Shown here: positions 1-64,000 of the stretch, in pieces
Layout: each line of letters opens with the position of its first letter
How positions within the stretch are numbered: position 1 is the first letter of the stretch
From: Desulfobulbaceae bacterium
GTDB lineage: Bacteria; Desulfobacterota; Desulfobulbia; Desulfobulbales; SURF-16
DNA: 64,000 nucleotides
NCBI GenBank assembly: GCA_020444175.1
Contig: JAHLLM010000011.1
Span: 1-64,000 of the forward strand
Reading direction: 5' to 3'
Notes under the pieces: generated by a model
The model's input: only the letters and a program-made list of their open reading frames with translations
What the model was told of the DNA's origin: nothing
Database searches by the model: none
Position numbers and translations under genes: made by a program

Positions 1-4
1 AATA

Positions 5-49
5 GGTGGCCGGATAACTCCGGAATGGGTGGCCGAATTACTCCGGAAT
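5..49. repeat. Tandem pair of 22-bp repeats at window edge
   Basis: Two copies (5-26 and 28-49) of a 22-bp unit starting GGTGGCCG and ending ACTCCGGAAT match at 20 of 22 positions. Short repeats of this style occur near the ends of some IS elements (IS21-like). No transposase is visible, because the element, if any, lies left of the window. The IS link is a weak inference. Confidence 0.4.
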
Positions 50-202
50 CCCCAACACACACCTGTTTCCGGCATGAAACTTGAAATAACCATGAAAGAA
101 ACTCATCATTTGGTACAAACGATGCCTGGACAGTTTTTCTGAAAATTGTGAAGAATGGATCGGTAATAAAAAAATGAATACAGAAAATGGAGAAACTATA
201 AT

Positions 203-619
203 ATGAACAAACAGTTCTTATTCATGCTCATTGTTCTGCCTCTGCTCTGTGCTCTTGGAGCTGAACAGGTGCAGGCAAAAGAACTTCTTGAAGATCAAGT
301 CTATGTGGTGATCGACCAAGATGAAATACGGGCTTTTTCCAGTTCGCGAGGGCAATGGATATCGATTGATCTGGCTATTACTGAACGCGTATTGGATACT
401 CGGTATGACGGAAATACCATCATAGCCGTCACGGATCGGAGAGCTTTCGGATTCAGTGAAATTACAGGGAGCTGGAGTCAGATTGACCTGGAAATCAATG
501 AAAGGCTCATAAAAATCGTTGCTGTCGGCAATGTAGGATCGGTGATCACTTCCGAACGGGCTCTCGGATTCAGCGCCCAGACGGCAAAGTGGTCCACCAG
601 CGATCTGCATATGCCTTGA
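203..619 (+). CDS. Secreted protein with three internal repeats, function unknown
   Basis: A 138-aa protein I do not recognise. Residues 1-25 form a typical signal peptide ending near VQAKE, so it is probably exported. The mature part contains three imperfect repeats of about 38 residues. Each has an aromatic or Gly-Phe-Ser segment, then a Gly/Ser-x-Trp, then an Asp-Leu-x-Ile/Met pattern, resembling small beta-propeller or beta-sheet repeats. The ATG at 203 is preceded by GGAG at 189-192. It stands alone between the window-edge repeats and the miniature element at 719-925. The family is not assigned. Confidence 0.7.
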   Translation: MNKQFLFMLIVLPLLCALGAEQVQAKELLEDQVYVVIDQDEIRAFSSSRGQWISIDLAITERVLDTRYDGNTIIAVTDRRAFGFSEITGSWSQIDLEINERLIKIVAVGNVGSVITSERALGFSAQTAKWSTSDLHMP

Positions 620-718
620 ACGAAAAAAAGGCAACAACAGCAAAGATGCTATCTTTTCAATCATAATTTGTTCTGTCAGTCAGGATTGTTTTATCAAATC
701 TCCCCATATTATTTTGTA

Positions 719-925
719 ATTATTCAGCGAGGTTCTAAAAATGAGCCTCAACTCCAGGCCGTAACTATTCAGATGTGCCTTAGATTTGGACAGGTAAGCG
801 CAACGAAGTGGAGACTCCGAGCAGGCCTGCGAGGCAGGTAAGCGAGCTTGCGAGACTCCGATAGCCCGTCTATGTGAGCAGGCCTGATCGTCCAAAAAAG
901 ATGAGAGGTGCATCTGAATAGTTAC
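719..925. repeat. Miniature inverted-repeat element, family A, copy 1
   Basis: Terminal inverted repeats of 20 bp at 761-780 and 906-925 (GTAACTATTCAG... and ...CTGAATAGTTAC) match at 18 of 20 positions. A conserved flank beginning TTATTCAGCGAGG lies at 719-758. The interior has direct AAGCG(A)/GAGACTCCGA blocks and no coding capacity beyond a fortuitous ORF. Related copies lie at 36158-36192, 42721-42907 and 61421-61500. Confidence 0.75.
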
Positions 926-953
926 TGTTTATTTACCTTTTCCATTTGTCGTG

Positions 954-1253
954 TCAGGTCGCATTCCGGTTTTTAAAAGTCCTATAAAGATCCCTTACCT
1001 GTTGACGAAGATGTTTAATCTGCTCGTGGTCTTCATTTAAGGAAAAGCGGGGCTCTGAAATGGAATATACGCTTTTATGCAGGTCATCGAGATAAGCTTC
1101 CGTGGATCTGCACCATTCATCTGTGCAGATGGAACTCATCTCCGCGGCCTGTTTCAGCTCATCTTCCACAACCTGGACGGCTTTTTTCAATTCTGTAACA
1201 AAACTTCGATGAGCCTTGAGCATCGCTGCTTCCATGTCTTTCTGCATTTTCAT
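954..1253 (-). CDS. Small helical protein, function unknown
   Basis: A 99-aa charged protein predicted to be almost entirely helical or coiled coil (MKMQKDMEAAMLKAHRSF at the start). It has two Cys near residues 43-48 and no signal peptide. An AAAGGAG ribosome-binding site lies 6-7 nt before the ATG at 1253. Upstream on the same strand is a sigma54-like promoter (1315-1330), followed by the palindromic sites at 1454-1487 shared with the divergent ORF at 1670. I do not recognise the family. The good ribosome-binding site and promoter context support a real gene. Confidence 0.7.
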   Translation of the reverse strand: MKMQKDMEAAMLKAHRSFVTELKKAVQVVEDELKQAAEMSSICTDEWCRSTEAYLDDLHKSVYSISEPRFSLNEDHEQIKHLRQQVRDLYRTFKNRNAT

Positions 1254-1314
1254 AATGTTTCTCCTTTATTGTTTTGTTTTATGCGTACTCAACCCTGAAA
1301 TTAAAATGAAATAC

Positions 1315-1330
1315 AGCAAAGAACGGGCCA
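1315..1330 (-). promoter_or_regulatory. Sigma54-like promoter for the 954-1253 gene
   Basis: On the minus strand the sequence reads TGGCCCGTTCTTTGCT. It has GG and GC separated by 10 nt and a consensus TTGCT at -12. It lies about 62 bp upstream of the ATG at 1253 and about 130-150 bp from the palindromes at 1454-1487. Confidence 0.55.
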
Positions 1331-1453
1331 CTGAGTGGAACGATTTTTACTAACTGCCTTAGATTTTTGTTTACCGGTTATCCTCTATAGATAGAGTAAA
1401 CAGACATTGACTCAAAATGCGTGCTGCTCTTTCCGCCCAGATGCAGATGCACT

Positions 1454-1487
1454 ATCCTGCAGAGCAGGATTTATCCTGTCCGACAGG
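1454..1487. promoter_or_regulatory. Tandem palindromic enhancer-like sites
   Basis: ATCCTGC-AGA-GCAGGAT (1454-1470) is a perfect 7-bp dyad. CCTGTC-C-GACAGG (1475-1487) is a second one. They sit between divergent sigma54-like promoters, at the spacing expected for a bacterial enhancer-binding protein. The same palindrome recurs at 2549-2567 and 5645-5659. Confidence 0.6.
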
Positions 1488-1552
1488 CCTGAAGCAACTA
1501 TTTTTGGATATGCACAATTGACACAAAGCAAGACAGCCTGCTCTTTTCAGAA

Positions 1553-1568
1553 AGGCATGATTTATGCT
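1553..1568 (+). promoter_or_regulatory. Sigma54-like promoter toward the 1670 ORF
   Basis: The sequence reads AGGCATGATTTATGCT, with GG (1554-1555) and GC (1566-1567) 10 nt apart. The -12 box is TATGCT rather than TTGCT, so this is the weakest of the six candidates. It is centred about 90 bp from the palindrome at 1454-1470. Confidence 0.4.
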
Positions 1569-1669
1569 CTATTATCTTGTGTTTTTTATATGTACAGAGC
1601 CTCTCTTAAACCTAAATAGGAGTTTCAAAATCTCAATGTAAAAAAGGAATAAATATAAAAGGAATAAAA

Positions 1670-1966
1670 TTGAGAAAATTTCACCGATTTTTAGGTGCTT
1701 GTCTCGCTTTTTTCCTTCTGCTTCAGGGTGGAAGCGGTATGTTGATATCTTTTGGAGAATTAACCGGATAGGCGGAACATTCGCATGTATCCGTCATTGA
1801 AACGAAACGACTGTGGCCAGGAAAGAAAGCGGATTATCGCTCTCAGCTGAAATGGCCTGTCCGGATTATCCCGTTACCTGATGGGAAGCACCTGCAACCA
1901 AGTTGCCGGTTAGTTTCGCACCCTGCCCGGTGTAATCCAGGGAGACTATTTTATGGCGATTTTTAA
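1670..1966 (+). pseudogene. Short exported ORF with in-frame TAG, probable gene remnant
   Basis: A TTG start at 1670 is preceded by AAAAGGA (1657-1663). The first 33 codons encode a basic n-region and hydrophobic core typical of a signal peptide (RKFHRFLGACLAFFLLLQ). A TAG at 1769-1771 ends it. The same frame then stays open to a TAA at 1964-1966, overlapping the tail of the convergent CBS gene. Either a 33-aa peptide is made, or a roughly 98-aa secreted protein has been broken by a nonsense mutation. It lies downstream of the 1553-1568 sigma54-like promoter. No family is recognised. Confidence 0.4.
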
Positions 1967-2362
1967 CAGGTCAAGACTTGAAACCAGGCCAATATGCTTA
2001 TCGTCAAGTCCGGATATCAAAAGATGATGCACGCCGGAAACATTCATCAAAGCAATCGCATTTTTAACGCTTTGAGCTGAATCTAATTGCACACAGGGCG
2101 ATTTTGTCTTTTTTGTAGTTATCAGTTCACAGGGGGTCATGCAGGATGTGACCACCGTTGCGTCAAGATCGACGTTCTCTTCAAAACAGAACATTAAATC
2201 CTTATCTGTGAGGACACCAATCACTTCATCCCCGTCCTTAACTACAAGAGCCATACTTTTGACGGCAATCATCTTTTCAGCAGCGGTTCGCATGCTGTCG
2301 TTCACATCTATACTCTGAATCTCCCAGTTGATAGCTTTTTCAATTTCGTCATTTAGTCCCAT
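1946..2362 (-). CDS. CBS-domain pair protein
   Basis: A 138-aa cytoplasmic protein made of two CBS motifs (about residues 12-65 and 78-136), with the typical VIGVLTDKDL and HIGLVSSLDLL strands. Such stand-alone CBS pairs (Bateman modules) usually bind adenine nucleotides and report energy or stress status; the partner cannot be read from this sequence. The ATG at 2362 has AAGGAG 8 nt upstream. The gene is divergent from the S10 peptidase, and the intergenic region holds a sigma54-like promoter for each gene and one palindrome (2549-2567), so it is probably induced with the peptidase. Confidence 0.9.
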   Translation of the reverse strand: MGLNDEIEKAINWEIQSIDVNDSMRTAAEKMIAVKSMALVVKDGDEVIGVLTDKDLMFCFEENVDLDATVVTSCMTPCELITTKKTKSPCVQLDSAQSVKNAIALMNVSGVHHLLISGLDDKHIGLVSSLDLLKIAIK

Positions 2363-2473
2363 TTCTTTTCACTCCTTATGTAGTATGTATCAATCAACGG
2401 AGGAACGCTGTCTGTGTTTTTCTTTGACATGACACATGTCTTCAACAGCATCTTCCACGCAAAATGCTTTTTT

Positions 2474-2489
2474 TGCACATCTCATGCCA
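2474..2489 (-). promoter_or_regulatory. Sigma54-like promoter for the CBS gene
   Basis: On the minus strand: TGGCATGAGATGTGCA. GG and GC are 10 nt apart. The -24 box is good and the -12 box (TGTGCA) is imperfect. It lies about 112 bp upstream of the CBS ATG and 70 bp from the palindrome centre at 2558. Confidence 0.45.
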
Positions 2490-2548
2490 TTTTCTATATG
2501 CATTCTGCATTATTTAGAGAAAAAGGATTATCCATTTCATGTAAGAAT

Positions 2549-2567
2549 AATCCTGCACAACAGGATT
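2549..2567. promoter_or_regulatory. Palindromic enhancer-like site
   Basis: AATCCTG-CACAA-CAGGATT is a perfect 7-bp dyad between the divergent CBS and S10 peptidase genes. It is similar to the palindromes at 1454-1470 and 5645-5659. The rest of the 2363-2808 gap contains no credible gene; the open frame at 2436-2690 has no ribosome-binding site and no recognisable protein. Confidence 0.6.
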
Positions 2568-2641
2568 GATTATCGCCATTTGAGTTCTGTTATTGGTCTT
2601 TATTTCTGTAGTTCTTTGATAATCAGCACATTAATAGACTA

Positions 2642-2657
2642 TGGCAACATTCTTGCT
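2642..2657 (+). promoter_or_regulatory. Sigma54-like promoter for the S10 peptidase
   Basis: TGGCAACATTCTTGCT fits the TGGCA-N-TTGCT consensus well, with GG (2643-2644) and GC (2655-2656) 10 nt apart. It lies 152 bp upstream of the ATG at 2809 and about 85 bp from the palindrome. Confidence 0.6.
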
Positions 2658-2808
2658 AAATTATTTCTACAGCATACAGCTGCTTTATAGCAGTCCGCAA
2701 ATTATCAATGGCTGCTTGTTGTGCCAAATGAAACAACTTTTGGGGAAGAATATATCATCAAGCTCGTTTCGAGGCTTTTTACCTGTCCATCACCTTAAAG
2801 GAGATAAA

Positions 2809-4446
2809 ATGGTGCGTTTGAGATGTGGCAAAATAAAGTTCTTTGCAGGAAGTGCGATCCTGTTTTTAATCGGTCCCTTGCTTTTTCTTTCAGTTGCACT
2901 GGCGGAGGATGAAAAAAAAGGTTTAGCCGATAATGAACACCCCCGGTCTGCAAAAACTGAAAAATCGAATCGTTCCGTTACCAAACATACCCTGCAATCA
3001 AAACGGGGAATGATTGAATATGTAGCGGTTGCCGACTCCATGAAGATTTCAGGCAAAGAGGAAAAACCGATCGGCGATATTTTCTATACCTCTTACACAG
3101 TAAACACCAATACAGAGGAACAACGCCCCCTGACCTTTGTCTTTAACGGAGGACCTGGAGCCGCGTCGGCCTATCTCCATCTTGGCGCCCTTGGTCCAGT
3201 GCGAATAGTATTTAACGATGACGGCACAGTTCCCAGGCCCCCGGCTCGTCTTGAAACCAATACCTCAAGCTGGCTTTTTTTTACTGACCTGGTTTTTGTA
3301 GATCCCATCGGCACAGGGTATAGCCGTATCTTTGAGCACGAGACGTATCACAACAACCCGCCATCAGATATCTCTCAAAAACAACACTTTTCCGTCCCTG
3401 ATTCTCCGAATGCCTGGGGAGTGGCTGAAGACGGACGTATTCTTGCCGAATTCATACGTCTCTATTTAACCCGTGAACAACGCTGGCTTTCTCCGCTTTT
3501 TCTGGCAGGAGAAAGTTATGGCGGCTTTCGGATAGCACGACTTTCACGACTCTTACAGGCTGAATTCGGTATCGGCCTGAACGGATTGATCCTGATTTCT
3601 CCCGCCCTCGATTTCAGCCTCCTTTGGGGTAACGATCAGAGTCTGTTGCCGTGGGCTGTTTTATTGCCCAGTTACAGTGCCGTTGCTGCATTCCATAAAA
3701 ATACAGACAACGACGTAGTGCAGAACGGCAATCCTCGCTCCGGAGTTCTGCATGTTGAAAAATTCGCTCTGTCCGACTTTCTGAGCGGTCTTGCAGGAGG
3801 GCAGATAGATAGGGAAGACTGGTTCAAAAAACTTGAGGATATCACGGGAATTCCCAAGAAAACCATCAAAGTATGGCAGGGCCGAATACCGCCTATAAAG
3901 TTTGTCAAGACGCTGCTGGAAAAAGACAGACGGCTGTTGAGTCTTTACGATGGCTCCGTAACCGTGATTGATTCCGATCCCTCTTCAGAGATATTGCGAG
4001 ACGGTGACCCCTATCTTGAGCAGCTTAACGTGCCTGTTACCACTGCTTTCAACAGCTACATCCGAAAAACACTGGGTTACAAAAGTGATCGCCCTTATCT
4101 TTTGCTCAATGACGAGGTTTTTGGATCCTGGAACTGGCGCTCCGGCATTCATGGAAAACAGGGGTACGCCAATGCTGTTGACCACTTACAAAAAACCATA
4201 AGTCTGAATCCAGAAATCAGGGTTCTTATCATGCACGGTATTTTTGATCTTGTGACGCCCTATTTTGCCTCCGTTACCATCGTCAATCAATTGGATCTTG
4301 ATCCTCAATTACGGAACAATATTACAATAAAAACCTACTCCGGGGGCCATATGCCCTATTTGAACAAACACTCCCGGGACAGTATGTACCTGGACGCTCT
4401 GCAGTTTTTTACTTCCGGACCGGACAAATCAAGAACTGTCGACTGA
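2809..4446 (+). CDS. Secreted S10-family serine carboxypeptidase
   Basis: A 545-aa alpha/beta-hydrolase of peptidase family S10, which removes C-terminal residues from peptides, usually at acid pH. A signal peptide covers residues 1-32 (cleavage near ALAED). NGGPG (113-117) is the oxyanion region. GESYGG (234-239) carries the nucleophile Ser236, and Asp480 and His514 (GGHMPY) complete the triad. The frame is open from 2641, but the ATG at 2809 is chosen because AAAGGAG precedes it by 6 nt and because it gives a proper signal peptide. A sigma54-like promoter and palindrome lie upstream. It is probably exported to the periplasm or outside. Confidence 0.93.
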   Translation: MVRLRCGKIKFFAGSAILFLIGPLLFLSVALAEDEKKGLADNEHPRSAKTEKSNRSVTKHTLQSKRGMIEYVAVADSMKISGKEEKPIGDIFYTSYTVNTNTEEQRPLTFVFNGGPGAASAYLHLGALGPVRIVFNDDGTVPRPPARLETNTSSWLFFTDLVFVDPIGTGYSRIFEHETYHNNPPSDISQKQHFSVPDSPNAWGVAEDGRILAEFIRLYLTREQRWLSPLFLAGESYGGFRIARLSRLLQAEFGIGLNGLILISPALDFSLLWGNDQSLLPWAVLLPSYSAVAAFHKNTDNDVVQNGNPRSGVLHVEKFALSDFLSGLAGGQIDREDWFKKLEDITGIPKKTIKVWQGRIPPIKFVKTLLEKDRRLLSLYDGSVTVIDSDPSSEILRDGDPYLEQLNVPVTTAFNSYIRKTLGYKSDRPYLLLNDEVFGSWNWRSGIHGKQGYANAVDHLQKTISLNPEIRVLIMHGIFDLVTPYFASVTIVNQLDLDPQLRNNITIKTYSGGHMPYLNKHSRDSMYLDALQFFTSGPDKSRTVD

Positions 4447-4469
4447 CGATTATAGTGTGAGGCAGATGA

Positions 4470-4491
4470 CGCAAAGGCCTTTGCCTTTGTG
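4470..4491 (+). terminator. Hairpin after S10 peptidase
   Basis: CGCAAAGGC (4470-4478) pairs with GCCTTTGTG (4483-4491) around a 4-nt loop, with one G-T pair. No T-run follows, so it may be a weak or factor-assisted terminator. Confidence 0.4.
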
Positions 4492-4568
4492 CCTTAACTC
4501 TCATGCCACTTATTCCTTAAAGCTCACGGACTAAACACGGTGGATAGAACCCTGCAAAGGTATAATCG

Positions 4569-5087
4569 GTGGATATCATCAAAAAATTTGTTGCCGCTTT
4601 TACCTGGGAAATAATCCTGTTAACCGGGATTAAGGTGACCCTGTTTCTTCTTTTCGCCTGGATCATTTCCAAGATTTTACAAAAATTCCTACAACGTCTT
4701 GAAATACACCTCCTCAAAAAAAAGCGAACTGGAAGGAGAGCCCCCTTCGGAATCATAAAAACGAATTGAAACCATAATCCGTTTGTTGAAACGAAACAGG
4801 CTGCCATGCTTGCCTTATGGCTGACGGTATGCCTAGTCATTTTAAAGGAACTCGGGGTGGATATGTTTGCTGATTCAGCTGTTTTCATCAAAGGACGAAT
4901 ACGGACAAAACCGATTCGACAATGGATGGTGGGCCGCGAATTCCTGCGTCGGGTCAAACATGCCTTTGATGATCACAACATTGAAGTATCCTTTTCCAAC
5001 CGGAAAGTATATGTCGACGAAAAGAGCAGACCATTTGATTTACAGATTCTGGATAAATTCCAGAAAAACAAAGAGCCGGCAGAGTAA
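4569..5087 (+). pseudogene. MscS-family mechanosensitive channel, internally deleted
   Basis: A GTG at 4569 with AAAGG upstream opens an MscS-like N-terminus (one clear membrane helix, then KRIETIIRLLKR after a frame change). The frame breaks near 4730-4765. The distal part (4806-5087) jumps from an ELGVD that precedes the pore helix directly to FADSAV and the C-terminal RIRTKPIRQWMVGREFLRR segment of the same family. About 170 residues of pore and beta domain are missing, so no working channel can be made. The LGVD motif normally occurs at both breakpoints, suggesting recombination between short repeats. An intact MscS relative with a cNMP-like domain is at 30543-32093. Confidence 0.8.
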
Positions 5088-5109
5088 ACGAGCAGGATGT
5101 CCTGACCGT

Positions 5110-5364
5110 TTATTTGAAAACGCCCCCCAGGTCAGCGCTCTCTTCATTAATTACTGCGGCAAGCCGCTCCATGAGCTTCTGCATCTTGTCTCCTTTCTCT
5201 TCCATTGCCTCTTTAGCGATCTCCGATGCCTTACTATATGCTTTTTCAAAGTTATCATCATCAAGTCCACTGATTTCCTGGGCATCTTTTTTGTTGATGT
5301 GCCCTGTATGAGCAAAAACAGAGGCTAATACTCCGGTCATTTTTTTCACTTTTTCTTTGGGCAT
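5110..5364 (-). CDS. Small charged helical protein, unknown
   Basis: An 84-aa protein rich in Lys/Glu, probably all helical (KKMTGVLASVFAHTGHINKK near the start). It has no signal peptide or Cys. The ATG at 5364 follows AAAGGAG by 8 nt. It is divergent from the EncFtn gene. A good sigma54-like promoter (5524-5539, minus strand) and the palindrome at 5645-5659 lie upstream, so it may be co-induced with EncFtn. Function unknown. Confidence 0.75.
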   Translation of the reverse strand: MPKEKVKKMTGVLASVFAHTGHINKKDAQEISGLDDDNFEKAYSKASEIAKEAMEEKGDKMQKLMERLAAVINEESADLGGVFK

Positions 5365-5523
5365 GTTTCGTTCTCCTTTTATCAGTTATTTTTACTATTC
5401 AAACAGGCAACTCTCTTGATTTTAATGGATTCGACGTCTTGATGGCGTCGCAAAAAAAATCCGTACAGTTGCGTTGTTGAGTTTGATTTGCTGCAAAATA
5501 AATATTTGAACAGTATTAAAAAA

Positions 5524-5539
5524 AGCAAATATTATTCCA
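5524..5539 (-). promoter_or_regulatory. Sigma54-like promoter for the 84-aa gene
   Basis: On the minus strand: TGGAATAATATTTGCT, with a consensus TTGCT at -12 and GG-N10-GC spacing. It lies 160 bp upstream of the ATG at 5364 and about 114 bp from the palindrome centre. Confidence 0.5.
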
Positions 5540-5644
5540 TGAGAACCGAAATACTCTTTTCACTGTTTTGAGCCGGTTTTCTCTCGTGATGCCGTCAGAA
5601 TCAAGGCGTTTTTTGCATCAATCCATCCTGTGCAAAGGAAAAAA

Positions 5645-5659
5645 TCCTGCCCAGCAGGA
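5645..5659. promoter_or_regulatory. Palindromic enhancer-like site
   Basis: TCCTGC-CCA-GCAGGA is a perfect 6-bp dyad. It lies between divergent sigma54-like promoters and matches the sites at 1454-1470 and 2549-2567. The rest of 5365-5900 has no credible gene. Confidence 0.6.
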
Positions 5660-5743
5660 CTATTTCGACCTTTGCCTGCATGGTATGACATCAAAAAAAT
5701 ATTTATAAATCTCAAACCAACTGACCGACCGGCTTTTGCTCTG

Positions 5744-5759
5744 TGGCATATATTTTGCT
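5744..5759 (+). promoter_or_regulatory. Sigma54-like promoter for EncFtn
   Basis: TGGCATATATTTTGCT has GG (5745-5746) and GC (5757-5758) separated by 10 nt, with good -24 and -12 boxes. It lies about 93 bp from the palindrome centre and 142 bp before the EncFtn ATG. Confidence 0.6.
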
Positions 5760-5900
5760 GATTTACAGAATACCTGCTGATCGTTTTGTCGCGAAAGTGC
5801 ATGCTCTTTTATGTATAGCATAACTTTCAGATCAGCCATCCAAAAGCACTGAAAACAAGAGCAAACGAAAAAAGTCATTCATGTCATTAAGGAGAAAAAA

Positions 5901-6200
5901 ATGGCACATGAAAATCTGCACGAAGACAGAACAGCACTTTCAAAAAACACCCAGGATATGCATCGAGCTATCATTTCACTTATCGAGGAACTGGAGGCGG
6001 TTGATTGGTACAACCAGCGAGCCGACGTTTGCGAAGATCAGGATTTACAAGCCATTCTCATCCATAACCGCGACGAGGAAAAAGAACACGCAGCTATGCT
6101 CATCGAATGGCTTCGTCGCACTGACAAGAGGTTCTCCAAAGAACTCGAAGAATATCTTTTTTCGGAAAAAGATATCGTTGATCAGGAAAAAAACAGATAA
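5901..6200 (+). CDS. EncFtn, encapsulated-ferritin-type ferroxidase
   Basis: A 99-aa protein of the EncFtn family: two-helix half-ferritins that assemble as an annular decamer and oxidise Fe(II) for storage inside encapsulin shells. The diagnostic MHRAIISLIEELEAVDWY and HNRDEEKEHAAM segments are present. By comparison with the R. rubrum protein, Glu30, Glu60 and His63 would form the ferroxidase site, and Glu29/Glu32/Trp36 the entry site. AAGGAG lies 6 nt before the ATG. No encapsulin shell gene is adjacent, and the short C-terminus after LFSEK shows no obvious shell-targeting peptide. Upstream lies a sigma54-like promoter. Confidence 0.88.
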   Translation: MAHENLHEDRTALSKNTQDMHRAIISLIEELEAVDWYNQRADVCEDQDLQAILIHNRDEEKEHAAMLIEWLRRTDKRFSKELEEYLFSEKDIVDQEKNR

Positions 6201-6289
6201 AGCCAATTCCCCAGAGCTGACACACCATTTTAAGCAGCAAGCGGATCGCTGAGTCATATGTTTTGCACAAGGAAGTAACTATTATACAT

Positions 6290-6650
6290 GATAAAAAATA
6301 ATCTGTGACAACAATTGGTAATTCCTATCAATCTGCAGATTGAAAAAACGAAAAACACGTTCCGGTTTTATAGAAGCCCCTAAAACCGTCTCTGCTGATG
6401 AACTCTTTCAGGTGAGAGTCTCCATCGGCAAGGAGATCGCTAACAAATACCACGGAACATCATATCCGTTGGATCCAGCTCTACTTTAAACCGGAGAACG
6501 AAAAATTCACTTATCAGATCAGCAATTTTGAATTCACTGCACATGGAGAATCGGTCCAGGGTGGGTGGGGCTTTATGGAAGGCTTTTCCCATATACTTTC
6601 TCCGCTTCTGTAAAGTCAGCAAAGACACTCCCGGCGTATTAGCCGCTGTA
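6290..6650 (+). pseudogene. Superoxide reductase (neelaredoxin type), frameshifted
   Basis: Three frames together rebuild a class II superoxide reductase, which reduces superoxide at a His4-Cys iron site. Pieces in order: YQSAD-stop-KNEKHVPV (6327-6369, TGA replacing the usual Trp codon), then IEAPKTV...VSIGKEIAN (about 6370-6444), then after a 1-nt shift NTTEHHIRWIQLYFKP...FEFTAHGESVQG (6446-6562), and a drifted end in a third frame (TFSASVKSAKT). The terminal Cys/His segment is lost and the end overlaps the convergent gene at 6639. It is not functional. An intact EncFtn lies just upstream. Confidence 0.85.
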
Positions 6651-6935
6651 GTCGTAATCCATATACATGCCTCCGGATTCCGTAAAATCATTTCTGAATT
6701 CATCAATGTCAACTTTAACATCATTGTCCCAGTAATCACCTCCGTCATAGCCTGATTTCATGAGGAGTTCTATTCTGTCATCGAGCTCTGCAGCAACCAT
6801 TTGGATGTTGTTTATATATCCCGTCAGTTTTGCTTTTTTCCCGGATGGAAGTGATTGAAATTTTGATATTACTTCCTCAATCTTTTGTTTCCACATGCGA
6901 AGTTCGTGGTCTATTGCCGTACTATTTTTTTCCAT
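6639..6935 (-). CDS. Small acidic protein, unknown
   Basis: A 98-aa protein: a helical, charged N-terminal two-thirds (MWKQKIEEVISKFQSL) and an acidic Tyr/Gly/Asp-rich C-terminal tail ending in a YMDYDYSG stretch. It has no signal peptide. The strong AGGAGGTGA ribosome-binding site before the ATG at 6935 and a good sigma70 promoter (6982-7010) support expression. Its 3' end overlaps the superoxide-reductase remnant. Family unknown. Confidence 0.75.
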   Translation of the reverse strand: MEKNSTAIDHELRMWKQKIEEVISKFQSLPSGKKAKLTGYINNIQMVAAELDDRIELLMKSGYDGGDYWDNDVKVDIDEFRNDFTESGGMYMDYDYSG

Positions 6936-6981
6936 GATTCACCTCCTGAATCCAATCTCGTGATATCCAATGTACATACTA

Positions 6982-7010
6982 AAATTATGCAGCCCGACTG
7001 CCCTTGTCAA
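6982..7010 (-). promoter_or_regulatory. Sigma70 promoter for the 98-aa gene
   Basis: On the minus strand TTGACA (7010-7005), a 17-nt spacer, then TAATTT (6987-6982). It lies about 50 nt upstream of the ATG at 6935. Confidence 0.6.
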
Positions 7011-7102
7011 TATTTTGTATATTTTTTGTATTGATTTTGTTTGCCGCGTGATTATACGTTTAAAAAAGAATTCCAAGACAAAAAAAGCAGCGAGGTGAAA
7101 CC

Positions 7103-8314
7103 ATGGAGACGATCAACGACAAAAGCCGAACAATAATTGAATTTGAGCTTGACTGGCAGAGCAGAGATGCAAACCACAGAGACGCCTTTTGGGCAGATCC
7201 GGTTAATTTCTGGCGGGACTGCCTGGACCAATCCCTCTATTCCACTCTTATGGGTGCCGGAGTAAACGATAAGGTAAAGGTCCATATCCCCAGGGAATCA
7301 TTTCCCGTACCATACACTGATAATAAACTGGTTCGAATTCGCCCTTCACAGTTCATGCCTCAAGGAGTGCAGGGGAAAAAAATTACTCCACAGGCTGGAC
7401 GATTTTACCCCCAGAGCTTCCTGCATGGGGTGAGCGGTGTTTTCAAGCAGAGTTTGGCACCATGCCGCTTTATCGGTTTTGAAAATAATCACATGCTTTT
7501 TGATCTCAATCATCCTTTAAGCCCCTACGACACAGACCTGCAGGCAACAGTCCGCAACATTTTTGATGATGCGATTGAGCGAGGCGGCAGGTGCGAGGAC
7601 TGGCTGGAAAAAGCCAGTGCAGACGGGCCTGGCATGCAGGCTTTGTCTCAAAAGGGATATGACAATTTTTTCACTGAGGAAAATTTGAGGAGATCTGATG
7701 CAACATCAGACAGACTTTTTTACAACAAGCCTCGACTTGTACACCATCTTGACAGCACTGCACGAAAGACAATCAGGCGTGTTTACACAAACCTTATTGG
7801 TGATGGAGCCGATGTACTTGACCTCATGGGAAGCTGGGATTCACACCTTGCTGATACACTAAAATTAAAAAAACTGGCGGTCCTCGGTCTGAATGAGGAA
7901 GAATTGGCAAAAAACACGAAAGCGACCGAAACATTCTTGCAAGACCTGAATATGGATAAAACACTCCCTTTCAAGGAAAACTCATTTGACGCGGTAGTTT
8001 GTACAGCTTCTGTAGAATATCTTGTTGATCCAATTTCTATTTTTCGTGAAGTTAATAGAATTCTCAGGAATGACGGAATTTTTGCACTGTCTTTTTCAAA
8101 CAGATGGTTCCCGCCGAAAGCAATCCGCATCTGGACGGAAATCCATGAATTTGAACGCATGGGATTTGTGCTTGAATTATTTCGGAAAGCCGGCAACTAT
8201 ACAGACCTGCACACCTATTCAAGACGAGATCTGCCCAGGCCGGATGACGATCCGCATCCGGAGTTGCTGTTAAGCGATCCTGTCTCTATTGTGTGGGGAA
8301 AAAAGAGGAGATAA
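7103..8314 (+). CDS. FKBP/SlyD-like domain plus class I methyltransferase
   Basis: A 403-aa fusion. Residues about 50-150 resemble a SlyD-type FKBP prolyl isomerase (basic strand VKVHIPRESFPVPY and the DLNHPL segment typical of the FKBP end). The C-terminal half (about 225-400) is a SAM-dependent methyltransferase with a modified motif I (VLDLMGSWDSHL), a motif IV-like FDAVVCTASVEYL, and the FSNRWFPPKAI signature of this subfamily. The substrate is unknown. GAGGTG precedes the ATG at 7103. The MerR-B12 regulator starts 35 nt after its stop, so the two are probably one operon. Upstream 6936-7102 holds the divergent promoter. Confidence 0.85.
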   Translation: METINDKSRTIIEFELDWQSRDANHRDAFWADPVNFWRDCLDQSLYSTLMGAGVNDKVKVHIPRESFPVPYTDNKLVRIRPSQFMPQGVQGKKITPQAGRFYPQSFLHGVSGVFKQSLAPCRFIGFENNHMLFDLNHPLSPYDTDLQATVRNIFDDAIERGGRCEDWLEKASADGPGMQALSQKGYDNFFTEENLRRSDATSDRLFYNKPRLVHHLDSTARKTIRRVYTNLIGDGADVLDLMGSWDSHLADTLKLKKLAVLGLNEEELAKNTKATETFLQDLNMDKTLPFKENSFDAVVCTASVEYLVDPISIFREVNRILRNDGIFALSFSNRWFPPKAIRIWTEIHEFERMGFVLELFRKAGNYTDLHTYSRRDLPRPDDDPHPELLLSDPVSIVWGKKRR

Positions 8315-8349
8315 TTACCTTATGGACGAACATTCAATATGGTTGGGGA

Positions 8350-9324
8350 ATGATTTATAAAATTGGGACATTAGCCAAAAAAACCGGCTTTTCCCCAAAT
8401 CTCATAAGGGTCTGGGAACAGCGCTACGGCTTTCTCAGCCCGACTCGTGGACAAGGGAAACAAAGGCTCTTCAGTGAAGATGATTTGTCCATCCTTTGTT
8501 ATTTACGAAAAGAACTGAGCAGAGGACGAAGTATTGGGGAGCTCGCAGTACTCGGGAGGGAAAATCTGCTTCGCGATGCCCGAATTTGGGCTGCCGCCCA
8601 GAAAACCATTTCCCAATCGAAAGATATTGGGCTTGCAAAGGCCTCCGAACCAGCAATTCAGGAACTCATCATCAAATTGGTTCAAGCGGCGTTTCGTGTC
8701 GATTCCAGTACGTTTAAACAGGTTTTGAATTATGCATTTTCATGTTTCAATCCAGGTGATGTCATTAATAAAATAATTTCACCCGCCATGGTAGAGATAG
8801 GGAAAAGCTGGAAAGAAGGACGTCTCAGTATTGCGGGAGAACATATGGCAAGTATGGTTATCGAGCAAAAGATCTCCAGTCTTCTCGCGATTGCCCAAGT
8901 ATACCCCCAAACGAGTTCGGACTTTCATGTCGCTCTCTGTGCCTGCTTTCCAGGAGAGAATCACAGGATGGGAATCCTGAACGTTGCATACCATCTTGCA
9001 TCCCAAGGAATGACTGTCGTATTTTTAGGAAACGACCTGCCGTTTAAAGATTTGGAGTTTGCCATCGCGAACATAAACCCGCAAAGCGTTTGGCTTTCAG
9101 TAACACAACCTTCCGTGTACCGTCGCCACCATAAAGAACTTGGCAATCTCGTGCATAGATTAAAGCCAATCCATTTCATTGTCGGCGGCCAGGCGTTGTC
9201 CAGGGAGAACAAAACATTACATGAAGCCGGCTGCAGGCAATGCCTGCAGCCCTTCATTTTACCGGATGACTTGATGAAGCTCCCTTTTTTCGGACACAGT
9301 CAGAATAAAGAAAAAATTACGTAA
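8350..9324 (+). CDS. MerR-type regulator with B12-binding domain (CarH/LitR-like)
   Basis: A 324-aa transcription factor. Residues 1-70 are a MerR winged helix (YKIGTLAKKTGFSPN and IRVWEQRYG). Residues about 110-185 are a B12-binding cap with the W-x9-EH signature (WKEGRLSIAGEH). The Rossmann domain that follows carries ENHRMG, the E-x-H-x-x-G form of the lower-ligand motif seen in CarH. In this family adenosylcobalamin holds a tetramer on DNA and light releases it. The frame is open from a GTG at 8293. ATG 8350 is preferred because it begins at the HTH, though its ribosome-binding site is weak. Targets are not evident; the upstream methyltransferase gene may be one. Confidence 0.85.
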   Translation: MIYKIGTLAKKTGFSPNLIRVWEQRYGFLSPTRGQGKQRLFSEDDLSILCYLRKELSRGRSIGELAVLGRENLLRDARIWAAAQKTISQSKDIGLAKASEPAIQELIIKLVQAAFRVDSSTFKQVLNYAFSCFNPGDVINKIISPAMVEIGKSWKEGRLSIAGEHMASMVIEQKISSLLAIAQVYPQTSSDFHVALCACFPGENHRMGILNVAYHLASQGMTVVFLGNDLPFKDLEFAIANINPQSVWLSVTQPSVYRRHHKELGNLVHRLKPIHFIVGGQALSRENKTLHEAGCRQCLQPFILPDDLMKLPFFGHSQNKEKIT

Positions 9325-9417
9325 TCTGCGGCACCAGTGACGGTCTTTCCTGTATTGAATGAACCCGCTTTTACAAACTTGATATATGATTTCCACTCAT
9401 CTTCAGCCTTTTTATAC

Positions 9418-9490
9418 GTCATTCCCGCGAAGGCGGGAATCCAGGCGGACTAGCCAACTTACTCTGGATTCCCGCTTTCGCGGGAATGAC
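9418..9490. repeat. Palindromic REP-like repeat
   Basis: Arms 9418-9444 and 9464-9490 (GTCATTCCCGCGAAGGCGGG... and its complement) form a long imperfect hairpin with a 19-nt loop. This is the widespread bacterial intergenic CATTCCCGC repeat. It may also stop transcription after the MerR gene. Confidence 0.8.
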
Positions 9491-9581
9491 TATTGTGTAG
9501 ACAGTATTTTTTTGAATTATTAATGGATTACAGTGCCTGTTGCAAGACTGGCTGTGTTTCAGTGGTAATCACAAACTTGAT

Positions 9582-10121
9582 ATGAACCGTTTAAACAGGA
9601 CTCGCAAGACAGCTCTTCTCGATGCCTCATCAGCCATTATCCTCTTTAAGGTTGATTTACACAGCATCATTTCCGAGATGTATGACGTGATCATGCCTGC
9701 CTCTGTATATAACGAGATCACGGACCACCCTTATCCCGGTGCAGAAGAATACCGCCATCTTTTAGCTGAAAACAAATTTACCCTCCAGGGGACACTTCCT
9801 GAAATTCCGAGTAAATCAACCGAGCCGGGCTTCAGAAAACTTGACAGAGGGGAGCATGATATCATCCAGCTCTATTATGCGGGTCCTGGTGATTTTATCA
9901 TTACTGATGACGGGGCGGCAGCCAAGTATTGCAAAAGAGAAGGAATTCCCTTTGTAAATGCTTTACTTGTGCCGGTGATACTGAAGTTTGCGGCAATGAC
10001 AGATACATTCTCTTGCCGGGAATCAATGGACAAAATAATGAATCAGGGTCGATATTCTTCAACAATAATTTCATTTGCCGAGAATTGCCGAAAAGAAGAG
10101 TTGTCTTTTTTTATGCCATGA
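9582..10121 (+). CDS. PIN-domain protein
   Basis: A protein of about 179 aa with the PIN nuclease layout: Asp in LLDASSAI, Glu in YNEITDHPYPGAEEY, GEHDIIQLYY, and the Asp pair in IITDDGAAAKYC. PIN proteins are Mg-dependent RNases, often VapC-type toxins. No antitoxin gene is beside it: the 5' side is the REP-like hairpin and the 3' neighbour is convergent. The frame is open from a TTG at 9540. ATG 9582 (MNRLNRTRKTALLDAS) is chosen as the nearest start to the domain. Neither start has a strong ribosome-binding site. Toxin activity is an inference. Confidence 0.7.
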   Translation: MNRLNRTRKTALLDASSAIILFKVDLHSIISEMYDVIMPASVYNEITDHPYPGAEEYRHLLAENKFTLQGTLPEIPSKSTEPGFRKLDRGEHDIIQLYYAGPGDFIITDDGAAAKYCKREGIPFVNALLVPVILKFAAMTDTFSCRESMDKIMNQGRYSSTIISFAENCRKEELSFFMP

Positions 10122-10203
10122 AATGAAGTGAAAGAAAAAATAGAGAGGAGGGGCGTCGGGGATGCAACCAATGCAGCCTCACAGGCTCTGACTGTTCATT
10201 TTT

Positions 10204-11211
10204 TCAATCCAGAGAATGCCTCATAAAGAAATCCCAAATCTGCTGGTGGCCTATGTCATAGGAAACCGGCCCAACTACACTCTTAAAAAAATATTGGGAG
10301 CCGCTTGGAAATGTGTGTCCCATTTTCTCAACTTTACAGGAGACAACTTCGCTCTCCCCCTGGCACTGGTGACTGTAGCAGACAGCATCTCCTTTCTTAT
10401 AAAAAATCGAAGATTCTTCAGAGCATCCGTTAATTTTTTCCCAGTTATTCACGACTTCATGGAACCCCATTCTTTTGTATTCGACCTGGCCGCAGACTCC
10501 ATCAGGAACACTTCCATCAAACGGGTTGCAGGGGTCCCCGGTCCCGTGGATATCCATGACAGCTATGGGACGAGAGGGATCGCAGGACTCCGGAACAGCT
10601 GTCGGAGCCACCGTGGCCACGGCTGCGATTTCTTCGCTCAGTTCACAGGCAAGGCGATTGACCATCAACCCTCCGTTTGATGCGCCGGTTGCGTAAACGC
10701 GCTTCCTGTTTACTCTAAACCTGCTGGCAATCTCCTCTATCATAATGGAGATAAAGCCCACATCATCAGCGTCGCCGCAACACTGTCCCTCCTTCCATTT
10801 CCCACCGTTCCAGCGTGTCGCCAGCATCCCCTTTTTGACGCGCACAGCTTCAGGGACGGCAAGGATAAAACCAAACCTGTCTGTCGCCTCGCCAAACTTG
10901 TCCTTGTAGGCTGATCGTATATTGCCTCCGCCGCCGTGCACATAAAGAACAAGGGGCAATTCCGGACCGTCATCGCTGTATGCCGGAGGGAGATAGACCT
11001 GGTATCTTCTCTGCAGCCCGTCATGGTTGATCACAAAATCCTGTATTTGCTTTATCCCGTTATCCAGTGTCCTGTTTTGTTTTTGTATTTCGACTTTCAA
11101 CAAATTTACGATGTTGGGTTTCTTGCCCAAGCAATTGCCGCTCATAAAGCTGACAATACAAAAAATCAGGGTTGCATAGAGTAACTTTTTAATCCTGGAG
11201 TATTTTTTCAT
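10204..11211 (-). CDS. Secreted LpqC-type esterase (PHB depolymerase/feruloyl esterase family)
   Basis: A 335-aa alpha/beta hydrolase with a signal peptide (residues 1-29). HGGGG (92-96) is the oxyanion strand, GASNG (176-180) holds the nucleophile Ser178, Asp near 220-226 (DIHGTGDP) and His299 (MGHTFP) complete the triad, and six or more Cys in the mature part suggest disulfides. The family hydrolyses esters such as poly-3-hydroxybutyrate oligomers or feruloyl esters; the substrate here is not determined. It is convergent with the PIN gene. No clear ribosome-binding site precedes the ATG at 11211. Confidence 0.88.
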   Translation of the reverse strand: MKKYSRIKKLLYATLIFCIVSFMSGNCLGKKPNIVNLLKVEIQKQNRTLDNGIKQIQDFVINHDGLQRRYQVYLPPAYSDDGPELPLVLYVHGGGGNIRSAYKDKFGEATDRFGFILAVPEAVRVKKGMLATRWNGGKWKEGQCCGDADDVGFISIMIEEIASRFRVNRKRVYATGASNGGLMVNRLACELSEEIAAVATVAPTAVPESCDPSRPIAVMDIHGTGDPCNPFDGSVPDGVCGQVEYKRMGFHEVVNNWEKINGCSEESSIFYKKGDAVCYSHQCQGESEVVSCKVEKMGHTFPSGSQYFFKSVVGPVSYDIGHQQIWDFFMRHSLD

Positions 11212-11443
11212 TTTTCCATACCTGCAGTAAAATGTGCCTTACATAACCCCCATGAACTTACATTTATCGGAAAACGAGCTGTTCCTGCAGAGTACCGGTT
11301 GGCAGCCAAGGCAGGGGGCCTCATCCGATATTTACTGAAGAGTATATCACACCACATTTATCCTGACTAATTTTAAACCTTATGGTTCGTTCAGCAATGT
11401 CCGGTTAGAATTTTGCAGCAATATCTCAGGAGTTTAAACTTCT

Positions 11444-11468
11444 GGTTCCCATGGTCTCCGTGGGAACC
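11444..11468. repeat. GGTTCCCA palindromic intergenic repeat
   Basis: GGTTCCCA (11444-11451) and TGGGAACC (11461-11468) form a hairpin. A degenerate second unit (TCGGTGGACCGTGGGAAC) follows to about 11525. It lies in the 713-nt gap 11212-11924, which has no credible gene. Confidence 0.6.
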
Positions 11469-11590
11469 TATACATGAATCGCCAGGGGCAAATTGATATG
11501 CATTCCCTCGGTGGACCGTGGGAACGAGCGAGGGACAATAGTGATTACCAACGTATTTCAGCCAGCACAAAGAGAGTTCTTAGTTTTTCC

Positions 11591-11685
11591 TGTCATCTCG
11601 GTGTCTCACAAGCTCGCTTACCGGAACGGATGTGAGAAATCTTAATATCTGTGGTGACAGATTTCTCCCGTTGGTCGAAATGACA
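11591..11685. repeat. TGTCAT...ATGACA inverted-repeat element
   Basis: Outer arms TGTCATCTCGG and GGTCGAAATGACA, and inner arms GAGAAATCT and AGATTTCTC, make a degenerate 95-bp inverted-repeat element of the common TGTCATTTCGA type. It is non-coding. Confidence 0.5.
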
Positions 11686-11924
11686 CCATTTGCATTTTAT
11701 GTCTACAAATCAACCTGTTAATGCGCCAATAAGATATCATTGGCTGAAATTCGTTGGTAATCATAATTTAAATTATCAGGAGAGGAGAGTTCTATTGCAG
11801 GGTTGATTTTTTTGGATGGGAATAGCATTTCGACAGCATATTGGCGATGTGAGGCCCAAGACGGATCGCCAGAAACAGGGAAGCGTCACTGGCGACCACG
11901 GCAACAGGATTATGAATTTTCTTT

Positions 11925-12374
11925 CTACTCCAGACCGACGGGAATAACTTCAATGACCCTGATCAGCTGTGTGCCTTCAAAAGGCAGCCCCTCTTTGCTG
12001 GAACCGGTCATGGTAAAGGTGTTGTAATCATCAAGCGTCAGGAAATTATCCTCACTGGCTTTGATAGGCGCCGCATCAAATTTTCCGACAAAATATCCCC
12101 GGTTATCTGACTTGCAATACAGTCGGGTCGCCGTGGTATACTCATTCACTTCCAATGTAACAGAATTGCAGTCCACAACACTGTAAGCAATATCCGTATG
12201 GACCGTCAGCACTTCAACCGGACCCGCGATATTAAGGACATTCGGCGATACATCAATTTCAATTGCATCTATCTCTTGGGCGTCCCCTGATGCTGGAAAC
12301 ACGACAGGCGCAAATGTGAGTGCGCAGAACAAAATTCCCAGGCCCATTTTTTTTATTTTTCTGTTAGGTTTCAT
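11925..12374 (-). CDS. Exported protein, unknown
   Basis: A 149-aa protein with a signal peptide (KKMGLGILFCALTFAPVVFPASG, cleavage near SGDAQ). The mature part is beta-rich and contains two Cys that could pair (DCNSVTLEV and LYCKSDNRG). Its layout resembles small Ig-like periplasmic proteins, but no family is recognised. The frame opens at 12401; ATG 12374 is chosen because GGGAGGA lies 6 nt upstream and it gives a normal signal peptide. It stands alone between repeat-rich gaps. Confidence 0.75.
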   Translation of the reverse strand: MKPNRKIKKMGLGILFCALTFAPVVFPASGDAQEIDAIEIDVSPNVLNIAGPVEVLTVHTDIAYSVVDCNSVTLEVNEYTTATRLYCKSDNRGYFVGKFDAAPIKASEDNFLTLDDYNTFTMTGSSKEGLPFEGTQLIRVIEVIPVGLE

Positions 12375-13157
12375 GCTGATTCCTCCCTTGATGCTCTTCA
12401 TTTATCAAAATACCGGCAACCACTCTTTGCCGATGCAACACACTGTCCATTTATTTCATATGAGATGCTTTCATGGCATCCAAGCGTTACAGAAATCAAT
12501 GCTGGCTGAGAGGTATCCAACCCGCCTCCATTGATATTTCAGGAAGCTCTTATGTGACGGAGGTAATCGGTGTTCCTGTCTTGAATTGTCCAAAATCAAA
12601 CCTGGAGTCAAACGAGCATGGAGAGTATCTGCCAACAGACTGTCAATTAACGCCATGGACATCTTCAGCAACTTCTGCCTTCCGCAGGAGAACGGAAGGC
12701 AGAAGTTGTACTTCAGGTAAAACAAACAACAAGTTGAGGTGAAGAAAATTCCTGAATCTTCTCAGAATTTTTCTCAGGGTTATTCTGTATAACGGGATAA
12801 TGGACAATAAGGTTGCATGAATATGCAAAAAAAATACAAAAAAAATCATGGCACTTGCTGATCTCGAAAACTTCGGGGAGACAGCAGGCAAAAACCAATT
12901 TTATTGACTGACCTTAAGCGAAACGGAAACACGCCTTTTGTCATAGCCAAGTCCCCACATGTCAGGCTCGTCGGTGTCAAATATCAAGGAGGGAGCATCT
13001 TCGGCATAGTGTCCGGACAAAAAAAATGTGAAATTTTTCTTGATAAATGAAGACCTCAGGCAGTAAAAAAAATGATGAAGGATCAAAAAGGTTGGAAAAG
13101 GGCTACCATTCCCAGGACACCCTTTCCAAACCATGAAAACGGATTTCACTTCTGATC
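12375..13157. other. Gene-poor gap with possible gene remnant
   Basis: This 783-nt stretch has no convincing gene. On the minus strand 12901-13015 reads as a coding-like tail (DTDEPDMWGLGYDKRR then a stop) with no upstream continuation, so it may be a C-terminal fragment. Frames at 12471-12891 look fortuitous. Confidence 0.35.
12670..12707. repeat. Perfect 15-bp hairpin
   Basis: AACTTCTGCCTTCCG (12670-12684) and its exact complement (12693-12707) flank an 8-nt loop. No T-run follows on either strand, so terminator function is uncertain. It could be a repeat or an RNA structure. Confidence 0.6.
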
Positions 13158-14009
13158 ATGACACATAAATGGCTGCAACAACTGCAGACCGTGCACAGGA
13201 TTTTTCTTGGAGCCGGCTTCATTGCCGTCCTCATTTTCGGGTATACCTATCTTATCGCGGCCCGAAGCGATTGCGGCGTGGTCCGTTTTTACGAATACAC
13301 TTTTGGATTTACAGGCCTCGTCATCTGGGGCGGCGGCAACCTCATCGCCCTTCTGCTCCTGTTAAAACAAACCAAAACCCATATTGCCCGCAGGGCTGGG
13401 ACATTCTTTTTAATTGCAACCAACTCACTGATGATCTGGGTCACGTCCGCCCTGCTCTATTCGTTTATGGACAGCCGTTTTGTTTTTACCGGAACCGAGT
13501 CCCTTATTCAGCGCGTGGAAAAAGAAGATGACCGTCTGGCGGCCCTTGAACTTGGCAGGCGAAATGTAAAAAAGAGTGTTCCCCTGCTCTGCCGGATTGT
13601 CCTTGCTCCTGGCAAGGATATTAATCTTCGCCTTAATGCTGTTTATGCGTTACGGGAAATCGGCTCCGGCCTGTCGCGTGATGACACCTATTACGAGGAA
13701 ACCGTTGTCTGTCTTGTGCAGCTCCTCAACACCCCAAATCCGTACCTGAGATCTTCGGCTATCGAGACCATGGGAATACTCCAAGAACCGCAGACAGTGC
13801 TGCCGCTTCTTCGGACCCTGGAAAAAGAGGACGATGAATTTGTCAAAGAGGATACTGTGCGAGTTCTCGGGCTGCTTGGAGATACAAGGGCACATGAACC
13901 GTTGACAGCTTTACTGGCAGATAAAAACAACAACTACTCCTTAAATTATACAATCAAACAGGCCTTGAAAAAAATTGAAGATACTGAAAACAACAACAGG
14001 GATAACTAA
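13158..14009 (+). CDS. Membrane protein with HEAT-repeat domain
   Basis: A 283-aa protein with three predicted membrane helices (about 14-34, 53-70 and 78-102) followed by a cytoplasmic alpha-solenoid (about 110-275) of HEAT-like repeats (LRLNAVYALREIG, LRSSAIETMGIL, VKEDTVRVLGLLGD). The repeats are likely a protein-docking surface. No ribosome-binding site stands out before the ATG at 13158. The following gene starts inside its end (35-nt overlap), so the two probably act together at the membrane. Function unknown. Confidence 0.8.
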   Translation: MTHKWLQQLQTVHRIFLGAGFIAVLIFGYTYLIAARSDCGVVRFYEYTFGFTGLVIWGGGNLIALLLLLKQTKTHIARRAGTFFLIATNSLMIWVTSALLYSFMDSRFVFTGTESLIQRVEKEDDRLAALELGRRNVKKSVPLLCRIVLAPGKDINLRLNAVYALREIGSGLSRDDTYYEETVVCLVQLLNTPNPYLRSSAIETMGILQEPQTVLPLLRTLEKEDDEFVKEDTVRVLGLLGDTRAHEPLTALLADKNNNYSLNYTIKQALKKIEDTENNNRDN

Positions 14010-15144
14010 GAAATCAGCAATTCTGTTTCTTTCTTTTGTCTTTACCCTTGTGCTGATGCAGTCTGTATCAGCCGCTGAGGGGCAATGGCATCTTAGCAGG
14101 GATCTTTTCGGCAGGGATAGAAACATAAGGATCGCCTGTGTCGACGAAGCTGTTCATGCCGTCTGGTACCGGGAGAATGAACTGCTGTGGAGTTATTCAG
14201 AGGACGGCGACTTGTGGTCGAAACCGGTTGAACTTTTTCAGGACAGCGGCGGAAGCCTCGAACTGGTCAGCGACGGAAAAAATTTACACCTGTTCTTTTT
14301 TACTTCAGCAAATATCGGCTACATATTCTATAACGGCGAGTCATGGAGCAGGGAAAAACAGGTTTTAAAAACCAGGGAAAATCCAGCCAGTTTCCATATT
14401 TCCATGGCAGGCGATAAAATCCATCTTTTCTGGTCGAAATGGCACTACTCCAAGCTCATCCACGGACCAATGCATTTAAGTTTGATGCACAGCATACTGG
14501 AGAACAATGAGTGGACAGAATCGATTCCAGTGCCGCCGGCCACCAATGTGGACCGCTCCTTTACCTTTTCCGCCCTGCCGGATGGCCGACTGGAACTTGC
14601 CTGGATTCAAAATACCATGGGCAAACTCGGTAAGGATTTCGGTATGACCTTTGGCCTGGCCCACAGGATTTTGATGACAACAAGTTATGATCCGCAAACA
14701 AAAAAATGGGATGAACCGGTCAAGCACTCTACCCTGCAAAAGGATGCCCACTGTGAGATTCACCTGAAGGAAGATTCCATGGGCCTGCTGCATCTCTACT
14801 GGGTCGAGGGCTCTCTTTCCACAAAACTGAGATGGCGCCTGCGAAGACAGGAGAAATGGGAGGATGTGCGGATATTCAAGTCACTCCAGGGGCCGACCAA
14901 TGCCGCTCTTGCCTTAAGTCCCCATGGTGATGTTCTCTGCCTTACCCAGTCAGACAATACCAAGGCAGGACTCAGCCTGATTGTTGCCCCGGGCACAGCC
15001 AGGGAAAGGATCTACCACGCCCCGAATCCGGTCTCACACTCCCTGCAGGAAGTAAGTCTTGCCGTCTCACCCTCAGGAATCGTGCATTACGCAGCCGGTC
15101 ATCATTATGGACGCTTCATACCGCCGGACACAATGCCATTCTGA
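13975..15144 (+). CDS. Secreted propeller-like protein (sialidase-fold type), unknown
   Basis: A 389-aa exported protein. A TTG start at 13975 gives a clear signal peptide (SAILFLSFVFTLVLMQSVSA). The mature part consists of repeated short strands ending in aromatic/Trp segments (LHLFFFTSAN, IHLFWSKWHY, LELAWIQNT, LHLYWVEGS), the spacing typical of a six-bladed beta-propeller such as the sialidase superfamily. The Asp-box and catalytic residues of true sialidases are not evident. It overlaps the upstream HEAT-repeat membrane gene by 35 nt, implying translational coupling. Confidence 0.75.
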   Translation: MKILKTTTGITKKSAILFLSFVFTLVLMQSVSAAEGQWHLSRDLFGRDRNIRIACVDEAVHAVWYRENELLWSYSEDGDLWSKPVELFQDSGGSLELVSDGKNLHLFFFTSANIGYIFYNGESWSREKQVLKTRENPASFHISMAGDKIHLFWSKWHYSKLIHGPMHLSLMHSILENNEWTESIPVPPATNVDRSFTFSALPDGRLELAWIQNTMGKLGKDFGMTFGLAHRILMTTSYDPQTKKWDEPVKHSTLQKDAHCEIHLKEDSMGLLHLYWVEGSLSTKLRWRLRRQEKWEDVRIFKSLQGPTNAALALSPHGDVLCLTQSDNTKAGLSLIVAPGTARERIYHAPNPVSHSLQEVSLAVSPSGIVHYAAGHHYGRFIPPDTMPF

Positions 15145-15198
15145 TTGTTTGACGCTCACCTTCTCGATACCAAGGGAAACTTTTGTTTTTTTCGTCCT

Positions 15199-15678
15199 TC
15201 ACCCCATCAAGTAAAATCCGATATGTTTGTCAAAATTATCCATTTCCGGATCAAGAAACTGTGCCCCGACATACCCCTCTCCTGTTATGTTGCATATCCG
15301 GATTTTTCTTTCCACTTCCGTCTTGCGAGTATCATCTAAAATAAAATGGAGTATCAATTCATCATCTACTTTCAGGTGTTGCGTATCCTGAATTTTTAAA
15401 CGAACTCCCCGGAATGAAAGATCCACAACACAACATTCTTCCATATTGGAATGATGCAGGGAGGCCTTGCGATACTTTCCCTCAATGTCCACTTTCTTCC
15501 TTATTTCTTTCCGAAAATTAAGATTGATAAGGAACTCATTCTTGCATGAACATCGAATCTTAATTGTCTGTCGTGCCCCTTTAAACTTTCCGACAGGTAT
15601 CTGTTTCGATTTTCCGCACTCAGTACACGTTATATAGGCTTTATCCTCTAAGACATAAACAACTCTGGCTTCCGACAT
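15199..15678 (-). CDS. PilZ-domain protein with N-terminal Cys-rich segment
   Basis: A 159-aa protein. Residues 15-55 hold a CxxC...CxC pattern (ITCTECGKSK, IRCSCKNEF), a possible zinc knuckle. The C-terminal PilZ domain has an RKEIRKK basic motif and a DLSFRGVRLK strand, equivalent to the RxxxR and D/NxSxxG elements that bind c-di-GMP. The frame opens at 15708; ATG 15678 follows GGAG. The protein probably relays c-di-GMP levels to an unknown partner. It lies next to the phosphorelay block. Confidence 0.82.
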   Translation of the reverse strand: MSEARVVYVLEDKAYITCTECGKSKQIPVGKFKGARQTIKIRCSCKNEFLINLNFRKEIRKKVDIEGKYRKASLHHSNMEECCVVDLSFRGVRLKIQDTQHLKVDDELILHFILDDTRKTEVERKIRICNITGEGYVGAQFLDPEMDNFDKHIGFYLMG

Positions 15679-15882
15679 GTCACAACTCCGCAATGAATTG
15701 CTTGCCAAAAATCTATCCCTTTCTCGTGGTCAACCTGTTTCTGGAAGTCCATCCTGATCGTCTTCCATGGTAGCAGAACCTGTCCGCTTAATGAAGTTCT
15801 TTTACAAAATCGAAATAAGAAAGACCGCGCAGTGCCGGAAGCAGCAGTCCGCCGGGAACCGGTGTCCCGTATAAGTGGGGCG

Positions 15883-17454
15883 TCAGGTGATCGTCTTTAG
15901 CGCAGCGCTAAGATTATCAATATTGAACGGTTTTTTGATCGCCGCGTTGAACCCATGGCTTTTATAATTGTCCATTATGGGGTTGTTGCCATAGCCGCTG
16001 GCAACAATGGCTTTTACTTCAGGATTGATTTTTCGAAGCCTGGCAATAATCTTTTCCGCACCCTCGCCGCCGCGAATGGTCAGATCGAGAATAACGCCGG
16101 CAAAGGGACGATTGCTCTTCATTGCCTGACTGTAAAGAAGTATCGCTTCCGGTCCATCCGGGGCAATTGAGATTTCACAGCCGAGAAATTCCAATATTTC
16201 CCGGAAGGCCCCGGCCACGTCCTCCTCATCCTCCATGACAAGGATACGCCTGACAGACGATGATGGTGAATCGGCAGGAGTCGTGGAAACAGGTACAGCC
16301 TTTTTGGCATGGGGGGCAGACTGGCCGGATTGTGGAAGATAGATATGGAAGGTTGTGCCCTCACCGGGTTCAGACTCGACATGCATATAGCCGCCATGCT
16401 TTCTGATAATAGAATGCGAAATGGTCAGACCGAGCCCCTGACCTTTTTTCATACCCATTTTTTTTGATGAAAAATAGGGGTCAAAGATCTTGCCGATATG
16501 CTCGGCAGGGATTCCCGGACCGTCATCCTTGAAACTGATTTTGACATACCTGCCATCCTTCATCAGAGGTTGCGTGCTGTTGCCCTCCACGGTGACGTTT
16601 TCAGTGCGGATGGTCAGGTTTCCACCGTCAGGCATTGCCTCCTTGGCGTTAAACATCAGGTTCTGAAAGACCTGACAGATCTGTCCTTTGTCAAGCTCCG
16701 CTTCACCGGTGGGGGGGTCCATTTCCAAATGAACCTTGATGTTGGAGCCGCTGAGCAGCATGGAGGTGGTGTCGGTGATCAAATCGCCAATGGAGGCGTT
16801 TTCCGTAAGAGGTCGCCCTCCTTTTGAAAAGGTAAGCAACTGCTGGGTCAGTTGCTTGGCCAGGTTTGCCGCCTTGATAGCCTCACTGAGTTTACGGCGA
16901 ATTTCAGTTCCGGGCTCAGCCAACATCTGGGACAATTCAATGTAACCGAAGATCGTGGTAAGCAGATTGTTGAAATCATGGGCAATGCCGCCTGCAAGTA
17001 TGCCAAGAGCTTCCAGGTTCCTGTTCTTCTGGAGTTCCTCCTGCATTCGTTCGCATTCCACCCGTTGCCGGTACAGCTTGATGAAGACTTTCACCTTGCT
17101 GAGAAGGATTTCCGGGTTAAGGGGTTTGAACAGGTAATCAACCGCACCGCTCTGGTATCCCTTGAACACGTGGTCCTCCTCCTTGTTGATTGCGGTGACA
17201 AAGATGATCGGAATGTTGCGGGTGGCTTTATGATTATGCATCAGGGTAGCCGTTTCAAAACCGTCCATACCAGGCATCTGTACATCGAGCAGCACTACGG
17301 CAAACTCATGCTCGATCATCAGGCCAAGCCCCTCGTTGCCTGACTGAGCCGTATAGATCTCCACATCTTCCAGGGGCTGGAGGGTCAACTTCATGGCAAG
17401 CAGGTTTTCCTGCCGGTCATCGACAATGAGAATTTTTACCTTGTTTTCAAACAT
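15883..17454 (-). CDS. Hybrid histidine kinase, REC-HisKA-HATPase-REC
   Basis: A soluble 523-aa protein. An N-terminal receiver (about 7-125, DVQMPGMDG with the phosphoacceptor Asp) is followed by HisKA with GGIAHDFNNLL (His near 158), an HATPase_c with an intact N box (NLMFNAKEAM), G1 (DDGPGIP) and G2 (GQGLGLT), and a C-terminal receiver (about 402-520, ILDLTIRGGEG). The kinase appears active. It has no input domain other than the receiver, so it likely takes phosphate from another kinase, plausibly the 1561-aa sensor upstream in the same direction with cheR between. It starts 64 nt after cheR. Confidence 0.93.
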   Translation of the reverse strand: MFENKVKILIVDDRQENLLAMKLTLQPLEDVEIYTAQSGNEGLGLMIEHEFAVVLLDVQMPGMDGFETATLMHNHKATRNIPIIFVTAINKEEDHVFKGYQSGAVDYLFKPLNPEILLSKVKVFIKLYRQRVECERMQEELQKNRNLEALGILAGGIAHDFNNLLTTIFGYIELSQMLAEPGTEIRRKLSEAIKAANLAKQLTQQLLTFSKGGRPLTENASIGDLITDTTSMLLSGSNIKVHLEMDPPTGEAELDKGQICQVFQNLMFNAKEAMPDGGNLTIRTENVTVEGNSTQPLMKDGRYVKISFKDDGPGIPAEHIGKIFDPYFSSKKMGMKKGQGLGLTISHSIIRKHGGYMHVESEPGEGTTFHIYLPQSGQSAPHAKKAVPVSTTPADSPSSSVRRILVMEDEEDVAGAFREILEFLGCEISIAPDGPEAILLYSQAMKSNRPFAGVILDLTIRGGEGAEKIIARLRKINPEVKAIVASGYGNNPIMDNYKSHGFNAAIKKPFNIDNLSAALKTIT

Positions 17455-17518
17455 GACACTCTTTTAATGTGATGGGGTAATTGCGGCACAGCCAAATTCC
17501 GGATGCCAACGTCTCCGT

Positions 17519-18352
17519 TTACGACTCAACCGGCAGTTTTCGATAAATCTGCATCGACTCGGCAAAATTTTCGTAGTACCCATCAATTTTTGAAAATCGC
17601 AGGCTCTCCTTCCTGCCCAGACAGAGAAATCCTCCTCGGATCAGGCTGTCGTTGAGCAACTTGAAGACCCGTTCCTGCAATGTGCTGTCAAAATAAATCA
17701 GAACGTTGCGGCACATGATAAGGTGCATCTCGCCGAACACTTGATCACTTACCAGGTTATGACGGGCAAAGGTAATGTTTTTTTTCAGCGCCTTGTTCAT
17801 GATCACTGATCCGTAATGGGCGTCACAGTAGTCGGTGAACGACTCCAGTCCTCCGGCTATGCGGTAATTGTCCACGTACCCCTTTACCTCATTAAGGGGA
17901 TAAATTCCCTGCCTGGCCTTTTCCAGCCCCCCTTCATTAAAGTCCGTTGCATAGATGGTCGTCCGGTTATACAATCCCTCTTCCATAAGCATGATGGCAA
18001 GGGAATAGACCTCCTGGCCGCTGGCGCAACCGGCATGCCAGACCTTCAGAAAGGGATATGTCCGGAGAAAGGGGATCACCTCCCGACGCAGGGTTAGATA
18101 GACATCAGGATCGCGGAACATCTCAGTGACCGCCACTGAAAAATCTTCGAGAAGCTCCTGAAAAAAAGATTCATCGTAGAGTATCCTGGAGGTGATTTCC
18201 GAAATTTTTTCCTTGCCTGATCTGGCCAGAAAATGGTTCACCCGGCGGGAGATCGAGGCCCGGGAGTAATGACGGAAATCATAGCCGTAGCGTTGGAAGA
18301 TCCCCTCCAGCAACAGCTCCAGTTCAATCCCTTCAATGGCCTTGGTGTCCAT
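17519..18352 (-). CDS. cheR: CheR-type protein-glutamate methyltransferase
   Basis: A 277-aa protein with the CheR N-terminal helical domain (about 1-75) and a SAM-binding methyltransferase domain (motif I VWHAGCASGQEVYSLAI, and the HLIMCRNVLIYFD strand). CheR methylates glutamates of chemoreceptors. There is no receptor, CheB, CheA or CheW in the window. Instead it sits between two hybrid kinases on the same strand (26 nt from the upstream kinase), a context seen for stand-alone CheR proteins in phosphorelays. Its target is unknown. Confidence 0.9.
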   Translation of the reverse strand: MDTKAIEGIELELLLEGIFQRYGYDFRHYSRASISRRVNHFLARSGKEKISEITSRILYDESFFQELLEDFSVAVTEMFRDPDVYLTLRREVIPFLRTYPFLKVWHAGCASGQEVYSLAIMLMEEGLYNRTTIYATDFNEGGLEKARQGIYPLNEVKGYVDNYRIAGGLESFTDYCDAHYGSVIMNKALKKNITFARHNLVSDQVFGEMHLIMCRNVLIYFDSTLQERVFKLLNDSLIRGGFLCLGRKESLRFSKIDGYYENFAESMQIYRKLPVES

Positions 18353-18378
18353 ATCACTTTCCCCGGATCGGTCTTGTG

Positions 18379-21300
18379 CTATCTATACAACCAGATACGC
18401 ATCACGGAAAAGAGACGCGCCTCCTCAATGGGCTTGGCAAGATAGTCGTTGGCCCCGGACTCCAGGCACTTTCGTTTGTCGTCCGGCATTGCTTTGGCGG
18501 TAAGGGCAATGACGGGCAAATTCCAGAAACGCTCCTGGGCGCGGATTTTATGCATTGTTTCGTATCCGTCCATTTCCGGCATCATAATATCCATCAGGAC
18601 AAGGTCAACGCTCTCTTCCTTGTCAAGAATTTCAAGGGCCTTGAAACCGCTGGTGGCAATAAGCACGTCCATCTGCTTTTCGGCAAGAATCTTGGACAGT
18701 GCAAAGGCGTTGCGCATGTCGTCATCGACAATCAGCACCTTCTTCCCTATAAACATCGCATCCTGTTCATAGAGACTGGCAATCATCTTCCGTTTGTCAT
18801 CCGGCATTTTGTCGACCACCCGGTGCAGAAAGAGTGCTGTTTCATCCAGAAGGCGCTCCACTGATTTCACGCCCTTGATAATAATCGAATCGGTATAGCG
18901 GTAAAGTCTGTCATGCTCCTCCCTGGTTAATTCCCGACCAGTGTAGACGATGACCGGCGGGATCTCGATATCGATCTCCTTTTCCAAGAGATCAAGGAGC
19001 TCAAAACCTGTCATGTCCGGCAGACCGATGTCAAGAATCATGCAGTCAAACTTATGCTGCCGCAGCACCTCGACCACCTCTTTTCCACTGGCAACAGCAG
19101 TGGTGTTGACATCGCTGTTACCGATAAGCTTGACGATCTCCCGGCGGAGAATTTTATCATCCTCAACAACAAGCAGCTCCCGGATATCGTTGTCAATAAA
19201 GTCCTCAAGCCGGTCAAAGGCTGCGAGCAGGTCCTCCTGGGTCACCGGTTTATGGAGGTAGCCCACTGCCCCCTTCTTAAAGGCATCAAGGGTTTTATCC
19301 TCCGCCGACATCATATGCACCGGGATATGACGCAGGAGCCGGTTCTTTTTCAAAACATCCAGCACCTCCCAGCCGTTCATGTCCGGAAGATTGATGTCGA
19401 GAATGATGGCGCTTGGATGGTATTCTCCGGCCAGCAGCAGCCCATCCCGACCGTCAGCCGAGGCAAGGCACTTGAATCCATTCTCATGGCCCTGATTGAT
19501 GAGACACCTGACAAAGTTCAGATCATCCTCGATGATCAGTACTGTCTTGTCGTCCTCTGCGATCTCCTGTCGATCATCGTCGATGACAGGCCCCAACTGG
19601 CTGGAATGCACGACCCTTGTCTGGCGTTGTGCTGTGTCCGGCAGTGGTGGTTTCTGTGCCGGGGAGACCACGGATTCCGACTTCTCCTTTTCCTGTCGGG
19701 CAAGAGCCAGTGGCAGATAAAGAACAAAGGTGGAACCTCGACCAGGCGTACTGGTCAGCTGAATCTCACCATCAAGCAGTTCGGCAAGCTCCCTGGAAAT
19801 TGACAAGCCAAGCCCTGTTCCGCCGTACCTTCTTGAAGTACTGCCGTCCACCTGTTGAAATGCCTCGAAAATGGTCTTCTGTTTTTCAGGCGGGATGCCA
19901 ATGCCGGAGTCGGTAACGGCAATAGCCAGCGCTTTTTCTGCGGACAACCCTTCCCTGGTCGGGGCATCATCACCGCTTATTGGTCGAATAGTGACGCTGA
20001 TGCCGCCTTTTTCGGTAAATTTGATGGCATTGGAAATTAAGTTCCTGAGAATCTGATCCAGACGTTGCCGGTCCGTGGTGATATGAGCCGGGGCCTTGGG
20101 ATCGACATCCGCAGTGAAGACCAGGCCCTTATCGTCGGTCATGGCCTGGAAGGTGCTCAACAGCCGTTCGGTAAGATCATGAAGCGATACATCCGACACC
20201 TCAACCTCCACACGGCCGGCCTCGATTTTGGAAAGATCGAGTATATCGTTGATCAATTCGAGCAGATCGTTGCCGCTGCTGTGTATGACCCGGGCGGAGT
20301 CAATCTGTTCATCGGTCAGATTGCCCTTCTTATTCCGGGAAAGGTTGTGGGATAGCAGGAGCAGGCTATTGAGCGGGGTACGGAGTTCATGGGACATGTT
20401 GGCCATGAACTCAGACTTGTATTTGCTGGCAATGCTCACTTCCTCTGCCTTTTTCTCGATATCCCGACGGGCAGTTTCCAGCTCTCTGTTTTTCTGCTCA
20501 ATATCGGTTTTCTGGCGCTGCAGTGATTCTGTTTTTTCCTCCAGTTCTTCGTTAAGAGCCATCAGCTCCTCATGTTGACTCTGCAGCTCCGCCTCTCGCT
20601 TTTTGAGGGAAAGTGTCTGGGCCTCCAGCTCCTCATTTGTGGCCTGCAGCTCTTCCTGCTGAGTCTGAAGCTCCTGGGCCTGGCGCTGCGTTTCAGCTAG
20701 AAGCTCGGCGAGCTGCATACGCGCCTGCACGGAACTTAAGGCAATGGCGATATTGTCGGCCACCCGTTCAAGAAAGGTTATGGCATCGGCGTCGAATTCT
20801 TCCAAAGAGCCAAGTTCAAGAACCCCTTCCAGCTGATCCTCATGCAACAGAGGAACCACTACCAGATAACGCGGAATGGCCTCCACGGTGCCCGATACCA
20901 TGTGGACACAGTCATCGGGAACATCATCCACAACCAGTGTTTTTTTCTCCCGGGCGGCCTGGCCGACCAAACCTTCACCCAGGTTGAAACGTTCACGGGC
21001 ATTCTTGTGACCAACAGCTGAATAAGTGCCATAGAGCTGCAGGGTATCCTTTTCAACCACATACATGGCTCCTGCCAGGATGGAGAGTCGTTGCGCCAGG
21101 CCACTCAGCAGGTTGTCGCAGAGCTGACCGAGGCTCTGGTCCCCACGCAGTCGGTCGTTAACCACGGCGGCTCCGGACTGAATCCAATTCTCCTTTTCAA
21201 TGATCGCAAAGGCCTTCCTGCTCTCGGAGATGTCAACAATGTATTCCAGGGCACCTATCACCTCGTCATTTTTGCCGATAATCGGAGCCCCGGTATATCG

Positions 21301-23064
21301 AATCGGTATATTGAGAGCATTGAGATCGATAACCGTTTCTCCCTGCTCGATCTGCCTGGAATGCATTGCCTGCCAGACTCGGCATTTTTTTGTCCGGCAA
21401 TGGTCATTATGGAAAAATTCATAACAGTGCCTGCCGATGCATTCCGACAGATCTCTTCCTGCCAGTGCTGCTCCGGCATTATTGAGATACACAATGCGAA
21501 AGTCACGGTCCATGCTCACGACAGGGGTGGGCAGTTTGTCGAGATAATCAGCAAGCCGACCGACATCGGCCAGGGCTTTGCGGTTGGCTTCGTCCATCTC
21601 CCGCAACTTCCTGGTCATCCGCAGGAGGGCTACACCGAGCAGATCCTTTTCGGATCGGGGGATTATTTTAACCGAGAAATCCCCTTCGCCCACGGCATCG
21701 GCCTGGAAAACCGCAGCTCGGAGATTTTCCGCCATCTGGTTGACAGCCAGACCCAGGCTGTCTTTTTTCCCCCGCAGCTCTACAGACTTATTGAAATTGC
21801 CGACAGCGACGGCCTCACAGACACTTGTGACGTCCTGAAACGACTGCACCATCCTGTTGAAACTGAGATAGAGATCACCAATTTCGTTTTCCGGAAAGTG
21901 GTTTTCAATGGGAGTGAGATCCCCTTCAGCGACCCTGCCTGCCCTTTTGGAAAGAGTACGAATGGGCAGGACTATCCCCCTGCTGGCCAGTCCGGAAATC
22001 ACGGCAACCAGCAGCGCCGTGCCGACAAACAAGAGAAAAACAATCAGCCGCAGTCTTGCCACAAGTGCCAGGGCCTCGGCTTCAGCTATTTCTGCCACCA
22101 CCACCCAGTGTGTGTCAAACCGATCAAGACTTTCCAGATTGCTGACAGTGCCAAAAACACTTGTGCCACGGTGATTGATATAATTACTCACCCCTTGCGC
22201 CTGCCAACCGCCGACAGTTTCCTTGTCGGCAAGTTCATCGGCAAACAACTGCGTTACCGGTAATGAGTTGATTCTGGTACGGAGTGCCGTCTGTTGCGTA
22301 TCCTGCCAGGAATCGGAACGCATCAGAAGATCACTGCCGACCAGGAAGGTTTCCCCGGTCCGCCCCATGCCGGTTCTGTCCTGCATCACCCTGTCTATCT
22401 GGTCCAGGGAGATTTCCAGGGCCATCACACCAATAGTTTCCCCTTCTCTGTTTCGTACCACCCTGACAAGGAAGCTGTCCAGCGCGTGCTCGACATGGGA
22501 CTTTGGCTCCATGTCGGAAAACAAAGTCCTGCCTGTGGACAGTGAGCGCTCAAAGGTTTTTGTAAAAAGGGAATTGGCTAGAGGACCGCTGAAAATATTT
22601 TTACCCCGCTCCACCTCGTTCGTAACGGTATAAAGAATATTCCCATCGGTATCGATGAACAAAACATCGTGGTAGTCGTTGAGCTTCCTGAATCTTTCCA
22701 GGTCGGGGCGGTATTGCTCGACCAGCTGATTCCACCGTGGATGAAGGACAAACTCGTTACCTGGAAGATGCAGAGTCTGACGGAGTTGCCGCAGCTGGTC
22801 AAGAAACTGCACATTTTCAGTCAGGCTGGCCTGCAGGTCAAGATCCTTTATCTTTTCATCGAAAAAGGCCTCGATATATCTCTTCTTGAATTCAATGGCA
22901 ACGGCGAGAGACTTACTCGTATCGCGGATCAAGCTTTCCCGGGCCACCCGATAACTGACAATACTGACCACAGCGAGCGGAATCAGGGAAATGATAAGAA
23001 ACCACCAGAAAAATTTTTTCCCGAGACCGCTTTTCATATTAAAAATGGATTTTAGGGATTTCAC
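18379..23064 (-). CDS. Membrane hybrid sensor kinase with three receiver domains
   Basis: A 1561-aa protein. In order (approximate residues): membrane helix 17-39, periplasmic dCache-like sensor 40-330, second helix 335-358, HAMP plus a second HAMP-like unit 360-480, PAS 510-640, GAF 655-800, long coiled coil 800-900, HisKA with MSHELRTPLN, HATPase_c with an intact N box and GTGLGLS, then three receivers (INLPDMNG, IGLPDMTG and IMMPEMDG each carry the phosphoacceptor Asp). It likely integrates a periplasmic ligand with an intracellular PAS/GAF signal. The start is GTG 23064, or ATG 23037. It is first in a block with cheR and the 523-aa hybrid kinase. Confidence 0.93.
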   Translation of the reverse strand: MKSLKSIFNMKSGLGKKFFWWFLIISLIPLAVVSIVSYRVARESLIRDTSKSLAVAIEFKKRYIEAFFDEKIKDLDLQASLTENVQFLDQLRQLRQTLHLPGNEFVLHPRWNQLVEQYRPDLERFRKLNDYHDVLFIDTDGNILYTVTNEVERGKNIFSGPLANSLFTKTFERSLSTGRTLFSDMEPKSHVEHALDSFLVRVVRNREGETIGVMALEISLDQIDRVMQDRTGMGRTGETFLVGSDLLMRSDSWQDTQQTALRTRINSLPVTQLFADELADKETVGGWQAQGVSNYINHRGTSVFGTVSNLESLDRFDTHWVVVAEIAEAEALALVARLRLIVFLLFVGTALLVAVISGLASRGIVLPIRTLSKRAGRVAEGDLTPIENHFPENEIGDLYLSFNRMVQSFQDVTSVCEAVAVGNFNKSVELRGKKDSLGLAVNQMAENLRAAVFQADAVGEGDFSVKIIPRSEKDLLGVALLRMTRKLREMDEANRKALADVGRLADYLDKLPTPVVSMDRDFRIVYLNNAGAALAGRDLSECIGRHCYEFFHNDHCRTKKCRVWQAMHSRQIEQGETVIDLNALNIPIRYTGAPIIGKNDEVIGALEYIVDISESRKAFAIIEKENWIQSGAAVVNDRLRGDQSLGQLCDNLLSGLAQRLSILAGAMYVVEKDTLQLYGTYSAVGHKNARERFNLGEGLVGQAAREKKTLVVDDVPDDCVHMVSGTVEAIPRYLVVVPLLHEDQLEGVLELGSLEEFDADAITFLERVADNIAIALSSVQARMQLAELLAETQRQAQELQTQQEELQATNEELEAQTLSLKKREAELQSQHEELMALNEELEEKTESLQRQKTDIEQKNRELETARRDIEKKAEEVSIASKYKSEFMANMSHELRTPLNSLLLLSHNLSRNKKGNLTDEQIDSARVIHSSGNDLLELINDILDLSKIEAGRVEVEVSDVSLHDLTERLLSTFQAMTDDKGLVFTADVDPKAPAHITTDRQRLDQILRNLISNAIKFTEKGGISVTIRPISGDDAPTREGLSAEKALAIAVTDSGIGIPPEKQKTIFEAFQQVDGSTSRRYGGTGLGLSISRELAELLDGEIQLTSTPGRGSTFVLYLPLALARQEKEKSESVVSPAQKPPLPDTAQRQTRVVHSSQLGPVIDDDRQEIAEDDKTVLIIEDDLNFVRCLINQGHENGFKCLASADGRDGLLLAGEYHPSAIILDINLPDMNGWEVLDVLKKNRLLRHIPVHMMSAEDKTLDAFKKGAVGYLHKPVTQEDLLAAFDRLEDFIDNDIRELLVVEDDKILRREIVKLIGNSDVNTTAVASGKEVVEVLRQHKFDCMILDIGLPDMTGFELLDLLEKEIDIEIPPVIVYTGRELTREEHDRLYRYTDSIIIKGVKSVERLLDETALFLHRVVDKMPDDKRKMIASLYEQDAMFIGKKVLIVDDDMRNAFALSKILAEKQMDVLIATSGFKALEILDKEESVDLVLMDIMMPEMDGYETMHKIRAQERFWNLPVIALTAKAMPDDKRKCLESGANDYLAKPIEEARLFSVMRIWLYR

Positions 23065-23106
23065 GTGGCCTGCATAGCAGAGATAAATTTAAAAATCGCG
23101 GTGACA

Positions 23107-23138
23107 CTGTCATCAAAAAAAAGATGACAGCTTTTTTT
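23107..23138. terminator. Hairpin with T-run between protease and sensor kinase
   Basis: CTGTCATC (23107-23114) and GATGACAG (23123-23130) flank an A8 loop, with CTTTTTTT following on the plus strand. The genes on both sides read on the minus strand, where the T-run lies on the wrong side, so orientation is uncertain. Confidence 0.45.
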
Positions 23139-23287
23139 AAAGATAATATGGCCTTTTGTCACAAACAAGAAATATTTGATTTTATTATAATGTATGAGGA
23201 AAATGAATGTCAAATAGGATAGTTATTGCCACCTGCCATATCAACCAGAAGGAGCCAGAAGAGAAGAAACACAAGCTCATCGCTGCT

Positions 23288-26200
23288 TCAGACCTTTTCC
23301 GGACATGTCCCCTTTACAGAAGGAGTCAGCATAAAGAATATGCTGAGTAGAATCGGTATGAAAAAAGCCGCCCAGAGCATGAAAATATCAACCCGGTAAA
23401 CAGGCCATCCTTTCAAACTCAAGAGAAAGGCGGACGGCAGGAGAAACTGATAAAAGAAGAGAAACAGATAGCCGTATGCATTAAAGCGGAGAAGTCTCAG
23501 GAGGACCCACAGCTCAAGAAGGGAAACAAGAACCTGGAAGAGTATTGAAAAAACAGCTTCAATTCCTCCCTGCCAGCTTATATCCAAATCAGTAATTATC
23601 AGAAAAGCGATTCCGAGAAATAATAACCCCTGATGCTTTTTACGGATCAGAATGAGAATCAGAACGACAATGCCGCTGGTCAGACTCGTAAAAAGGGAGT
23701 TGTTCAGACCGGCTGTCAAATAACTTACGCCGGTTGAAAAACCGCTGGGCATAAAGGTGTTCCAACTCAGCATGCCGGCATCGGAAAAAGCCAGAGACAT
23801 GAACGAGGAAAGCTGGTCCACTCCCCAGAGCAGAGCCCAGGCAAGCAAGGCTGTCGTGGCTCCGTGGCTGAATCGTTGCCTTGCGTCCTGCAGATTATTG
23901 CCCAACAGGGCAGGCACGGCATTTACTCCGGTAAGCCATCGCAGCAGACCGGTTAGAACTGCAAAATAGAAGGCTGAATAGAAATAGGACATGACAAGAC
24001 TCATGAGAACCTGCAGAGCTTTTGATCCCAGAAAATTCATCATGGTCTGCGTAGTACTGTAGCCTGCATACAGATCGGAAAGCTGATTGACCTGGCTGAT
24101 TACGGTAATGATAAGTCCGGAAAGGCCAAGCAGCAGACTGTGGCGCCAGTTGATATATCTGCCTTTCAGCAAGGCAATGAACAGTATGATAAGTCCGGCC
24201 AGGGACAAAAGGGACGTTGTCTGACTGATCATATTGCTTACGGCATCCGTCCAGCTCAGGGCACTCCTTTCCCGAAGAAACTTTTCCGGAACAATCACTT
24301 CGCTGTAAAAATTGTTGATGTTGTCACCAAGGAGAGAAACCGACCAGCGAAGCTTTGATTCGCCGATGTGCCAATCCGTGCTTTCAAAGGTAATATAATG
24401 GTCACGCCTGTCCGGCTTCTGGCTCATGTCATAACTGACCATGCGGAACCGGTCCCGGGTTAATTGCAGACGTTCTGCCAGGTAGGCGGCGGCCAGAGAC
24501 ACTGCTTCATCCTGATCGATCTGGGCGCCCGGCTCTTCCTCGCCGACTGATCTTGTCAGAAGCAGAGGCTGTCCATCTGCGGTCAGGGTGACGAGAAAGG
24601 TGTTTTTATCTTCTGCCTTGAAATAGGAAACATACCAATTTTCCTGATACAGGGAATTGCGCATGAGCCCGGCAAGAGTCTTCCAGTCTGTATATTCAAG
24701 CAGATAGTCAGTATCCGCATCTGACATGGTAGAATAATAGCTGGTTGTTCTATGGTATGCCTGGGCTGACAATCCGGTCTGTTCAACAAAATAGGCGTCT
24801 GCGTATTGCCGGGCCGCTTTGGGGGTGAGATGCACGGAGCCAAGATCGGAAAGCGGCTTTTCAGGCTGCATGAACAGGACAAGCAACATTGCTGCGACGG
24901 CAAAGAATGACCCAAGCAGCACGGACCTGCGCGGCTTACGATACCTGGCGGCAAGTATGGCTTTTGCCTCCTTGATCTGTTCAGCAAAGGGTTTTCCGTT
25001 CATCAATTCTTCGGGGTTCAGAAATCTTCCCAGCCTGCGGACCTTCATTTGCGCAAAAATCCAGATTGCAACAGGCCAGACCGATACCAGCACGGCCATA
25101 ATCATATGGAAATGGCTTCCGGTTCTCCAGGCAAAGATAGCACCGAGCCAGGTATTAAAGAGGCAATGTGAAAGAACAGTTGTCAAAATACCGAAACGAA
25201 CAGCCACCCAGCCCAGGAAAATACCTTCAATGGTCAGCTCCACTCCCCGCGCGTAACCGGGCATCTGGGGATAATTGCTGTGCATGAAGCCCCATACAGT
25301 CGCAGAAAGGATAATGGCCAGCCATTTTGACCCGGTCAGGCGATAGATGAAAACAAGGGCAAGAACCCGAAAAAAAAGCTCTTCCATCCATGCTGCCCGA
25401 ACCCCGACGGCAAGAGCTTCCAGGGATGGGAAAAAACTGGTCAGTACCTTTGAATAATCAATGGATGTCGGGACCCAGACATGAAAACGGCTCCCCACAA
25501 GATAGTAAGCCGTGATATAGGCAAGCGAAAGAATGGCCAGAGCAAAACCAAGGGGTACGGATTCCATGGCCTCTTTGGTGGCAAACCCCCTGGTGCTCAG
25601 CAGAGAGCGTATGGGAACATGATGAGGAAAGGCTTTATGCCAGAATATATCTGCCATAAAGCCCAGAATCAGAAACCATATGAGGGAGCCGAATGTGGAA
25701 AAGGCCGTGCTCAATATGGAGTTGGTGATAAATACATGAAAATTGTCCTGGGTGGAATAGGAACTCAGCAACCCGGGGAAACCACTGAAAGCCGAGGCAA
25801 GCAGAAGCAGACCGACCGGCACAGTCCACAGCATGGGGAAACGCTGCCAGAGATTGCGGTTACGAAGCATTATCCTGACAAACATGACAAGTATGCCAAG
25901 AGCCAGGAGAGAGGCTGCCGACCAGGCAATGAGCCCGTAGATCCTGTTCACGGATCGTTTCTTGGCAAAATCCCTCCTCCATTCATGGGGCACCTTGAGA
26001 TGTTCGTAATATTGGCCCACCTGATCACCATCCACCCGGAGATGAAGATGATAGATCCCGGTTCCCCACTGCCAGTCGGAACGTTTCCAGGTAAAACTGT
26101 AACGGTAGTAGCCTGGTTTCTCCTCTTCGCTGACTTCTTCCAGTTCGAGTTTTCCAAGGGGATGTTGCGGGATATAAAGTTGCAGGAACTGCTCTGCTTT

Positions 26201-26635
26201 TTCAAGTGCTGCTTCTTTTGAAAGTGTCGGTCGAACGGTTGTTTCCGCAAAGGTGTGTAAAAAACCAACCAGATTGCCTTCAGGGTCGATATCTATGGAA
26301 AACTCTTCCTGTTCGCCGGCAATGAAATTCCGGACTGTCCAATACCAGATGGTGACTCCGGCCTTGATATCAGAGGTGAGCTTCTCCACTCCGTACTGGC
26401 GTTCAAGAAAAAATTTATCCGTCGTATTCTCGTTAAATGTCTGAACCTGGTGGTAGATGTCAGGATCAAAACCAAAACTTCGGACATAGCTGTCCGCTTT
26501 TTCAATGATTGCCGATTTAGTCAAAGAAAAGTCCGGGGAAATCTCGGGAAAAGCTTTTGAGTGGTATTTGTATATGAAAATGACAAGGGGGAAAACAAGA
26601 ATCAGCAGGGCAATTTTTTTGGAAAATTCAGTCAT
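23288..26635 (-). CDS. Giant CPBP-family membrane protease with duplicated soluble/membrane modules
   Basis: An 1115-aa polytopic membrane protein. The first half has an N-terminal helix, a soluble PepSY-like region (about 45-225) and a multi-helix CPBP/CAAX-protease (Abi) domain with EELFFR, HSNYPQ and HCLFNTW catalytic-type motifs (about 400-520). The second half repeats the layout: helix near 585, a similar soluble region (about 600-810) and 8-9 more helices, but without the EExxxR motif. Family members cleave membrane-embedded or prenylated substrates; the substrate here is unknown. It ends in a Cys-containing tail. It stands as a single gene downstream of a clear gap. Confidence 0.85.
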   Translation of the reverse strand: MTEFSKKIALLILVFPLVIFIYKYHSKAFPEISPDFSLTKSAIIEKADSYVRSFGFDPDIYHQVQTFNENTTDKFFLERQYGVEKLTSDIKAGVTIWYWTVRNFIAGEQEEFSIDIDPEGNLVGFLHTFAETTVRPTLSKEAALEKAEQFLQLYIPQHPLGKLELEEVSEEEKPGYYRYSFTWKRSDWQWGTGIYHLHLRVDGDQVGQYYEHLKVPHEWRRDFAKKRSVNRIYGLIAWSAASLLALGILVMFVRIMLRNRNLWQRFPMLWTVPVGLLLLASAFSGFPGLLSSYSTQDNFHVFITNSILSTAFSTFGSLIWFLILGFMADIFWHKAFPHHVPIRSLLSTRGFATKEAMESVPLGFALAILSLAYITAYYLVGSRFHVWVPTSIDYSKVLTSFFPSLEALAVGVRAAWMEELFFRVLALVFIYRLTGSKWLAIILSATVWGFMHSNYPQMPGYARGVELTIEGIFLGWVAVRFGILTTVLSHCLFNTWLGAIFAWRTGSHFHMIMAVLVSVWPVAIWIFAQMKVRRLGRFLNPEELMNGKPFAEQIKEAKAILAARYRKPRRSVLLGSFFAVAAMLLVLFMQPEKPLSDLGSVHLTPKAARQYADAYFVEQTGLSAQAYHRTTSYYSTMSDADTDYLLEYTDWKTLAGLMRNSLYQENWYVSYFKAEDKNTFLVTLTADGQPLLLTRSVGEEEPGAQIDQDEAVSLAAAYLAERLQLTRDRFRMVSYDMSQKPDRRDHYITFESTDWHIGESKLRWSVSLLGDNINNFYSEVIVPEKFLRERSALSWTDAVSNMISQTTSLLSLAGLIILFIALLKGRYINWRHSLLLGLSGLIITVISQVNQLSDLYAGYSTTQTMMNFLGSKALQVLMSLVMSYFYSAFYFAVLTGLLRWLTGVNAVPALLGNNLQDARQRFSHGATTALLAWALLWGVDQLSSFMSLAFSDAGMLSWNTFMPSGFSTGVSYLTAGLNNSLFTSLTSGIVVLILILIRKKHQGLLFLGIAFLIITDLDISWQGGIEAVFSILFQVLVSLLELWVLLRLLRFNAYGYLFLFFYQFLLPSAFLLSLKGWPVYRVDIFMLWAAFFIPILLSIFFMLTPSVKGTCPEKV

Positions 26636-26858
26636 ACTCTGTCATTTTTTAAATTGAAAACGATACAATCGCAATGTGCGGAACCGTCAAAGGATGGTGA
26701 AAGAACAAGACCATTTACCTTATAATTTTCTGGTGCATACTGACAAGCCCTACTTGTGACAAAGAAAAACACTTTTATTCCGCATTTTTCTTTTCTTCCT
26801 GTTTATGCGATTTTTTCGAATAGTCCACACGATTTTGACAATTCCGCAAAAAATGTAT

Positions 26859-26913
26859 TTGACATTCTCAGGGAAAATCCATATGCTATTAACTAATAAT
26901 AATTACTAATAGT
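26859..26913 (+). promoter_or_regulatory. Promoter and PerR/Fur-like operator of the regulator gene
   Basis: TTGACA (26859-26864), a 17-nt spacer and TATGCT (26882-26887) make a near-consensus sigma70 promoter. An AT-rich Fur/PerR-like box (TTAACTAATAATAATTACTA) directly downstream would overlap the transcription start, implying autoregulation. AATTACTAA is shared with the catalase promoter region. Confidence 0.6.
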
Positions 26914-26920
26914 GAGTTCT

Positions 26921-27373
26921 ATGGAGCAATTAAGCAAACATGACCTGTCAGTTATGATGGCAGAATTTGAAAATGCCTGCCGCAAGGCAGACCTCAAGGT
27001 CACCCACCAGCGCCTGGAAATTTACAGGGAGCTGGCCAGGGCCAAAGACCATCCTTCTGCCGAAATGCTTTACAACAGGATCATTAAAAGGCTGCCAACC
27101 ATCTCACTTGATACGGTGTATAGAACCCTGGCTACCTTTGAAAAACATCGTCTTATCACCCGGGTGCAGACTGTTGAGAGCCAGGCTCGTTTTGAAGCGG
27201 AAACAGTGAAGCATCATCATGCCGTCTGTACTCAATGCGGGACCATTACTGATTTCACCTGGGAGTCATTCGATGAAGCACAGGTCCCTGAAGAGGTTAC
27301 AGGCTGGGGAAAAGTCGTAAAACGAAATGCAACACTTGAGGGGATTTGTAACAAGTGTGCGCGAAAGAGCTAA
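26921..27373 (+). CDS. perR: Fur-family peroxide regulator (PerR-like)
   Basis: A 150-aa Fur-superfamily repressor. A winged helix spans about 15-85 (VTHQRLEIYRELA and LDTVYRTLATFEK), followed by a dimerisation domain with the metal-site HHHAVC and two CxxC pairs (CTQCG and CNKCA) that bind structural zinc. Being directly upstream of catalase, ankyrin protein and rubrerythrin suggests a PerR role, oxidised by H2O2 at its metal-binding His, rather than iron control. Start ATG 26921, or in-frame GTG 26912; neither has a Shine-Dalgarno site, and the predicted leader is only about 20-30 nt. Confidence 0.85.
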   Translation: MEQLSKHDLSVMMAEFENACRKADLKVTHQRLEIYRELARAKDHPSAEMLYNRIIKRLPTISLDTVYRTLATFEKHRLITRVQTVESQARFEAETVKHHHAVCTQCGTITDFTWESFDEAQVPEEVTGWGKVVKRNATLEGICNKCARKS

Positions 27374-27410
27374 CGCGGCATACGGTATTTTTTTAGCAAC
27401 CAAATAAGAA

Positions 27411-27444
27411 GAATTACTAAAAAAGATTATTTACCAATAAAATA
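27411..27444 (+). promoter_or_regulatory. PerR-like operator upstream of catalase
   Basis: Contains AATTACTAA (also in the regulator's own promoter) and TTATT-TACC-AATAA, an inverted repeat resembling a PerR box. It lies 100-130 nt before the catalase ATG. Function is inferred. Confidence 0.4.
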
Positions 27445-27545
27445 ACGCAAAGATTATTTTACTCCTTCAAAAAAGCAGGCAACTTCAGATACAATACAGG
27501 ATGCATTAATCGTCATTTCACCACAACTGAGGAGGGAAACCCAAA

Positions 27546-28991
27546 ATGACTACAAAAACAATGACAACAACGGCAGGAAACCCCATCGCGGACAACCAGA
27601 ACTCGCTTACCGCCGGCGCACGCGGTCCCGTACTTATGCAGGATTACCAGCTTCTTGAAAAGCTGGCGCACCAGAATAGAGAGCGCGTCCCCGAACGCGT
27701 GGTCCACGCCAAAGGTTCCGGGGCCCATGGCACCTTCCGGGTCACCCAGGATATCAGCAAATACACCAAGGCAAAATTGTTTTCCGAAGTAGGGAAAGAG
27801 ACGCCGGTATTTCTAAGATTTTCCACAGTGGCAGGGGAACGCGGCGCTGCTGATGCCGAGCGCGATGTTCGCGGCTTTGCCCTGAAATTCTACACGGAGC
27901 AGGGCAATTTTGATCTGGTAGGCAACAACACGCCGGTCTTTTTTGTTCGTGACCCGCTCAAATTCCCCGACTTTATCCACACCCAGAAACGCCATCCCAA
28001 ATCAAACCTGCGCAGCAACACTGCCATGTGGGATTTCTGGTCGCTTTCCCCGGAGAGTCTGCACCAGGTCACCATCCTCTTTTCCGACCGCGGCCTGCCA
28101 AAGAGCTTCCGACATATCAATGGCTACGGTTCACACACCTACAGCCTGATTAACAGTGCGGGAGAACGGTTCTGGGTCAAATTCCACTTCAAGACCCAGC
28201 AGGGCATACAGTGCCTGACCAACCGGGAAGCAGAGGCAATCGTCGCCAAGGACCGTGAGAGTAACCAGCGTGATCTTTTCGAGTCCATTGAAAACGGCGA
28301 CTTCCCTAAGTGGACCGTTCAGATCCAGGTCATGCCGGAAATGGAGGCGGAAAAATATCACCTCAATCCCTTTGATCTCACCAAGGTATGGCCCCACAAG
28401 GATTACCCCTGCATGGATATAGGTGTACTTGAACTGAACCGCAACCCGGAAAATTATTTTGCCGAAGTGGAGCAGGCGTCGTTCAGCCCTTCCAATATGG
28501 TGCCCGGCATCAGCTGGTCCCCGGACAAGATGCTGCAGGCCCGGGTATTTTCCTATGCAGACGCACATCGCTACCGGGTGGGAACACACTACGAGATGCT
28601 GCCCATTAACAAACCACTGGCCCCTGTCAACACCTACCACATGGACGGCTCCATGCGTTTCGACGCCCCGGCCGGCCCTGATGCCTATTACGAACCCAAC
28701 AGTTTCGCGGGCCCGGTGCAGGACGAAAGTTTCCGTGAACCTCCCTTAAAGATATCCGGCGATGCAGATCGATATAACCACCGCGAAGGCAATGAGGACT
28801 ACAGTCAACCAAGAGACCTTTTCCGCCTGATGAGCGACAATCAGAAGGATCAGCTCTTTCATAACCTGGCTGAAGCAATGGAGGGAGTGCCGGCAGAAAT
28901 AGTCAGACGGCAGCTCGGACACTTTCATAAGGCAGACCCGGCCTATGCCGCAGGTGTTGCCAAAATTCTTGGTATTGATTGGAAGGGGTGA
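27546..28991 (+). CDS. katA: Monofunctional haem catalase
   Basis: A 481-aa small-subunit clade catalase that dismutates H2O2. Distal His54 ([11 protein letters not shown]), Asn127/128 (GNNTP) and the proximal haem ligand Tyr337 ([12 protein letters not shown]) are all present. Length is normal for the clade. There is no signal peptide, so it is cytoplasmic. GGAGGG lies 8 nt before the ATG. The PerR-like gene is upstream and an ankyrin gene follows 115 nt downstream, the katA-ankB arrangement known from Pseudomonas. Confidence 0.96.
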
Positions 28992-29106
28992 TCATTCTTA
29001 TTTTGACTCAAGCGTTTCAAAGAGATAGTTTGCAGATGATACCCTTTTAGAAAAAACTGAAAATTCCGGTTCCCATCTTAATCCATGGGAATCGGATTGC
29101 ATAACG

Positions 29107-29628
29107 ATGAATACCCATTCCCTTACTTCTGAAGAAGAAAAACGCTACGCCGAGCTTCAGCTCATGGCTCTTGATATGGCCAGATGCGGCGATACTGCTG
29201 AGCTTGAAAAAATGGTTATGGCGGGACTGCCGATAAATCTCTGCGACGGCAAAGGCAATTCGCTCCTCATGCTGGCAGCCTATAACGGCCGGCATGAAAC
29301 GGCTTCAATGCTGCTCAGATACGGCGCCGAGGTTGACCGCAGGAACGATCACCACCAAACCCCTTTAGGGGGTGTGGCTTTTAAAGGCAATCTGGAAATG
29401 GTCCGCATGCTGCTTCATGCCGGGGCAGACATCAACGCGGATAACGGCGGCGGCAGGACTCCGCTCATGTTTGCAGCAATGTTCGGCCACCGGCAGATTG
29501 TAGAATATCTTCTTGAAAGGGGGGCGGACTCGGATTCCCAGACAGTACTCGGCATCTCGGCCCAGAGCCTTGCCAGATTTACTGGAGCGTTCCGTTCTCT
29601 CAAATCCTTACTTTCAAAATCCGCATAA
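29107..29628 (+). CDS. Ankyrin-repeat protein (AnkB-like, catalase partner)
   Basis: A 173-aa protein with four to five ankyrin repeats (about 40-165; [63 protein letters not shown]). Short ankyrin proteins encoded next to catalase are needed for full catalase activity in Pseudomonas (AnkB), so the same role is likely. Unlike periplasmic AnkB, no signal peptide is visible, suggesting cytoplasmic action. It is probably in the katA transcript. Confidence 0.88.
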
Positions 29629-29713
29629 ATTTGAAAAAAATTATTCAATAAAAAAAACTCTGTTTACTATGTGGACAGAAACACTCATTCAATCTTTAAA
29701 AAAGGAAAATGTT

Positions 29714-30289
29714 ATGGCATCACTGAAAGGTACTCAGACGGAAAAAAACATTCTCACCGCCTTTTCCGGCGAATCCCAGGCCCGCAACCGTTACACCTAT
29801 TTTGCGTCCAAAGCCAAAAAGGAAGGGTATGTACAGATATCCGACATCTTCTCGGAAACTGCGGACCAGGAAAAAGAACACGCCAAGCGTCTTTTCAAAC
29901 TCCTGGAAGGCGGCGAGGTGGAAATTACAGGAAGCTTTCCGGCCGGAGTTATCGGCACCACGGCCGAGAATCTTGCCGAGGCTGCAGCCGGAGAAAATTA
30001 CGAGCATACAACCATGTATCCGAATTTCGCCAAGACGGCCCGTGAAGAAGGATTTAATGATATCGCTGATATCTTCATGGCCATTGCTGTTGCAGAAAAA
30101 CAGCATGAAAAACGCTATGTGGAACTCAAAGCCAACATTGAAGCGGGCCGCGTCTTCAAGCGCGACGATAAACAAACCTGGCGCTGCCGCAACTGCGGTT
30201 ATCTCCACGAAGGTGAAGGAGCACCTGATATGTGTCCGGCCTGTGCACATGCCCAGGCCCATTTCGAACTATTGGCAGAGAACTGGTAA
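29714..30289 (+). CDS. rbr: Rubrerythrin
   Basis: A 191-aa non-haem di-iron peroxidase. Residues 1-145 form the four-helix domain ([32 protein letters not shown] and EKQHEKRY provide the Glu/His ligands). Residues 158-191 are a rubredoxin knuckle with CRNCG and CPACA. It reduces H2O2 with electrons from rubredoxin or NAD(P)H reductases and is a hallmark of anaerobes. The frame extends upstream to 29513, but ATG 29714 is correct because AAAGGA precedes it and the family starts MxSLKGT. Third gene after katA. Confidence 0.96.
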
Positions 30290-30307
30290 TAATTGCGTCA
30301 GTAAGCA

Positions 30308-30418
30308 GGGGACTGAATTATTTTCAAATTCGGGCGGCGAAGAATTTAATTTCTTCTTCGTTAAATGTTGACTCGGCCGCGACATGTGTCTGCAGGGAAT
30401 GAAAATTATTCTGTCCCC
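30308..30418. repeat. Miniature inverted-repeat element, GGGGAC type
   Basis: Termini GGGGACTGAATTATTTTCA (30308-30326) and TGAAAATTATTCTGTCCCC (30400-30418) match at 17 of 19 positions as inverted repeats. An inner hairpin lies at 30338-30360. The element is 111 bp and non-coding, of the kind mobilised by REP-associated or IS200-like transposases. The rest of the gap to 30542 also looks repeat-derived. Confidence 0.65.
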
Positions 30419-30542
30419 CGGTGTAGTAAAGACCTCGGAGTACACGAAGCGAAACAAAAATAATCGCCTCAGTGTTCTCCCTGTGCTTCGTGGTTAATCA
30501 GTTCACAGTGCTTTCACGTCAATGAGCGGCAAGGACATCCAA

Positions 30543-32093
30543 TCAGCGCTTGCCGGTCATCATGAATTGTTTGACAAGAAGCTTGATGTGCTGCAGGGTT
30601 GCGGGAGTGGTGGAAGATTTCCCATGCGGCGTTCTCAAGAGTTCAGCCTCATCAATCCGCTGTTTAATGATAACGGCATAACGGTCGGCTAACTCAGGGT
30701 GCTCTTTCAAAACATCCTGAATACAGTCAAAATCAACCCGTAACAAAGTAACATCGGTCTGAGCCTTATAGTTGAAGATGGATGGCTCCTCGGTAAACAT
30801 GGAGATAAGTCCGAAATCCTGGCCAGCCGTAAATTCTCCTGTTTTTACCAGTTCCCCGCTGGGAAGTTCTATTTGCGCGTCCACAATACCACTGGCCACA
30901 ATATCCAGGGCATCGCGGCAATCTCCCTCCAACATAATCATACTGCCGGCATCATAACGAATCTGCCGACAGGCTCGGGCAATCTGTTCGATCTCTTCGT
31001 CATCCAGGGTATAGAAAAGCTCCAGGCTGCGAAGGGCAAGCTGGATGGTCGGCGGCTCGGCTGTGGGCGCTTGAGTTCTTCGCGTTCGCCATTCATGAAT
31101 TTCCGGGGAAGGTGTCACCCCGGCCCGTTGCAGCACGTAATGAATTTCACGGTATAACTCCTCACGCCCCCTGAACATGGCCGGATAGTTGGCAAAAGAA
31201 ACCCAGAGCATGTAGGTATAGGGCAGGGTTGAGGCGCTTGTCAGCCGGACAATGGGAGCTGGTTTTTTCAACACATACTTGCACTTAAGAACCGCTTCAA
31301 GCAAAAGCTCTTTAGCAAAACGGGGATCAACCTCAGCAGGAATCTTCACGTAATACCAGGGACGATAGAGATGATGGTCACCGTGGAGATTCTTAAATCC
31401 CTGGCCGGCAAGTTTGGCATTGGGGATAATCTGGGTTGTATTGTCCCAACACCTGAGCCATGTTGCCCGCCAGTTCAAATCAACCACCTGCCCCTCAAGG
31501 CCGCTTTCCAGCTGCAGCCAGTCCCCGATCCTGAAGGAGCCCTCAAGTCCCAGGGCCAGACCGGAGAAGAAATCTCCCAGGGTCTGCTGCAGGGCAAAAC
31601 CGATCAGCGCCGTAAGAAGTCCGGTTGAAACCCATATTCCTGTCAATGAATAGCCCTGCACCCACAGAAATGATCCAGCTCCGAAGATGAGGCAGGTACC
31701 GTAAATCAGACTGCGCAGCAAACCCGGTATCGGTTGCGGGTGGGAACGACGCTCGCCGACATATCTGCTGCTGACAAAGGCATAGCCACCCTTGGCCACA
31801 TACCAGCTCATGGTCAGACAAAGGAAAAGATAAAACAGAGAGTTCAACCAGTTAGCCCTGCCCGGCAGGGAATCAGTATCAAGAAAAATACTAAGAATGG
31901 AGAAAAGAACAATGACAGCCAGGGGGGCCAGAAAAAACTCAATAAGGGCCAGGAATACAGGAAAGCGTTCCTGCAGATTGCGCCACACGTTAAAATGTTT
32001 TCCTGTGCCCCATATAAAAACAACCACCATGAGCAGTATTGCTGCAAAATGGTGGTTGGTGTAAAAGTTGACTGCAGCATGCAGTATATTCAT
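30543..32093 (-). CDS. MscS-type channel with C-terminal cyclic-nucleotide-binding-like domain
   Basis: A 516-aa membrane protein. Four to five helices (about 15-180) end in a pore helix (LIGFALQQTLGDFFSGLALGLEGSF), followed by the MscS beta/C-terminal domain (about 185-330) and a CAP-like cNMP domain (about 365-490). The phosphate-binding loop lacks the usual FGE and Arg (FGLISMFTEEPSIF), so nucleotide binding is doubtful. It would release solutes on membrane stretch. The ATG at 32091-32093 directly abuts the aspartokinase stop (TAGATG), so it is last in the ectoine operon and could vent ectoine on down-shock. Confidence 0.9.
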   Translation of the reverse strand: MNILHAAVNFYTNHHFAAILLMVVVFIWGTGKHFNVWRNLQERFPVFLALIEFFLAPLAVIVLFSILSIFLDTDSLPGRANWLNSLFYLFLCLTMSWYVAKGGYAFVSSRYVGERRSHPQPIPGLLRSLIYGTCLIFGAGSFLWVQGYSLTGIWVSTGLLTALIGFALQQTLGDFFSGLALGLEGSFRIGDWLQLESGLEGQVVDLNWRATWLRCWDNTTQIIPNAKLAGQGFKNLHGDHHLYRPWYYVKIPAEVDPRFAKELLLEAVLKCKYVLKKPAPIVRLTSASTLPYTYMLWVSFANYPAMFRGREELYREIHYVLQRAGVTPSPEIHEWRTRRTQAPTAEPPTIQLALRSLELFYTLDDEEIEQIARACRQIRYDAGSMIMLEGDCRDALDIVASGIVDAQIELPSGELVKTGEFTAGQDFGLISMFTEEPSIFNYKAQTDVTLLRVDFDCIQDVLKEHPELADRYAVIIKQRIDEAELLRTPHGKSSTTPATLQHIKLLVKQFMMTGKR

Positions 32094-33509
32094 CTACTGG
32101 CGACCATCCTCGACAAGATTTTTATGAAGGGCACAAACGGCTTTCTGGAAATCCTCTTCCTCGACAACAAACTGGATATCCACCTGACGCATGCATTTAT
32201 GAAGACCGAGAATTTCAACTCCTGCATTGGCCAAAGAGTGAACAGCCGTCGGCAGAACCCAGGTGTCTGCCATATTGGAGCCAATGGCAGACACCAGAGC
32301 CACTTTTTTTACCAGTATATCGGCACCGGGAAACGATTTCTTGATTGAATCAGCCAGCTTTTTAACCCGCGCCAGAGGTTCTGCCACGTAATGGGTAACG
32401 GTGTTGGCGTTGGTATCTTTGGCAAGATAACGTATTTTCCGATCAGTAAAATGTTTTAAAAGCTCGGCGTCATGATCCCAGCGACCAACCATATCCTGAT
32501 CCCACACCTCAATACAGGTTACCCCTTTGCGGCCGGCAATGATCTCCACCCTGGCTTCCGGGCTTTTATAGGTATTGGTAATCAGGGTTCCGGGATGATC
32601 CGGCTCAAAAACATTCTTGATGCGCAGCGGAATGTCGGTTCTCCGCATTCCCCGGGCGGCGCCTGGATGAATAGCTTCCATACCCAGATCGGAAAGCTGA
32701 TCAGCCACATCGTAATTGGTATCGCCAATCACCTCCACCTTGTCTTCCCCTATTATTTTGGGATCACCGCTGCTGAGGTGGAACTCCTTATGGATTATAC
32801 CTTCGCGGGCTTCGGTGAGCACCGCAATTTTACTGAAGGTAATTTCCGTATAGCCCCGGTCATAGGTATTCATGATCCCTTCCTTGCACTGGGTGTAACC
32901 GGTGACAATGGGCAGTTCGCAGCTCAGATCAATGTCGCTGAAATATCTTTTGATCTTTGCATCAAGAGAAAGCTGTTCCGTCTCCATCCAGCCGGAAAGA
33001 TCGACAAGCCGGGCATTAATACCTTTATCCTTGAGGATGAGATAGGAATTATAAGCGCTATGCGCCTCCCCAATGGCGGAAAGCATCTCGCGCACGGTGA
33101 GCAGATGCTCGTCCAACTGGAAATGTCCGAACGAACAGAGCCTGGTAAGATCAAGCAGGCAGCTGCGCACCCCTTCGATTCGTTCCTTGACGAAACGGTC
33201 GGCCTGCATGATGTCCAGTCCCAGATCTACAAACTCTTTATTAATGGCACACATCTTCTGGCCCACATGGCTGATGGCATCTCCCCAGGCCCAGGAATCG
33301 TCATGTTTGGAAAAAAGAGAATAGACCCCTGATTTGCTTGTCTTCTTATGTTCAAGGAGCTCATTGGTTATGCCGCCGTAAGCGGAAACCACAATGATAC
33401 GATTGTACAGCTCATCCTCCTGTCGGTCACCAATCAGGATGTTGTCAAGAACATCGCCAAACTGGCTCATGGAGGTGCCGCCGATTTTTTCAACGGTATG
33501 GATTCCCAT
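32094..33509 (-). CDS. ask: Ectoine-pathway aspartate kinase
   Basis: A 471-aa aspartokinase of the Ask_Ect type, which phosphorylates aspartate to feed aspartate-semialdehyde to EctB. The N-terminal KIGGTSM replaces the usual KFGGTS, and the NTYDRGYTEITFSKIA segment is characteristic. C-terminal ACT domains (about 320-470) are divergent, fitting the reduced feedback of this isoform. Its ATG overlaps the ectC stop (TGATG), and the channel gene follows with no gap. Confidence 0.93.
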   Translation of the reverse strand: MGIHTVEKIGGTSMSQFGDVLDNILIGDRQEDELYNRIIVVSAYGGITNELLEHKKTSKSGVYSLFSKHDDSWAWGDAISHVGQKMCAINKEFVDLGLDIMQADRFVKERIEGVRSCLLDLTRLCSFGHFQLDEHLLTVREMLSAIGEAHSAYNSYLILKDKGINARLVDLSGWMETEQLSLDAKIKRYFSDIDLSCELPIVTGYTQCKEGIMNTYDRGYTEITFSKIAVLTEAREGIIHKEFHLSSGDPKIIGEDKVEVIGDTNYDVADQLSDLGMEAIHPGAARGMRRTDIPLRIKNVFEPDHPGTLITNTYKSPEARVEIIAGRKGVTCIEVWDQDMVGRWDHDAELLKHFTDRKIRYLAKDTNANTVTHYVAEPLARVKKLADSIKKSFPGADILVKKVALVSAIGSNMADTWVLPTAVHSLANAGVEILGLHKCMRQVDIQFVVEEEDFQKAVCALHKNLVEDGRQ

Positions 33510-33913
33510 CAGTCGCCCTCCACCAGTTCGTACGAGCCGTCGCTGTCATGGGTCTCACGACCGGTGACAGGTGGGTTGAAAGCGCAGATGAGCCGCATGT
33601 CTTCGCTGCCGCCGCGCAGAATGTGGCGATCATTATTATTCAAGGCATAGAGTACGCCGTCATGGATGTCATGGGTTTCCCCGGTGGCAAGATCTTCTAT
33701 GCTGCCATTGCCTGCCACACAATAAACGGCCTCCAGATGATTTTTGTACCAAAGCTCAAGTTTGGCCCCGGCCGGGATAATGGTTTCATGAAAGGAGAAA
33801 CCCATGCCGTCCTTTTTAAGGAGGAGCCTGCGACTGATCCATCCCTCCCCCTTCACTTCTCTTTCGCTGCCGATAATGTCCTGTACTTTTTGAATAATCA
33901 CGTTAAAACTCAC
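33509..33913 (-). CDS. ectC: Ectoine synthase
   Basis: A 134-aa cupin that closes N-gamma-acetyl-diaminobutyrate to ectoine. Family marks include the start VIIQKVQDIIGSEREV, the GMGFSFHETII segment, YWYKNHLEAVYC-type metal strand (LWYKNHLEAVYC) and the LNNNDRHILR strand. Length is normal. It overlaps ectB by 11 nt and ask by 1 nt, so translation is coupled. Confidence 0.96.
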   Translation of the reverse strand: MSFNVIIQKVQDIIGSEREVKGEGWISRRLLLKKDGMGFSFHETIIPAGAKLELWYKNHLEAVYCVAGNGSIEDLATGETHDIHDGVLYALNNNDRHILRGGSEDMRLICAFNPPVTGRETHDSDGSYELVEGD

Positions 33914-35177
33914 TCGTCAGTTTTTCTTGTTTTTCAGCCAGAATGGTTGCGATGGATGCATCAACAATACTGATACCTCGCAGCAGTGTGTCTTCATCAA
34001 TGGTCAGGGCAGGCAGAAATTTTACCACCTGATCATCAGCGCCGGCCAACTCAATGACCAAGCCACTCTCAAAACATTTCTCGGAAATCTGGCTTGCCAG
34101 GCCACGCTCCGGGATCTCCAAACCGTAAATCATGCCCCTGCCCCGAACTTGGGCATTGAGCTCCGGATATTTCTCGGCAATGGCCACCAGCTCTTTTTCC
34201 ATCACTGCTCCCTTATACTTCACGGCATCTGACAGATCTGAATTATCCCAGTAATGCAGGGCCTGATACGAAGCAACAAAAGCCAGGTTGTTGCCTCGGA
34301 AGGTTCCGGTGTGCTCGCCCGGCTTCCATTGGTCAAGATCAGGCCGCATAAGAATAAAGGCCAGGGGCAGTCCGCCGCCGATGGCCTTGGATAAGGTAAC
34401 GATATCAGGCTTGATTCCCGACTCCTCAAAGCTGAAAAAATCACCACTCCGACCATTGCCGACCTGAATGTCATCAACTATGAGCAGGATATCAAACTCG
34501 TAGCAGAGTTCGGACAGCTCTTTCAGCCATTCGGCACTTGCGATGTTGACACCGCCCTCGGCCTGGATTGTTTCAAGGATCACGGCCGCAGGGAGATCAA
34601 GCCCGCTGGAGTTGTCGTTAAGCATCTTGCGGAAGAGATCCAGAGTGTTGCATTCCTGCCCCATATAGCCATCAAAAGGAAGGAAGGATACATTGGAACG
34701 ACTTATATAAGCCTCATCACGGTAAAAGTTATTTCCGGTAATGGCCAGGGCCCCCATGGTCAGGCCATGGTACCCATTGGTGAAGCAGACAATGTTTGAG
34801 CGGCCCTTGACCATCCTGGCAAGTTTGAGAGCCGTTTCCACCGCGTTCGTGCCCGTGGGACCGGTAAACTGTATCTTGTAATCCAGGTTTCGAGGCTCGA
34901 GAATTGTATCGTTAAACTTCTGCATGAAATGCTTTTTGGCCGTGGTCGCCATATCAAGTCCGTGCACCACTCCGTCCGATTGCAGATAGTCGATAAGGGC
35001 ACTGGTGATCCGCTCATTATTGTGCCCATAGTTCAAGGTTCCGGCTCCGGCAAAAAAATCAATAAACTCGGTGCCGGATTCGTCGGTCATAGTCGACCCT
35101 TTGGCTGATTTAAAAATTACTGGAAAGGAGCGGATATAACCCCGCACCCGAGATTCCATACTGTCAAATATGCGCAT
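33903..35177 (-). CDS. ectB: Diaminobutyrate-2-oxoglutarate transaminase
   Basis: A 424-aa PLP aminotransferase making 2,4-diaminobutyrate from aspartate-semialdehyde and glutamate. FFAGAGTLNYGHNN, the cofactor Asp in LLIVDDIQVGNGRSG and the Schiff-base Lys in TLSKAIGGG are present. The frame is open from 35318. ATG 35177 (MRIFDSMESRVRGYIRSFP) is chosen because it matches the family start and has GGAGG 6 nt upstream. A 293-nt non-coding gap separates it from ectA, unusual for ect operons. Confidence 0.95.
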   Translation of the reverse strand: MRIFDSMESRVRGYIRSFPVIFKSAKGSTMTDESGTEFIDFFAGAGTLNYGHNNERITSALIDYLQSDGVVHGLDMATTAKKHFMQKFNDTILEPRNLDYKIQFTGPTGTNAVETALKLARMVKGRSNIVCFTNGYHGLTMGALAITGNNFYRDEAYISRSNVSFLPFDGYMGQECNTLDLFRKMLNDNSSGLDLPAAVILETIQAEGGVNIASAEWLKELSELCYEFDILLIVDDIQVGNGRSGDFFSFEESGIKPDIVTLSKAIGGGLPLAFILMRPDLDQWKPGEHTGTFRGNNLAFVASYQALHYWDNSDLSDAVKYKGAVMEKELVAIAEKYPELNAQVRGRGMIYGLEIPERGLASQISEKCFESGLVIELAGADDQVVKFLPALTIDEDTLLRGISIVDASIATILAEKQEKLTSEF

Positions 35178-35470
35178 GTTTTCCTCCGTAGAAAAAAGTG
35201 CTGTTTTGTATTGTTTAAGAAACGAGGTTCTGTTTGGAACAGGGAGTAAAAAATCGCCGGCAGCGTGCAAGAAATCCTTGACGGTCTCGCCTGAAAAATG
35301 CTCACTTGCCGCCGACATTTTGCTAAATCGTTATGATTATGGGGGCGGTTGGTCAGCATTGTTAAGTTTTTTTGCGAGTGCATCATTCTTTAATGAATTT
35401 TTTTTTGCGCTGCAGAAACGAAACAGAATCAACGTTACAGATTGGGCTCGATTTAAAGATCTGACTGACT

Positions 35471-35950
35471 TTAAAAAGGCCCGATTTTCATGAGATGCTC
35501 AGCTTTTTCATCTGTGCCAAGATCCTCCTGGCTGAAATAAGATGTTTCCGAAAAAATGCAGCCAACATTAAAATGCCTGGCTACGGATCGGAAAAGGTTA
35601 ATTGAAGGCTGATTGTCCGGAGCAATGGTCGCCTCAAGAAAATCAGGATTTCGTGCTTTGATCAGGGCGATGAGAAGTTTCTTCCCCAGCCCCTTACCCT
35701 GGCACGGTTTCGCAACCCCGACCTGCCAGACAAAAAGTGTGTCCGGTTGATCGGGGGGACAATACCCTATGACATAGCCGCATACACGGCCCTCACTTTC
35801 CGCAACCATGCATGTTGCCTGAAAATGACGAGCCATTAAGGCATAATAATAGGTGGAATTTACCGAAAGAACCTGAGAGTCCCTGGCCAGAGAATGCATA
35901 GCCAGAGCATCGCGGCTGGTTGACGGCCTGAATATCATCTGATCATCCAT
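35471..35950 (-). CDS. ectA: L-2,4-diaminobutyrate acetyltransferase
   Basis: A 159-aa GNAT enzyme that acetylates diaminobutyrate with acetyl-CoA. FRPSTSRDALAMHSLA at the start, the YCPPDQPDTLFVWQVGV strand and the acetyl-CoA loop QGKGLGKKL are typical of EctA. GGGAGGTG precedes the ATG at 35950. First gene of the ectABC-ask-mscS group. A hairpin (35987-36022) lies just upstream. The 293-nt gap before ectB contains no gene. Confidence 0.95.
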   Translation of the reverse strand: MDDQMIFRPSTSRDALAMHSLARDSQVLSVNSTYYYALMARHFQATCMVAESEGRVCGYVIGYCPPDQPDTLFVWQVGVAKPCQGKGLGKKLLIALIKARNPDFLEATIAPDNQPSINLFRSVARHFNVGCIFSETSYFSQEDLGTDEKAEHLMKIGPF

Positions 35951-35986
35951 GTATTAAAGCACCTCCCGTAATGTAAATAATACGAA

Positions 35987-36022
35987 CAGGTGCCCCCTGC
36001 CCTCGGGCATAATTGCCACCTG
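35987..36022. promoter_or_regulatory. Hairpin upstream of ectA
   Basis: Outer arms CAGGTGCC (35987-35994) and GCCACCTG (36015-36022) pair at 7 of 8, enclosing an inner stem TGCCC-TC-GGGCA (35998-36009). On the minus strand it would form in the ectA leader or overlap its promoter. On the plus strand it is followed by T8. It may be regulatory or a terminator of antisense transcription. Confidence 0.45.
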
Positions 36023-36157
36023 GTATTTTTTTTATTCTGTTCATAATGATTCCTTGCCGGCCTCATATCTTTTTTACCGGTCGGACAAAACAACTGCTTC
36101 ATCGCCGGAGAATCAGCCTGAAACGTTTTATCTGAGGGAGATACAGGCTGTTGTTTA

Positions 36158-36192
36158 GTAACCATTCAGTTGCACCTCATCTGAATAGATAC
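36158..36192. repeat. Minimal family-A inverted repeat
   Basis: GTAACCATTCAGTTGCACCT followed by CATCTGAATAGATAC: the two termini of the family-A element (see 719-925) joined with almost no interior. It lies between ectA and the P-loop kinase gene. Confidence 0.6.
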
Positions 36193-36200
36193 ATTCTTTA

Positions 36201-36818
36201 TTACTTTGCTGCCGGAACAGGTGATTTTTTCTCAAAGACAAAATCAAGTTGATCCATAAGATGATCAAATGTACACCCGGTGTTTATAGAGACCACCATG
36301 GTTGATTCAAGATCATCAAGAGGATCAAGATCTTCCTGTTGTTTTTTTAAAATTTCCCAATCAGCATCAACACCCTTATTGTCACCCGTACGCTCTTCCA
36401 ATCGACGTCTTGTTTCCTTTTCCGAACAATAACAAAGCACAAAACGGACTTTCGTTCCCACTGCCTCGGCAAACTGGGTCAAACGAACTCGCTCCTCCCG
36501 CGGACCATAGCTGGCATCCAGGACAACGGTTTTGCCGCCGGCAATTTCCTGTTCGGCAAAGGTCAGAAGGGCATCGTAAGTACGCCGGGTCACTTGCGGA
36601 TTACAGATCTCCTTATCCCATGAAGCGTGTTGACCAGAGAGTTGCGAAACACCCACCAGCTGTTTTCGCACCATATCAAAATTGAAATAGGAAAATTCAT
36701 GTTTCTGAGCCCAGGCTCTGGCGACAAGAGACTTCCCGCTGCCGGACAGACCCATAAAAACAAAAAGTAAGGGCGTACCTGTTTCTTCCATACTATTTAT
36801 GTGTAATTTTTCTGACAT
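36201..36818 (-). CDS. P-loop kinase of the AAA_33/zeta-toxin type
   Basis: A 205-aa nucleotide-binding protein. Walker A GLSGSGKS lies at about 23-30, VVLDASYGPREER supplies a Walker B-like strand and the Arg cluster, and ETRRRLEERTGDNKGVDADW is the lid. Such proteins phosphorylate small molecules or act on unknown substrates. It sits between the asparagine-synthetase-like gene (104 nt upstream) and ectA on the same strand, suggesting a role in the same osmoadaptation unit. The substrate is not evident. Confidence 0.85.
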   Translation of the reverse strand: MSEKLHINSMEETGTPLLFVFMGLSGSGKSLVARAWAQKHEFSYFNFDMVRKQLVGVSQLSGQHASWDKEICNPQVTRRTYDALLTFAEQEIAGGKTVVLDASYGPREERVRLTQFAEAVGTKVRFVLCYCSEKETRRRLEERTGDNKGVDADWEILKKQQEDLDPLDDLESTMVVSINTGCTFDHLMDQLDFVFEKKSPVPAAK

Positions 36819-36922
36819 GTGCTCCCGGATTGCATCATGACTTCAATCCATATTATTCTGTAATTTTTTAGTCTGTTATCCAGTGTATTGCTCTGGTTTG
36901 GCCAGTAGTCAAGGCATCCGGC

Positions 36923-38440
36923 TCAGGTGCCAATGGAATGCAATATAGAGTCTTGGGGATGAAATTGCCGGAATATCCTGAAATAAAGGGCCGCTTCTTT
37001 TGAGTTTATGATTGCCCCGGGATAGTCATGACGAAGACGGGCAAATTCCTCATCATCTATTTCCTTGTCAGCCAATTTTTCGCCAAGCAGAGTACAAACT
37101 GAGTCGCTGTTAGACTGTCCACTATGGCGCCAGATAATTTCATCCGGCAAAAGACCGCTTTGGGCAAAGGCCTGCCGGAATATCCATTTATCTATTTTTA
37201 ATCCGTCATCCTGCTCCTTGATCTTGAGATCAGCCGGAATCTTCATGGCCAGAGCAATCATCTCCTTATCAAGGAAAGGGAGACGCAGCTGCAGGTTAAA
37301 ATACATGGCCATGCGATCGATGCGCTGCAGGTTTATATTATGAAGATTTTCTATACATCGTCGGCCCTCCTCATTTATCTGGGCAAGAGGAAAACGTTTC
37401 ATGTAATTATAGCCGGCAAACAGTTCGTTCGCCCCCTCACCAGTGAGCGCCACAGTGACATATTCCGACGCCAGTTTACATGCAAAGAAACAGGGCACGG
37501 AACACCGAACCAATGCGGGATCATAGCTTTCAAGCTTGTGAATCACCCTGTGCAGCGCCTCGTAATATTCGCTTTCGCTGAATGTCATTTCATGATGGAT
37601 TGAACCGATGTGATCTGCAGCAACCCGGGCCGGCTTAAAATCGTCGGGCTCATTGCCGTGCTCATCACACATGCCGACAACGAACGTGTGGAGGCCTGGC
37701 ATCTCCCGGGCGGCGATAGCAGCAATAATGGAGGAATCAAGGTCTCCATTGCAAAACGCGCCCACAGGCACCTGCGGATCTGCCAGCAATCTTTTTTTAA
37801 CGGATTGCCGAAAGGTTTTGCGAATTCTGATGCCGATTGCTTCTATTTCGGCAAGTGGCCTTTTATCCACCTTGGGCAGCCAGTAATAACGTATAAATCC
37901 CCCGGCAGGCGTATAGTAATGACCCGGCGGAAATTCACGGATCTCTTCAACCCCGGCCAAACTCATGGCCTCAAGTTCTGAGCCGAAATAAATCACATCG
38001 TCACGATAGCCGTAATAAAGAGGCTTAATTCCGATGGGATCACGGGCCAACATAAAAGTATTCCTGTCAGAGTCGAACAGAGCAAGAGCAAACACGCCAT
38101 CCAGCTCTCGCACTCCGTCGGGACCGCGCTGATCATAGAGAGCCAGAATAACTTCCGAATCAGCATGAGTACGAAATGGATACTTTTTTTTGAAACGCCG
38201 ACGGATCGCCTGAAAATTATAAATCTCGCCGTTGGAGATCACCCCTTTTGATTCATCTTTGCTCAAAATAGGCTGGTGACCGTGTTCCGCATCAACGATC
38301 GACAGCCTGGTGTGCCCCAGGACCATATTTTTGCTCGAGTGCACACCACGATCATCAGGTCCCCGATGGCTAAGGGCGTCGAGCATTCGATTAATGGTTG
38401 TTTCATCTTTTTTCCCGAAACAACCGGCAATTCCACACAT
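36923..38440 (-). CDS. Asparagine-synthetase-like amidotransferase with altered ATP loop
   Basis: A 505-aa protein. The N-terminal class II glutaminase is intact (Cys2 in MCGIAG, SHRGPDDRG, and the GEIYNF loop). The C-terminal synthetase domain departs from the family: the ATP-pyrophosphatase loop SGGxDSS is FCNGDLDSS, and GEGADELFGGY is GEGANELFAGY. It may amidate another substrate or have weak AMP-forming activity. Being upstream of the kinase and ectoine genes on the same strand, a role in making an amide-containing solute is possible but unproven. Confidence 0.85.
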   Translation of the reverse strand: MCGIAGCFGKKDETTINRMLDALSHRGPDDRGVHSSKNMVLGHTRLSIVDAEHGHQPILSKDESKGVISNGEIYNFQAIRRRFKKKYPFRTHADSEVILALYDQRGPDGVRELDGVFALALFDSDRNTFMLARDPIGIKPLYYGYRDDVIYFGSELEAMSLAGVEEIREFPPGHYYTPAGGFIRYYWLPKVDKRPLAEIEAIGIRIRKTFRQSVKKRLLADPQVPVGAFCNGDLDSSIIAAIAAREMPGLHTFVVGMCDEHGNEPDDFKPARVAADHIGSIHHEMTFSESEYYEALHRVIHKLESYDPALVRCSVPCFFACKLASEYVTVALTGEGANELFAGYNYMKRFPLAQINEEGRRCIENLHNINLQRIDRMAMYFNLQLRLPFLDKEMIALAMKIPADLKIKEQDDGLKIDKWIFRQAFAQSGLLPDEIIWRHSGQSNSDSVCTLLGEKLADKEIDDEEFARLRHDYPGAIINSKEAALYFRIFRQFHPQDSILHSIGT

Positions 38441-38507
38441 ATCTTCCTTTCCTTATTGGATTGTCTACTCACCCAGCAGCCACCTTTCTTCCGGTAACCA
38501 CCAGCGT

Positions 38508-38617
38508 TGTAACTGTTCGCAGGGTGCCGGAGATGCAAGGCATCGTCCTGTAAACTATACACCGGTATGTGAGCAGGGCGATAACACAGCAGATTCGGTA
38601 CCCTGCGAGCAGTTACA
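38508..38617. repeat. Miniature inverted-repeat element, family B
   Basis: Termini TGTAACTGTTCGCAGGGTGCC and GGTACCCTGCGAGCAGTTACA match as inverted repeats at 19 of 21 positions. The element is 110 bp with no ORF. It begins like family A (GTAACT.TTC) but has a different continuation. Confidence 0.7.
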
Positions 38618-38695
38618 TTGGATTCTCTTTACTTAGGCGTAAATTAAGCAGTTTTTTCGCTGCAGGAGTATAAACGCCAGACCGTCAAAAAATTT

Positions 38696-39463
38696 TCACC
38701 GGCTCTTTGGGAGACTTCTCACCACACGACGACTTTTTACTGTTCTCCGTGTTGCAGGTCTGACGCTTCTTCGTTTACTGACAACTTTCTTGCGCCTCAC
38801 TGTTTTCCGCGTTTTTGGCCTTTTTTTGGGGATGACAATACGTTTCTTCTTCTGGTCGAAAAGCATCTTTTCAACTTGTTCATCTCCCCTCTGGAAAACA
38901 ATTTTTTCCGGCAGTATACTGGCTACCCGAAACCCGCCTATGACATCGCCGGTCCGGACCGTCTTTTTTACATTTTTTGCGGCCCGCAACTGTTTGGATT
39001 TATTTATCCTTGTCCTCGCTCTCGCTCTTTTATTGAGTCTGGTGCGCGGTATGGAACGTTTTTTTTTGGCCGCCACCTTTGTCCGGTCCGGATAACTGAT
39101 CAAGCCCCTTGCCGCGTCACCAATAAGGATTGAGCCGTTATACATCACCTCTTCAAGATCAACCTCTATGCCTTTTCCCTGGACATCCTCCTCAACCTTA
39201 ACCTTGTCCGGGTCCGCCAGATAGCGCTGCTCATTAAACGGATAGCCCTCATTAAGATCAGGTAATGGGGTGGGAACCGGTGGATAAAAACTGATTTTTG
39301 TGGCCTGTTGACGAGGTCCTGATTTCACCTGCTCCTTTTGAACGATTTGCTGAATCGATTCATGAGCAGATGACTGCCAGGTATCAACAATCTCCATGCC
39401 GATAAAACAGAGAGAGGTAAGCAGGGCAAGAGCTGCGATAATTTGTCCGACAGATTGATTCAT
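38696..39463 (-). CDS. Membrane-anchored PilP/GspC-like protein with very basic tail
   Basis: A 255-aa protein with one N-terminal membrane helix (residues 8-28), a periplasmic linker, and a short beta domain near 178-208 (VIGGFRVASILPEKIVFQRG) of the type found in PilP/GspC inner-membrane proteins. Two Lys/Arg-rich blocks flank it (about 135-170 and 215-255, many RRxVxKR units). The basic tail could bind peptidoglycan, polyanions or DNA. No pilus or T2SS neighbours are in the window. Function unknown. Confidence 0.7.
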   Translation of the reverse strand: MNQSVGQIIAALALLTSLCFIGMEIVDTWQSSAHESIQQIVQKEQVKSGPRQQATKISFYPPVPTPLPDLNEGYPFNEQRYLADPDKVKVEEDVQGKGIEVDLEEVMYNGSILIGDAARGLISYPDRTKVAAKKKRSIPRTRLNKRARARTRINKSKQLRAAKNVKKTVRTGDVIGGFRVASILPEKIVFQRGDEQVEKMLFDQKKKRIVIPKKRPKTRKTVRRKKVVSKRRSVRPATRRTVKSRRVVRSLPKSR

Positions 39464-39589
39464 ACCTTCGATCTTTTAGCTAATTTAAAATTCTCGCATT
39501 TATGCCGTTGATAACACAAACCCGTTTCACCATCGCCGGTCTGATGCATATCCTATGAATTCAAGAATAATCGACCCTTTTCCTCCTTT

Positions 39590-40030
39590 TTACCAGCCCC
39601 ATAAAAGTTTCCTGGAAACCCAGCCTGTGGTGCCATTCTGATGTCTTACCTTCGCCCATCCCTTGACCTGTTTTATGGTACGGAATACAACCCCATACTT
39701 GGCCTGCGCTATGATTCGATATTTGGTGCCCGGGCCGCTGCGAATATTGATGATTTTCTTTTTTACCACCATATGTGCCTTGCTTGAGGTCAATGATGCG
39801 AAAACCCACCCAGTATCATTTTCAAAATCCCTCACCTTGAGCCATTTTCCCTTATGACCAATAACCTGCAGAGGAAATCCCTTACCAAGCACCCATTTCA
39901 CCTTGGAGTTCGTTGTTGGTGAAATACGTAAATTAACTTCATCACCGCTGATACTGACCATCTTTGCCAAACTGACGGCAGGCAGCAGCAGAACAAGCAG
40001 ACAGAGGAGAATAAAACTTTTGCTATTCAT
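39590..40030 (-). CDS. Exported double-SH3b protein
   Basis: A 146-aa protein with a signal peptide (SFILLCLLVLLLPAVSLA) and two bacterial SH3 domains (about 28-85 and 88-145; VNLRISPTTNSKVKWVL and INIRSGPGTKYRIIAQ). Such domains bind peptidoglycan cross-links. The frame is open to 40129. ATG 40099 has a better ribosome-binding site (AAGG), but its extra 23 residues are encoded by a dispersed repeat (40058-40086), so ATG 40030 with a clean signal peptide is preferred. Confidence 0.8.
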   Translation of the reverse strand: MNSKSFILLCLLVLLLPAVSLAKMVSISGDEVNLRISPTTNSKVKWVLGKGFPLQVIGHKGKWLKVRDFENDTGWVFASLTSSKAHMVVKKKIINIRSGPGTKYRIIAQAKYGVVFRTIKQVKGWAKVRHQNGTTGWVSRKLLWGW

Positions 40031-40057
40031 TCGTTTTTCAAATTTTAACAATGCGCG

Positions 40058-40086
40058 CCCAAAAGCTCGACCACCGAAGGAACGCG
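40058..40086. repeat. CGCGTTCC...TTTTGGG dispersed repeat, copy 1
   Basis: CCCAAAAGCTCGACCACCG... here resembles CCCAAAAACGCTCGATCACC... at 40946-40976. Copies flank the MarR gene at its two ends. Confidence 0.45.
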
Positions 40087-40335
40087 TGAACTTATTCATA
40101 ATACCTTCTAAAGGATGCCTGTTACCCAAATAGCTATATGCATTCCGTTACTGGAAGGCATGCGGCAAAAACGTCATGGAATGTAGTTATGATCGATTTT
40201 CACAAACACTGGCACCCAGTAGCGGGAACCAAATTGCAGAGCGGAAGAAAAGCATGGGAGAAATTGCGAGAGATCGTGACCAGGATCACTCTTTATTTTT
40301 TGTATGGAGATATCCTTGATTCGTATCATTTCGAT

Positions 40336-40896
40336 TTATTTATTTTGTTGCGTCAGTTTATCGGTGTTCTTGTCTTCTTTATATTCACCAATTGGCAGCA
40401 TGCCTGCTTTTTCGTCAACTACCTTAAGAGCATCCACAAATTGATTCAATCCGGATTCCAGCTCCAGAAGCACCTCATCAGGCAAACGAAGTAAGACATC
40501 TGTTAAAGCTCCCTGGGCAGGCCGTGGAGCTTTTGCCAGCAAATTTGTTCCTTTTTCCGTGAGATAGAGCCGAACAACACGTTGATCACGTGAAGAACGT
40601 TCACGGTAGACCAGATCTTTTTTCTGAATCTTATCAAGCATATTGCTGCAGGTAGATTGATGGATTGATAAAACTCTGGCCAGGCCGGAAACAGTCAAAC
40701 CCGGCTCATTAAACAATTCCCACATCATCCACAACTGCGCCGCAGAGAGTCCTGATTCTTTTTCCACCCAACGGGAATGAGCCTGGGCTGAACGAAAAAT
40801 GATCCGGAAATTTTTTAGGATTGTCTGAAATCGAATAAATCGTTGATCATCTTCTTTTTTTTGCGCCTGGAAATGAGGGCTTCCTGCACTCTTCAT
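40336..40896 (-). CDS. MarR-family transcriptional regulator
   Basis: A 186-aa regulator with an N-terminal basic extension (about 1-20), a MarR winged helix (about 60-125: LTVSGLARVLSIHQSTCSNMLDKI, and the RDQRVVRLYLTEKG wing) and a C-terminal helix for dimerisation. The ATG at 40896 is preceded by AAGG. MarR proteins bind AT-rich dyads; the 31-bp dyad at 41065-41095 upstream is a plausible operator. MarR-type EctR controls ectoine genes in methylotrophs, but this gene is 5 kb from ectA, so the target is open. Confidence 0.88.
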   Translation of the reverse strand: MKSAGSPHFQAQKKEDDQRFIRFQTILKNFRIIFRSAQAHSRWVEKESGLSAAQLWMMWELFNEPGLTVSGLARVLSIHQSTCSNMLDKIQKKDLVYRERSSRDQRVVRLYLTEKGTNLLAKAPRPAQGALTDVLLRLPDEVLLELESGLNQFVDALKVVDEKAGMLPIGEYKEDKNTDKLTQQNK

Positions 40897-40945
40897 CAAG
40901 ATTTACCTTCTTAATCTTTCGACCCCGCACTTATGCCCTCATGGA

Positions 40946-40976
40946 CCCAAAAACGCTCGATCACCACCGGAACGCG
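40946..40976. repeat. CGCGTTCC...TTTTGGG dispersed repeat, copy 2
   Basis: CCCAAAAACGCTCGATCACC, then ACCGGAACGCG, similar to 40058-40086. It lies just upstream of the MarR gene. Confidence 0.4.
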
Positions 40977-41064
40977 AGTACGTTGTTGATACTGCATTGC
41001 CGAATGATCAGCTTCAGAGTTTTGCAAGTTCATCAACTTTTCTAAAAAAATATTGTCACAAAAT

Positions 41065-41095
41065 ATATTTGCACAATAACATATTGCTCAAATAT
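41065..41095. promoter_or_regulatory. 31-bp dyad, candidate MarR operator
   Basis: ATATTTG-CA-CAATA-ACA-TATTG-CT-CAAATAT is a perfect nested inverted repeat. It lies about 170 bp upstream of the MarR start and about 300 bp upstream of the FHA gene. The rest of 40900-41388 contains no credible gene. Confidence 0.5.
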
Positions 41096-41388
41096 TACAA
41101 GGGTGGCGGTGACAGGTTCCACGAAAATATACCTTCTGGCCATAGCAATAAACCCTGGAACCCAAAGTGGTTTTCATCAATATAAATGGAGTTTTTCTGT
41201 ATTTGCATCAGAGTGGCAAGCAATCAAATTGATTGCTCCATTACTCGACAATTGCAATCGCCTCACGGCTATGCTACTTTAAATTCACAGTTTCAATTGA
41301 ATGGGTTATGGATGATGGTCAGCTTCAGATGAAGCTTCACCCTTAAGGACCTAAATGCACATTTATCAAATTTTCAAAATACAATGAA

Positions 41389-42333
41389 ATGAAAACAGCA
41401 CCTGTTATCATTGTTCAACTGATACACATAGAAGGTCCACTCAAGGGTCAGATTGTCGAGTTATCCGACACGGAGATCAAGATAGGCCGTCACCCTTCAT
41501 GTCAGCTTAAATTTCCTGCCGACATGAACATCATTTCCAGAGAACACGCCAAAATTATCAGGGAGGGGAACCGTTTCAAACTGGCTGATCAAAGTGCCAA
41601 CGGAACGATTGTCAATGGCAGGAGAATAAAGGAAACCTTTCTCAAGGACGGAGATGTTATAACCATATCAGAGGGGGGACCAAAGGTAAGTTTTTTGACC
41701 AGGATGACCGACGAACCCATGGCGTCGCCTGAACCTGAGCCGCAACCTGTGTCCCAGCCTCTTCCTGAGCCAGAGCCGCCACGTGAAAATATTATCGTCC
41801 ATCCGCCGGTCCAGGAGCCAGTAATAGAGCCCCCACAACCCGCCCCGGTCGGCCCCGAACCAGTAGTGGCGCCGGTGCCGCCGCCGGCGCCGCAGAAAAA
41901 TAAAGTGCCGCTTATCATCCAATACGGCCCGACTCTGCGTTCCTTTGACAAATTACCCCTGAAAATCGGTCAGCATCCCAGCAGCGATTTCCTCCTTGAA
42001 CATGCAAATATTCTTGATCTTCACGCAGAAATTTATTTCGAAAATGATCACTTTTGGATTCGTGACCTTACAGGCCGGCAGATGATTACTATCAATAACA
42101 TTCCTGTTGAACAAGGAGCTATTTTAGAAAAAGATGGCGAAATTGCCCTAAGCGCAACCGGACCTTATTTTCAATTCCTTGGGAACGGTCGCTTAACAGA
42201 AGTGGAAAAGACCCCTGACACCTCTCATGCCAATGACCAGGAATCAGGGATGATTGGGCGTGAAAAAACAAACGAGAAAAAGGGCTTGAGTAAACCAATG
42301 TCTTTTTTGAGAAAGATTCTCTCAAAAGATTAA
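41389..42333 (+). CDS. Double FHA-domain protein
   Basis: A 314-aa cytoplasmic protein. FHA 1 (about 10-105) has the pThr-binding residues: IGRHPSC, SREHA and ANGTIVNG. A Pro/Glu-rich linker (about 110-170) joins a second, degenerate FHA (about 175-275; IGQHPSS lacks the Arg, and no SxxH or NG is seen). It would dock Thr-phosphorylated proteins made by the two kinases in this island; it parallels Fha of type VI secretion control. The start ATG 41389 has no strong ribosome-binding site. Neighbours are a small protein and PP2C. Confidence 0.85.
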   Translation: MKTAPVIIVQLIHIEGPLKGQIVELSDTEIKIGRHPSCQLKFPADMNIISREHAKIIREGNRFKLADQSANGTIVNGRRIKETFLKDGDVITISEGGPKVSFLTRMTDEPMASPEPEPQPVSQPLPEPEPPRENIIVHPPVQEPVIEPPQPAPVGPEPVVAPVPPPAPQKNKVPLIIQYGPTLRSFDKLPLKIGQHPSSDFLLEHANILDLHAEIYFENDHFWIRDLTGRQMITINNIPVEQGAILEKDGEIALSATGPYFQFLGNGRLTEVEKTPDTSHANDQESGMIGREKTNEKKGLSKPMSFLRKILSKD

Positions 42334-42360
42334 GTCCAGATCGGGTACAGGACCCGGCAG

Positions 42361-42606
42361 TTATGACGTTTCGGACTCCTTCAGCAACGGCATTCCTTTT
42401 CCGATAATTTCGAGGACGTTATCAATCTGCTCAAGGTCCATTACCCCCTGTTCCAGGAGAATTCGGCCAACCAGGCGGTGTCTGCCCTCATTGATATCAT
42501 CCATCACCTGGATCTTCAGTGCCTCGACGAACTGTTCAGGTGAGACATAGCCCTTTTCAATGGCAATAACACCAAAACGTTTCTCTAAATGTTCAGTCTC
42601 CATCAT
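42361..42606 (-). CDS. Small helical domain protein, unknown
   Basis: An 81-aa protein with a helical fold (RFGVIAIEKGYVSPEQFVEA, then RLVGRILLEQGVMDLEQI). The repeated GYVSPEQ/GVMDLEQ pattern resembles the N-terminal GspE/PilB-type docking domain. AAGGGAG precedes the ATG at 42606. It is convergent with the FHA gene (27 nt apart). Probably an accessory signalling protein. Confidence 0.7.
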   Translation of the reverse strand: MMETEHLEKRFGVIAIEKGYVSPEQFVEALKIQVMDDINEGRHRLVGRILLEQGVMDLEQIDNVLEIIGKGMPLLKESETS

Positions 42607-42720
42607 TCTCCCTTTTCTATAATTTACAAACCTTATTGTATATCCAGAGCAAGATCAAAAGCAAAAATAATTCTGAAATTCTTCAAGAACATTATATACT
42701 GATTTTACTAGAGATGAATC

Positions 42721-42907
42721 TATTCAACAAGACTCGAAATGACCCTCAACTCCAGGCCGTAACTGTTCAGATGTACCTCAGACTTGGACAAGCAGGCCTG
42801 CGAAACAGGTAAGCGAGCTTGCGGGACTCCGATAGACTCCTATGTGAGGAGGCCCGATCTTTCAAAGAGGGAAACGCTGACTCCGCGGGGTGCAGCTGAA
42901 GAGGTAC
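42721..42907. repeat. Miniature inverted-repeat element, family A, copy 2
   Basis: The left end GTAACTGTTCAGATGTACCT (from 42759) and the degenerate right end GGTGCAGCTGAAGAGGTAC (42889-42907) match copy 1 at 719-925, including the flank CCTCAACTCCAGG. It ends 13 nt before the PP2C start. Confidence 0.7.
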
Positions 42908-42920
42908 CTGGAGATAAATA

Positions 42921-43709
42921 ATGAAGAGGCAGGACGGCATAATTAGCTGGAGAAATTTTTCACTCTCCTATTCCGGAATTTCAGACAAGGGACAGATCCG
43001 CAAAGAAAATGAGGATGATTTCCTGGTCATGGAGAACCATCGTTTATTCTGCGTTGCCGATGGCATGGGAGGGGAGCAGGCCGGGCAGTTGGCAAGCCGT
43101 ACCACCCTGGAAAGTGCGGCAAAGTGCATGAAGTATCTCAGCGATACAGAGGATGCCACCATGCCGTATGGTTTAACAGCTGACATGCTGGAAAAACCTT
43201 TGCTTGCCAGCGTAACAGAATTCGCAAATTTCCAGGTCAATAAAAAAAGCGACGGCGGGACCATGGGTTCGACTCTGGTTGCCGCACATTTTTCTGAGGA
43301 CAATCTGAATATAGCCCATGTAGGAGACAGCCGGCTCTATTTATGGCGTGAAGGCCAACTGACCCAGCTCACGGAAGATCACTCACTGGTATACGAACTC
43401 TTCAAGTTAGGAAAAATCACCCAGCAGGAAATGCGCGATCATAAGATGCGAAACGTCATAACCCGCGCCATCGGAACCAATTCTTCAGTAGAACCGAGTC
43501 TCGGGCATATTGATGTTCAAGCTGGTGATATTTATCTTTTGTGCTCCGACGGACTGACAACCATGCTGCAAGCCTATGATATTGTAAAAACTTTCAAAAA
43601 CGGCTCCAGCCTTTCCTCCCTTGCCGAATCTTTTATCTCCCAGGCAAATGATGCAGGCGGACGGGATAATATCACTGTTCTGCTTATCGCGGTTAAAGAA
43701 AATACATGA
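42921..43709 (+). CDS. PP2C-type Ser/Thr protein phosphatase
   Basis: A 262-aa phosphatase with all metal-binding Asp motifs: RKENEDDF, CVADGMGG, GSTLVAA, HVGDSRLYL, CSDGLT and GGRDNIT. It removes phosphate from Ser/Thr proteins and would oppose the kinases at 47821 and 51939, as PppA opposes PpkA. It has no membrane segment. The ATG at 42921 follows GGAG that lies beside the repeat end, so a repeat insertion sits directly in its promoter region. Confidence 0.95.
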   Translation: MKRQDGIISWRNFSLSYSGISDKGQIRKENEDDFLVMENHRLFCVADGMGGEQAGQLASRTTLESAAKCMKYLSDTEDATMPYGLTADMLEKPLLASVTEFANFQVNKKSDGGTMGSTLVAAHFSEDNLNIAHVGDSRLYLWREGQLTQLTEDHSLVYELFKLGKITQQEMRDHKMRNVITRAIGTNSSVEPSLGHIDVQAGDIYLLCSDGLTTMLQAYDIVKTFKNGSSLSSLAESFISQANDAGGRDNITVLLIAVKENT

Positions 43710-43756
43710 TTAAAACCATCCCCCAAAGGCAAATGAATAAGAAATGAACAACCGGT

Positions 43757-44869
43757 TCAATACCTTTCCACTTTCTGCTTCAGTTTTCTGGCGTTCTGTA
43801 AATCCTTTCTGGCCTTCAGGTGGTTCGGGCTTAAACGGAGAACCTCTTCCCATTCCATAATCGCCTTATCCAGATCCTCGGCAAGAAAATAGCTGATTCC
43901 CTTCCGGTAATGGGCATCTGCTTCCTGCTGGAGAAACACTTCCGTGGATGCAATGAGCTGGCGTACGTCCCGGTAGTTGATATCAACGCGAAGCAACATC
44001 TGCAACGATTTCCGGTATTCCTCCTGCTCAAGATACTCCTTTGCCTTTTGGTAATTTTCAACATCATGCAAGCCATCACTCATTTTTTCCTGCGCCGGCA
44101 TGGCCATTGCCTCTGCTATCTTTTCCCCGGGAACTGTTGCCGACACTTTTCTTTTTTGCCTGCGAGGCTCAAGCACCATGGCGTCTTTGTCCTGCATGAC
44201 CTGGGCAAAATTTCCCTTCCCAGGAAAATTATCACCTAAAAGAGGGATCTGCAATGGTGTTCCAGGGATCAATTCTCTTTCGGGATCAACGTCATTAAAA
44301 GCTGTGATCAGAAATTTTTTATTTGGATCATGGAATTCCTTTTCCGCAATGTCCCGCACAGTATCGCCATGCTGCACGACATGGGTCTTGAAAACCGGCT
44401 GATGTAATTTATTTTCCAAATAATCCAGGGCCTGGTCATGGTCCTGGTCATATGTCAGGGTGAGAAGGAACTCCCGGCGGGCATCCGAGATCAGGCCATT
44501 CTGATAGAACCGGACCCCTTCCTGGAAATGATCACGGGCTCTTGACTGACATTTTTTTCTTAATGAGTTTATTCTTTCCTTTATACTGTCATCATCCGGA
44601 TGAAAACTCGAAACAATCCACCAATTCTGCATCGCCTCGAGAAGCTGTCCCCTGCTTTCATAATCCAGAGCTTTTTTCTGAAATTTATCAGGGAGAACAT
44701 GGAATACCTCTTTTTCCTTTTCAACCGGGTGTTGTTGCATGGCGCAACCGGCAAAAAAGAAAGGGGCAAAAAAAATCAAAAGAAAAAAACAACGCGGATC
44801 GATAAATGGAAATTCAGGCCCATGACTCTTTCCACGTTTGTTTTTGCCTGCAAGTGACAATATTCTCAT
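43757..44869 (-). CDS. TPR/LysM lipoprotein
   Basis: A 370-aa predicted lipoprotein (FFAGC lipobox at about residue 42 after a basic n-region). TPR-like helices (about 60-150) precede a LysM domain (about 163-210; THVVQHGDTVRDIAEKEFHDPNKK), and a second TPR block lies at about 270-365. LysM binds peptidoglycan, so it may scaffold an envelope complex. Its start shares one base with the deacetylase stop, so it is co-translated third in the minus-strand operon after the cyclase-like and deacetylase genes. Confidence 0.85.
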   Translation of the reverse strand: MRILSLAGKNKRGKSHGPEFPFIDPRCFFLLIFFAPFFFAGCAMQQHPVEKEKEVFHVLPDKFQKKALDYESRGQLLEAMQNWWIVSSFHPDDDSIKERINSLRKKCQSRARDHFQEGVRFYQNGLISDARREFLLTLTYDQDHDQALDYLENKLHQPVFKTHVVQHGDTVRDIAEKEFHDPNKKFLITAFNDVDPERELIPGTPLQIPLLGDNFPGKGNFAQVMQDKDAMVLEPRRQKRKVSATVPGEKIAEAMAMPAQEKMSDGLHDVENYQKAKEYLEQEEYRKSLQMLLRVDINYRDVRQLIASTEVFLQQEADAHYRKGISYFLAEDLDKAIMEWEEVLRLSPNHLKARKDLQNARKLKQKVERY

Positions 44870-45909
44870 CAGTTCAGAGCCTTATTACTGTAGACAGAGA
44901 GATTTCTCTTAAAATCATTTAAATCAAAGTCACCGTATATCATGCTGCGGTTCAGGGTATAATGGTCTGTAAAAAACGGATTGCTGTATCGTTTTACGGT
45001 AAAGGCTCCCCGGTAGCCATTGCGCTGCAGAAAGGCAATAACCAGGTTGTTTGTTTCACCATAGGGATAAGCCAGGTATTTTACTTGTTTATTGAGCTTT
45101 TCTTTAATTGTACGGGTGGATTTGACGATTTCCCCTTCCACCTCACGGACATATTGCTGCAGGGATTCCTTGTCTTGTATTTTATTAAAATTACGATGTG
45201 TTTTTGTGTGACACTGAATATCAATCCCCTCGTTATCAAGCTCGGCGACCTGATCCCAATCCAGGGTCTTCCTGTTGCCGTTTATCAGGTCGGTGTACAC
45301 AAACAGGGTAGCGGGATAATTGTATTTCTTTAAAATAGGATAGGCAATTGTGTAAACCCCCTGCCAGCCATCATCAATAGTGATAACCACCGCCTTTTTG
45401 GGAAGCTGTTTTCTATATTCCAGAAAATCAAAGAGTTCGTCCAGAGTGATGACAGTGTATCCGTTGTCTTTAAGATACCGCATCTGCTGCTCGAAATTAT
45501 CTTTCGTCACCATCATCAAATTTTCTTTTGCTTCCGAAAAGTTATGATAGGTAAGCACAGGCACGGTCTGGTATCCCTGTTGGGAGAGATATGCCCTGTT
45601 GCCAAAGGGTTCGAGGGGAATAATGATTTCATTCCCGGCTGAGACGGATGTTATCTCGTTAAAATCGGCAATCACCCAGCTTTTCTCCGGGTCATCAAGG
45701 TATTTTGCAGCAAGGGATGACAGGGTCTCACCCGGTTGGACAATGACGGTGACAAAATCAGGAAATTCATTTGATCTCACTTTGCCCTGATAGACGCCGC
45801 GTTGCACTGCACATCCCTGGAGAAAAATGATGACCAGGACGAAGATGAGCCGGGCCATAGACAGTCGAGGCCTTACTCTTGAAAGGGTTGCAAGGTTATG
45901 AGTGTCCAT
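44869..45909 (-). CDS. LysM polysaccharide deacetylase lipoprotein
   Basis: A 346-aa lipoprotein (LQGC lipobox near residue 33) with a LysM domain (about 52-98; VIVQPGETLSSLAAKYL) and a NodB-type carbohydrate esterase 4 domain (about 115-330): VLTYHNF, the catalytic/metal ITIDDGWQG, and HTKTHRNF. It would de-N-acetylate peptidoglycan or an exported glycan at the outer or inner membrane face. It overlaps the cyclase-like gene by 14 nt. Confidence 0.92.
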   Translation of the reverse strand: MDTHNLATLSRVRPRLSMARLIFVLVIIFLQGCAVQRGVYQGKVRSNEFPDFVTVIVQPGETLSSLAAKYLDDPEKSWVIADFNEITSVSAGNEIIIPLEPFGNRAYLSQQGYQTVPVLTYHNFSEAKENLMMVTKDNFEQQMRYLKDNGYTVITLDELFDFLEYRKQLPKKAVVITIDDGWQGVYTIAYPILKKYNYPATLFVYTDLINGNRKTLDWDQVAELDNEGIDIQCHTKTHRNFNKIQDKESLQQYVREVEGEIVKSTRTIKEKLNKQVKYLAYPYGETNNLVIAFLQRNGYRGAFTVKRYSNPFFTDHYTLNRSMIYGDFDLNDFKRNLSVYSNKALN

Positions 45910-47329
45910 TGTCTTTTTGCGTTAAATTGAGAAGTCGGAAACTTTTTATTACATCCGAGCCGCCTAATACTTGTTGCGGAGGCAGAGGTTCTACCGCGAC
46001 GCTGTCTTTCATCTGGCTGTAAATTTCTTCACCAAGAATAATTTCCCCCGGATGACCAAGACTGGTAAGCCAGTAGGCCTCTTTTATACTTTCACCGATT
46101 GAACTGTATTCAACTTTGGAATGAGAGCCGATATTGCCGGACAAAACAATTCCTGAACTGATGCCGACGCAGACACTGCTCAGAAGCCTGCTTTCATCTG
46201 CCGTTCCAGCCGAGAGTGCATCCTGAAGATCAAGAGCTGCCCTGACTGCACGGGCAGTATGATTTTCCCGGTACAGAGAAACTCCGAATATCCCCACTAC
46301 GGCATCCCCGATAACTTTGTCAACATAGCCGCCCTGCTTACTGATAACGGCAGTGACAATACTGATATATTTATTTAAGGCTTTGACAACCTCGTCCGGG
46401 TTCTCTTCACCGGCATAGGACCCGAATCCGTGAACACCGGCAAAAAGAACAGCAACCTGCCGTCTGGAGGCATATGCCTCTCCTTTGGATATCGGGCTTT
46501 CCAGTATTCTGTCAAGTGAAGAAAATTTCAGGTATTCCTCAAGTTCTTCAAGATTTGGCCCCAGAGAAGATAGCTTTTGAGCCATATCATGCAAAGCCAG
46601 AGTCATATCGCCGAATTCACCCTTGTCCGGCTTCTCAATCCTGTATTGCAGTTTGCCGTTTCCATATTCCCTGACAGCATGAATAATCCTGTCGATTTTC
46701 TTTTTTGACCGCAGAAAATACAGATAAACAAGGATGCTGAGCGCCAGGCCCAGTAAAAGGGCGGGCAATAAAAATGATTTGATCAGGGAAAGCTGTGCGG
46801 CAAGGAAAGAATTTTCGATATATTTTACTGACAGTCCAAGGTGCACGGTACCCAAAGGCTTGTCGTTATAAAGAATAACTCTGGAAATCCCGTAAACCTG
46901 TTTTTCAGGGGAACCGGAAACGGGAAGCCCGGCACTATTTTCGTTATCCCTTCCCTTCAACAGATTCATGCTCTCCATATCATCCTGGCCGGAATGCACC
47001 AGTACGACCTGGTCGCGGTCAACGACAGAGGCGTAGACAACACCATCCATATCTGCAGCATCACGGATCAGACTGCTGAGACGCAACGTATCATCCGCAA
47101 GGAGCGGGACTTTGAGGCTGGATGCCAGAAAATCAAGAATATGCTCACCTGATCGCAATTTTTCCTCAAAAAAGACCCTCTTGAGTTTTCCGGAAAACAA
47201 GGACGCAGCGGCACCGATGGTGAGCCCAAAAAGCAAAAGGACAACCATACTGACGCGGAGAAATAAAGGAAGGCTCAGTTTTTTATTGATTTGCCGACCT
47301 TGGTCTTTATCTTTATCTAAATATTGCAT
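45896..47329 (-). CDS. Membrane sensor with degenerate class III cyclase domain
   Basis: A 477-aa protein: membrane helices at about 25-48 and 185-208 enclosing a periplasmic sensor, a HAMP-like segment (about 210-265), and an adenylate/guanylate-cyclase fold (about 285-460). The first metal Asp is Gly (LFAGVHGFGSY instead of FADIRGFT), while the second is kept (VIGDAVVGIFG). The transition-state Asn/Arg region is changed (IGESIKEAYWL). Catalysis is therefore unlikely, and it may act as a scaffold or nucleotide sensor. It heads the deacetylase/TPR-LysM operon. Confidence 0.87.
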   Translation of the reverse strand: MQYLDKDKDQGRQINKKLSLPLFLRVSMVVLLLFGLTIGAAASLFSGKLKRVFFEEKLRSGEHILDFLASSLKVPLLADDTLRLSSLIRDAADMDGVVYASVVDRDQVVLVHSGQDDMESMNLLKGRDNENSAGLPVSGSPEKQVYGISRVILYNDKPLGTVHLGLSVKYIENSFLAAQLSLIKSFLLPALLLGLALSILVYLYFLRSKKKIDRIIHAVREYGNGKLQYRIEKPDKGEFGDMTLALHDMAQKLSSLGPNLEELEEYLKFSSLDRILESPISKGEAYASRRQVAVLFAGVHGFGSYAGEENPDEVVKALNKYISIVTAVISKQGGYVDKVIGDAVVGIFGVSLYRENHTARAVRAALDLQDALSAGTADESRLLSSVCVGISSGIVLSGNIGSHSKVEYSSIGESIKEAYWLTSLGHPGEIILGEEIYSQMKDSVAVEPLPPQQVLGGSDVIKSFRLLNLTQKDNGHS

Positions 47330-47630
47330 TTTTTCTCAAAAACGTTGATATGCATATCTCCTAAATCCTACCTAAAAATTCCTGTTTGTCACAATGTTTT
47401 TTCTTTTCGGGTGTTTGAAATTGCATTTCCCTAACGGCCATAATTCCTCTTTCCACCTATGGCTTCAACTTCGCCTATGCGCCAGATAAGCTAAAAAAAA
47501 TGATCCACCCAGATTATGTTTAACAGTTTCCCAAAAAATATCCCATCCTCGCCAAAAGGATACACATCGTATTGACGTCGGTTGCGTGTTTTTTCCCTTC
47601 AAAGGGCATAAATACGAAACCGCTAAAAAT

Positions 47631-47649
47631 TCCAACCAAACAGGTTGGA
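47631..47649 (+). repeat. Small hairpin in the kinase upstream gap
   Basis: TCCAACC-AAACA-GGTTGGA is a perfect 7-bp stem. A further dyad (CGTATATATG...CATATATGG) lies at 47753-47780 just before the kinase gene, near a TTGACT (-35-like). The 491-nt gap 47330-47820 has no credible gene. Confidence 0.35.
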
Positions 47650-47820
47650 TACTCCAGCAGGAAGCCGCAATTCAAAAAGGGATGATGCTTTCAAAAAAAA
47701 TCAGGAATCACCATGAATTATGTGGTTTAGCTGGCAAATACTCCTTGACTGCCGTATATATGTTTAGTTAGCATATATGGGCAAAATTTATCAAAAAATT
47801 TTAAGGAATCCTGCTTTTTT

Positions 47821-49719
47821 ATGACAACTTTTCAGGCAAGACAGCTCGGAAAATATATTCTTCTGGATCAACTGGCAGTGGGTGGAATGGCAGAGCTGTT
47901 TCGGGCCATGATCACCAGTGTGCAGGGATTTGAAAAACTTATTGCCATAAAGAAAATTCTTCCCCATCTCGCTTCGGAGGAAGATCTTGTCAGTTCTTTT
48001 ATAGATGAGGCAAAACTTGCAGCCCTTCTGCACCACCAGAACATTGTCCAGATCTATGATTTCGGTAGCCTGGACGATAGTTACTTCATTGCCATGGAAT
48101 ATCTCCTTGGCAAAGACTGCCGGACTATCTGCAGCAAGGCCAAAGAAAAAAACATCCCCATTGAACCCCAGAACGCGCTTCTTATCGTCTCCCGCATCTG
48201 TGCAGGTCTTGACTACGCCCATAAACTCAAAGATTTCCAGGGCAAACCTTTAAATATTATTCACAGGGACATCAGCCCACAGAATATCCTCATCACCTAT
48301 GAAGGCGATGTCAAGATCGTTGATTTCGGTATCGCCAAGGCTGCCAGCCAGAACACCAGAACGCAGATGGGCATGATCAAAGGCAAAGTGGCATATATGT
48401 CACCGGAGCAGGCTGGGGGTAAATCCATTGATCACCGCTCCGATATTTTCTCCTGCGGCATTATTCTTTATGAAATGCTGACCGGTAAACGCATGTTTTC
48501 CGGCGATACGCTGCATATTCTGTCAAAAGTCAGAGATGCCGATTTTGTCAAGCCTGAAGAGCTGCAGATCGAACTCCCGGCAAAACTTTTCGAGGTTTTT
48601 GACAGGGCTCTTAAAAAAGACCCTAATGAACGCTATCAAAGCTGTGGTGAGATGCTGAATGATCTTGAGGAGTGTATGCAGCAAGGCTCACATCCGACGA
48701 CTCAAGGGCTTTCAAAATATATGAAAACCCTTTTCGCCGAAGAGATTGTTGCCGAAGAACAGCACCTGAAACAAATTACCCAGATTGGCCTTATGAAGGG
48801 GAAACAGGAGACGCCTCCCTCTTCACCTCCACCTGAGCAAAATCAACCTGAGACAAAAACCTCCGCACCTCCCGAAAGTCCGATAAAAAAAGAAGCGGAA
48901 AAACCCTCTTCAAGTCCCGTTGAAACAAGCAAAAGCAAAAAACCTCTCCTTGCTGCAGCGGCCGGCGGAATCCTTGTACTCATCGTTCTTATTGTCGTTA
49001 TGACCAGAAACGGCGAGGAACCCTCTCCACCTCCTGAACAGACACCGGTCGCCAGCCAGGTTGTTGATGAAGCTCCACCCGTAGAAAAAACAGAGGAACC
49101 GGTTGTTGCCGCTGATACCGAAACTCCCGGGACTGAAACGTATCAGAAGGCCATGGATGCCCTCGTAGAAAAACGCTACGATGAAGCAACATCCCTCTTT
49201 GAAGAGCTTCTTCAACTCGGGCCGGGTATGAAAGAAAAAATTGCCACTCCCTATGCTGAAGCGCTTGTCGGCCAAGCCGACACGTTGCGTGAAACAGATA
49301 CCCAGCAATCTATCAGCCTTTTAAGAAAATCCATCAAGCTTGATCCTGAAAACGAACAGGCCCATTTTCAGCTCGGCACCGTGCTCATGAAGGAAAATGA
49401 TTATGCCGGTGCCATTGAAAGCTACGAAAATGTCATTGAACTTGATCCGAATTTTCCTGACACTTTTTTTAATCTTGGCTTTATTTACGCGCTGTCAAAA
49501 GATTATAACCGTGCGGAAGAAATGTATTCCCGGGTTGTTGAACTTGCGCCGGATTATCTTGATGAAGCACTTTTCAACCTCGCCCTTGTGCAGAGCAAAC
49601 TTGATAAAAAAGACGAAAGCCTTGCAAACCTTGAACAGGCTGTTAAAATCAATCCGAATAACGAACTGGCGCAAAGTTACCTTCAGAAAATGAAAGAAGT
49701 TTCAGGAGAAACCCTGTGA
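47821..49719 (+). CDS. Membrane Ser/Thr protein kinase with TPR domain
   Basis: A 632-aa kinase. The N-terminal catalytic domain (about 8-275) has VGGMAELFRA, the ATP Lys in AIKKIL, catalytic HRDISPQN, VDFGIAK and the APE-equivalent YMSPEQAGG. A Pro-rich linker precedes one membrane helix (about 380-402, LLAAAAGGILVLIVLIVV), and the outer part is five to six TPRs (about 440-625). It likely senses an envelope partner through the TPRs and phosphorylates FHA-binding targets. AAGGAA precedes the ATG. The next gene overlaps it by 4 nt (GTGA). Confidence 0.95.
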   Translation: MTTFQARQLGKYILLDQLAVGGMAELFRAMITSVQGFEKLIAIKKILPHLASEEDLVSSFIDEAKLAALLHHQNIVQIYDFGSLDDSYFIAMEYLLGKDCRTICSKAKEKNIPIEPQNALLIVSRICAGLDYAHKLKDFQGKPLNIIHRDISPQNILITYEGDVKIVDFGIAKAASQNTRTQMGMIKGKVAYMSPEQAGGKSIDHRSDIFSCGIILYEMLTGKRMFSGDTLHILSKVRDADFVKPEELQIELPAKLFEVFDRALKKDPNERYQSCGEMLNDLEECMQQGSHPTTQGLSKYMKTLFAEEIVAEEQHLKQITQIGLMKGKQETPPSSPPPEQNQPETKTSAPPESPIKKEAEKPSSSPVETSKSKKPLLAAAAGGILVLIVLIVVMTRNGEEPSPPPEQTPVASQVVDEAPPVEKTEEPVVAADTETPGTETYQKAMDALVEKRYDEATSLFEELLQLGPGMKEKIATPYAEALVGQADTLRETDTQQSISLLRKSIKLDPENEQAHFQLGTVLMKENDYAGAIESYENVIELDPNFPDTFFNLGFIYALSKDYNRAEEMYSRVVELAPDYLDEALFNLALVQSKLDKKDESLANLEQAVKINPNNELAQSYLQKMKEVSGETL

Positions 49720-50243
49720 AAATAACTCGTCTGCTCAACCGAACATTTTTCCTTTGCCTGACACTCTGTTTTATTTGTGCAGGCTGCGCAACCAAAACTC
49801 CAGAGCCTGTGGAAGAAAAGCCTGTGGATTACCCGGAGGCAGTTTACGAAAAAGGCGATGAAGCCGTTCCTGCCGGTTACTACGTCCATACCGTAAAATT
49901 GCCAAATGAAAGCCTCTCAATAATCGCCAAATGGTTCACAGGTGACCTGAGAAACTGGGAACTACTGGCAAAACACAACCCTGCCATCAATCCTAACCGC
50001 ATATTTTTAGGGGATAAAATCAAGATCCCCCGCAATGTCATGATCCGCCAGAACCCCATGACCCTGCAATTTGTGGAGGATTCCCAACCAAAACCCAAAA
50101 GAAGGCGATCAGCAAGCCCTGCTTCCTCAGACCCGGCAGAGGAAGCGGCAACACCACCAGCCGACCAACCCGAGCCCACAGCGGGCGAAGAACCCGAGGA
50201 AGACGAGCCCTTTCTTTTCGGACCAAAGGATTACACAAAATAA
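49716..50243 (+). CDS. LysM-like lipoprotein
   Basis: A 175-aa predicted lipoprotein (lipobox CAGC near residue 25) with a LysM-like domain (about 58-110; VKLPNESLSIIAKWFTGDLR, LGDKIKIP) and a Pro/Glu-rich tail with a basic KPKRRR patch. GTG start 49716 overlaps the kinase stop by 4 nt, so it is translationally coupled and may be the kinase's envelope partner. Confidence 0.85.
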   Translation: MKITRLLNRTFFLCLTLCFICAGCATKTPEPVEEKPVDYPEAVYEKGDEAVPAGYYVHTVKLPNESLSIIAKWFTGDLRNWELLAKHNPAINPNRIFLGDKIKIPRNVMIRQNPMTLQFVEDSQPKPKRRRSASPASSDPAEEAATPPADQPEPTAGEEPEEDEPFLFGPKDYTK

Positions 50244-50315
50244 TCAGCGCTTAACCGTCCTGCAGTTGCAGATGCATCATGGACGGACGGCATGAAAAGT
50301 GTGTTCCAAATCCGC

Positions 50316-51869
50316 TCAAACAGAATCTTCAACCCCTATAGAACGGGGAATAAGCAGGACAAGGGGCAGGATCGACGCTCCCTCTGTGTTCAGCAGAAGT
50401 TTTCCGCCATGGTCCAGCAGAATTTTATGGGCGATATTCAGAAAGAGACTGTTGCACCACGGTTTACCGGCAAAGACCGGATCAAATGGGTCTGAAAAGC
50501 TGTGATCGGCTTCCACTTTACCAATGCGAAGCTCCAGATAACCATCAGCATCATGCACTGAGACCGGCAACTGACTGCCCGGGGTGATGCGGAACAGAAT
50601 CTCCTTGATAACCATAGCCAGGGCTTTTAACAAAAGGGATGGATCCAGTGGAACCATAAGCTGGGAGGTTTCCACATGGAACTCGGGAAAAATTTGCTTT
50701 CTGTTCCATTCCTCCTGATAGCCGGCAAGCATTTCACGTATAAATGTGTCAATTTTCACAAGCTCTTTCCGGGGTCGGACCAGCTTTGAAAATGTATCCA
50801 TCTCCTGAAGCACCATTTCAATACGATCAATGAGTTCAAGCAACACGGAGAACTTTTTTTCGTCCATATCGCCACTGTCTGCCCGGGCAAGTCTTTTTAT
50901 CAGTCCTCCTAAGGCGGTAAGTGGATTTCTCACCTCATGGGCCATGGCCTGAGCCAGTCGGACATAGGCAGCAACCCGTTCCGTATCAATCAGCCGGGCC
51001 TCAGTATTTTTCAGCCTGTCAACGGTAGTCGAATACTTCTCCCTCAACTCGCTCCACAGTCGGGCATTCTCGATAAGGGGAGCAATAATGGCGGCTATAC
51101 TCTGAAACAGCTCAAGATCGCTCTGACTGTAGGCCCCGGGAATATTGCGGTCGAGGTAGATGAGTCCGTTGATCTGGTTGTGGAAAATAAGGGGAGCGCA
51201 CATGGCAGACCTGATGCGCAAGGCAATGATGCTTTCTTCCTGCTTAAATGAATCAGAGCTGAGGGCGTCTTCCAGGAGCAGAGACTCGCCATTTTGAAAC
51301 ACCCTGTTGACAATACTTCGGCTTAAGGGCAATGGGGTGTTTTCCCCGGAATCACTGCAAAGGGGCTGAATCTCACCATCTTTGTCAAAGAGGGCAATGG
51401 AGCCATGATCCTGCTGAAAGTACTCCTTGAATCTGGCAAATATCTTATCGCCAAGACACATGACATCCTGACTGACGGGAAATTCCGTTGTGATATCATA
51501 GATCAACTCAAGGCGACGATGATCCAGTTCACGTGAAACAGCAGAACTGCCAAGTGCCTGAAGAACGATGGTATGTTCGGCGGCATGGTCTTCAGCAAAA
51601 GGCAGAAGCAGTCTGATCTTGCCCAGTTGAATAAAATCGCCGGGATGCAGAAAGGTCTTTTCAATGATCCGCGCCCCATTTACCCAAACGCCGTTGGCGC
51701 TGCTCAGGTCTTTAATCCACAGTTGATCCGATGTTATGTCGATCAGGGCATGACGGTGCGAAATTGTCTGGTCGTCCAGTATAAGATCGGCCTCCTTTCC
51801 CCTTCCGATCAGGCAAGGCATGCTGACCTGATGCTCCTTGCCGGCATCAATTTCTCGCAGGACAGTCAA
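50316..51869 (-). CDS. FHA-GAF protein with degenerate histidine-kinase module
   Basis: A 517-aa cytoplasmic protein. It has an FHA domain (about 1-90; IGRGKEAD, ISHRHA and ANGVWVNG retain pThr-binding residues), a GAF domain (about 120-275), then a HisKA-like helix with MAHEVRNPLTALG (His kept). The ATP domain is eroded: no N-box Asn, no DxGxG, no GxGxG. It is therefore probably a phosphoprotein-binding sensor or histidine phosphotransfer-like partner rather than an autokinase. It lies between the two Ser/Thr kinases. Confidence 0.88.
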   Translation of the reverse strand: MTVLREIDAGKEHQVSMPCLIGRGKEADLILDDQTISHRHALIDITSDQLWIKDLSSANGVWVNGARIIEKTFLHPGDFIQLGKIRLLLPFAEDHAAEHTIVLQALGSSAVSRELDHRRLELIYDITTEFPVSQDVMCLGDKIFARFKEYFQQDHGSIALFDKDGEIQPLCSDSGENTPLPLSRSIVNRVFQNGESLLLEDALSSDSFKQEESIIALRIRSAMCAPLIFHNQINGLIYLDRNIPGAYSQSDLELFQSIAAIIAPLIENARLWSELREKYSTTVDRLKNTEARLIDTERVAAYVRLAQAMAHEVRNPLTALGGLIKRLARADSGDMDEKKFSVLLELIDRIEMVLQEMDTFSKLVRPRKELVKIDTFIREMLAGYQEEWNRKQIFPEFHVETSQLMVPLDPSLLLKALAMVIKEILFRITPGSQLPVSVHDADGYLELRIGKVEADHSFSDPFDPVFAGKPWCNSLFLNIAHKILLDHGGKLLLNTEGASILPLVLLIPRSIGVEDSV

Positions 51870-51938
51870 TTCATTTTTCCTTCTTCAGAAAACGCGCAGA
51901 AATAACGCTCGCCAGCGGAATTCACTCAAAGATTCCTT

Positions 51939-53663
51939 TTATCCGCTCCTGCCTCCGGAAGTTTTCCGTTTTTCAAGCCAATAGCTCTTCAGTTGTTCTC
52001 CCAGCGTGTCCGCAGCAGAGTGTACTCCTTTTTGCACTTCCGCATCCATATTAAGCGGCGTAAACTTCATCGAACCTGATGTCGGTGATGCCGCAGACAC
52101 ACCCGTTGCCATATCAACAGCCCGAACTGAAAAACTTGCACTGGTCAAAGTCTGCGTACGGCCATAATAGGTAAGGGGCATGGAACCGGTCTTCTGCACC
52201 TCAGCAAGCAGGAGAATATCGGCTTTCCCCGGGGGCACGAACTGCTGCACATCGTGCCATGAAAAAGGCACATCTCCCATCTGCATTTTCCTCGTCAATA
52301 CAGGAATTTCAGCGGTGGAAAATGCCTTTAAGCCGGAATTGACAATGATTGATTCAAGATGAATACGCACAGCAGGCACCAGGGTTTCATCGCCAGAAAC
52401 CAAGACAAGGACAACCGGCACTTCAGGCAAGGGAGGCGGCGGCAGTTTTGCTGTTTTCACGGCAGGCTCGGATGGCAGGTTCTCCTCAACCATTGTAGCC
52501 GGAGAATTGCCCTGCTCAAGAGGCACTTCTTCCGGTTCTTGAACAATCGGCCGGGAGGCTTCCCCAGCCGAACCGGCAACCTGCGCCTCCTCGGTATTTT
52601 CCGAACCAGTCGTCAAAGCGCCATTATCAGCTTCACTGACAAGCACTTCATCATCTCCCCCCTTATTGAACAGGGCATCCACTGTCCACATGGACAAAAG
52701 AATGGCCAGGATGATTCCTGCCACCATCCCAAAGGTTTTGGCTCTGCTGCTTTTAGGGGGAATGGGTGGAGGAACGGCACGCATCTGGGTAAGCTGTGTT
52801 TTTGCCAGAGGGGCCTCCATTTCAAGGTTATCAAGACAATTTCTGATTGCGGAAACCAGTTCAGCCGGGGACTGGAACCTGGCATCAATCTCCTTAGCCA
52901 TCATTTTATCAACAAGGTCACATACGGACTGAGGGAGATCAGATTTCACCTGCTTGATCGGGGTAACCGGCTCAGTGAGGATCTTGGCAACAACGGCCAG
53001 TGGTGATTCGCCGCTCACGGCAGCTTCGCCGGTGAGCATTTTATAGAGCACCGCCCCGAGCGAGAAAATATCACTTCTGGCATCAAGGGTGGCACCCCTT
53101 GCCTGTTCCGGAGAAGAATATTCCGGAGTTCCCATGTAAAGGCCGGTACGCGTCAGTTGGGCCTCAGCATCCTGGAAATAGGCAATACCGAAATCAGTGA
53201 CCTTTACTCTGCCTGCCGAGTCAATCATGATGTTAGAAGGCTTTAAATCCCGGTGAACAACACCTCGTGCCGCTGCCTCGCCCAGAGCGTCGGCAACCTG
53301 AATGGTTATGGCAAGGGCCTCGTCCAGAGGAATTTCCTTCCTCTCCTTCATGATCTCGCCCAGATCCGTCCCCCGCACATACTCCATGGCAAAATAATAA
53401 AGGCCCTGCTCTTCTCCATAGGAAAGAATATTAACTATATTCGGGTGACTGAGAGCGGCAACGACCCTTGCTTCCCTTTTGAAACGCTTGATGAATTCTT
53501 CGTCGTTTGAGAGCCTCTGCGACAAAAGCTTCAGAGCAATTTTTCTGTTTAGGGAAAGTTCATGGGCCTTGTACACAACCCCCATTCCGCCCCGACCGAG
53601 CTCCTTTTCAATTTTGAATCCACCAAGAGTGCTTCCAATGCCGATCTGTTGTGAATCAACCAT
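51939..53663 (-). CDS. Membrane Ser/Thr protein kinase
   Basis: A 574-aa kinase. The catalytic domain (about 16-275) has GRGGMGVVY, the ATP Lys in IALKLL, HRDLKPSN, TDFGIAY and TPEYSSPEQ. A short linker, one membrane helix (about 312-334) and a periplasmic part (about 345-574) follow, with an acidic/Pro linker and a domain ending ADTLGEQLKSYWLEKR. AAGGGG lies before the ATG at 53663. It resembles PpkA-type kinases that activate type VI secretion. The outer domain family is not recognised. Confidence 0.94.
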   Translation of the reverse strand: MVDSQQIGIGSTLGGFKIEKELGRGGMGVVYKAHELSLNRKIALKLLSQRLSNDEEFIKRFKREARVVAALSHPNIVNILSYGEEQGLYYFAMEYVRGTDLGEIMKERKEIPLDEALAITIQVADALGEAAARGVVHRDLKPSNIMIDSAGRVKVTDFGIAYFQDAEAQLTRTGLYMGTPEYSSPEQARGATLDARSDIFSLGAVLYKMLTGEAAVSGESPLAVVAKILTEPVTPIKQVKSDLPQSVCDLVDKMMAKEIDARFQSPAELVSAIRNCLDNLEMEAPLAKTQLTQMRAVPPPIPPKSSRAKTFGMVAGIILAILLSMWTVDALFNKGGDDEVLVSEADNGALTTGSENTEEAQVAGSAGEASRPIVQEPEEVPLEQGNSPATMVEENLPSEPAVKTAKLPPPPLPEVPVVLVLVSGDETLVPAVRIHLESIIVNSGLKAFSTAEIPVLTRKMQMGDVPFSWHDVQQFVPPGKADILLLAEVQKTGSMPLTYYGRTQTLTSASFSVRAVDMATGVSAASPTSGSMKFTPLNMDAEVQKGVHSAADTLGEQLKSYWLEKRKTSGGRSG

Positions 53664-54011
53664 GCCGTTAACCCCTTATTGTACCGATTTTTGTATATAT
53701 TATCAGTTACCTGGCATTACCATGTCAATTCATAATTAAGGAGAGTGATGTTACAAAAAAGATAAACAACATCACCAGAAAAACTCCTTTACAGCTACAA
53801 AGACTTCCTGATAATATTCTGTAATACTTAATGATTTGCTACCGTTTCACCTTTCCTTTTTTGCAGCGTTAGATTCTTTCTTGTTGAAGAAAAAATTTAT
53901 ATCTTTCATTTGTAAGTGAACAAAGTTAAATAAAATAATATGTAACCATCAAGAATCTTATCCAGCTTTGCTGCGTTTTTTTACATTCAATATGATGAGG
54001 AGGCTCCAATT

Positions 54012-54773
54012 ATGACAAAGTTACGCCCTGCATTTTTTCTGTGCTTTTTTTTCCTTTCCCTTTTTGCCCTGTCAGGGTGCGTTACCCCGGGGACGACAAC
54101 CACCGTAACATCAGGCCAGGACAGCCCGACAATCGACCAGGCTGCCGCAGAGGCCTATAACGGTCCGAAAGCCAGAATTGCAGTCTCCCAGTTTAAAGAC
54201 AAGACAGGACAGAACTGGTGGAACAGCGGCATTGGTGACGGCATGGCCGACCAGTTAACCACGGCTCTTTTCAACACTAATCGCTATATTGTTCTTGAGC
54301 GCCAGGCCCTGACTCATGTTCTCTCTGAGCAGGACCTGGGAGCTTCCGGCCGTGTTCGTGCAGACACTGCTGCCGCAATTGGGGAAATCGAAGGAGCTGA
54401 ACTGCTTGTCGTTGCTTCGGTCACCGAATTTGACGGCGCTGCCTCCGGAAGCAGCGGAAGCCTCGGCGGAGGGGTCAGCGGTCTGGTCGGCGCTGTTTTA
54501 GGCGGCTTTAAAAAAGCCCACATGGCAATCGACCTGCGCATCATTGATGCCCGCACCTCCCGAATCCTTGCCGCAACCAGCGTTGAAGGAGAAGCCACGG
54601 ACGTAAATCTTGGCGGCCTTCTTGGCGGTTATGGCAGTGCAGGGGCACTTTCCGGCAGTCTGTCGGGCTGGAAAAATACCCCTACAGAAAAAGCGCTGAG
54701 ACAATGCATTAAAGAGGCCGTCAATTTCATCGTTACCAAAACTCCGCAAACCTATTACCACTACAACCAGTAA
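54012..54773 (+). CDS. CsgG-family outer-membrane lipoprotein
   Basis: A 253-aa lipoprotein (LSGC lipobox at about residue 23) with a CsgG-like fold (RIAVSQFKDKTGQ, LTTALFNTNRYIVLERQALTHVL, ELLVVASVTEF, LRIIDARTSRILA). Gly-rich loops interrupt the core. True CsgG forms the curli export pore; no csg genes are here, and related proteins belong to other envelope machines. GAGGAGG precedes the ATG. It is convergent with the DUF4280 gene, with a strong hairpin between. Confidence 0.87.
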   Translation: MTKLRPAFFLCFFFLSLFALSGCVTPGTTTTVTSGQDSPTIDQAAAEAYNGPKARIAVSQFKDKTGQNWWNSGIGDGMADQLTTALFNTNRYIVLERQALTHVLSEQDLGASGRVRADTAAAIGEIEGAELLVVASVTEFDGAASGSSGSLGGGVSGLVGAVLGGFKKAHMAIDLRIIDARTSRILAATSVEGEATDVNLGGLLGGYGSAGALSGSLSGWKNTPTEKALRQCIKEAVNFIVTKTPQTYYHYNQ

Positions 54774-54794
54774 ACCGAAACCGTCTACCGCGTC

Positions 54795-54821
54795 ATCTCA
54801 CCCCGGATTCCGGGGTGAGAT
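54795..54821. terminator. Bidirectional terminator between csgG-like and DUF4280 genes
   Basis: ATCTCACCCCGG-ATT-CCGGGGTGAGAT is a perfect 12-bp stem between convergent genes, followed by TCTTCTCC on the plus strand. The T-run is weak. Confidence 0.7.
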
Positions 54822-54865
54822 TCTTCTCCCATTTCAGGATTATCTCTTCCACTCCTGCATCCGTC

Positions 54866-55270
54866 TTATGGAGTCTCAACCGTTGCCTGTCCGGCGCTTT
54901 TCACAGTAATCACCCCACCGTAGCTGCAGGTTAATGTTGAGGAGTCAGTTAAGGCAGGCTGATCGGCAATCAAGACGGTCGAAGCTCCTGGTGCCCAGGG
55001 TGAAGCTGTTGCCGGTATACATGGCGCTGGAGTGGGTGTATAGACCCCAAGTGCTGCAGTAGTGGCAGCTGAGGTGGCAGCAGCCACCGCCGGATTCGAC
55101 TGGGTCGTACACATGGCAAAGGGCATGATGTTTTTCATGGGTGTGAAGTTCATGATGTTTGCATCCGGTACCGCGGTTAACACCTTGTTCTCCGGTGTCA
55201 CAACAAGCGCGCTCGGCGCTGTCCCGAAACTGCATTGCAGCATTGCCCCCATACATACTTGCTTTGCCAT
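54866..55270 (-). CDS. DUF4280 PAAR-like spike protein
   Basis: A 134-aa protein of the DUF4280 family, a PAAR-like tip associated with T6SS and extracellular contractile systems. The Cys-containing MAKQVCMGAMLQCSFG start, IMNFTPMKNIMPFAMC, the SPWAPGASTVLIADQPALT strand and a C-terminal CSYGGVITV segment are typical. It has no effector extension. AAGGAG precedes the ATG at 55270. It is last of the minus-strand run vgrG, small Ig-like gene, effector, lipoprotein, and likely caps the VgrG trimer. Confidence 0.88.
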   Translation of the reverse strand: MAKQVCMGAMLQCSFGTAPSALVVTPENKVLTAVPDANIMNFTPMKNIMPFAMCTTQSNPAVAAATSAATTAALGVYTPTPAPCIPATASPWAPGASTVLIADQPALTDSSTLTCSYGGVITVKSAGQATVETP

Positions 55271-55427
55271 TAATCTCTCCTTATTCTTTTAAACTGTTAC
55301 AATCAAACCTTGATAAATTCGTAAAAAGCTCTGAAGCTGACCATCCGCCTGCGTAATATCAACAGGTTACAAGCGTGTCGGCGGCGGTTGAGAGGGTTTT
55401 GCGAAACCGTCAAACCTTGTAGAGATA

Positions 55428-57029
55428 TTAAATGATGGTGCGCGGCAGATCACTCCCATCCATCTTTTTGACCGATATTTTGCCGCTCATTTCTGCGCCA
55501 ATCACCACAATATCGGCCCCATTAAAAAAAGCGATGTCAACAGCAAGTTTTGAATCAGCATAAGGAGCAGGCACAGGAACAACTTTGCCGCCATCATACA
55601 CAGACCAATCACCACCAATGGGTCGAAGTAAAATTGCAGGTTCGCCGTTATATCTTACTCGAACCTTTGCAGCCTCCACATTCACAGTAGATCCCCAGGG
55701 AATGACACTTTGATGATATTCCGTTACATTATTCTTAGTGTCAAGATCAAGGCCGAGCACCTGAAGTTTCTGCTCGCCTTCCTTCTCTCCCCAGAACAGC
55801 ACTGCAACATGCAAAGCATCGTCAACACCCAGGGTAGCCCCGGCTGAAACAAAATCTCCCGTCCACTCTTTCAACAGCTTCACCTCTGCCTCTCCCTGTT
55901 TCGGGAGCACCAGGGCATTAAGGCTGATTAGACGATTATTTTTTCTTAAAAATGTTATAACCCTTGAACCATCGGAGCGGGCATGGTGCATCATCCACTC
56001 GGGACGTTCGCCACCAAGATTCACAGTCATTCCGGGCCGGGCAATTACATTGTCGGGCATCGGGATTATCTGGATAAACCGCATTGATGAATCCTTGCCG
56101 CCTGCTCCCCCTGTCCAGACAAGGACATCGCCTGGCGCACGAACGCCCCAGTCAGAACTTGGTTCGACATAAAGAGGAGGAATTATTTCCCCATCAGCAA
56201 AAGGCAGGTTGAACTGGCCCATCGGGGAAAGGCCCATGTTGATATCATCATGCACAAACTGGAGTGAATCATTTTCTATCCAGGCAATCCAATTACCGAA
56301 ACTGGGCGCAGTATTGGGCGGCAGGGATATGTAAGGACGAGTCTGCAGTGCACCTTTACCAACCGATTTGACCATCTGCACTCCCCCGTCCACGTTCAGC
56401 TCAAACTGAGCCGCAACAACCTCCGGAAAACCTGAAGCAGTACTTACAAAAACGCCATTAACAGTCGCCCCCTGAACACTGTCGAGAAACAAATTATTTA
56501 CAGAAAGCTTTTTAACCTCCACTTTGACAGCATTCGATTCAACAAGGTCCCTGCCGTCATTGAGTTCATAAACGGCTGAGATCAAATACTCTCCTACCTG
56601 CAGCTCTCCAATCGTTTCAAGGAGTGGCGTTGGAACAGTTATTACTTCATTGGCAGCAATTGTTTGAGTGGGAAGAATGGCACTCTCCATAAAACTGCTT
56701 CTGATAATATCATCAGAGCCGGTAGCGATATTTTTTACTCTGAATGCCGGCATTCCTCCGCCGCTGAGAGGCTGGATTATTTCCAACTCCTGCCCTCCGC
56801 TATTGACTAACTGCAATTGACAAAGTGGACTCTCTCCAACGAGAAGTTCCGTTTTACCTATCGATAAGCTCATTTTAAGTGGCATGTGGCCCCCCCATGC
56901 GCATGAAATTAAAAAACAAAAAAAAACAGTCAAAGCAGATAGAGTTAAAAAGAGGGTTTCAAACTTACATAAATGTTTCAAAGAGAGACAATCATTGTCT
57001 CCACCGTGGACAACAGGTAGATATTTCAT
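55428..57029 (-). CDS. Predicted lipoprotein, beta-rich, unknown (candidate effector partner)
   Basis: A 533-aa exported protein I cannot assign. After a long n-region and hydrophobic core (LFLTLSALTVFFCFLISC) a lipobox-like LISC gives a probable lipoprotein. The mature part is all-beta: an Ig-like N-terminal domain and a C-terminal propeller-like region (VIPWGSTVNVEAAKVRV). The frame opens at 57056; ATG 57029 is preferred for its GAGGTGG site. It starts 77 nt after the putative zincin effector, a position suggesting immunity or delivery, but nothing in the sequence proves it. Confidence 0.72.
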   Translation of the reverse strand: MKYLPVVHGGDNDCLSLKHLCKFETLFLTLSALTVFFCFLISCAWGGHMPLKMSLSIGKTELLVGESPLCQLQLVNSGGQELEIIQPLSGGGMPAFRVKNIATGSDDIIRSSFMESAILPTQTIAANEVITVPTPLLETIGELQVGEYLISAVYELNDGRDLVESNAVKVEVKKLSVNNLFLDSVQGATVNGVFVSTASGFPEVVAAQFELNVDGGVQMVKSVGKGALQTRPYISLPPNTAPSFGNWIAWIENDSLQFVHDDINMGLSPMGQFNLPFADGEIIPPLYVEPSSDWGVRAPGDVLVWTGGAGGKDSSMRFIQIIPMPDNVIARPGMTVNLGGERPEWMMHHARSDGSRVITFLRKNNRLISLNALVLPKQGEAEVKLLKEWTGDFVSAGATLGVDDALHVAVLFWGEKEGEQKLQVLGLDLDTKNNVTEYHQSVIPWGSTVNVEAAKVRVRYNGEPAILLRPIGGDWSVYDGGKVVPVPAPYADSKLAVDIAFFNGADIVVIGAEMSGKISVKKMDGSDLPRTII

Positions 57030-57105
57030 TTTTTGATTTCCACCTCTTTTTCTCATTTGTATGTTGTAACTCGCAAATTTAAAGGCTGAACTCCAAAGTC
57101 ATCCC

Positions 57106-60100
57106 TCAGGCAAGGACAGTGATAACGAGTACGCCATTCTCAGTTTGAACCGTTTGAGGAGCAACACCCTCTGTGGCTGTAAACAGCATGCTGTATGTCT
57201 CAGCAGTACCTCCGGCAGGTGTCCACTTGAATTCAGCTGTGCCATCACCGTTATCCGTCAGTACTGCACCGGCTGGAAGATTGTTGCACGTGATCGCAAC
57301 AGCCAGTCCGCGCATGGCCTTGGCTCTCAAGTTGACTGTAATCTCCTGGCCTTCTTTAACCCTCTGCCATTTCAAAGGTTCCAGCATGGGAGGCAGTGCG
57401 GCATCTCCTGCACGCATCTGGGCGGACCTGCTGTCCCAGCCCTGAAATTGGGCAAGACACCGTGTGCAAAACTGCCCTTCACAGTCACGATAAGACATAA
57501 GACAGGTACCGTGACTTGGATTGCCCACAGGCCTGTCATTGGCAACAGCGGCGGTAACAGTATTTGTGTTGTCAACCAGCATACCGTGACAGTCATGCCA
57601 CTCTGTACGAACACCACCAGCCGTCCTTGCTTGAGTGCCATCATGGCCCGGTGCATGAACCGAAAAAAGAACATGCCCCATTTCGTGGGTAGCATTCGCA
57701 GTGTAGCTGTATGAAAGCCCTGCAGCATTTGCAATACGCGCTGGGTAAGCATGAGCCCCATATACAACATATGCACCATGGTACATAGTAGCCAGCCCTG
57801 AAAACGCAAGGCTATAACCAGCCTCCCTGCCAAGATTTGAAACCATAACCGACTGAACAAATGTCATGCCGGGAAGATAACCGTTCTTGGCAACATGCCG
57901 CATAAAGCCGCCGAGAAGAAAGCCGTAACCGCCATAATAAAAAATCTTATGAATCCATCTTTTCCAGATTGCCCTGTTCGGGCCGGTAAGCATATTGGTG
58001 CCGGTGCTTGCATCAAAGGCAGCGGAAGTACGTGCCGGAAACAAAAAACCGTTGCTGACTGTAATACCGTCAGTATTGCCGGCTTCCCGGAAAAACAGAT
58101 GATCAATCCGATTATTCGGAGGGCCAAAGGCAGCCCTTACTGCTGCAGGCAGGGCATAAGGGCCGGCGGCAGCAAATCCCACTTGTTTTAAATCATCCAA
58201 ACCGCATGTAACCGCGGCATTCCATTCTGCCTGGGTGAGATTCTCGGTTGCGAAACCGGGGTCTTCCTCAAACTCACAGAAGGCACGGGCAAGAGCTGTT
58301 CGGAATCCGTCAAATTCGTCACCAACATCACCGCCACTTACAGTATTCATATCGTAATCAGGCAAGCCCACCCAGTTGTTGGCATTATTAACAGCCCGAA
58401 AACGTTTCATCCAATTTCGTCTATCATTGGCTCCAATGGCAGCATTATCAGCTCTGCCGTATCGTTGGTTCACCATGACACTATTTAAATTGGCCTGGGT
58501 CAACTGCTGCCGCACATACCTGCTTATTCGAATATTTCGCCATGTAACAAAAGTGCCGGTATCCACCCTGACAGCATTCATTCCCTTGCCGTCACTGCCG
58601 GGATCTGTTGAGGGACCTTCCGCAGTAGCCGGTCGCACATATGCCCTGATTCGGTACCGATCCCCTGCACACCTGGAAGGCATGAAAATTACACCTGCTT
58701 CACCAGAAGCATTGGTCAGGGTTTTCACAGCATGGGGATGCGTGTTTTCCCCGGAGGCCTCAACAGCTTTAAATGGAGGCGCAGGGTCAAGAACACGGGC
58801 AGGATTTCCTTCAGCATCAATACCTGCCGGCGGATTGCCATGAACCTTGCTGAAGCCGTCAACCTCTCCGAGTTTGAAGAGAATATTATTGACGTCACTG
58901 CCGTCCAGCGGATTACCACTTTTGCGCTTACCGCCACAGTCCTCATGGCAGTTGTTCGCCAGCGGGTTCTCATGGTTAATATTGTAATTTAACCATTTGC
59001 GACCAAAATATTTCGGCCCGCCACTCCTGGCAACGACTGGAGGACCTGCATGGGGCCGGGTGGGCGGGTTAGGATGTGTGGAGCTGTATCCTCCCTCCCG
59101 GAGAGGCGGCCTGTTCGGTTGGGTATTAAGTTGATTGGCCGTTGCATTAAAATCAGGGAGATCATATGGACGGAGTATTTGAAAATAAACCTGCACATCA
59201 GGGGCCGGCTCCCATTCGTCTTTTGATGGTTTTCTCTTTTCTACTTTTGCGACCAGAGGAATCTTGCCGAGAACCGGGTTCGCAGTGTAGGAAGCCCCTT
59301 CAAAATCATACTTCCGATCGTACATCTCCATGCCGTTTATGGACGAATCACGGTTGTGCGCAAAATTATCATGGTGAAGAAAACACCAGCCACCAGGAAG
59401 GCGTATCTTTGCAAAATGCCCCTGTGCCCTGTCAGCAGCGGCTGACGGTTCACCTTGTTCATCAGTGTCAACTGCTACAGGCAGTTCACCGCCAGCTCCG
59501 TGTGCTGCCGCGGCAAATTTCTGCACGACCCATTCTTTGAGTCTTTTCTTCAGTTCATCTTCTCCTGCGTTATCATTTCCTCCACCACAAAATTTTTGTA
59601 AGAAATAGTCCCAGATGAAATCGTATGCAGCCGCGTTGTCTGCAAAACGGGCAAGATACCTGTTACGGGCTGCAAGATCTCCAGGAGCGGGAGGACCTAA
59701 ATAATTTGCAGGAAAACCCAGGGATGTCAGTTTTGTTGTCAGTCCGGCGGCAACCCTGTGATTAAGGGGCCAGTAGAATAAACCAAGCACCTGGAGACGT
59801 GCGAGTCGTCCGGCTTTGGTATTTATTCCCCAGGGAAAAAGATTTTCAATCTCCCCGAGTTTCAAGGATATCCGGTACTCCGGTTTAAGGACAAAGGTGT
59901 TGACAAACGGCTCTTTGCTGTCTGTAAAGTCCGGCGCAACGTGTCCCATGTCCTCAGCTGTTGTCGGACGAAACCTGTTTTTGGGAACTATGGTTTTGGT
60001 GGGCTCTTTGTCTCCATCCGGAACAGTGACCGTCTTATCGGTGTCATGTACCTCTTTGAGTTTCGGCTGAGTTTCCCCGGTGCCGGGAATATTGTCCACT

Positions 60101-60777
60101 TTCAGGCCAAAGAGGGACTGAAATTTCTCGATGGCCAGCTTGGTGTTCGCCCCCTTGATGCCGTCCACAGGCCCGGAGTAGAACCCGAGATTGTTGAGCC
60201 GCTGCTGCACACCGGAAATGCAATATTTTGTGTGTGCCTTCTCAAGAAGAGGATTCAGCCTGCCTATCTGCAGCTTCCAGTTGACCTGATCGTCACCCTT
60301 AATATCCTTGTCGTCGTCACCGCCTTCCGCTTTGAGGCGGATGGAGAGCGTTGCTTCAGTGCATGTTTTGGGGATTTCAGGATCTTTGCCGTCTTTCTTT
60401 ACAAAACCCTTGTCGTCGGTCTTTCCCTTGTAGGTCTTCCCATCTTTGACAATGAGCTCAAATGATGCATCCTTGGCAGGAGAAAAATCAGACTTTAAAA
60501 TACGCAACCGAAGACACAACTTCACCACCTTTGGGACTTTGTAGACTCCGGCTTTATCGATTGACTGCTTAAAGGGAGGAGGACCTTTGGCAGGCAGTTC
60601 TATCTCGTCACCCTCCCACTGTTTGTCGCCTGTGAAAAGGACAAGGGGGTTACTGCGATCCCTTGAGTTCTGCAGTTCCTTATTACCGTCCCAGACAGTC
60701 TGCCATTTATAATACTTGTTCTCTTCGGCGATCTTGACTATATGATCACACTTTTCGGTCTTATATTTCCTGGCCAA
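57106..60777 (-). CDS. Giant putative injected effector: LysM-like, peptidoglycan-binding and zincin domains
   Basis: 1223 aa from TTG 60777, chosen because AGGAGG lies 7 nt upstream; the longer frame from 60801 contains that site. Order: LysM-like domain of VgrG-associated proteins (1-65), an Ig-like strand domain (about 85-155), a PG_binding_1 domain (185-242; GVQQRLNNLGFYSGPVDG), a long unassigned centre, a zincin-like protease core with HEMGH (1031-1035), a further His1041 and a CLMSY Met-turn-like segment (1092-1096), and a C-terminal Ig-like domain (about 1130-1223). It lies in the vgrG run, so it is probably a cell-wall-targeted or protein-cleaving toxin. Proteolysis is inferred from motifs only. 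Confidence 0.8.
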   Translation of the reverse strand: MARKYKTEKCDHIVKIAEENKYYKWQTVWDGNKELQNSRDRSNPLVLFTGDKQWEGDEIELPAKGPPPFKQSIDKAGVYKVPKVVKLCLRLRILKSDFSPAKDASFELIVKDGKTYKGKTDDKGFVKKDGKDPEIPKTCTEATLSIRLKAEGGDDDKDIKGDDQVNWKLQIGRLNPLLEKAHTKYCISGVQQRLNNLGFYSGPVDGIKGANTKLAIEKFQSLFGLKVDNIPGTGETQPKLKEVHDTDKTVTVPDGDKEPTKTIVPKNRFRPTTAEDMGHVAPDFTDSKEPFVNTFVLKPEYRISLKLGEIENLFPWGINTKAGRLARLQVLGLFYWPLNHRVAAGLTTKLTSLGFPANYLGPPAPGDLAARNRYLARFADNAAAYDFIWDYFLQKFCGGGNDNAGEDELKKRLKEWVVQKFAAAAHGAGGELPVAVDTDEQGEPSAAADRAQGHFAKIRLPGGWCFLHHDNFAHNRDSSINGMEMYDRKYDFEGASYTANPVLGKIPLVAKVEKRKPSKDEWEPAPDVQVYFQILRPYDLPDFNATANQLNTQPNRPPLREGGYSSTHPNPPTRPHAGPPVVARSGGPKYFGRKWLNYNINHENPLANNCHEDCGGKRKSGNPLDGSDVNNILFKLGEVDGFSKVHGNPPAGIDAEGNPARVLDPAPPFKAVEASGENTHPHAVKTLTNASGEAGVIFMPSRCAGDRYRIRAYVRPATAEGPSTDPGSDGKGMNAVRVDTGTFVTWRNIRISRYVRQQLTQANLNSVMVNQRYGRADNAAIGANDRRNWMKRFRAVNNANNWVGLPDYDMNTVSGGDVGDEFDGFRTALARAFCEFEEDPGFATENLTQAEWNAAVTCGLDDLKQVGFAAAGPYALPAAVRAAFGPPNNRIDHLFFREAGNTDGITVSNGFLFPARTSAAFDASTGTNMLTGPNRAIWKRWIHKIFYYGGYGFLLGGFMRHVAKNGYLPGMTFVQSVMVSNLGREAGYSLAFSGLATMYHGAYVVYGAHAYPARIANAAGLSYSYTANATHEMGHVLFSVHAPGHDGTQARTAGGVRTEWHDCHGMLVDNTNTVTAAVANDRPVGNPSHGTCLMSYRDCEGQFCTRCLAQFQGWDSRSAQMRAGDAALPPMLEPLKWQRVKEGQEITVNLRAKAMRGLAVAITCNNLPAGAVLTDNGDGTAEFKWTPAGGTAETYSMLFTATEGVAPQTVQTENGVLVITVLA

Positions 60778-60987
60778 GTCCCAACCTCCTAACCCAGACA
60801 AGCTGAATTCTGTTTAAAGGCCCCGGATCAATCCTTTCATCGAGACAGTCATTCATGTACGATTCTTCCAGTTTGAAACAACAACCACTGTTAAAAGGCC
60901 CGGCAGTTACTGATGTTGCTGCGAGCTAATGCGGGTCTTCATTTTCTCCATACGTAAGTGGCCAAGATGTTTTTCGTTTTTCTTGCG

Positions 60988-61377
60988 CTACTGCTTGGCA
61001 ACCTCTTCCTCGTGAATCCGGGGGAAAGTCACCTCACACTCTCCTCCTTCAGGGAGCCTCTCGACCTTGGCCTTGCCTTCCTTATCAAGCCGTCCTGTTA
61101 TTATTTTTCCATCAGGCAGTTTTACCTTATAGGTCTCGTTTGGAACTGCATTTCCATCGGGATCTTTCAGTTCAATCGCAAGCCAATGAGTTTCTTGGGA
61201 AGTATCGTCTTCCTCAGGAGAGGTTGATTTCTTTTCAGTTGTGCTGGATTCTGCAGTTGTGCTGGATTCCTTGGACTCAGTCTGTATGCCGGGATCGGCA
61301 ACATCGGCATCAATGGCTTCCACAGGGGGTTCCGGTGAGTCTGCGGTGCAAACTGTTCCACTTTGGGGACTCGGCAT
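60988..61377 (-). CDS. Small Ig-like protein of the VgrG cluster
   Basis: A 129-aa protein. A Ser/Thr/Glu-rich N-terminal half (about 1-60) is followed by a domain of about 60 residues (WLAIELKDPDGNAVPNETY, then LPDGKIITGRLDKEGKAKV) seen in T6SS VgrG-associated and effector proteins. The same strand pattern occurs near residues 85-155 of the 1223-aa putative effector downstream. It could be an adaptor between VgrG and effector. GAGGAG precedes the ATG. A family-A repeat remnant separates it from vgrG. Confidence 0.8.
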   Translation of the reverse strand: MPSPQSGTVCTADSPEPPVEAIDADVADPGIQTESKESSTTAESSTTEKKSTSPEEDDTSQETHWLAIELKDPDGNAVPNETYKVKLPDGKIITGRLDKEGKAKVERLPEGGECEVTFPRIHEEEVAKQ

Positions 61378-61420
61378 ACTATACTCCTCATTTGAACAAA
61401 TATATTGTGTTAGATTAATT

Positions 61421-61500
61421 GTAACTATTCAGCTGCACCTCATCTTTGAACGATCAGGCCTGCTCACATAGACGGGCTTTCGAGACCTCGCTGAATAAAT
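61421..61500. repeat. Family-A element, internally deleted copy
   Basis: GTAACTATTCAGCTGCACCT (61421-61440) begins a reverse-oriented copy of the right half of the 719-925 element, joined directly to the CTCGCTGAATAAAT end (61487-61500). It lies 4 nt before the vgrG stop. Confidence 0.7.
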
Positions 61501-61504
61501 ACGA

Positions 61505-63466
61505 TTAATTCAACTTGATCATTGACCCCTTGACTTCAACTATCCCGCTACTGTTAATAGTTATTCCACTGTTATCAATGGCAATGGAAGATCCTCCCAC
61601 CTTCAGGGTAATATTACTTCCTGCTTCAAGGACGAGTTTCCCGCCTGACTTAACATAATAATCGCCACCAACTGTCTCGGAATGATTGCCGCCAAACTCT
61701 TCAGCAACATCACCACCGACAGTAACAGAAGACTTATCGCCGATCATCAGGGCCTGTTTGCCGGCAATCGTCAGATGGCGGTCACCGCCAATTTCTTCCT
61801 TATGATTGACATCAACTAACTCATGACGATCATTCTTTATATGTTCTTTTTTGTCGTTTTCAACGACAAGATTGCAGTCATTGCCTATAGTCTCGAAACG
61901 ATCACTCTTAATGCGGATATCAAGATTTCTTTCTCCATGAATGAAAATCTGCTCTTTTCCTGACTTGTCCTCAAAGCGAATCTCGTTAAAACCTCCGCCG
62001 TCGGGCGAACTGTTCGACTTAAAAGTACTCTTGGTCTTTTCATCCGGCAACTTATAGGGAGGCCGGTTCACGCCATGATAGACCTGACCGGTGATAATCG
62101 GCCTGTCCGGGTTGCCTTCTATGAATTCAACGACAACTTCATGTCCGATCCGGGGCAGAAACAGAGCCCCCCATCCGTTACCGGCCATTGACTGACTGAC
62201 GCGGAGCCAGCAGGAACTGTCCTCATTAAATTCCCCCTCACGATCCCAGTGGAATTGAACCTTGACCCGGCCATAATCATCGGTGTGAATCTCTTCACCC
62301 GAAGGCCCGACGACAAATGCAGTCTGTACTCCTTCCACAACGGGTCTTCTCGTCCTTCGCATCGGTCTGAAAGGTACCTCGTGGGGAATACATTCGAAAT
62401 GATTTATATAGGCCTTTTCTTTTCCGGCAGCAGTTGCCCCTGTAAAATAGGTCGCTGCCTGATCAGCCTCATGCCGTACACGGGTCAGTAAATATTCTTT
62501 ACTGTTCCAATCATCCCGGCTCGTGTTCTCAAGCTTGAAACGAAAGCCGCTTACAAAGGCCCGGCAATCACTTGAACCGCTCAGGGTGGTGATACGGGCT
62601 TCCTCTTCTTCCATGCGGAGAGTTGACAGATTATCCCCTTCACTTCGAGTAACGTACTCTCCCGGATAATCATATTTTTCCCGTTCTCCCGGACCAAGGG
62701 GATGCGTGGTATCGGATGTTACTTTCAGGTCCGTGTTCGGTATTTCGTAGTTATAATCATTTAAGGAAAATTTACCCGCCTGAATCTCTTTTACCATCTT
62801 CAGACTGCTGATCTGATCCTCATCGCCGAAGTAGTCCCCGCCACTTAACTTGAAATTGGCAATTTCCTGCCCTTGACATGGTGCATGTATTCCCGGATGG
62901 TCAGCAAGCACCATGGTATGTTTATCGTCCTCATGTTCAAAAAAATAGAAAATACCTTCTTCTTCCAGAAGCCGCGACACAAAGTTGAAATCACTTTCCC
63001 TGTACTGGACGGTGTACTCCCTCTCCTCATGCTGCCCTTGCAGATTCATCCTGAAATCTGTAAAGCCTTTATCTTCAAATACCTTCTGGACAATATCAGG
63101 CACTGTAAGCTTCTGAAATATGCGTGAGTCTGAAGTCCTGGTCAGAAGCCAGGTCCAGGGCACCATGGTGGCGGAATAATAAGAAGATTGAAGTTCACTC
63201 CCCGATTCGGGGTTTCCGTGTTCCTGGCTGAAGCGTGAGATTATTCCGTTAAAATAGCGTATGCTGCCGTCTGCCAGGAAGACGGAAACAGTGACGTTCT
63301 TGCCGACAATATCTTCAAGGGAAATGCTCTGCTGTTCGGAAAACAAATCAATGTCAAAATGAAAAAGTTCAGACAGAGCTTCCTGCCCACGAAACCGGGC
63401 CAGTAACAATACATCCTTGCCAAGAGGGGTATCTATAGAAAGTAGTTTGTTTTCCTGGGTTAACAT
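61505..63466 (-). CDS. vgrG: VgrG/TssI spike protein
   Basis: A 653-aa VgrG: N-terminal gp27-like region with FRGQEALSELFHFDIDLFSE, the central gp5 OB-fold (GPSGEEIHTDDYGRVKVQFHWD, GWGALFLPRIGHEVVVEF), and a C-terminal DUF2345/gp5-repeat region (HLTIAGKQALMIGDK, SSVTVGGDVAEEFGGN) forming the beta-helical needle. There is no C-terminal toxin extension. The frame opens at 63556; ATG 63466 is preferred because a GGGG site precedes it and family members start near LTQENKLL. First gene of the spike/effector run. It is the central evidence for a contractile injection system. Confidence 0.96.
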   Translation of the reverse strand: MLTQENKLLSIDTPLGKDVLLLARFRGQEALSELFHFDIDLFSEQQSISLEDIVGKNVTVSVFLADGSIRYFNGIISRFSQEHGNPESGSELQSSYYSATMVPWTWLLTRTSDSRIFQKLTVPDIVQKVFEDKGFTDFRMNLQGQHEEREYTVQYRESDFNFVSRLLEEEGIFYFFEHEDDKHTMVLADHPGIHAPCQGQEIANFKLSGGDYFGDEDQISSLKMVKEIQAGKFSLNDYNYEIPNTDLKVTSDTTHPLGPGEREKYDYPGEYVTRSEGDNLSTLRMEEEEARITTLSGSSDCRAFVSGFRFKLENTSRDDWNSKEYLLTRVRHEADQAATYFTGATAAGKEKAYINHFECIPHEVPFRPMRRTRRPVVEGVQTAFVVGPSGEEIHTDDYGRVKVQFHWDREGEFNEDSSCWLRVSQSMAGNGWGALFLPRIGHEVVVEFIEGNPDRPIITGQVYHGVNRPPYKLPDEKTKSTFKSNSSPDGGGFNEIRFEDKSGKEQIFIHGERNLDIRIKSDRFETIGNDCNLVVENDKKEHIKNDRHELVDVNHKEEIGGDRHLTIAGKQALMIGDKSSVTVGGDVAEEFGGNHSETVGGDYYVKSGGKLVLEAGSNITLKVGGSSIAIDNSGITINSSGIVEVKGSMIKLN

Positions 63467-63747
63467 AACATCCCCTGTTTTAAGGTGAGGAAAAACAAAA
63501 TTGAACAAAAAAGCGAAAGCAATGGAGCTGAAAAGAACATAACTATTTGATACCAAGGGAAATCCATTGTTGTCAATAAATAAAAATAAGCGACCGGGAA
63601 GCTCTCTAGTTATGTCGCCGGGAAACTACATTTTGACACCATCTGGGGCACGGCGGAATAGTTCCTTTGTTCAACTTCCTGGTTATGTTATCATGAAGCG
63701 GAGTCAATTTTTTCTCTTCAAAACGCAGCCTAAGGAGTGCAATCCTC

Positions 63748-64000
63748 GTGACTGTAACAACTCGTACTTATACCCTGCCAATCCTTCCCTTAAAAAATTC
63801 GGTTGTCTTTCCCTTTGTAGCCATGCCCATTTCCATAAACCGCCCGGCTTCGGTTGCAGCAGTTGAAGAAGCACTTTCCAGTGACTCAAAAATGCTTGCG
63901 GTTTTTGCTCAGAACGATGCAACCATCGAAAAACCGAAAATAAAGGATCTCTATCCGGTTGGCTCATCAGCGATTGTCAAGCTTATATCCAGATCTGACT
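63748..64000 (+). CDS. lon: Lon protease, N-terminal fragment (cut by window end)
   Basis: A GTG start at 63748 with TAAGGAG at 63731-63737 opens 84 codons to the window edge. The sequence is the Lon substrate-binding (LAN) domain: LPILPLKNSVVFPFVAMPIS, then RPASVAAVEEAL and MLAVFAQND. Lon is an ATP-dependent cytoplasmic protease for misfolded and regulatory proteins. The AAA+ and Ser-Lys parts lie outside the window. It is divergent from vgrG. Confidence 0.93.
   Translation, partial: MTVTTRTYTLPILPLKNSVVFPFVAMPISINRPASVAAVEEALSSDSKMLAVFAQNDATIEKPKIKDLYPVGSSAIVKLISRSD

Follow-up and report, generated by a model that had tools for sequence, protein, structure and literature searches.

A probable sigma54 stress regulon with tandem upstream dyads and a pseudo-receiver NtrC-type EBP clade in a Desulfobulbaceae bacterium

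The three intergenic regions described here quite probably function as sigma54-dependent divergent promoters, controlled by an NtrC-type EBP with a pseudo-receiver that acts on tandem dyads, and belong to a stress regulon. They lie in a 64,000-nucleotide stretch of a Desulfobulbaceae genome, analysed as a whole and referred to as the window, which most likely carries part of an undescribed sigma54 stress regulon; no expression or binding data are available for either statement. A sigma54 regulon had been proposed in the first-pass annotation of this DNA. That interpretation is now supported and extended by what we observed beyond the dyads themselves, namely their linkage to sigma54-type sites, their tandem spacing, two promoters conserved in other genera, and the linkage of one EBP subfamily to window genes and to tandem dyads.

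Dyads and outward sigma54-type sites in the window

Exact copies of the palindrome TCCTGYNNNRCAGGA (TCCTGY-N3-RCAGGA) are present at three window positions, one in each region, and the first has a partner with one mismatch (Table 1), which bears out the earlier report of a palindrome in all three regions with a second dyad in one of them. The half-sites are constant and the spacer bases variable. With up to one mismatch allowed, five dyads were observed in the window against 0.62 expected, a number reached in 0/100 shuffles.

Potential promoters were scored with a matrix fixed beforehand from the general -24/-12 consensus. Each of the three dyads (3/3) has outward sites on both sides, with distances from dyad centre to site centre of 140/98, 77/92, and 121/99 bp, by region. 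Six outward GG-N10-GC sites had been claimed; five of these, in a TGGCAY-N5-TTGCW context, look real (12.8-17.2 bits), whereas the site at 1553-1568 is weak and its unit doubtful. The "1670 ORF" proposed as that unit is no more than a remnant ending in a stop codon. The S10 peptidase start lies near 2809 rather than 2641, so this reading frame is free of overlap with its promoter. Scanned with the plain consensus, the window showed no excess of sigma54-type sites (31 against 36 expected), and it is their arrangement, not their number, that is unusual: an intergenic position is flanked on both sides, 60-160 bp away, by outward sites of at least 11.5 bits with a probability of 0.0017, a value that falls to 0.0002 when all positions are counted. 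Promoter conservation in other genera, a comparison limited to two of the genes, was found for EncFtn (G164 and G012) and for the 99-aa gene (G115).

Table 1. Dyads, sigma54-type sites, and flanking genes of the window, with candidate activator genes elsewhere
Feature	Position	Strand	Remarks
99-aa gene	954-1253	-	Family unknown; weak PhaP-like match below cut-off
Sigma54 -24/-12 site, 99-aa gene	1315-1330	-	TGGCCCGTTCTTTGCT, 17.2 bits; kept as TGGCCCTTATCTTGCT 5' of G115 ortholog
Dyad 1	1455-1469	.	TCCTGCAGAGCAGGA, exact match; predicted activator site, half of tandem pair
Dyad 1 partner	1474-1488	.	TCCTGTCCGACAGGC, one mismatch; 19 bp spacing from 1455-1469
Sigma54-like site, weak	1553-1568	+	AGGCATGATTTATGCT, 11.6 bits; decayed reading frame downstream
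33-aa signal-peptide-like remnant	1669-1770	+	Terminates in stop
CBS-pair protein, 138 aa	1946-2362	-	PF00571
Sigma54 site, CBS gene	2474-2489	-	TGGCATGAGATGTGCA, 15.9 bits
Dyad 2	2551-2565	.	TCCTGCACAACAGGA, exact match
Sigma54 site, S10 peptidase gene	2642-2657	+	TGGCAACATTCTTGCT, 12.8 bits
Serine carboxypeptidase (S10), exported	2809-4446	+	PF00450; start moved to after AAGGAG, from sequence
84-aa gene	5110-5364	-	Matches no known family
Sigma54 site, 84-aa gene	5524-5539	-	TGGAATAATATTTGCT, 13.0 bits
Dyad 3	5645-5659	.	TCCTGCCCAGCAGGA, exact match
Sigma54 site, EncFtn gene	5744-5759	+	TGGCATATATTTTGCT, 16.4 bits; kept as CGGCATTTATTTTGCA 5' of EncFtn in G164 and G012
EncFtn-like encapsulated ferritin, 99 aa	5901-6200	+	PF22277, 1.6e-39
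Pseudo-receiver EBP, window genome	C33:35037-36488		
Pseudo-receiver EBP, window genome	C77:92368-93843		
Pseudo-receiver EBP representatives in relatives	G115 L321, G164 L322, G012 L424, G024 L440		

Dyads and linked genes across the genome

The whole genome contains 39 copies of TCCTGN5CAGGA and 4 of its reversed control; for TGGCAYN5TTGCW, at up to one mismatch, the counts are 242/251 against 97/96. Tandem and site-linkage counts cover 1.27 Mb of the 5.4 Mb genome. Within this sample, the intergenic dyads form two pairs at 19 bp, five at 20 bp, and one at 25 bp; 7/8 pairs thus show the 19-20 bp that is the two-turn spacing expected for an activator site, and control half-sites gave at most one intergenic dyad each. 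A strong sigma54 site lies 50-180 bp downstream of 4/12 exact and 5/40 one-mismatch dyads in the same 1.27 Mb, and the dyads are located 67-158 bp upstream of promoters. This linked fraction is biased upward because part of the sampled sequence was chosen for its dyads. A good sigma54 site is missing at several intergenic dyads, and TTGA replaces TTGC at -12 in some of the sites nearby. The regulon was to be considered refuted if the palindromes proved mostly intragenic or unlinked to sigma54 sites. Intragenic exact dyads are indeed numerous, in this and other genomes, and are mostly unpaired and unlinked, but linkage to sigma54 sites exceeds that of permuted half-sites, which at equal mismatch levels gave zero or one site-linked match each; the regulon was not refuted on these counts. 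An RpoN-box motif search for rpoN in 1.27 Mb of the 5.4 Mb returned no match, which would place the gene in the unsearched remainder or make it off-pattern.

Pfam families near dyads are of stress type. Dyad-linked genes encode Ku, a LigD-type polymerase, OsmC, superoxide reductase, BON proteins, GlgC, glycogen and trehalose enzymes, and a hibernation factor, a set that suggests, on gene content only, a general-stress regulon.

A pseudo-receiver EBP clade as candidate activator, and alternatives

No activator gene is present in the window, as noted previously; the closest PF00158 match is ~77 kb along the same contig. A candidate for the predicted NtrC-family activator was identified outside the window, both in this genome and in relatives. 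The probable activator is an NtrC-type protein without a name, in whose receiver the phosphorylatable Asp is missing, an assignment that rests on gene neighbourhood and co-occurrence without binding data and leaves the acting copy open. The pseudo-receiver EBPs have a sigma54-interaction AAA+ domain (PF00158, 226 and 224 bits) with GAFTGA. The receiver Asp of DVVxLD is replaced by N, K, or R in the C33, C77, G115, G164, G012, and G024 proteins and is retained in sister EBPs. A REC-HK protein neighbours the pseudo-receiver EBP. A third paralog in the window genome (C63:76865-78271), found beside the two clade-like copies, has an intact receiver, and two trees disagree on placing the C33/C77 pair with the clade. 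None of the curated NCBIfam EBP models reaches its cut-off for clade proteins, the best being 335 bits against 558.6 for NtrC (TIGR01818), with 293-311 bits against the 502.6 cut-off of PrsR (TIGR02915).

In relatives, the clade EBP gene adjoins EncFtn or the 99-aa gene, with orthologs of the former near it in G012 (69%) and G164 (62%) and of the latter in G115 (56%) and G059 (49%). Genes that are dyad-linked in the window genome occur at 9/13 clade EBP loci versus 0/12 sister loci (p 0.0003), and tandem dyads are found within ~7 kb of the EBP gene at 12/15 clade loci versus 0/14 sister loci (p 9e-6); three clade loci lack a tandem pair. The pair can lie farther upstream in relatives, at about 190 bp in G164 and about 690 bp in G012. 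Exact dyads are tandem or site-linked in 14/33 cases in G115, G164, G024, and G027 versus 1/17 in G022 and G109, genomes without the EBP subfamily (Fisher p 0.007). Raw dyad counts are only a weak tracer of the subfamily (p 0.02 within family), since coding-region coincidences account for many of the exact dyads. Such counts, taken over 193 genomes, were discarded as a regulon marker as too noisy, coincidences dominating in G022, G109, and G049; the last of these, whose EBP is of the sister type, is devoid of intergenic dyads. Among the matches listed in a scan of public genomes, most were unrelated EBPs and the closest sister type was that of Desulfopila aestuarii, around which no dyads were found.

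A true sigma54 regulon could also be run by another EBP (the PAS-type C40 or C9, or C24), the pseudo-receiver EBP being merely a neighbour or a regulon member. The genome encodes about 49 strong EBPs, among which C40 has a tandem dyad 3 kb away and C9 adjoins a one-mismatch dyad. However, C40 was rejected as poorly conserved, with a full-length counterpart in only one relative, and C24, although best conserved with G024, is missing from dyad-bearing G115 and G164 yet present in dyad-free genomes. Tandem dyads recur locus after locus only in the pseudo-receiver clade, and we regard a different EBP as unlikely.

More doubtful still is the possibility that the dyads serve as operators for some other protein, either a repressor or an activator of the sigma70 type, with GG-N10-GC sites that are coincidental or under other control. 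Sigma54-type motifs are indeed common in the genome without being enriched in the window, and some intergenic dyads have no site, but the two-sided layout, which is shared by the three dyads and found at 0.17% of intergenic positions, and the two promoters conserved across genera argue otherwise, and sigma70-like matches in 1255-6000 are not above chance (7 against 8.5 expected). The sigma70 reading is thus not favoured. Nor is the scarcely credible one in which the palindromes bind no protein and act as RNA hairpins or terminators, or are copies of a dispersed repeat. Folding is possible (z about -1.8 to -2.2), and one palindrome is terminator-like on the minus strand (5661-5643), but the palindromes occur between divergent genes, a long way upstream of the starts, keep their half-sites while spacers vary, show a two-turn spacing that hairpins leave unexplained, and differ in sequence from the dispersed repeat at 741-930.

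Proposed mechanism and known systems

Under pseudo-receiver EBP control, an NtrC-type EBP would bind TCCTGY-N3-RCAGGA dyads, typically as tandem pairs two helical turns apart, at a distance of 70-160 bp on the upstream side of -24/-12 promoters, and would use ATP hydrolysis to remodel sigma54 RNA polymerase. Binding and activation are inferred, as is the identity of the activator, most likely the C33/C77-type subfamily. The inferred physiological role is an output of stress or stationary-phase type that may comprise iron storage, redox protection, DNA end joining, glycogen and trehalose metabolism, envelope BON proteins, and ribosome hibernation. We lean only slightly toward the wider view of a sigma54 general stress regulon in several families of one sulfate-reducer-type order (probably Desulfobulbales), with an unnamed NtrC-type clade bearing an unphosphorylatable pseudo-receiver in command. 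On that view phosphorylation of the usual kind is closed to the pseudo-receiver, and the stress signal has to come in by some other path; such phosphorylation-independent signalling is again an inference. If true, this would be a sigma54 stress response switched by the activator's ATP hydrolysis, with very low basal expression, through which anaerobic sulfate reducers co-control iron storage, oxygen defence, DNA end joining, and storage sugars. The dyad site and regulator clade offer sequence handles for annotating many unknown genes, and the clade is a test case for pseudo-receiver control of sigma54 activators.

The proposed system shares with other sigma54/NtrC-type systems its -24/-12 promoters, paired upstream dyads, GAFTGA EBP, AAA+ core, and C-terminal Fis-like helix-turn-helix, but the clade falls below every curated NCBIfam EBP cut-off. 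Literature searches turned up neither the dyad as a described site nor any sigma54 stress regulon reported for this group. DVU3305 of Desulfovibrio vulgaris is a sulfate-reducer EBP whose predicted targets are general-stress genes, among them those for UspA-type proteins; it has kinase and lon-protease regulator partners and mainly two neighbouring operons, and the main texts of the papers describing it contain no TCCTG-type site (PMC3333781, PMC4641369). In FleQ and other pseudo-receiver regulators, too, an NtrC-type core is preceded by a receiver-like domain that lacks the phosphorylatable Asp, but FleQ controls flagella and responds to c-di-GMP (PMC12632262), while the signal and targets of the clade are different or unknown. 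PrsR, the PEP-CTERM response regulator, shares the NtrC-type architecture, but the dyad-linked targets are mostly not PEP-CTERM genes. General stress responses normally depend on dedicated sigma70-family factors, and the RpoS, EcfG, and SigB regulons include BON/OsmY, OsmC, trehalose and glycogen enzymes, Ku/LigD, and cardiolipin-synthase-like and YbhP-like proteins. These kinds of genes are held in common with the dyad-linked set, but the promoters in the window genome are instead of the sigma54 type and would require an ATP-driven activator.

Arrangement of dyads and sigma54-like sites

The genome comprises 5.42 Mb in 90 contigs, and the window covers the initial 64 kb of one of them, C63. 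The first-pass annotation placed three palindromic dyads and six sigma54-like sites here, and all of these positions were confirmed in the sequence. Scored with a matrix for the general -24/-12 consensus, set before scoring, five of the six sites reach 12.8-17.2 bits and the sixth, at 1553-1568, 11.6 bits. The unusual feature of the window is the arrangement of these motifs, which is above chance, and not their density, which alone shows no excess. Among the intergenic positions of a 1.27-Mb portion of the genome, 0.17% are flanked on either side, 60-160 bp away, by an outward site scoring 11.5 bits or more; all three window dyads are flanked in this way.

Genome-wide, TCCTGN5CAGGA occurs 39 times versus 4 for the reversed control; the shorter form CCTGYN3RCAGG is also in excess, partly owing to a dispersed repeat carrying CCTGCGAGGCAGG. 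The proposed scan for linked sigma54 sites was run on the 1.27 Mb, where linkage exceeds that of permuted controls: of the 12 exact dyads, 4 have a strong site 50-180 bp downstream, as do 5 of the 40 with one mismatch, versus zero or one site-linked match apiece for twelve permuted half-sites scored at equal mismatch levels. As this sample was partly chosen for containing dyads, the linked fraction is biased; the controls were scored on identical sequence. Its 18 intergenic dyads (one mismatch at most) yield eight pairings at 16-80 bp, exclusively at spacings of 19 (two), 20 (five) or 25 (one), a two-turn spacing consistent with paired sites for an NtrC-type enhancer-binding protein (EBP). Several dyad-near sites, among them those of two DsrC-type paralogs, carry TTGA rather than TTGC as the -12 element and may or may not be functional.

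Features of the window and of related loci (C, contigs of the window genome; G, related genomes; L, individual loci)
Feature	Position	Remarks
Dyad	window 1455-1469	one-mismatch partner 1474-1488; sites 1315-1330(-), 1553-1568(+)
Dyad	window 2551-2565	sites 2474-2489(-), 2642-2657(+)
Dyad	window 5645-5659	sites 5524-5539(-), 5744-5759(+)
Tandem dyads	C40:20861/20880	precede two glgC genes, with TGGCACAAAGCTTGCT
Tandem dyads	C7:1715/1735	upstream of BON gene, with TGGCATAATATTTGCC
Tandem dyads	C77:86777/86797	
Tandem dyads	C29:6214/6234	
Tandem dyads	C29:8625/8645	
Tandem dyads	C33:17481/17501	
Tandem dyads	C33:28535/28555	
Dispersed repeat	window 741-930	matched 13 times by BLAST in 1.27 Mb, in full or in part; includes CCTGCGAGGCAGG; inflates palindrome counts
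MscS-type mechanosensitive channel gene	window 4569-5087(+)	in fragments; probable pseudogene
Superoxide reductase (desulfoferrodoxin) remnant	window 6311-6565(+)	degenerate; immediately downstream of EncFtn; 60% identity over 87 aa to intact copy C22:3015-3410
DsrC-type paralogs	C29 ~8740 (L125), C77 ~83430 (L124)	near-identical sigma54-like promoter TGGCACAAATYTTGAR, -12 A for C
One-component EBPs	L065 7485-8927, L067 2683-4086	related; Cys-rich, PAS-like N-terminus
Small conserved protein	C77:87045-87446, C29:5747-6211, G024 L199 3' end	has a motif of LLHPRYLSYEDGNFDD type; close to tandem dyads or to EBP genes

A candidate activator clade

None of the approximately 49 strong EBPs of the genome lies inside the window, in agreement with the earlier statement that it holds no sigma54 activator gene. 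EBPs on C40 and C24 were dropped as candidates after failing the conservation test. Comparison of the EBP sets of dyad-rich G024 and the dyad-poor relative G005 singled out one subfamily, with three members in the window genome (on C33, C77 and C63); in a class-wide profile search, genomes with the subfamily scored at least 508 bits and those without it at most 380. Within the subfamily, the proteins of G115, G164, G012 and G024b form a branch with a degenerate receiver and a SRSRLYDLLKKY-type recognition helix. The C33 and C77 proteins also have a degenerate receiver, with helix SRSRLYQL, but only one of two trees places them with this branch. The clade receiver lacks a phosphorylatable Asp, and therefore the usual phosphorylation route is unlikely; the mode of stress sensing is undetermined. 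Among the matches listed, the closest named EBP of the sister type is from Desulfopila aestuarii, and on this basis the order of these genomes is inferred to be Desulfobulbales.

The suggestion that an NtrC-type activator be sought beside other dyads finds a match in this candidate clade. The clade EBP gene is accompanied by a response regulator, a dyad and an ortholog of the window 99-aa gene in G115, and by a response regulator, tandem dyads and an EncFtn ortholog in G164 and G012. Genes that are dyad-linked in the window genome are present in 9 of 13 clade loci versus 0 of 12 sister EBP loci. Because part of this gene list came from the surroundings of C33 and C77, KorAB and Trx150 do not count as independent evidence, unlike EncFtn, the 99-aa gene and the 91-aa gene. 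Tandem dyads (total mismatches at most 4, spacing 19-21) were found, one per locus, in 12 of 15 clade loci (two window-genome loci counted) versus 0 of 14 sister loci, with 0-1 pairs for permuted controls; in five relatives, no more than ~120 bp separate it from the 3' end of the EBP gene.

One of the two one-component EBPs adjoins a PEP-CTERM-like protein with an upstream dyad. The small LLHPRYLSYEDGNFDD-motif protein, of undetermined function, is possibly part of the signalling.

Proposed mechanism and regulon

The EncFtn promoter reads TGGCATATATTTTGCT in the window and CGGCATTTATTTTGCA in G164 and G012, and that of the 99-aa gene TGGCCCGTTCTTTGCT in the window and TGGCCCTTATCTTGCT in G115. 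The dyads lie farther upstream in these relatives (~190 bp in G164, 300 bp in G115, ~690 bp in G012), and greater distances are tolerated by EBP-type activation, which operates through looping. Sites, spacing, conservation and linkage are all observed. Most likely, the clade EBP would occupy the tandem dyads, contact sigma54 polymerase by DNA looping and open both promoters of each divergent pair, with binding, activation, signal and function being inferred.

A general-stress role is proposed because of the content of the dyad-linked genes. In the window genome these include BON proteins, GlgC, glycogen/trehalose enzymes, superoxide reductase, an exonuclease/endonuclease/phosphatase protein, DJ-1/PfpI and a PLD/VTT protein. 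In relatives from the window's family and two others (G115, G164, G024, G027), dyads lie upstream of Ku, whose promoter TGGAGCGTTTTTTGCW is identical in two families at 152 bp, of OsmC, superoxide reductase, SDR plus pirin, and Hcp, and of a hibernation-factor/cold-shock protein gene adjoining a LigD-type primase-polymerase; DJ-1/PfpI and UspA genes also lie near dyads.

Sigma54 with an EBP is a known kind of scheme. No description of this dyad site, activator clade or regulon was found in the sources searched, subscription literature being outside their scope, and within that limit the putative regulon remains undescribed, as first suggested. In function it most resembles the Desulfovibrio DVU3305 stress system (PMC3333781), whose partners and scale are different.
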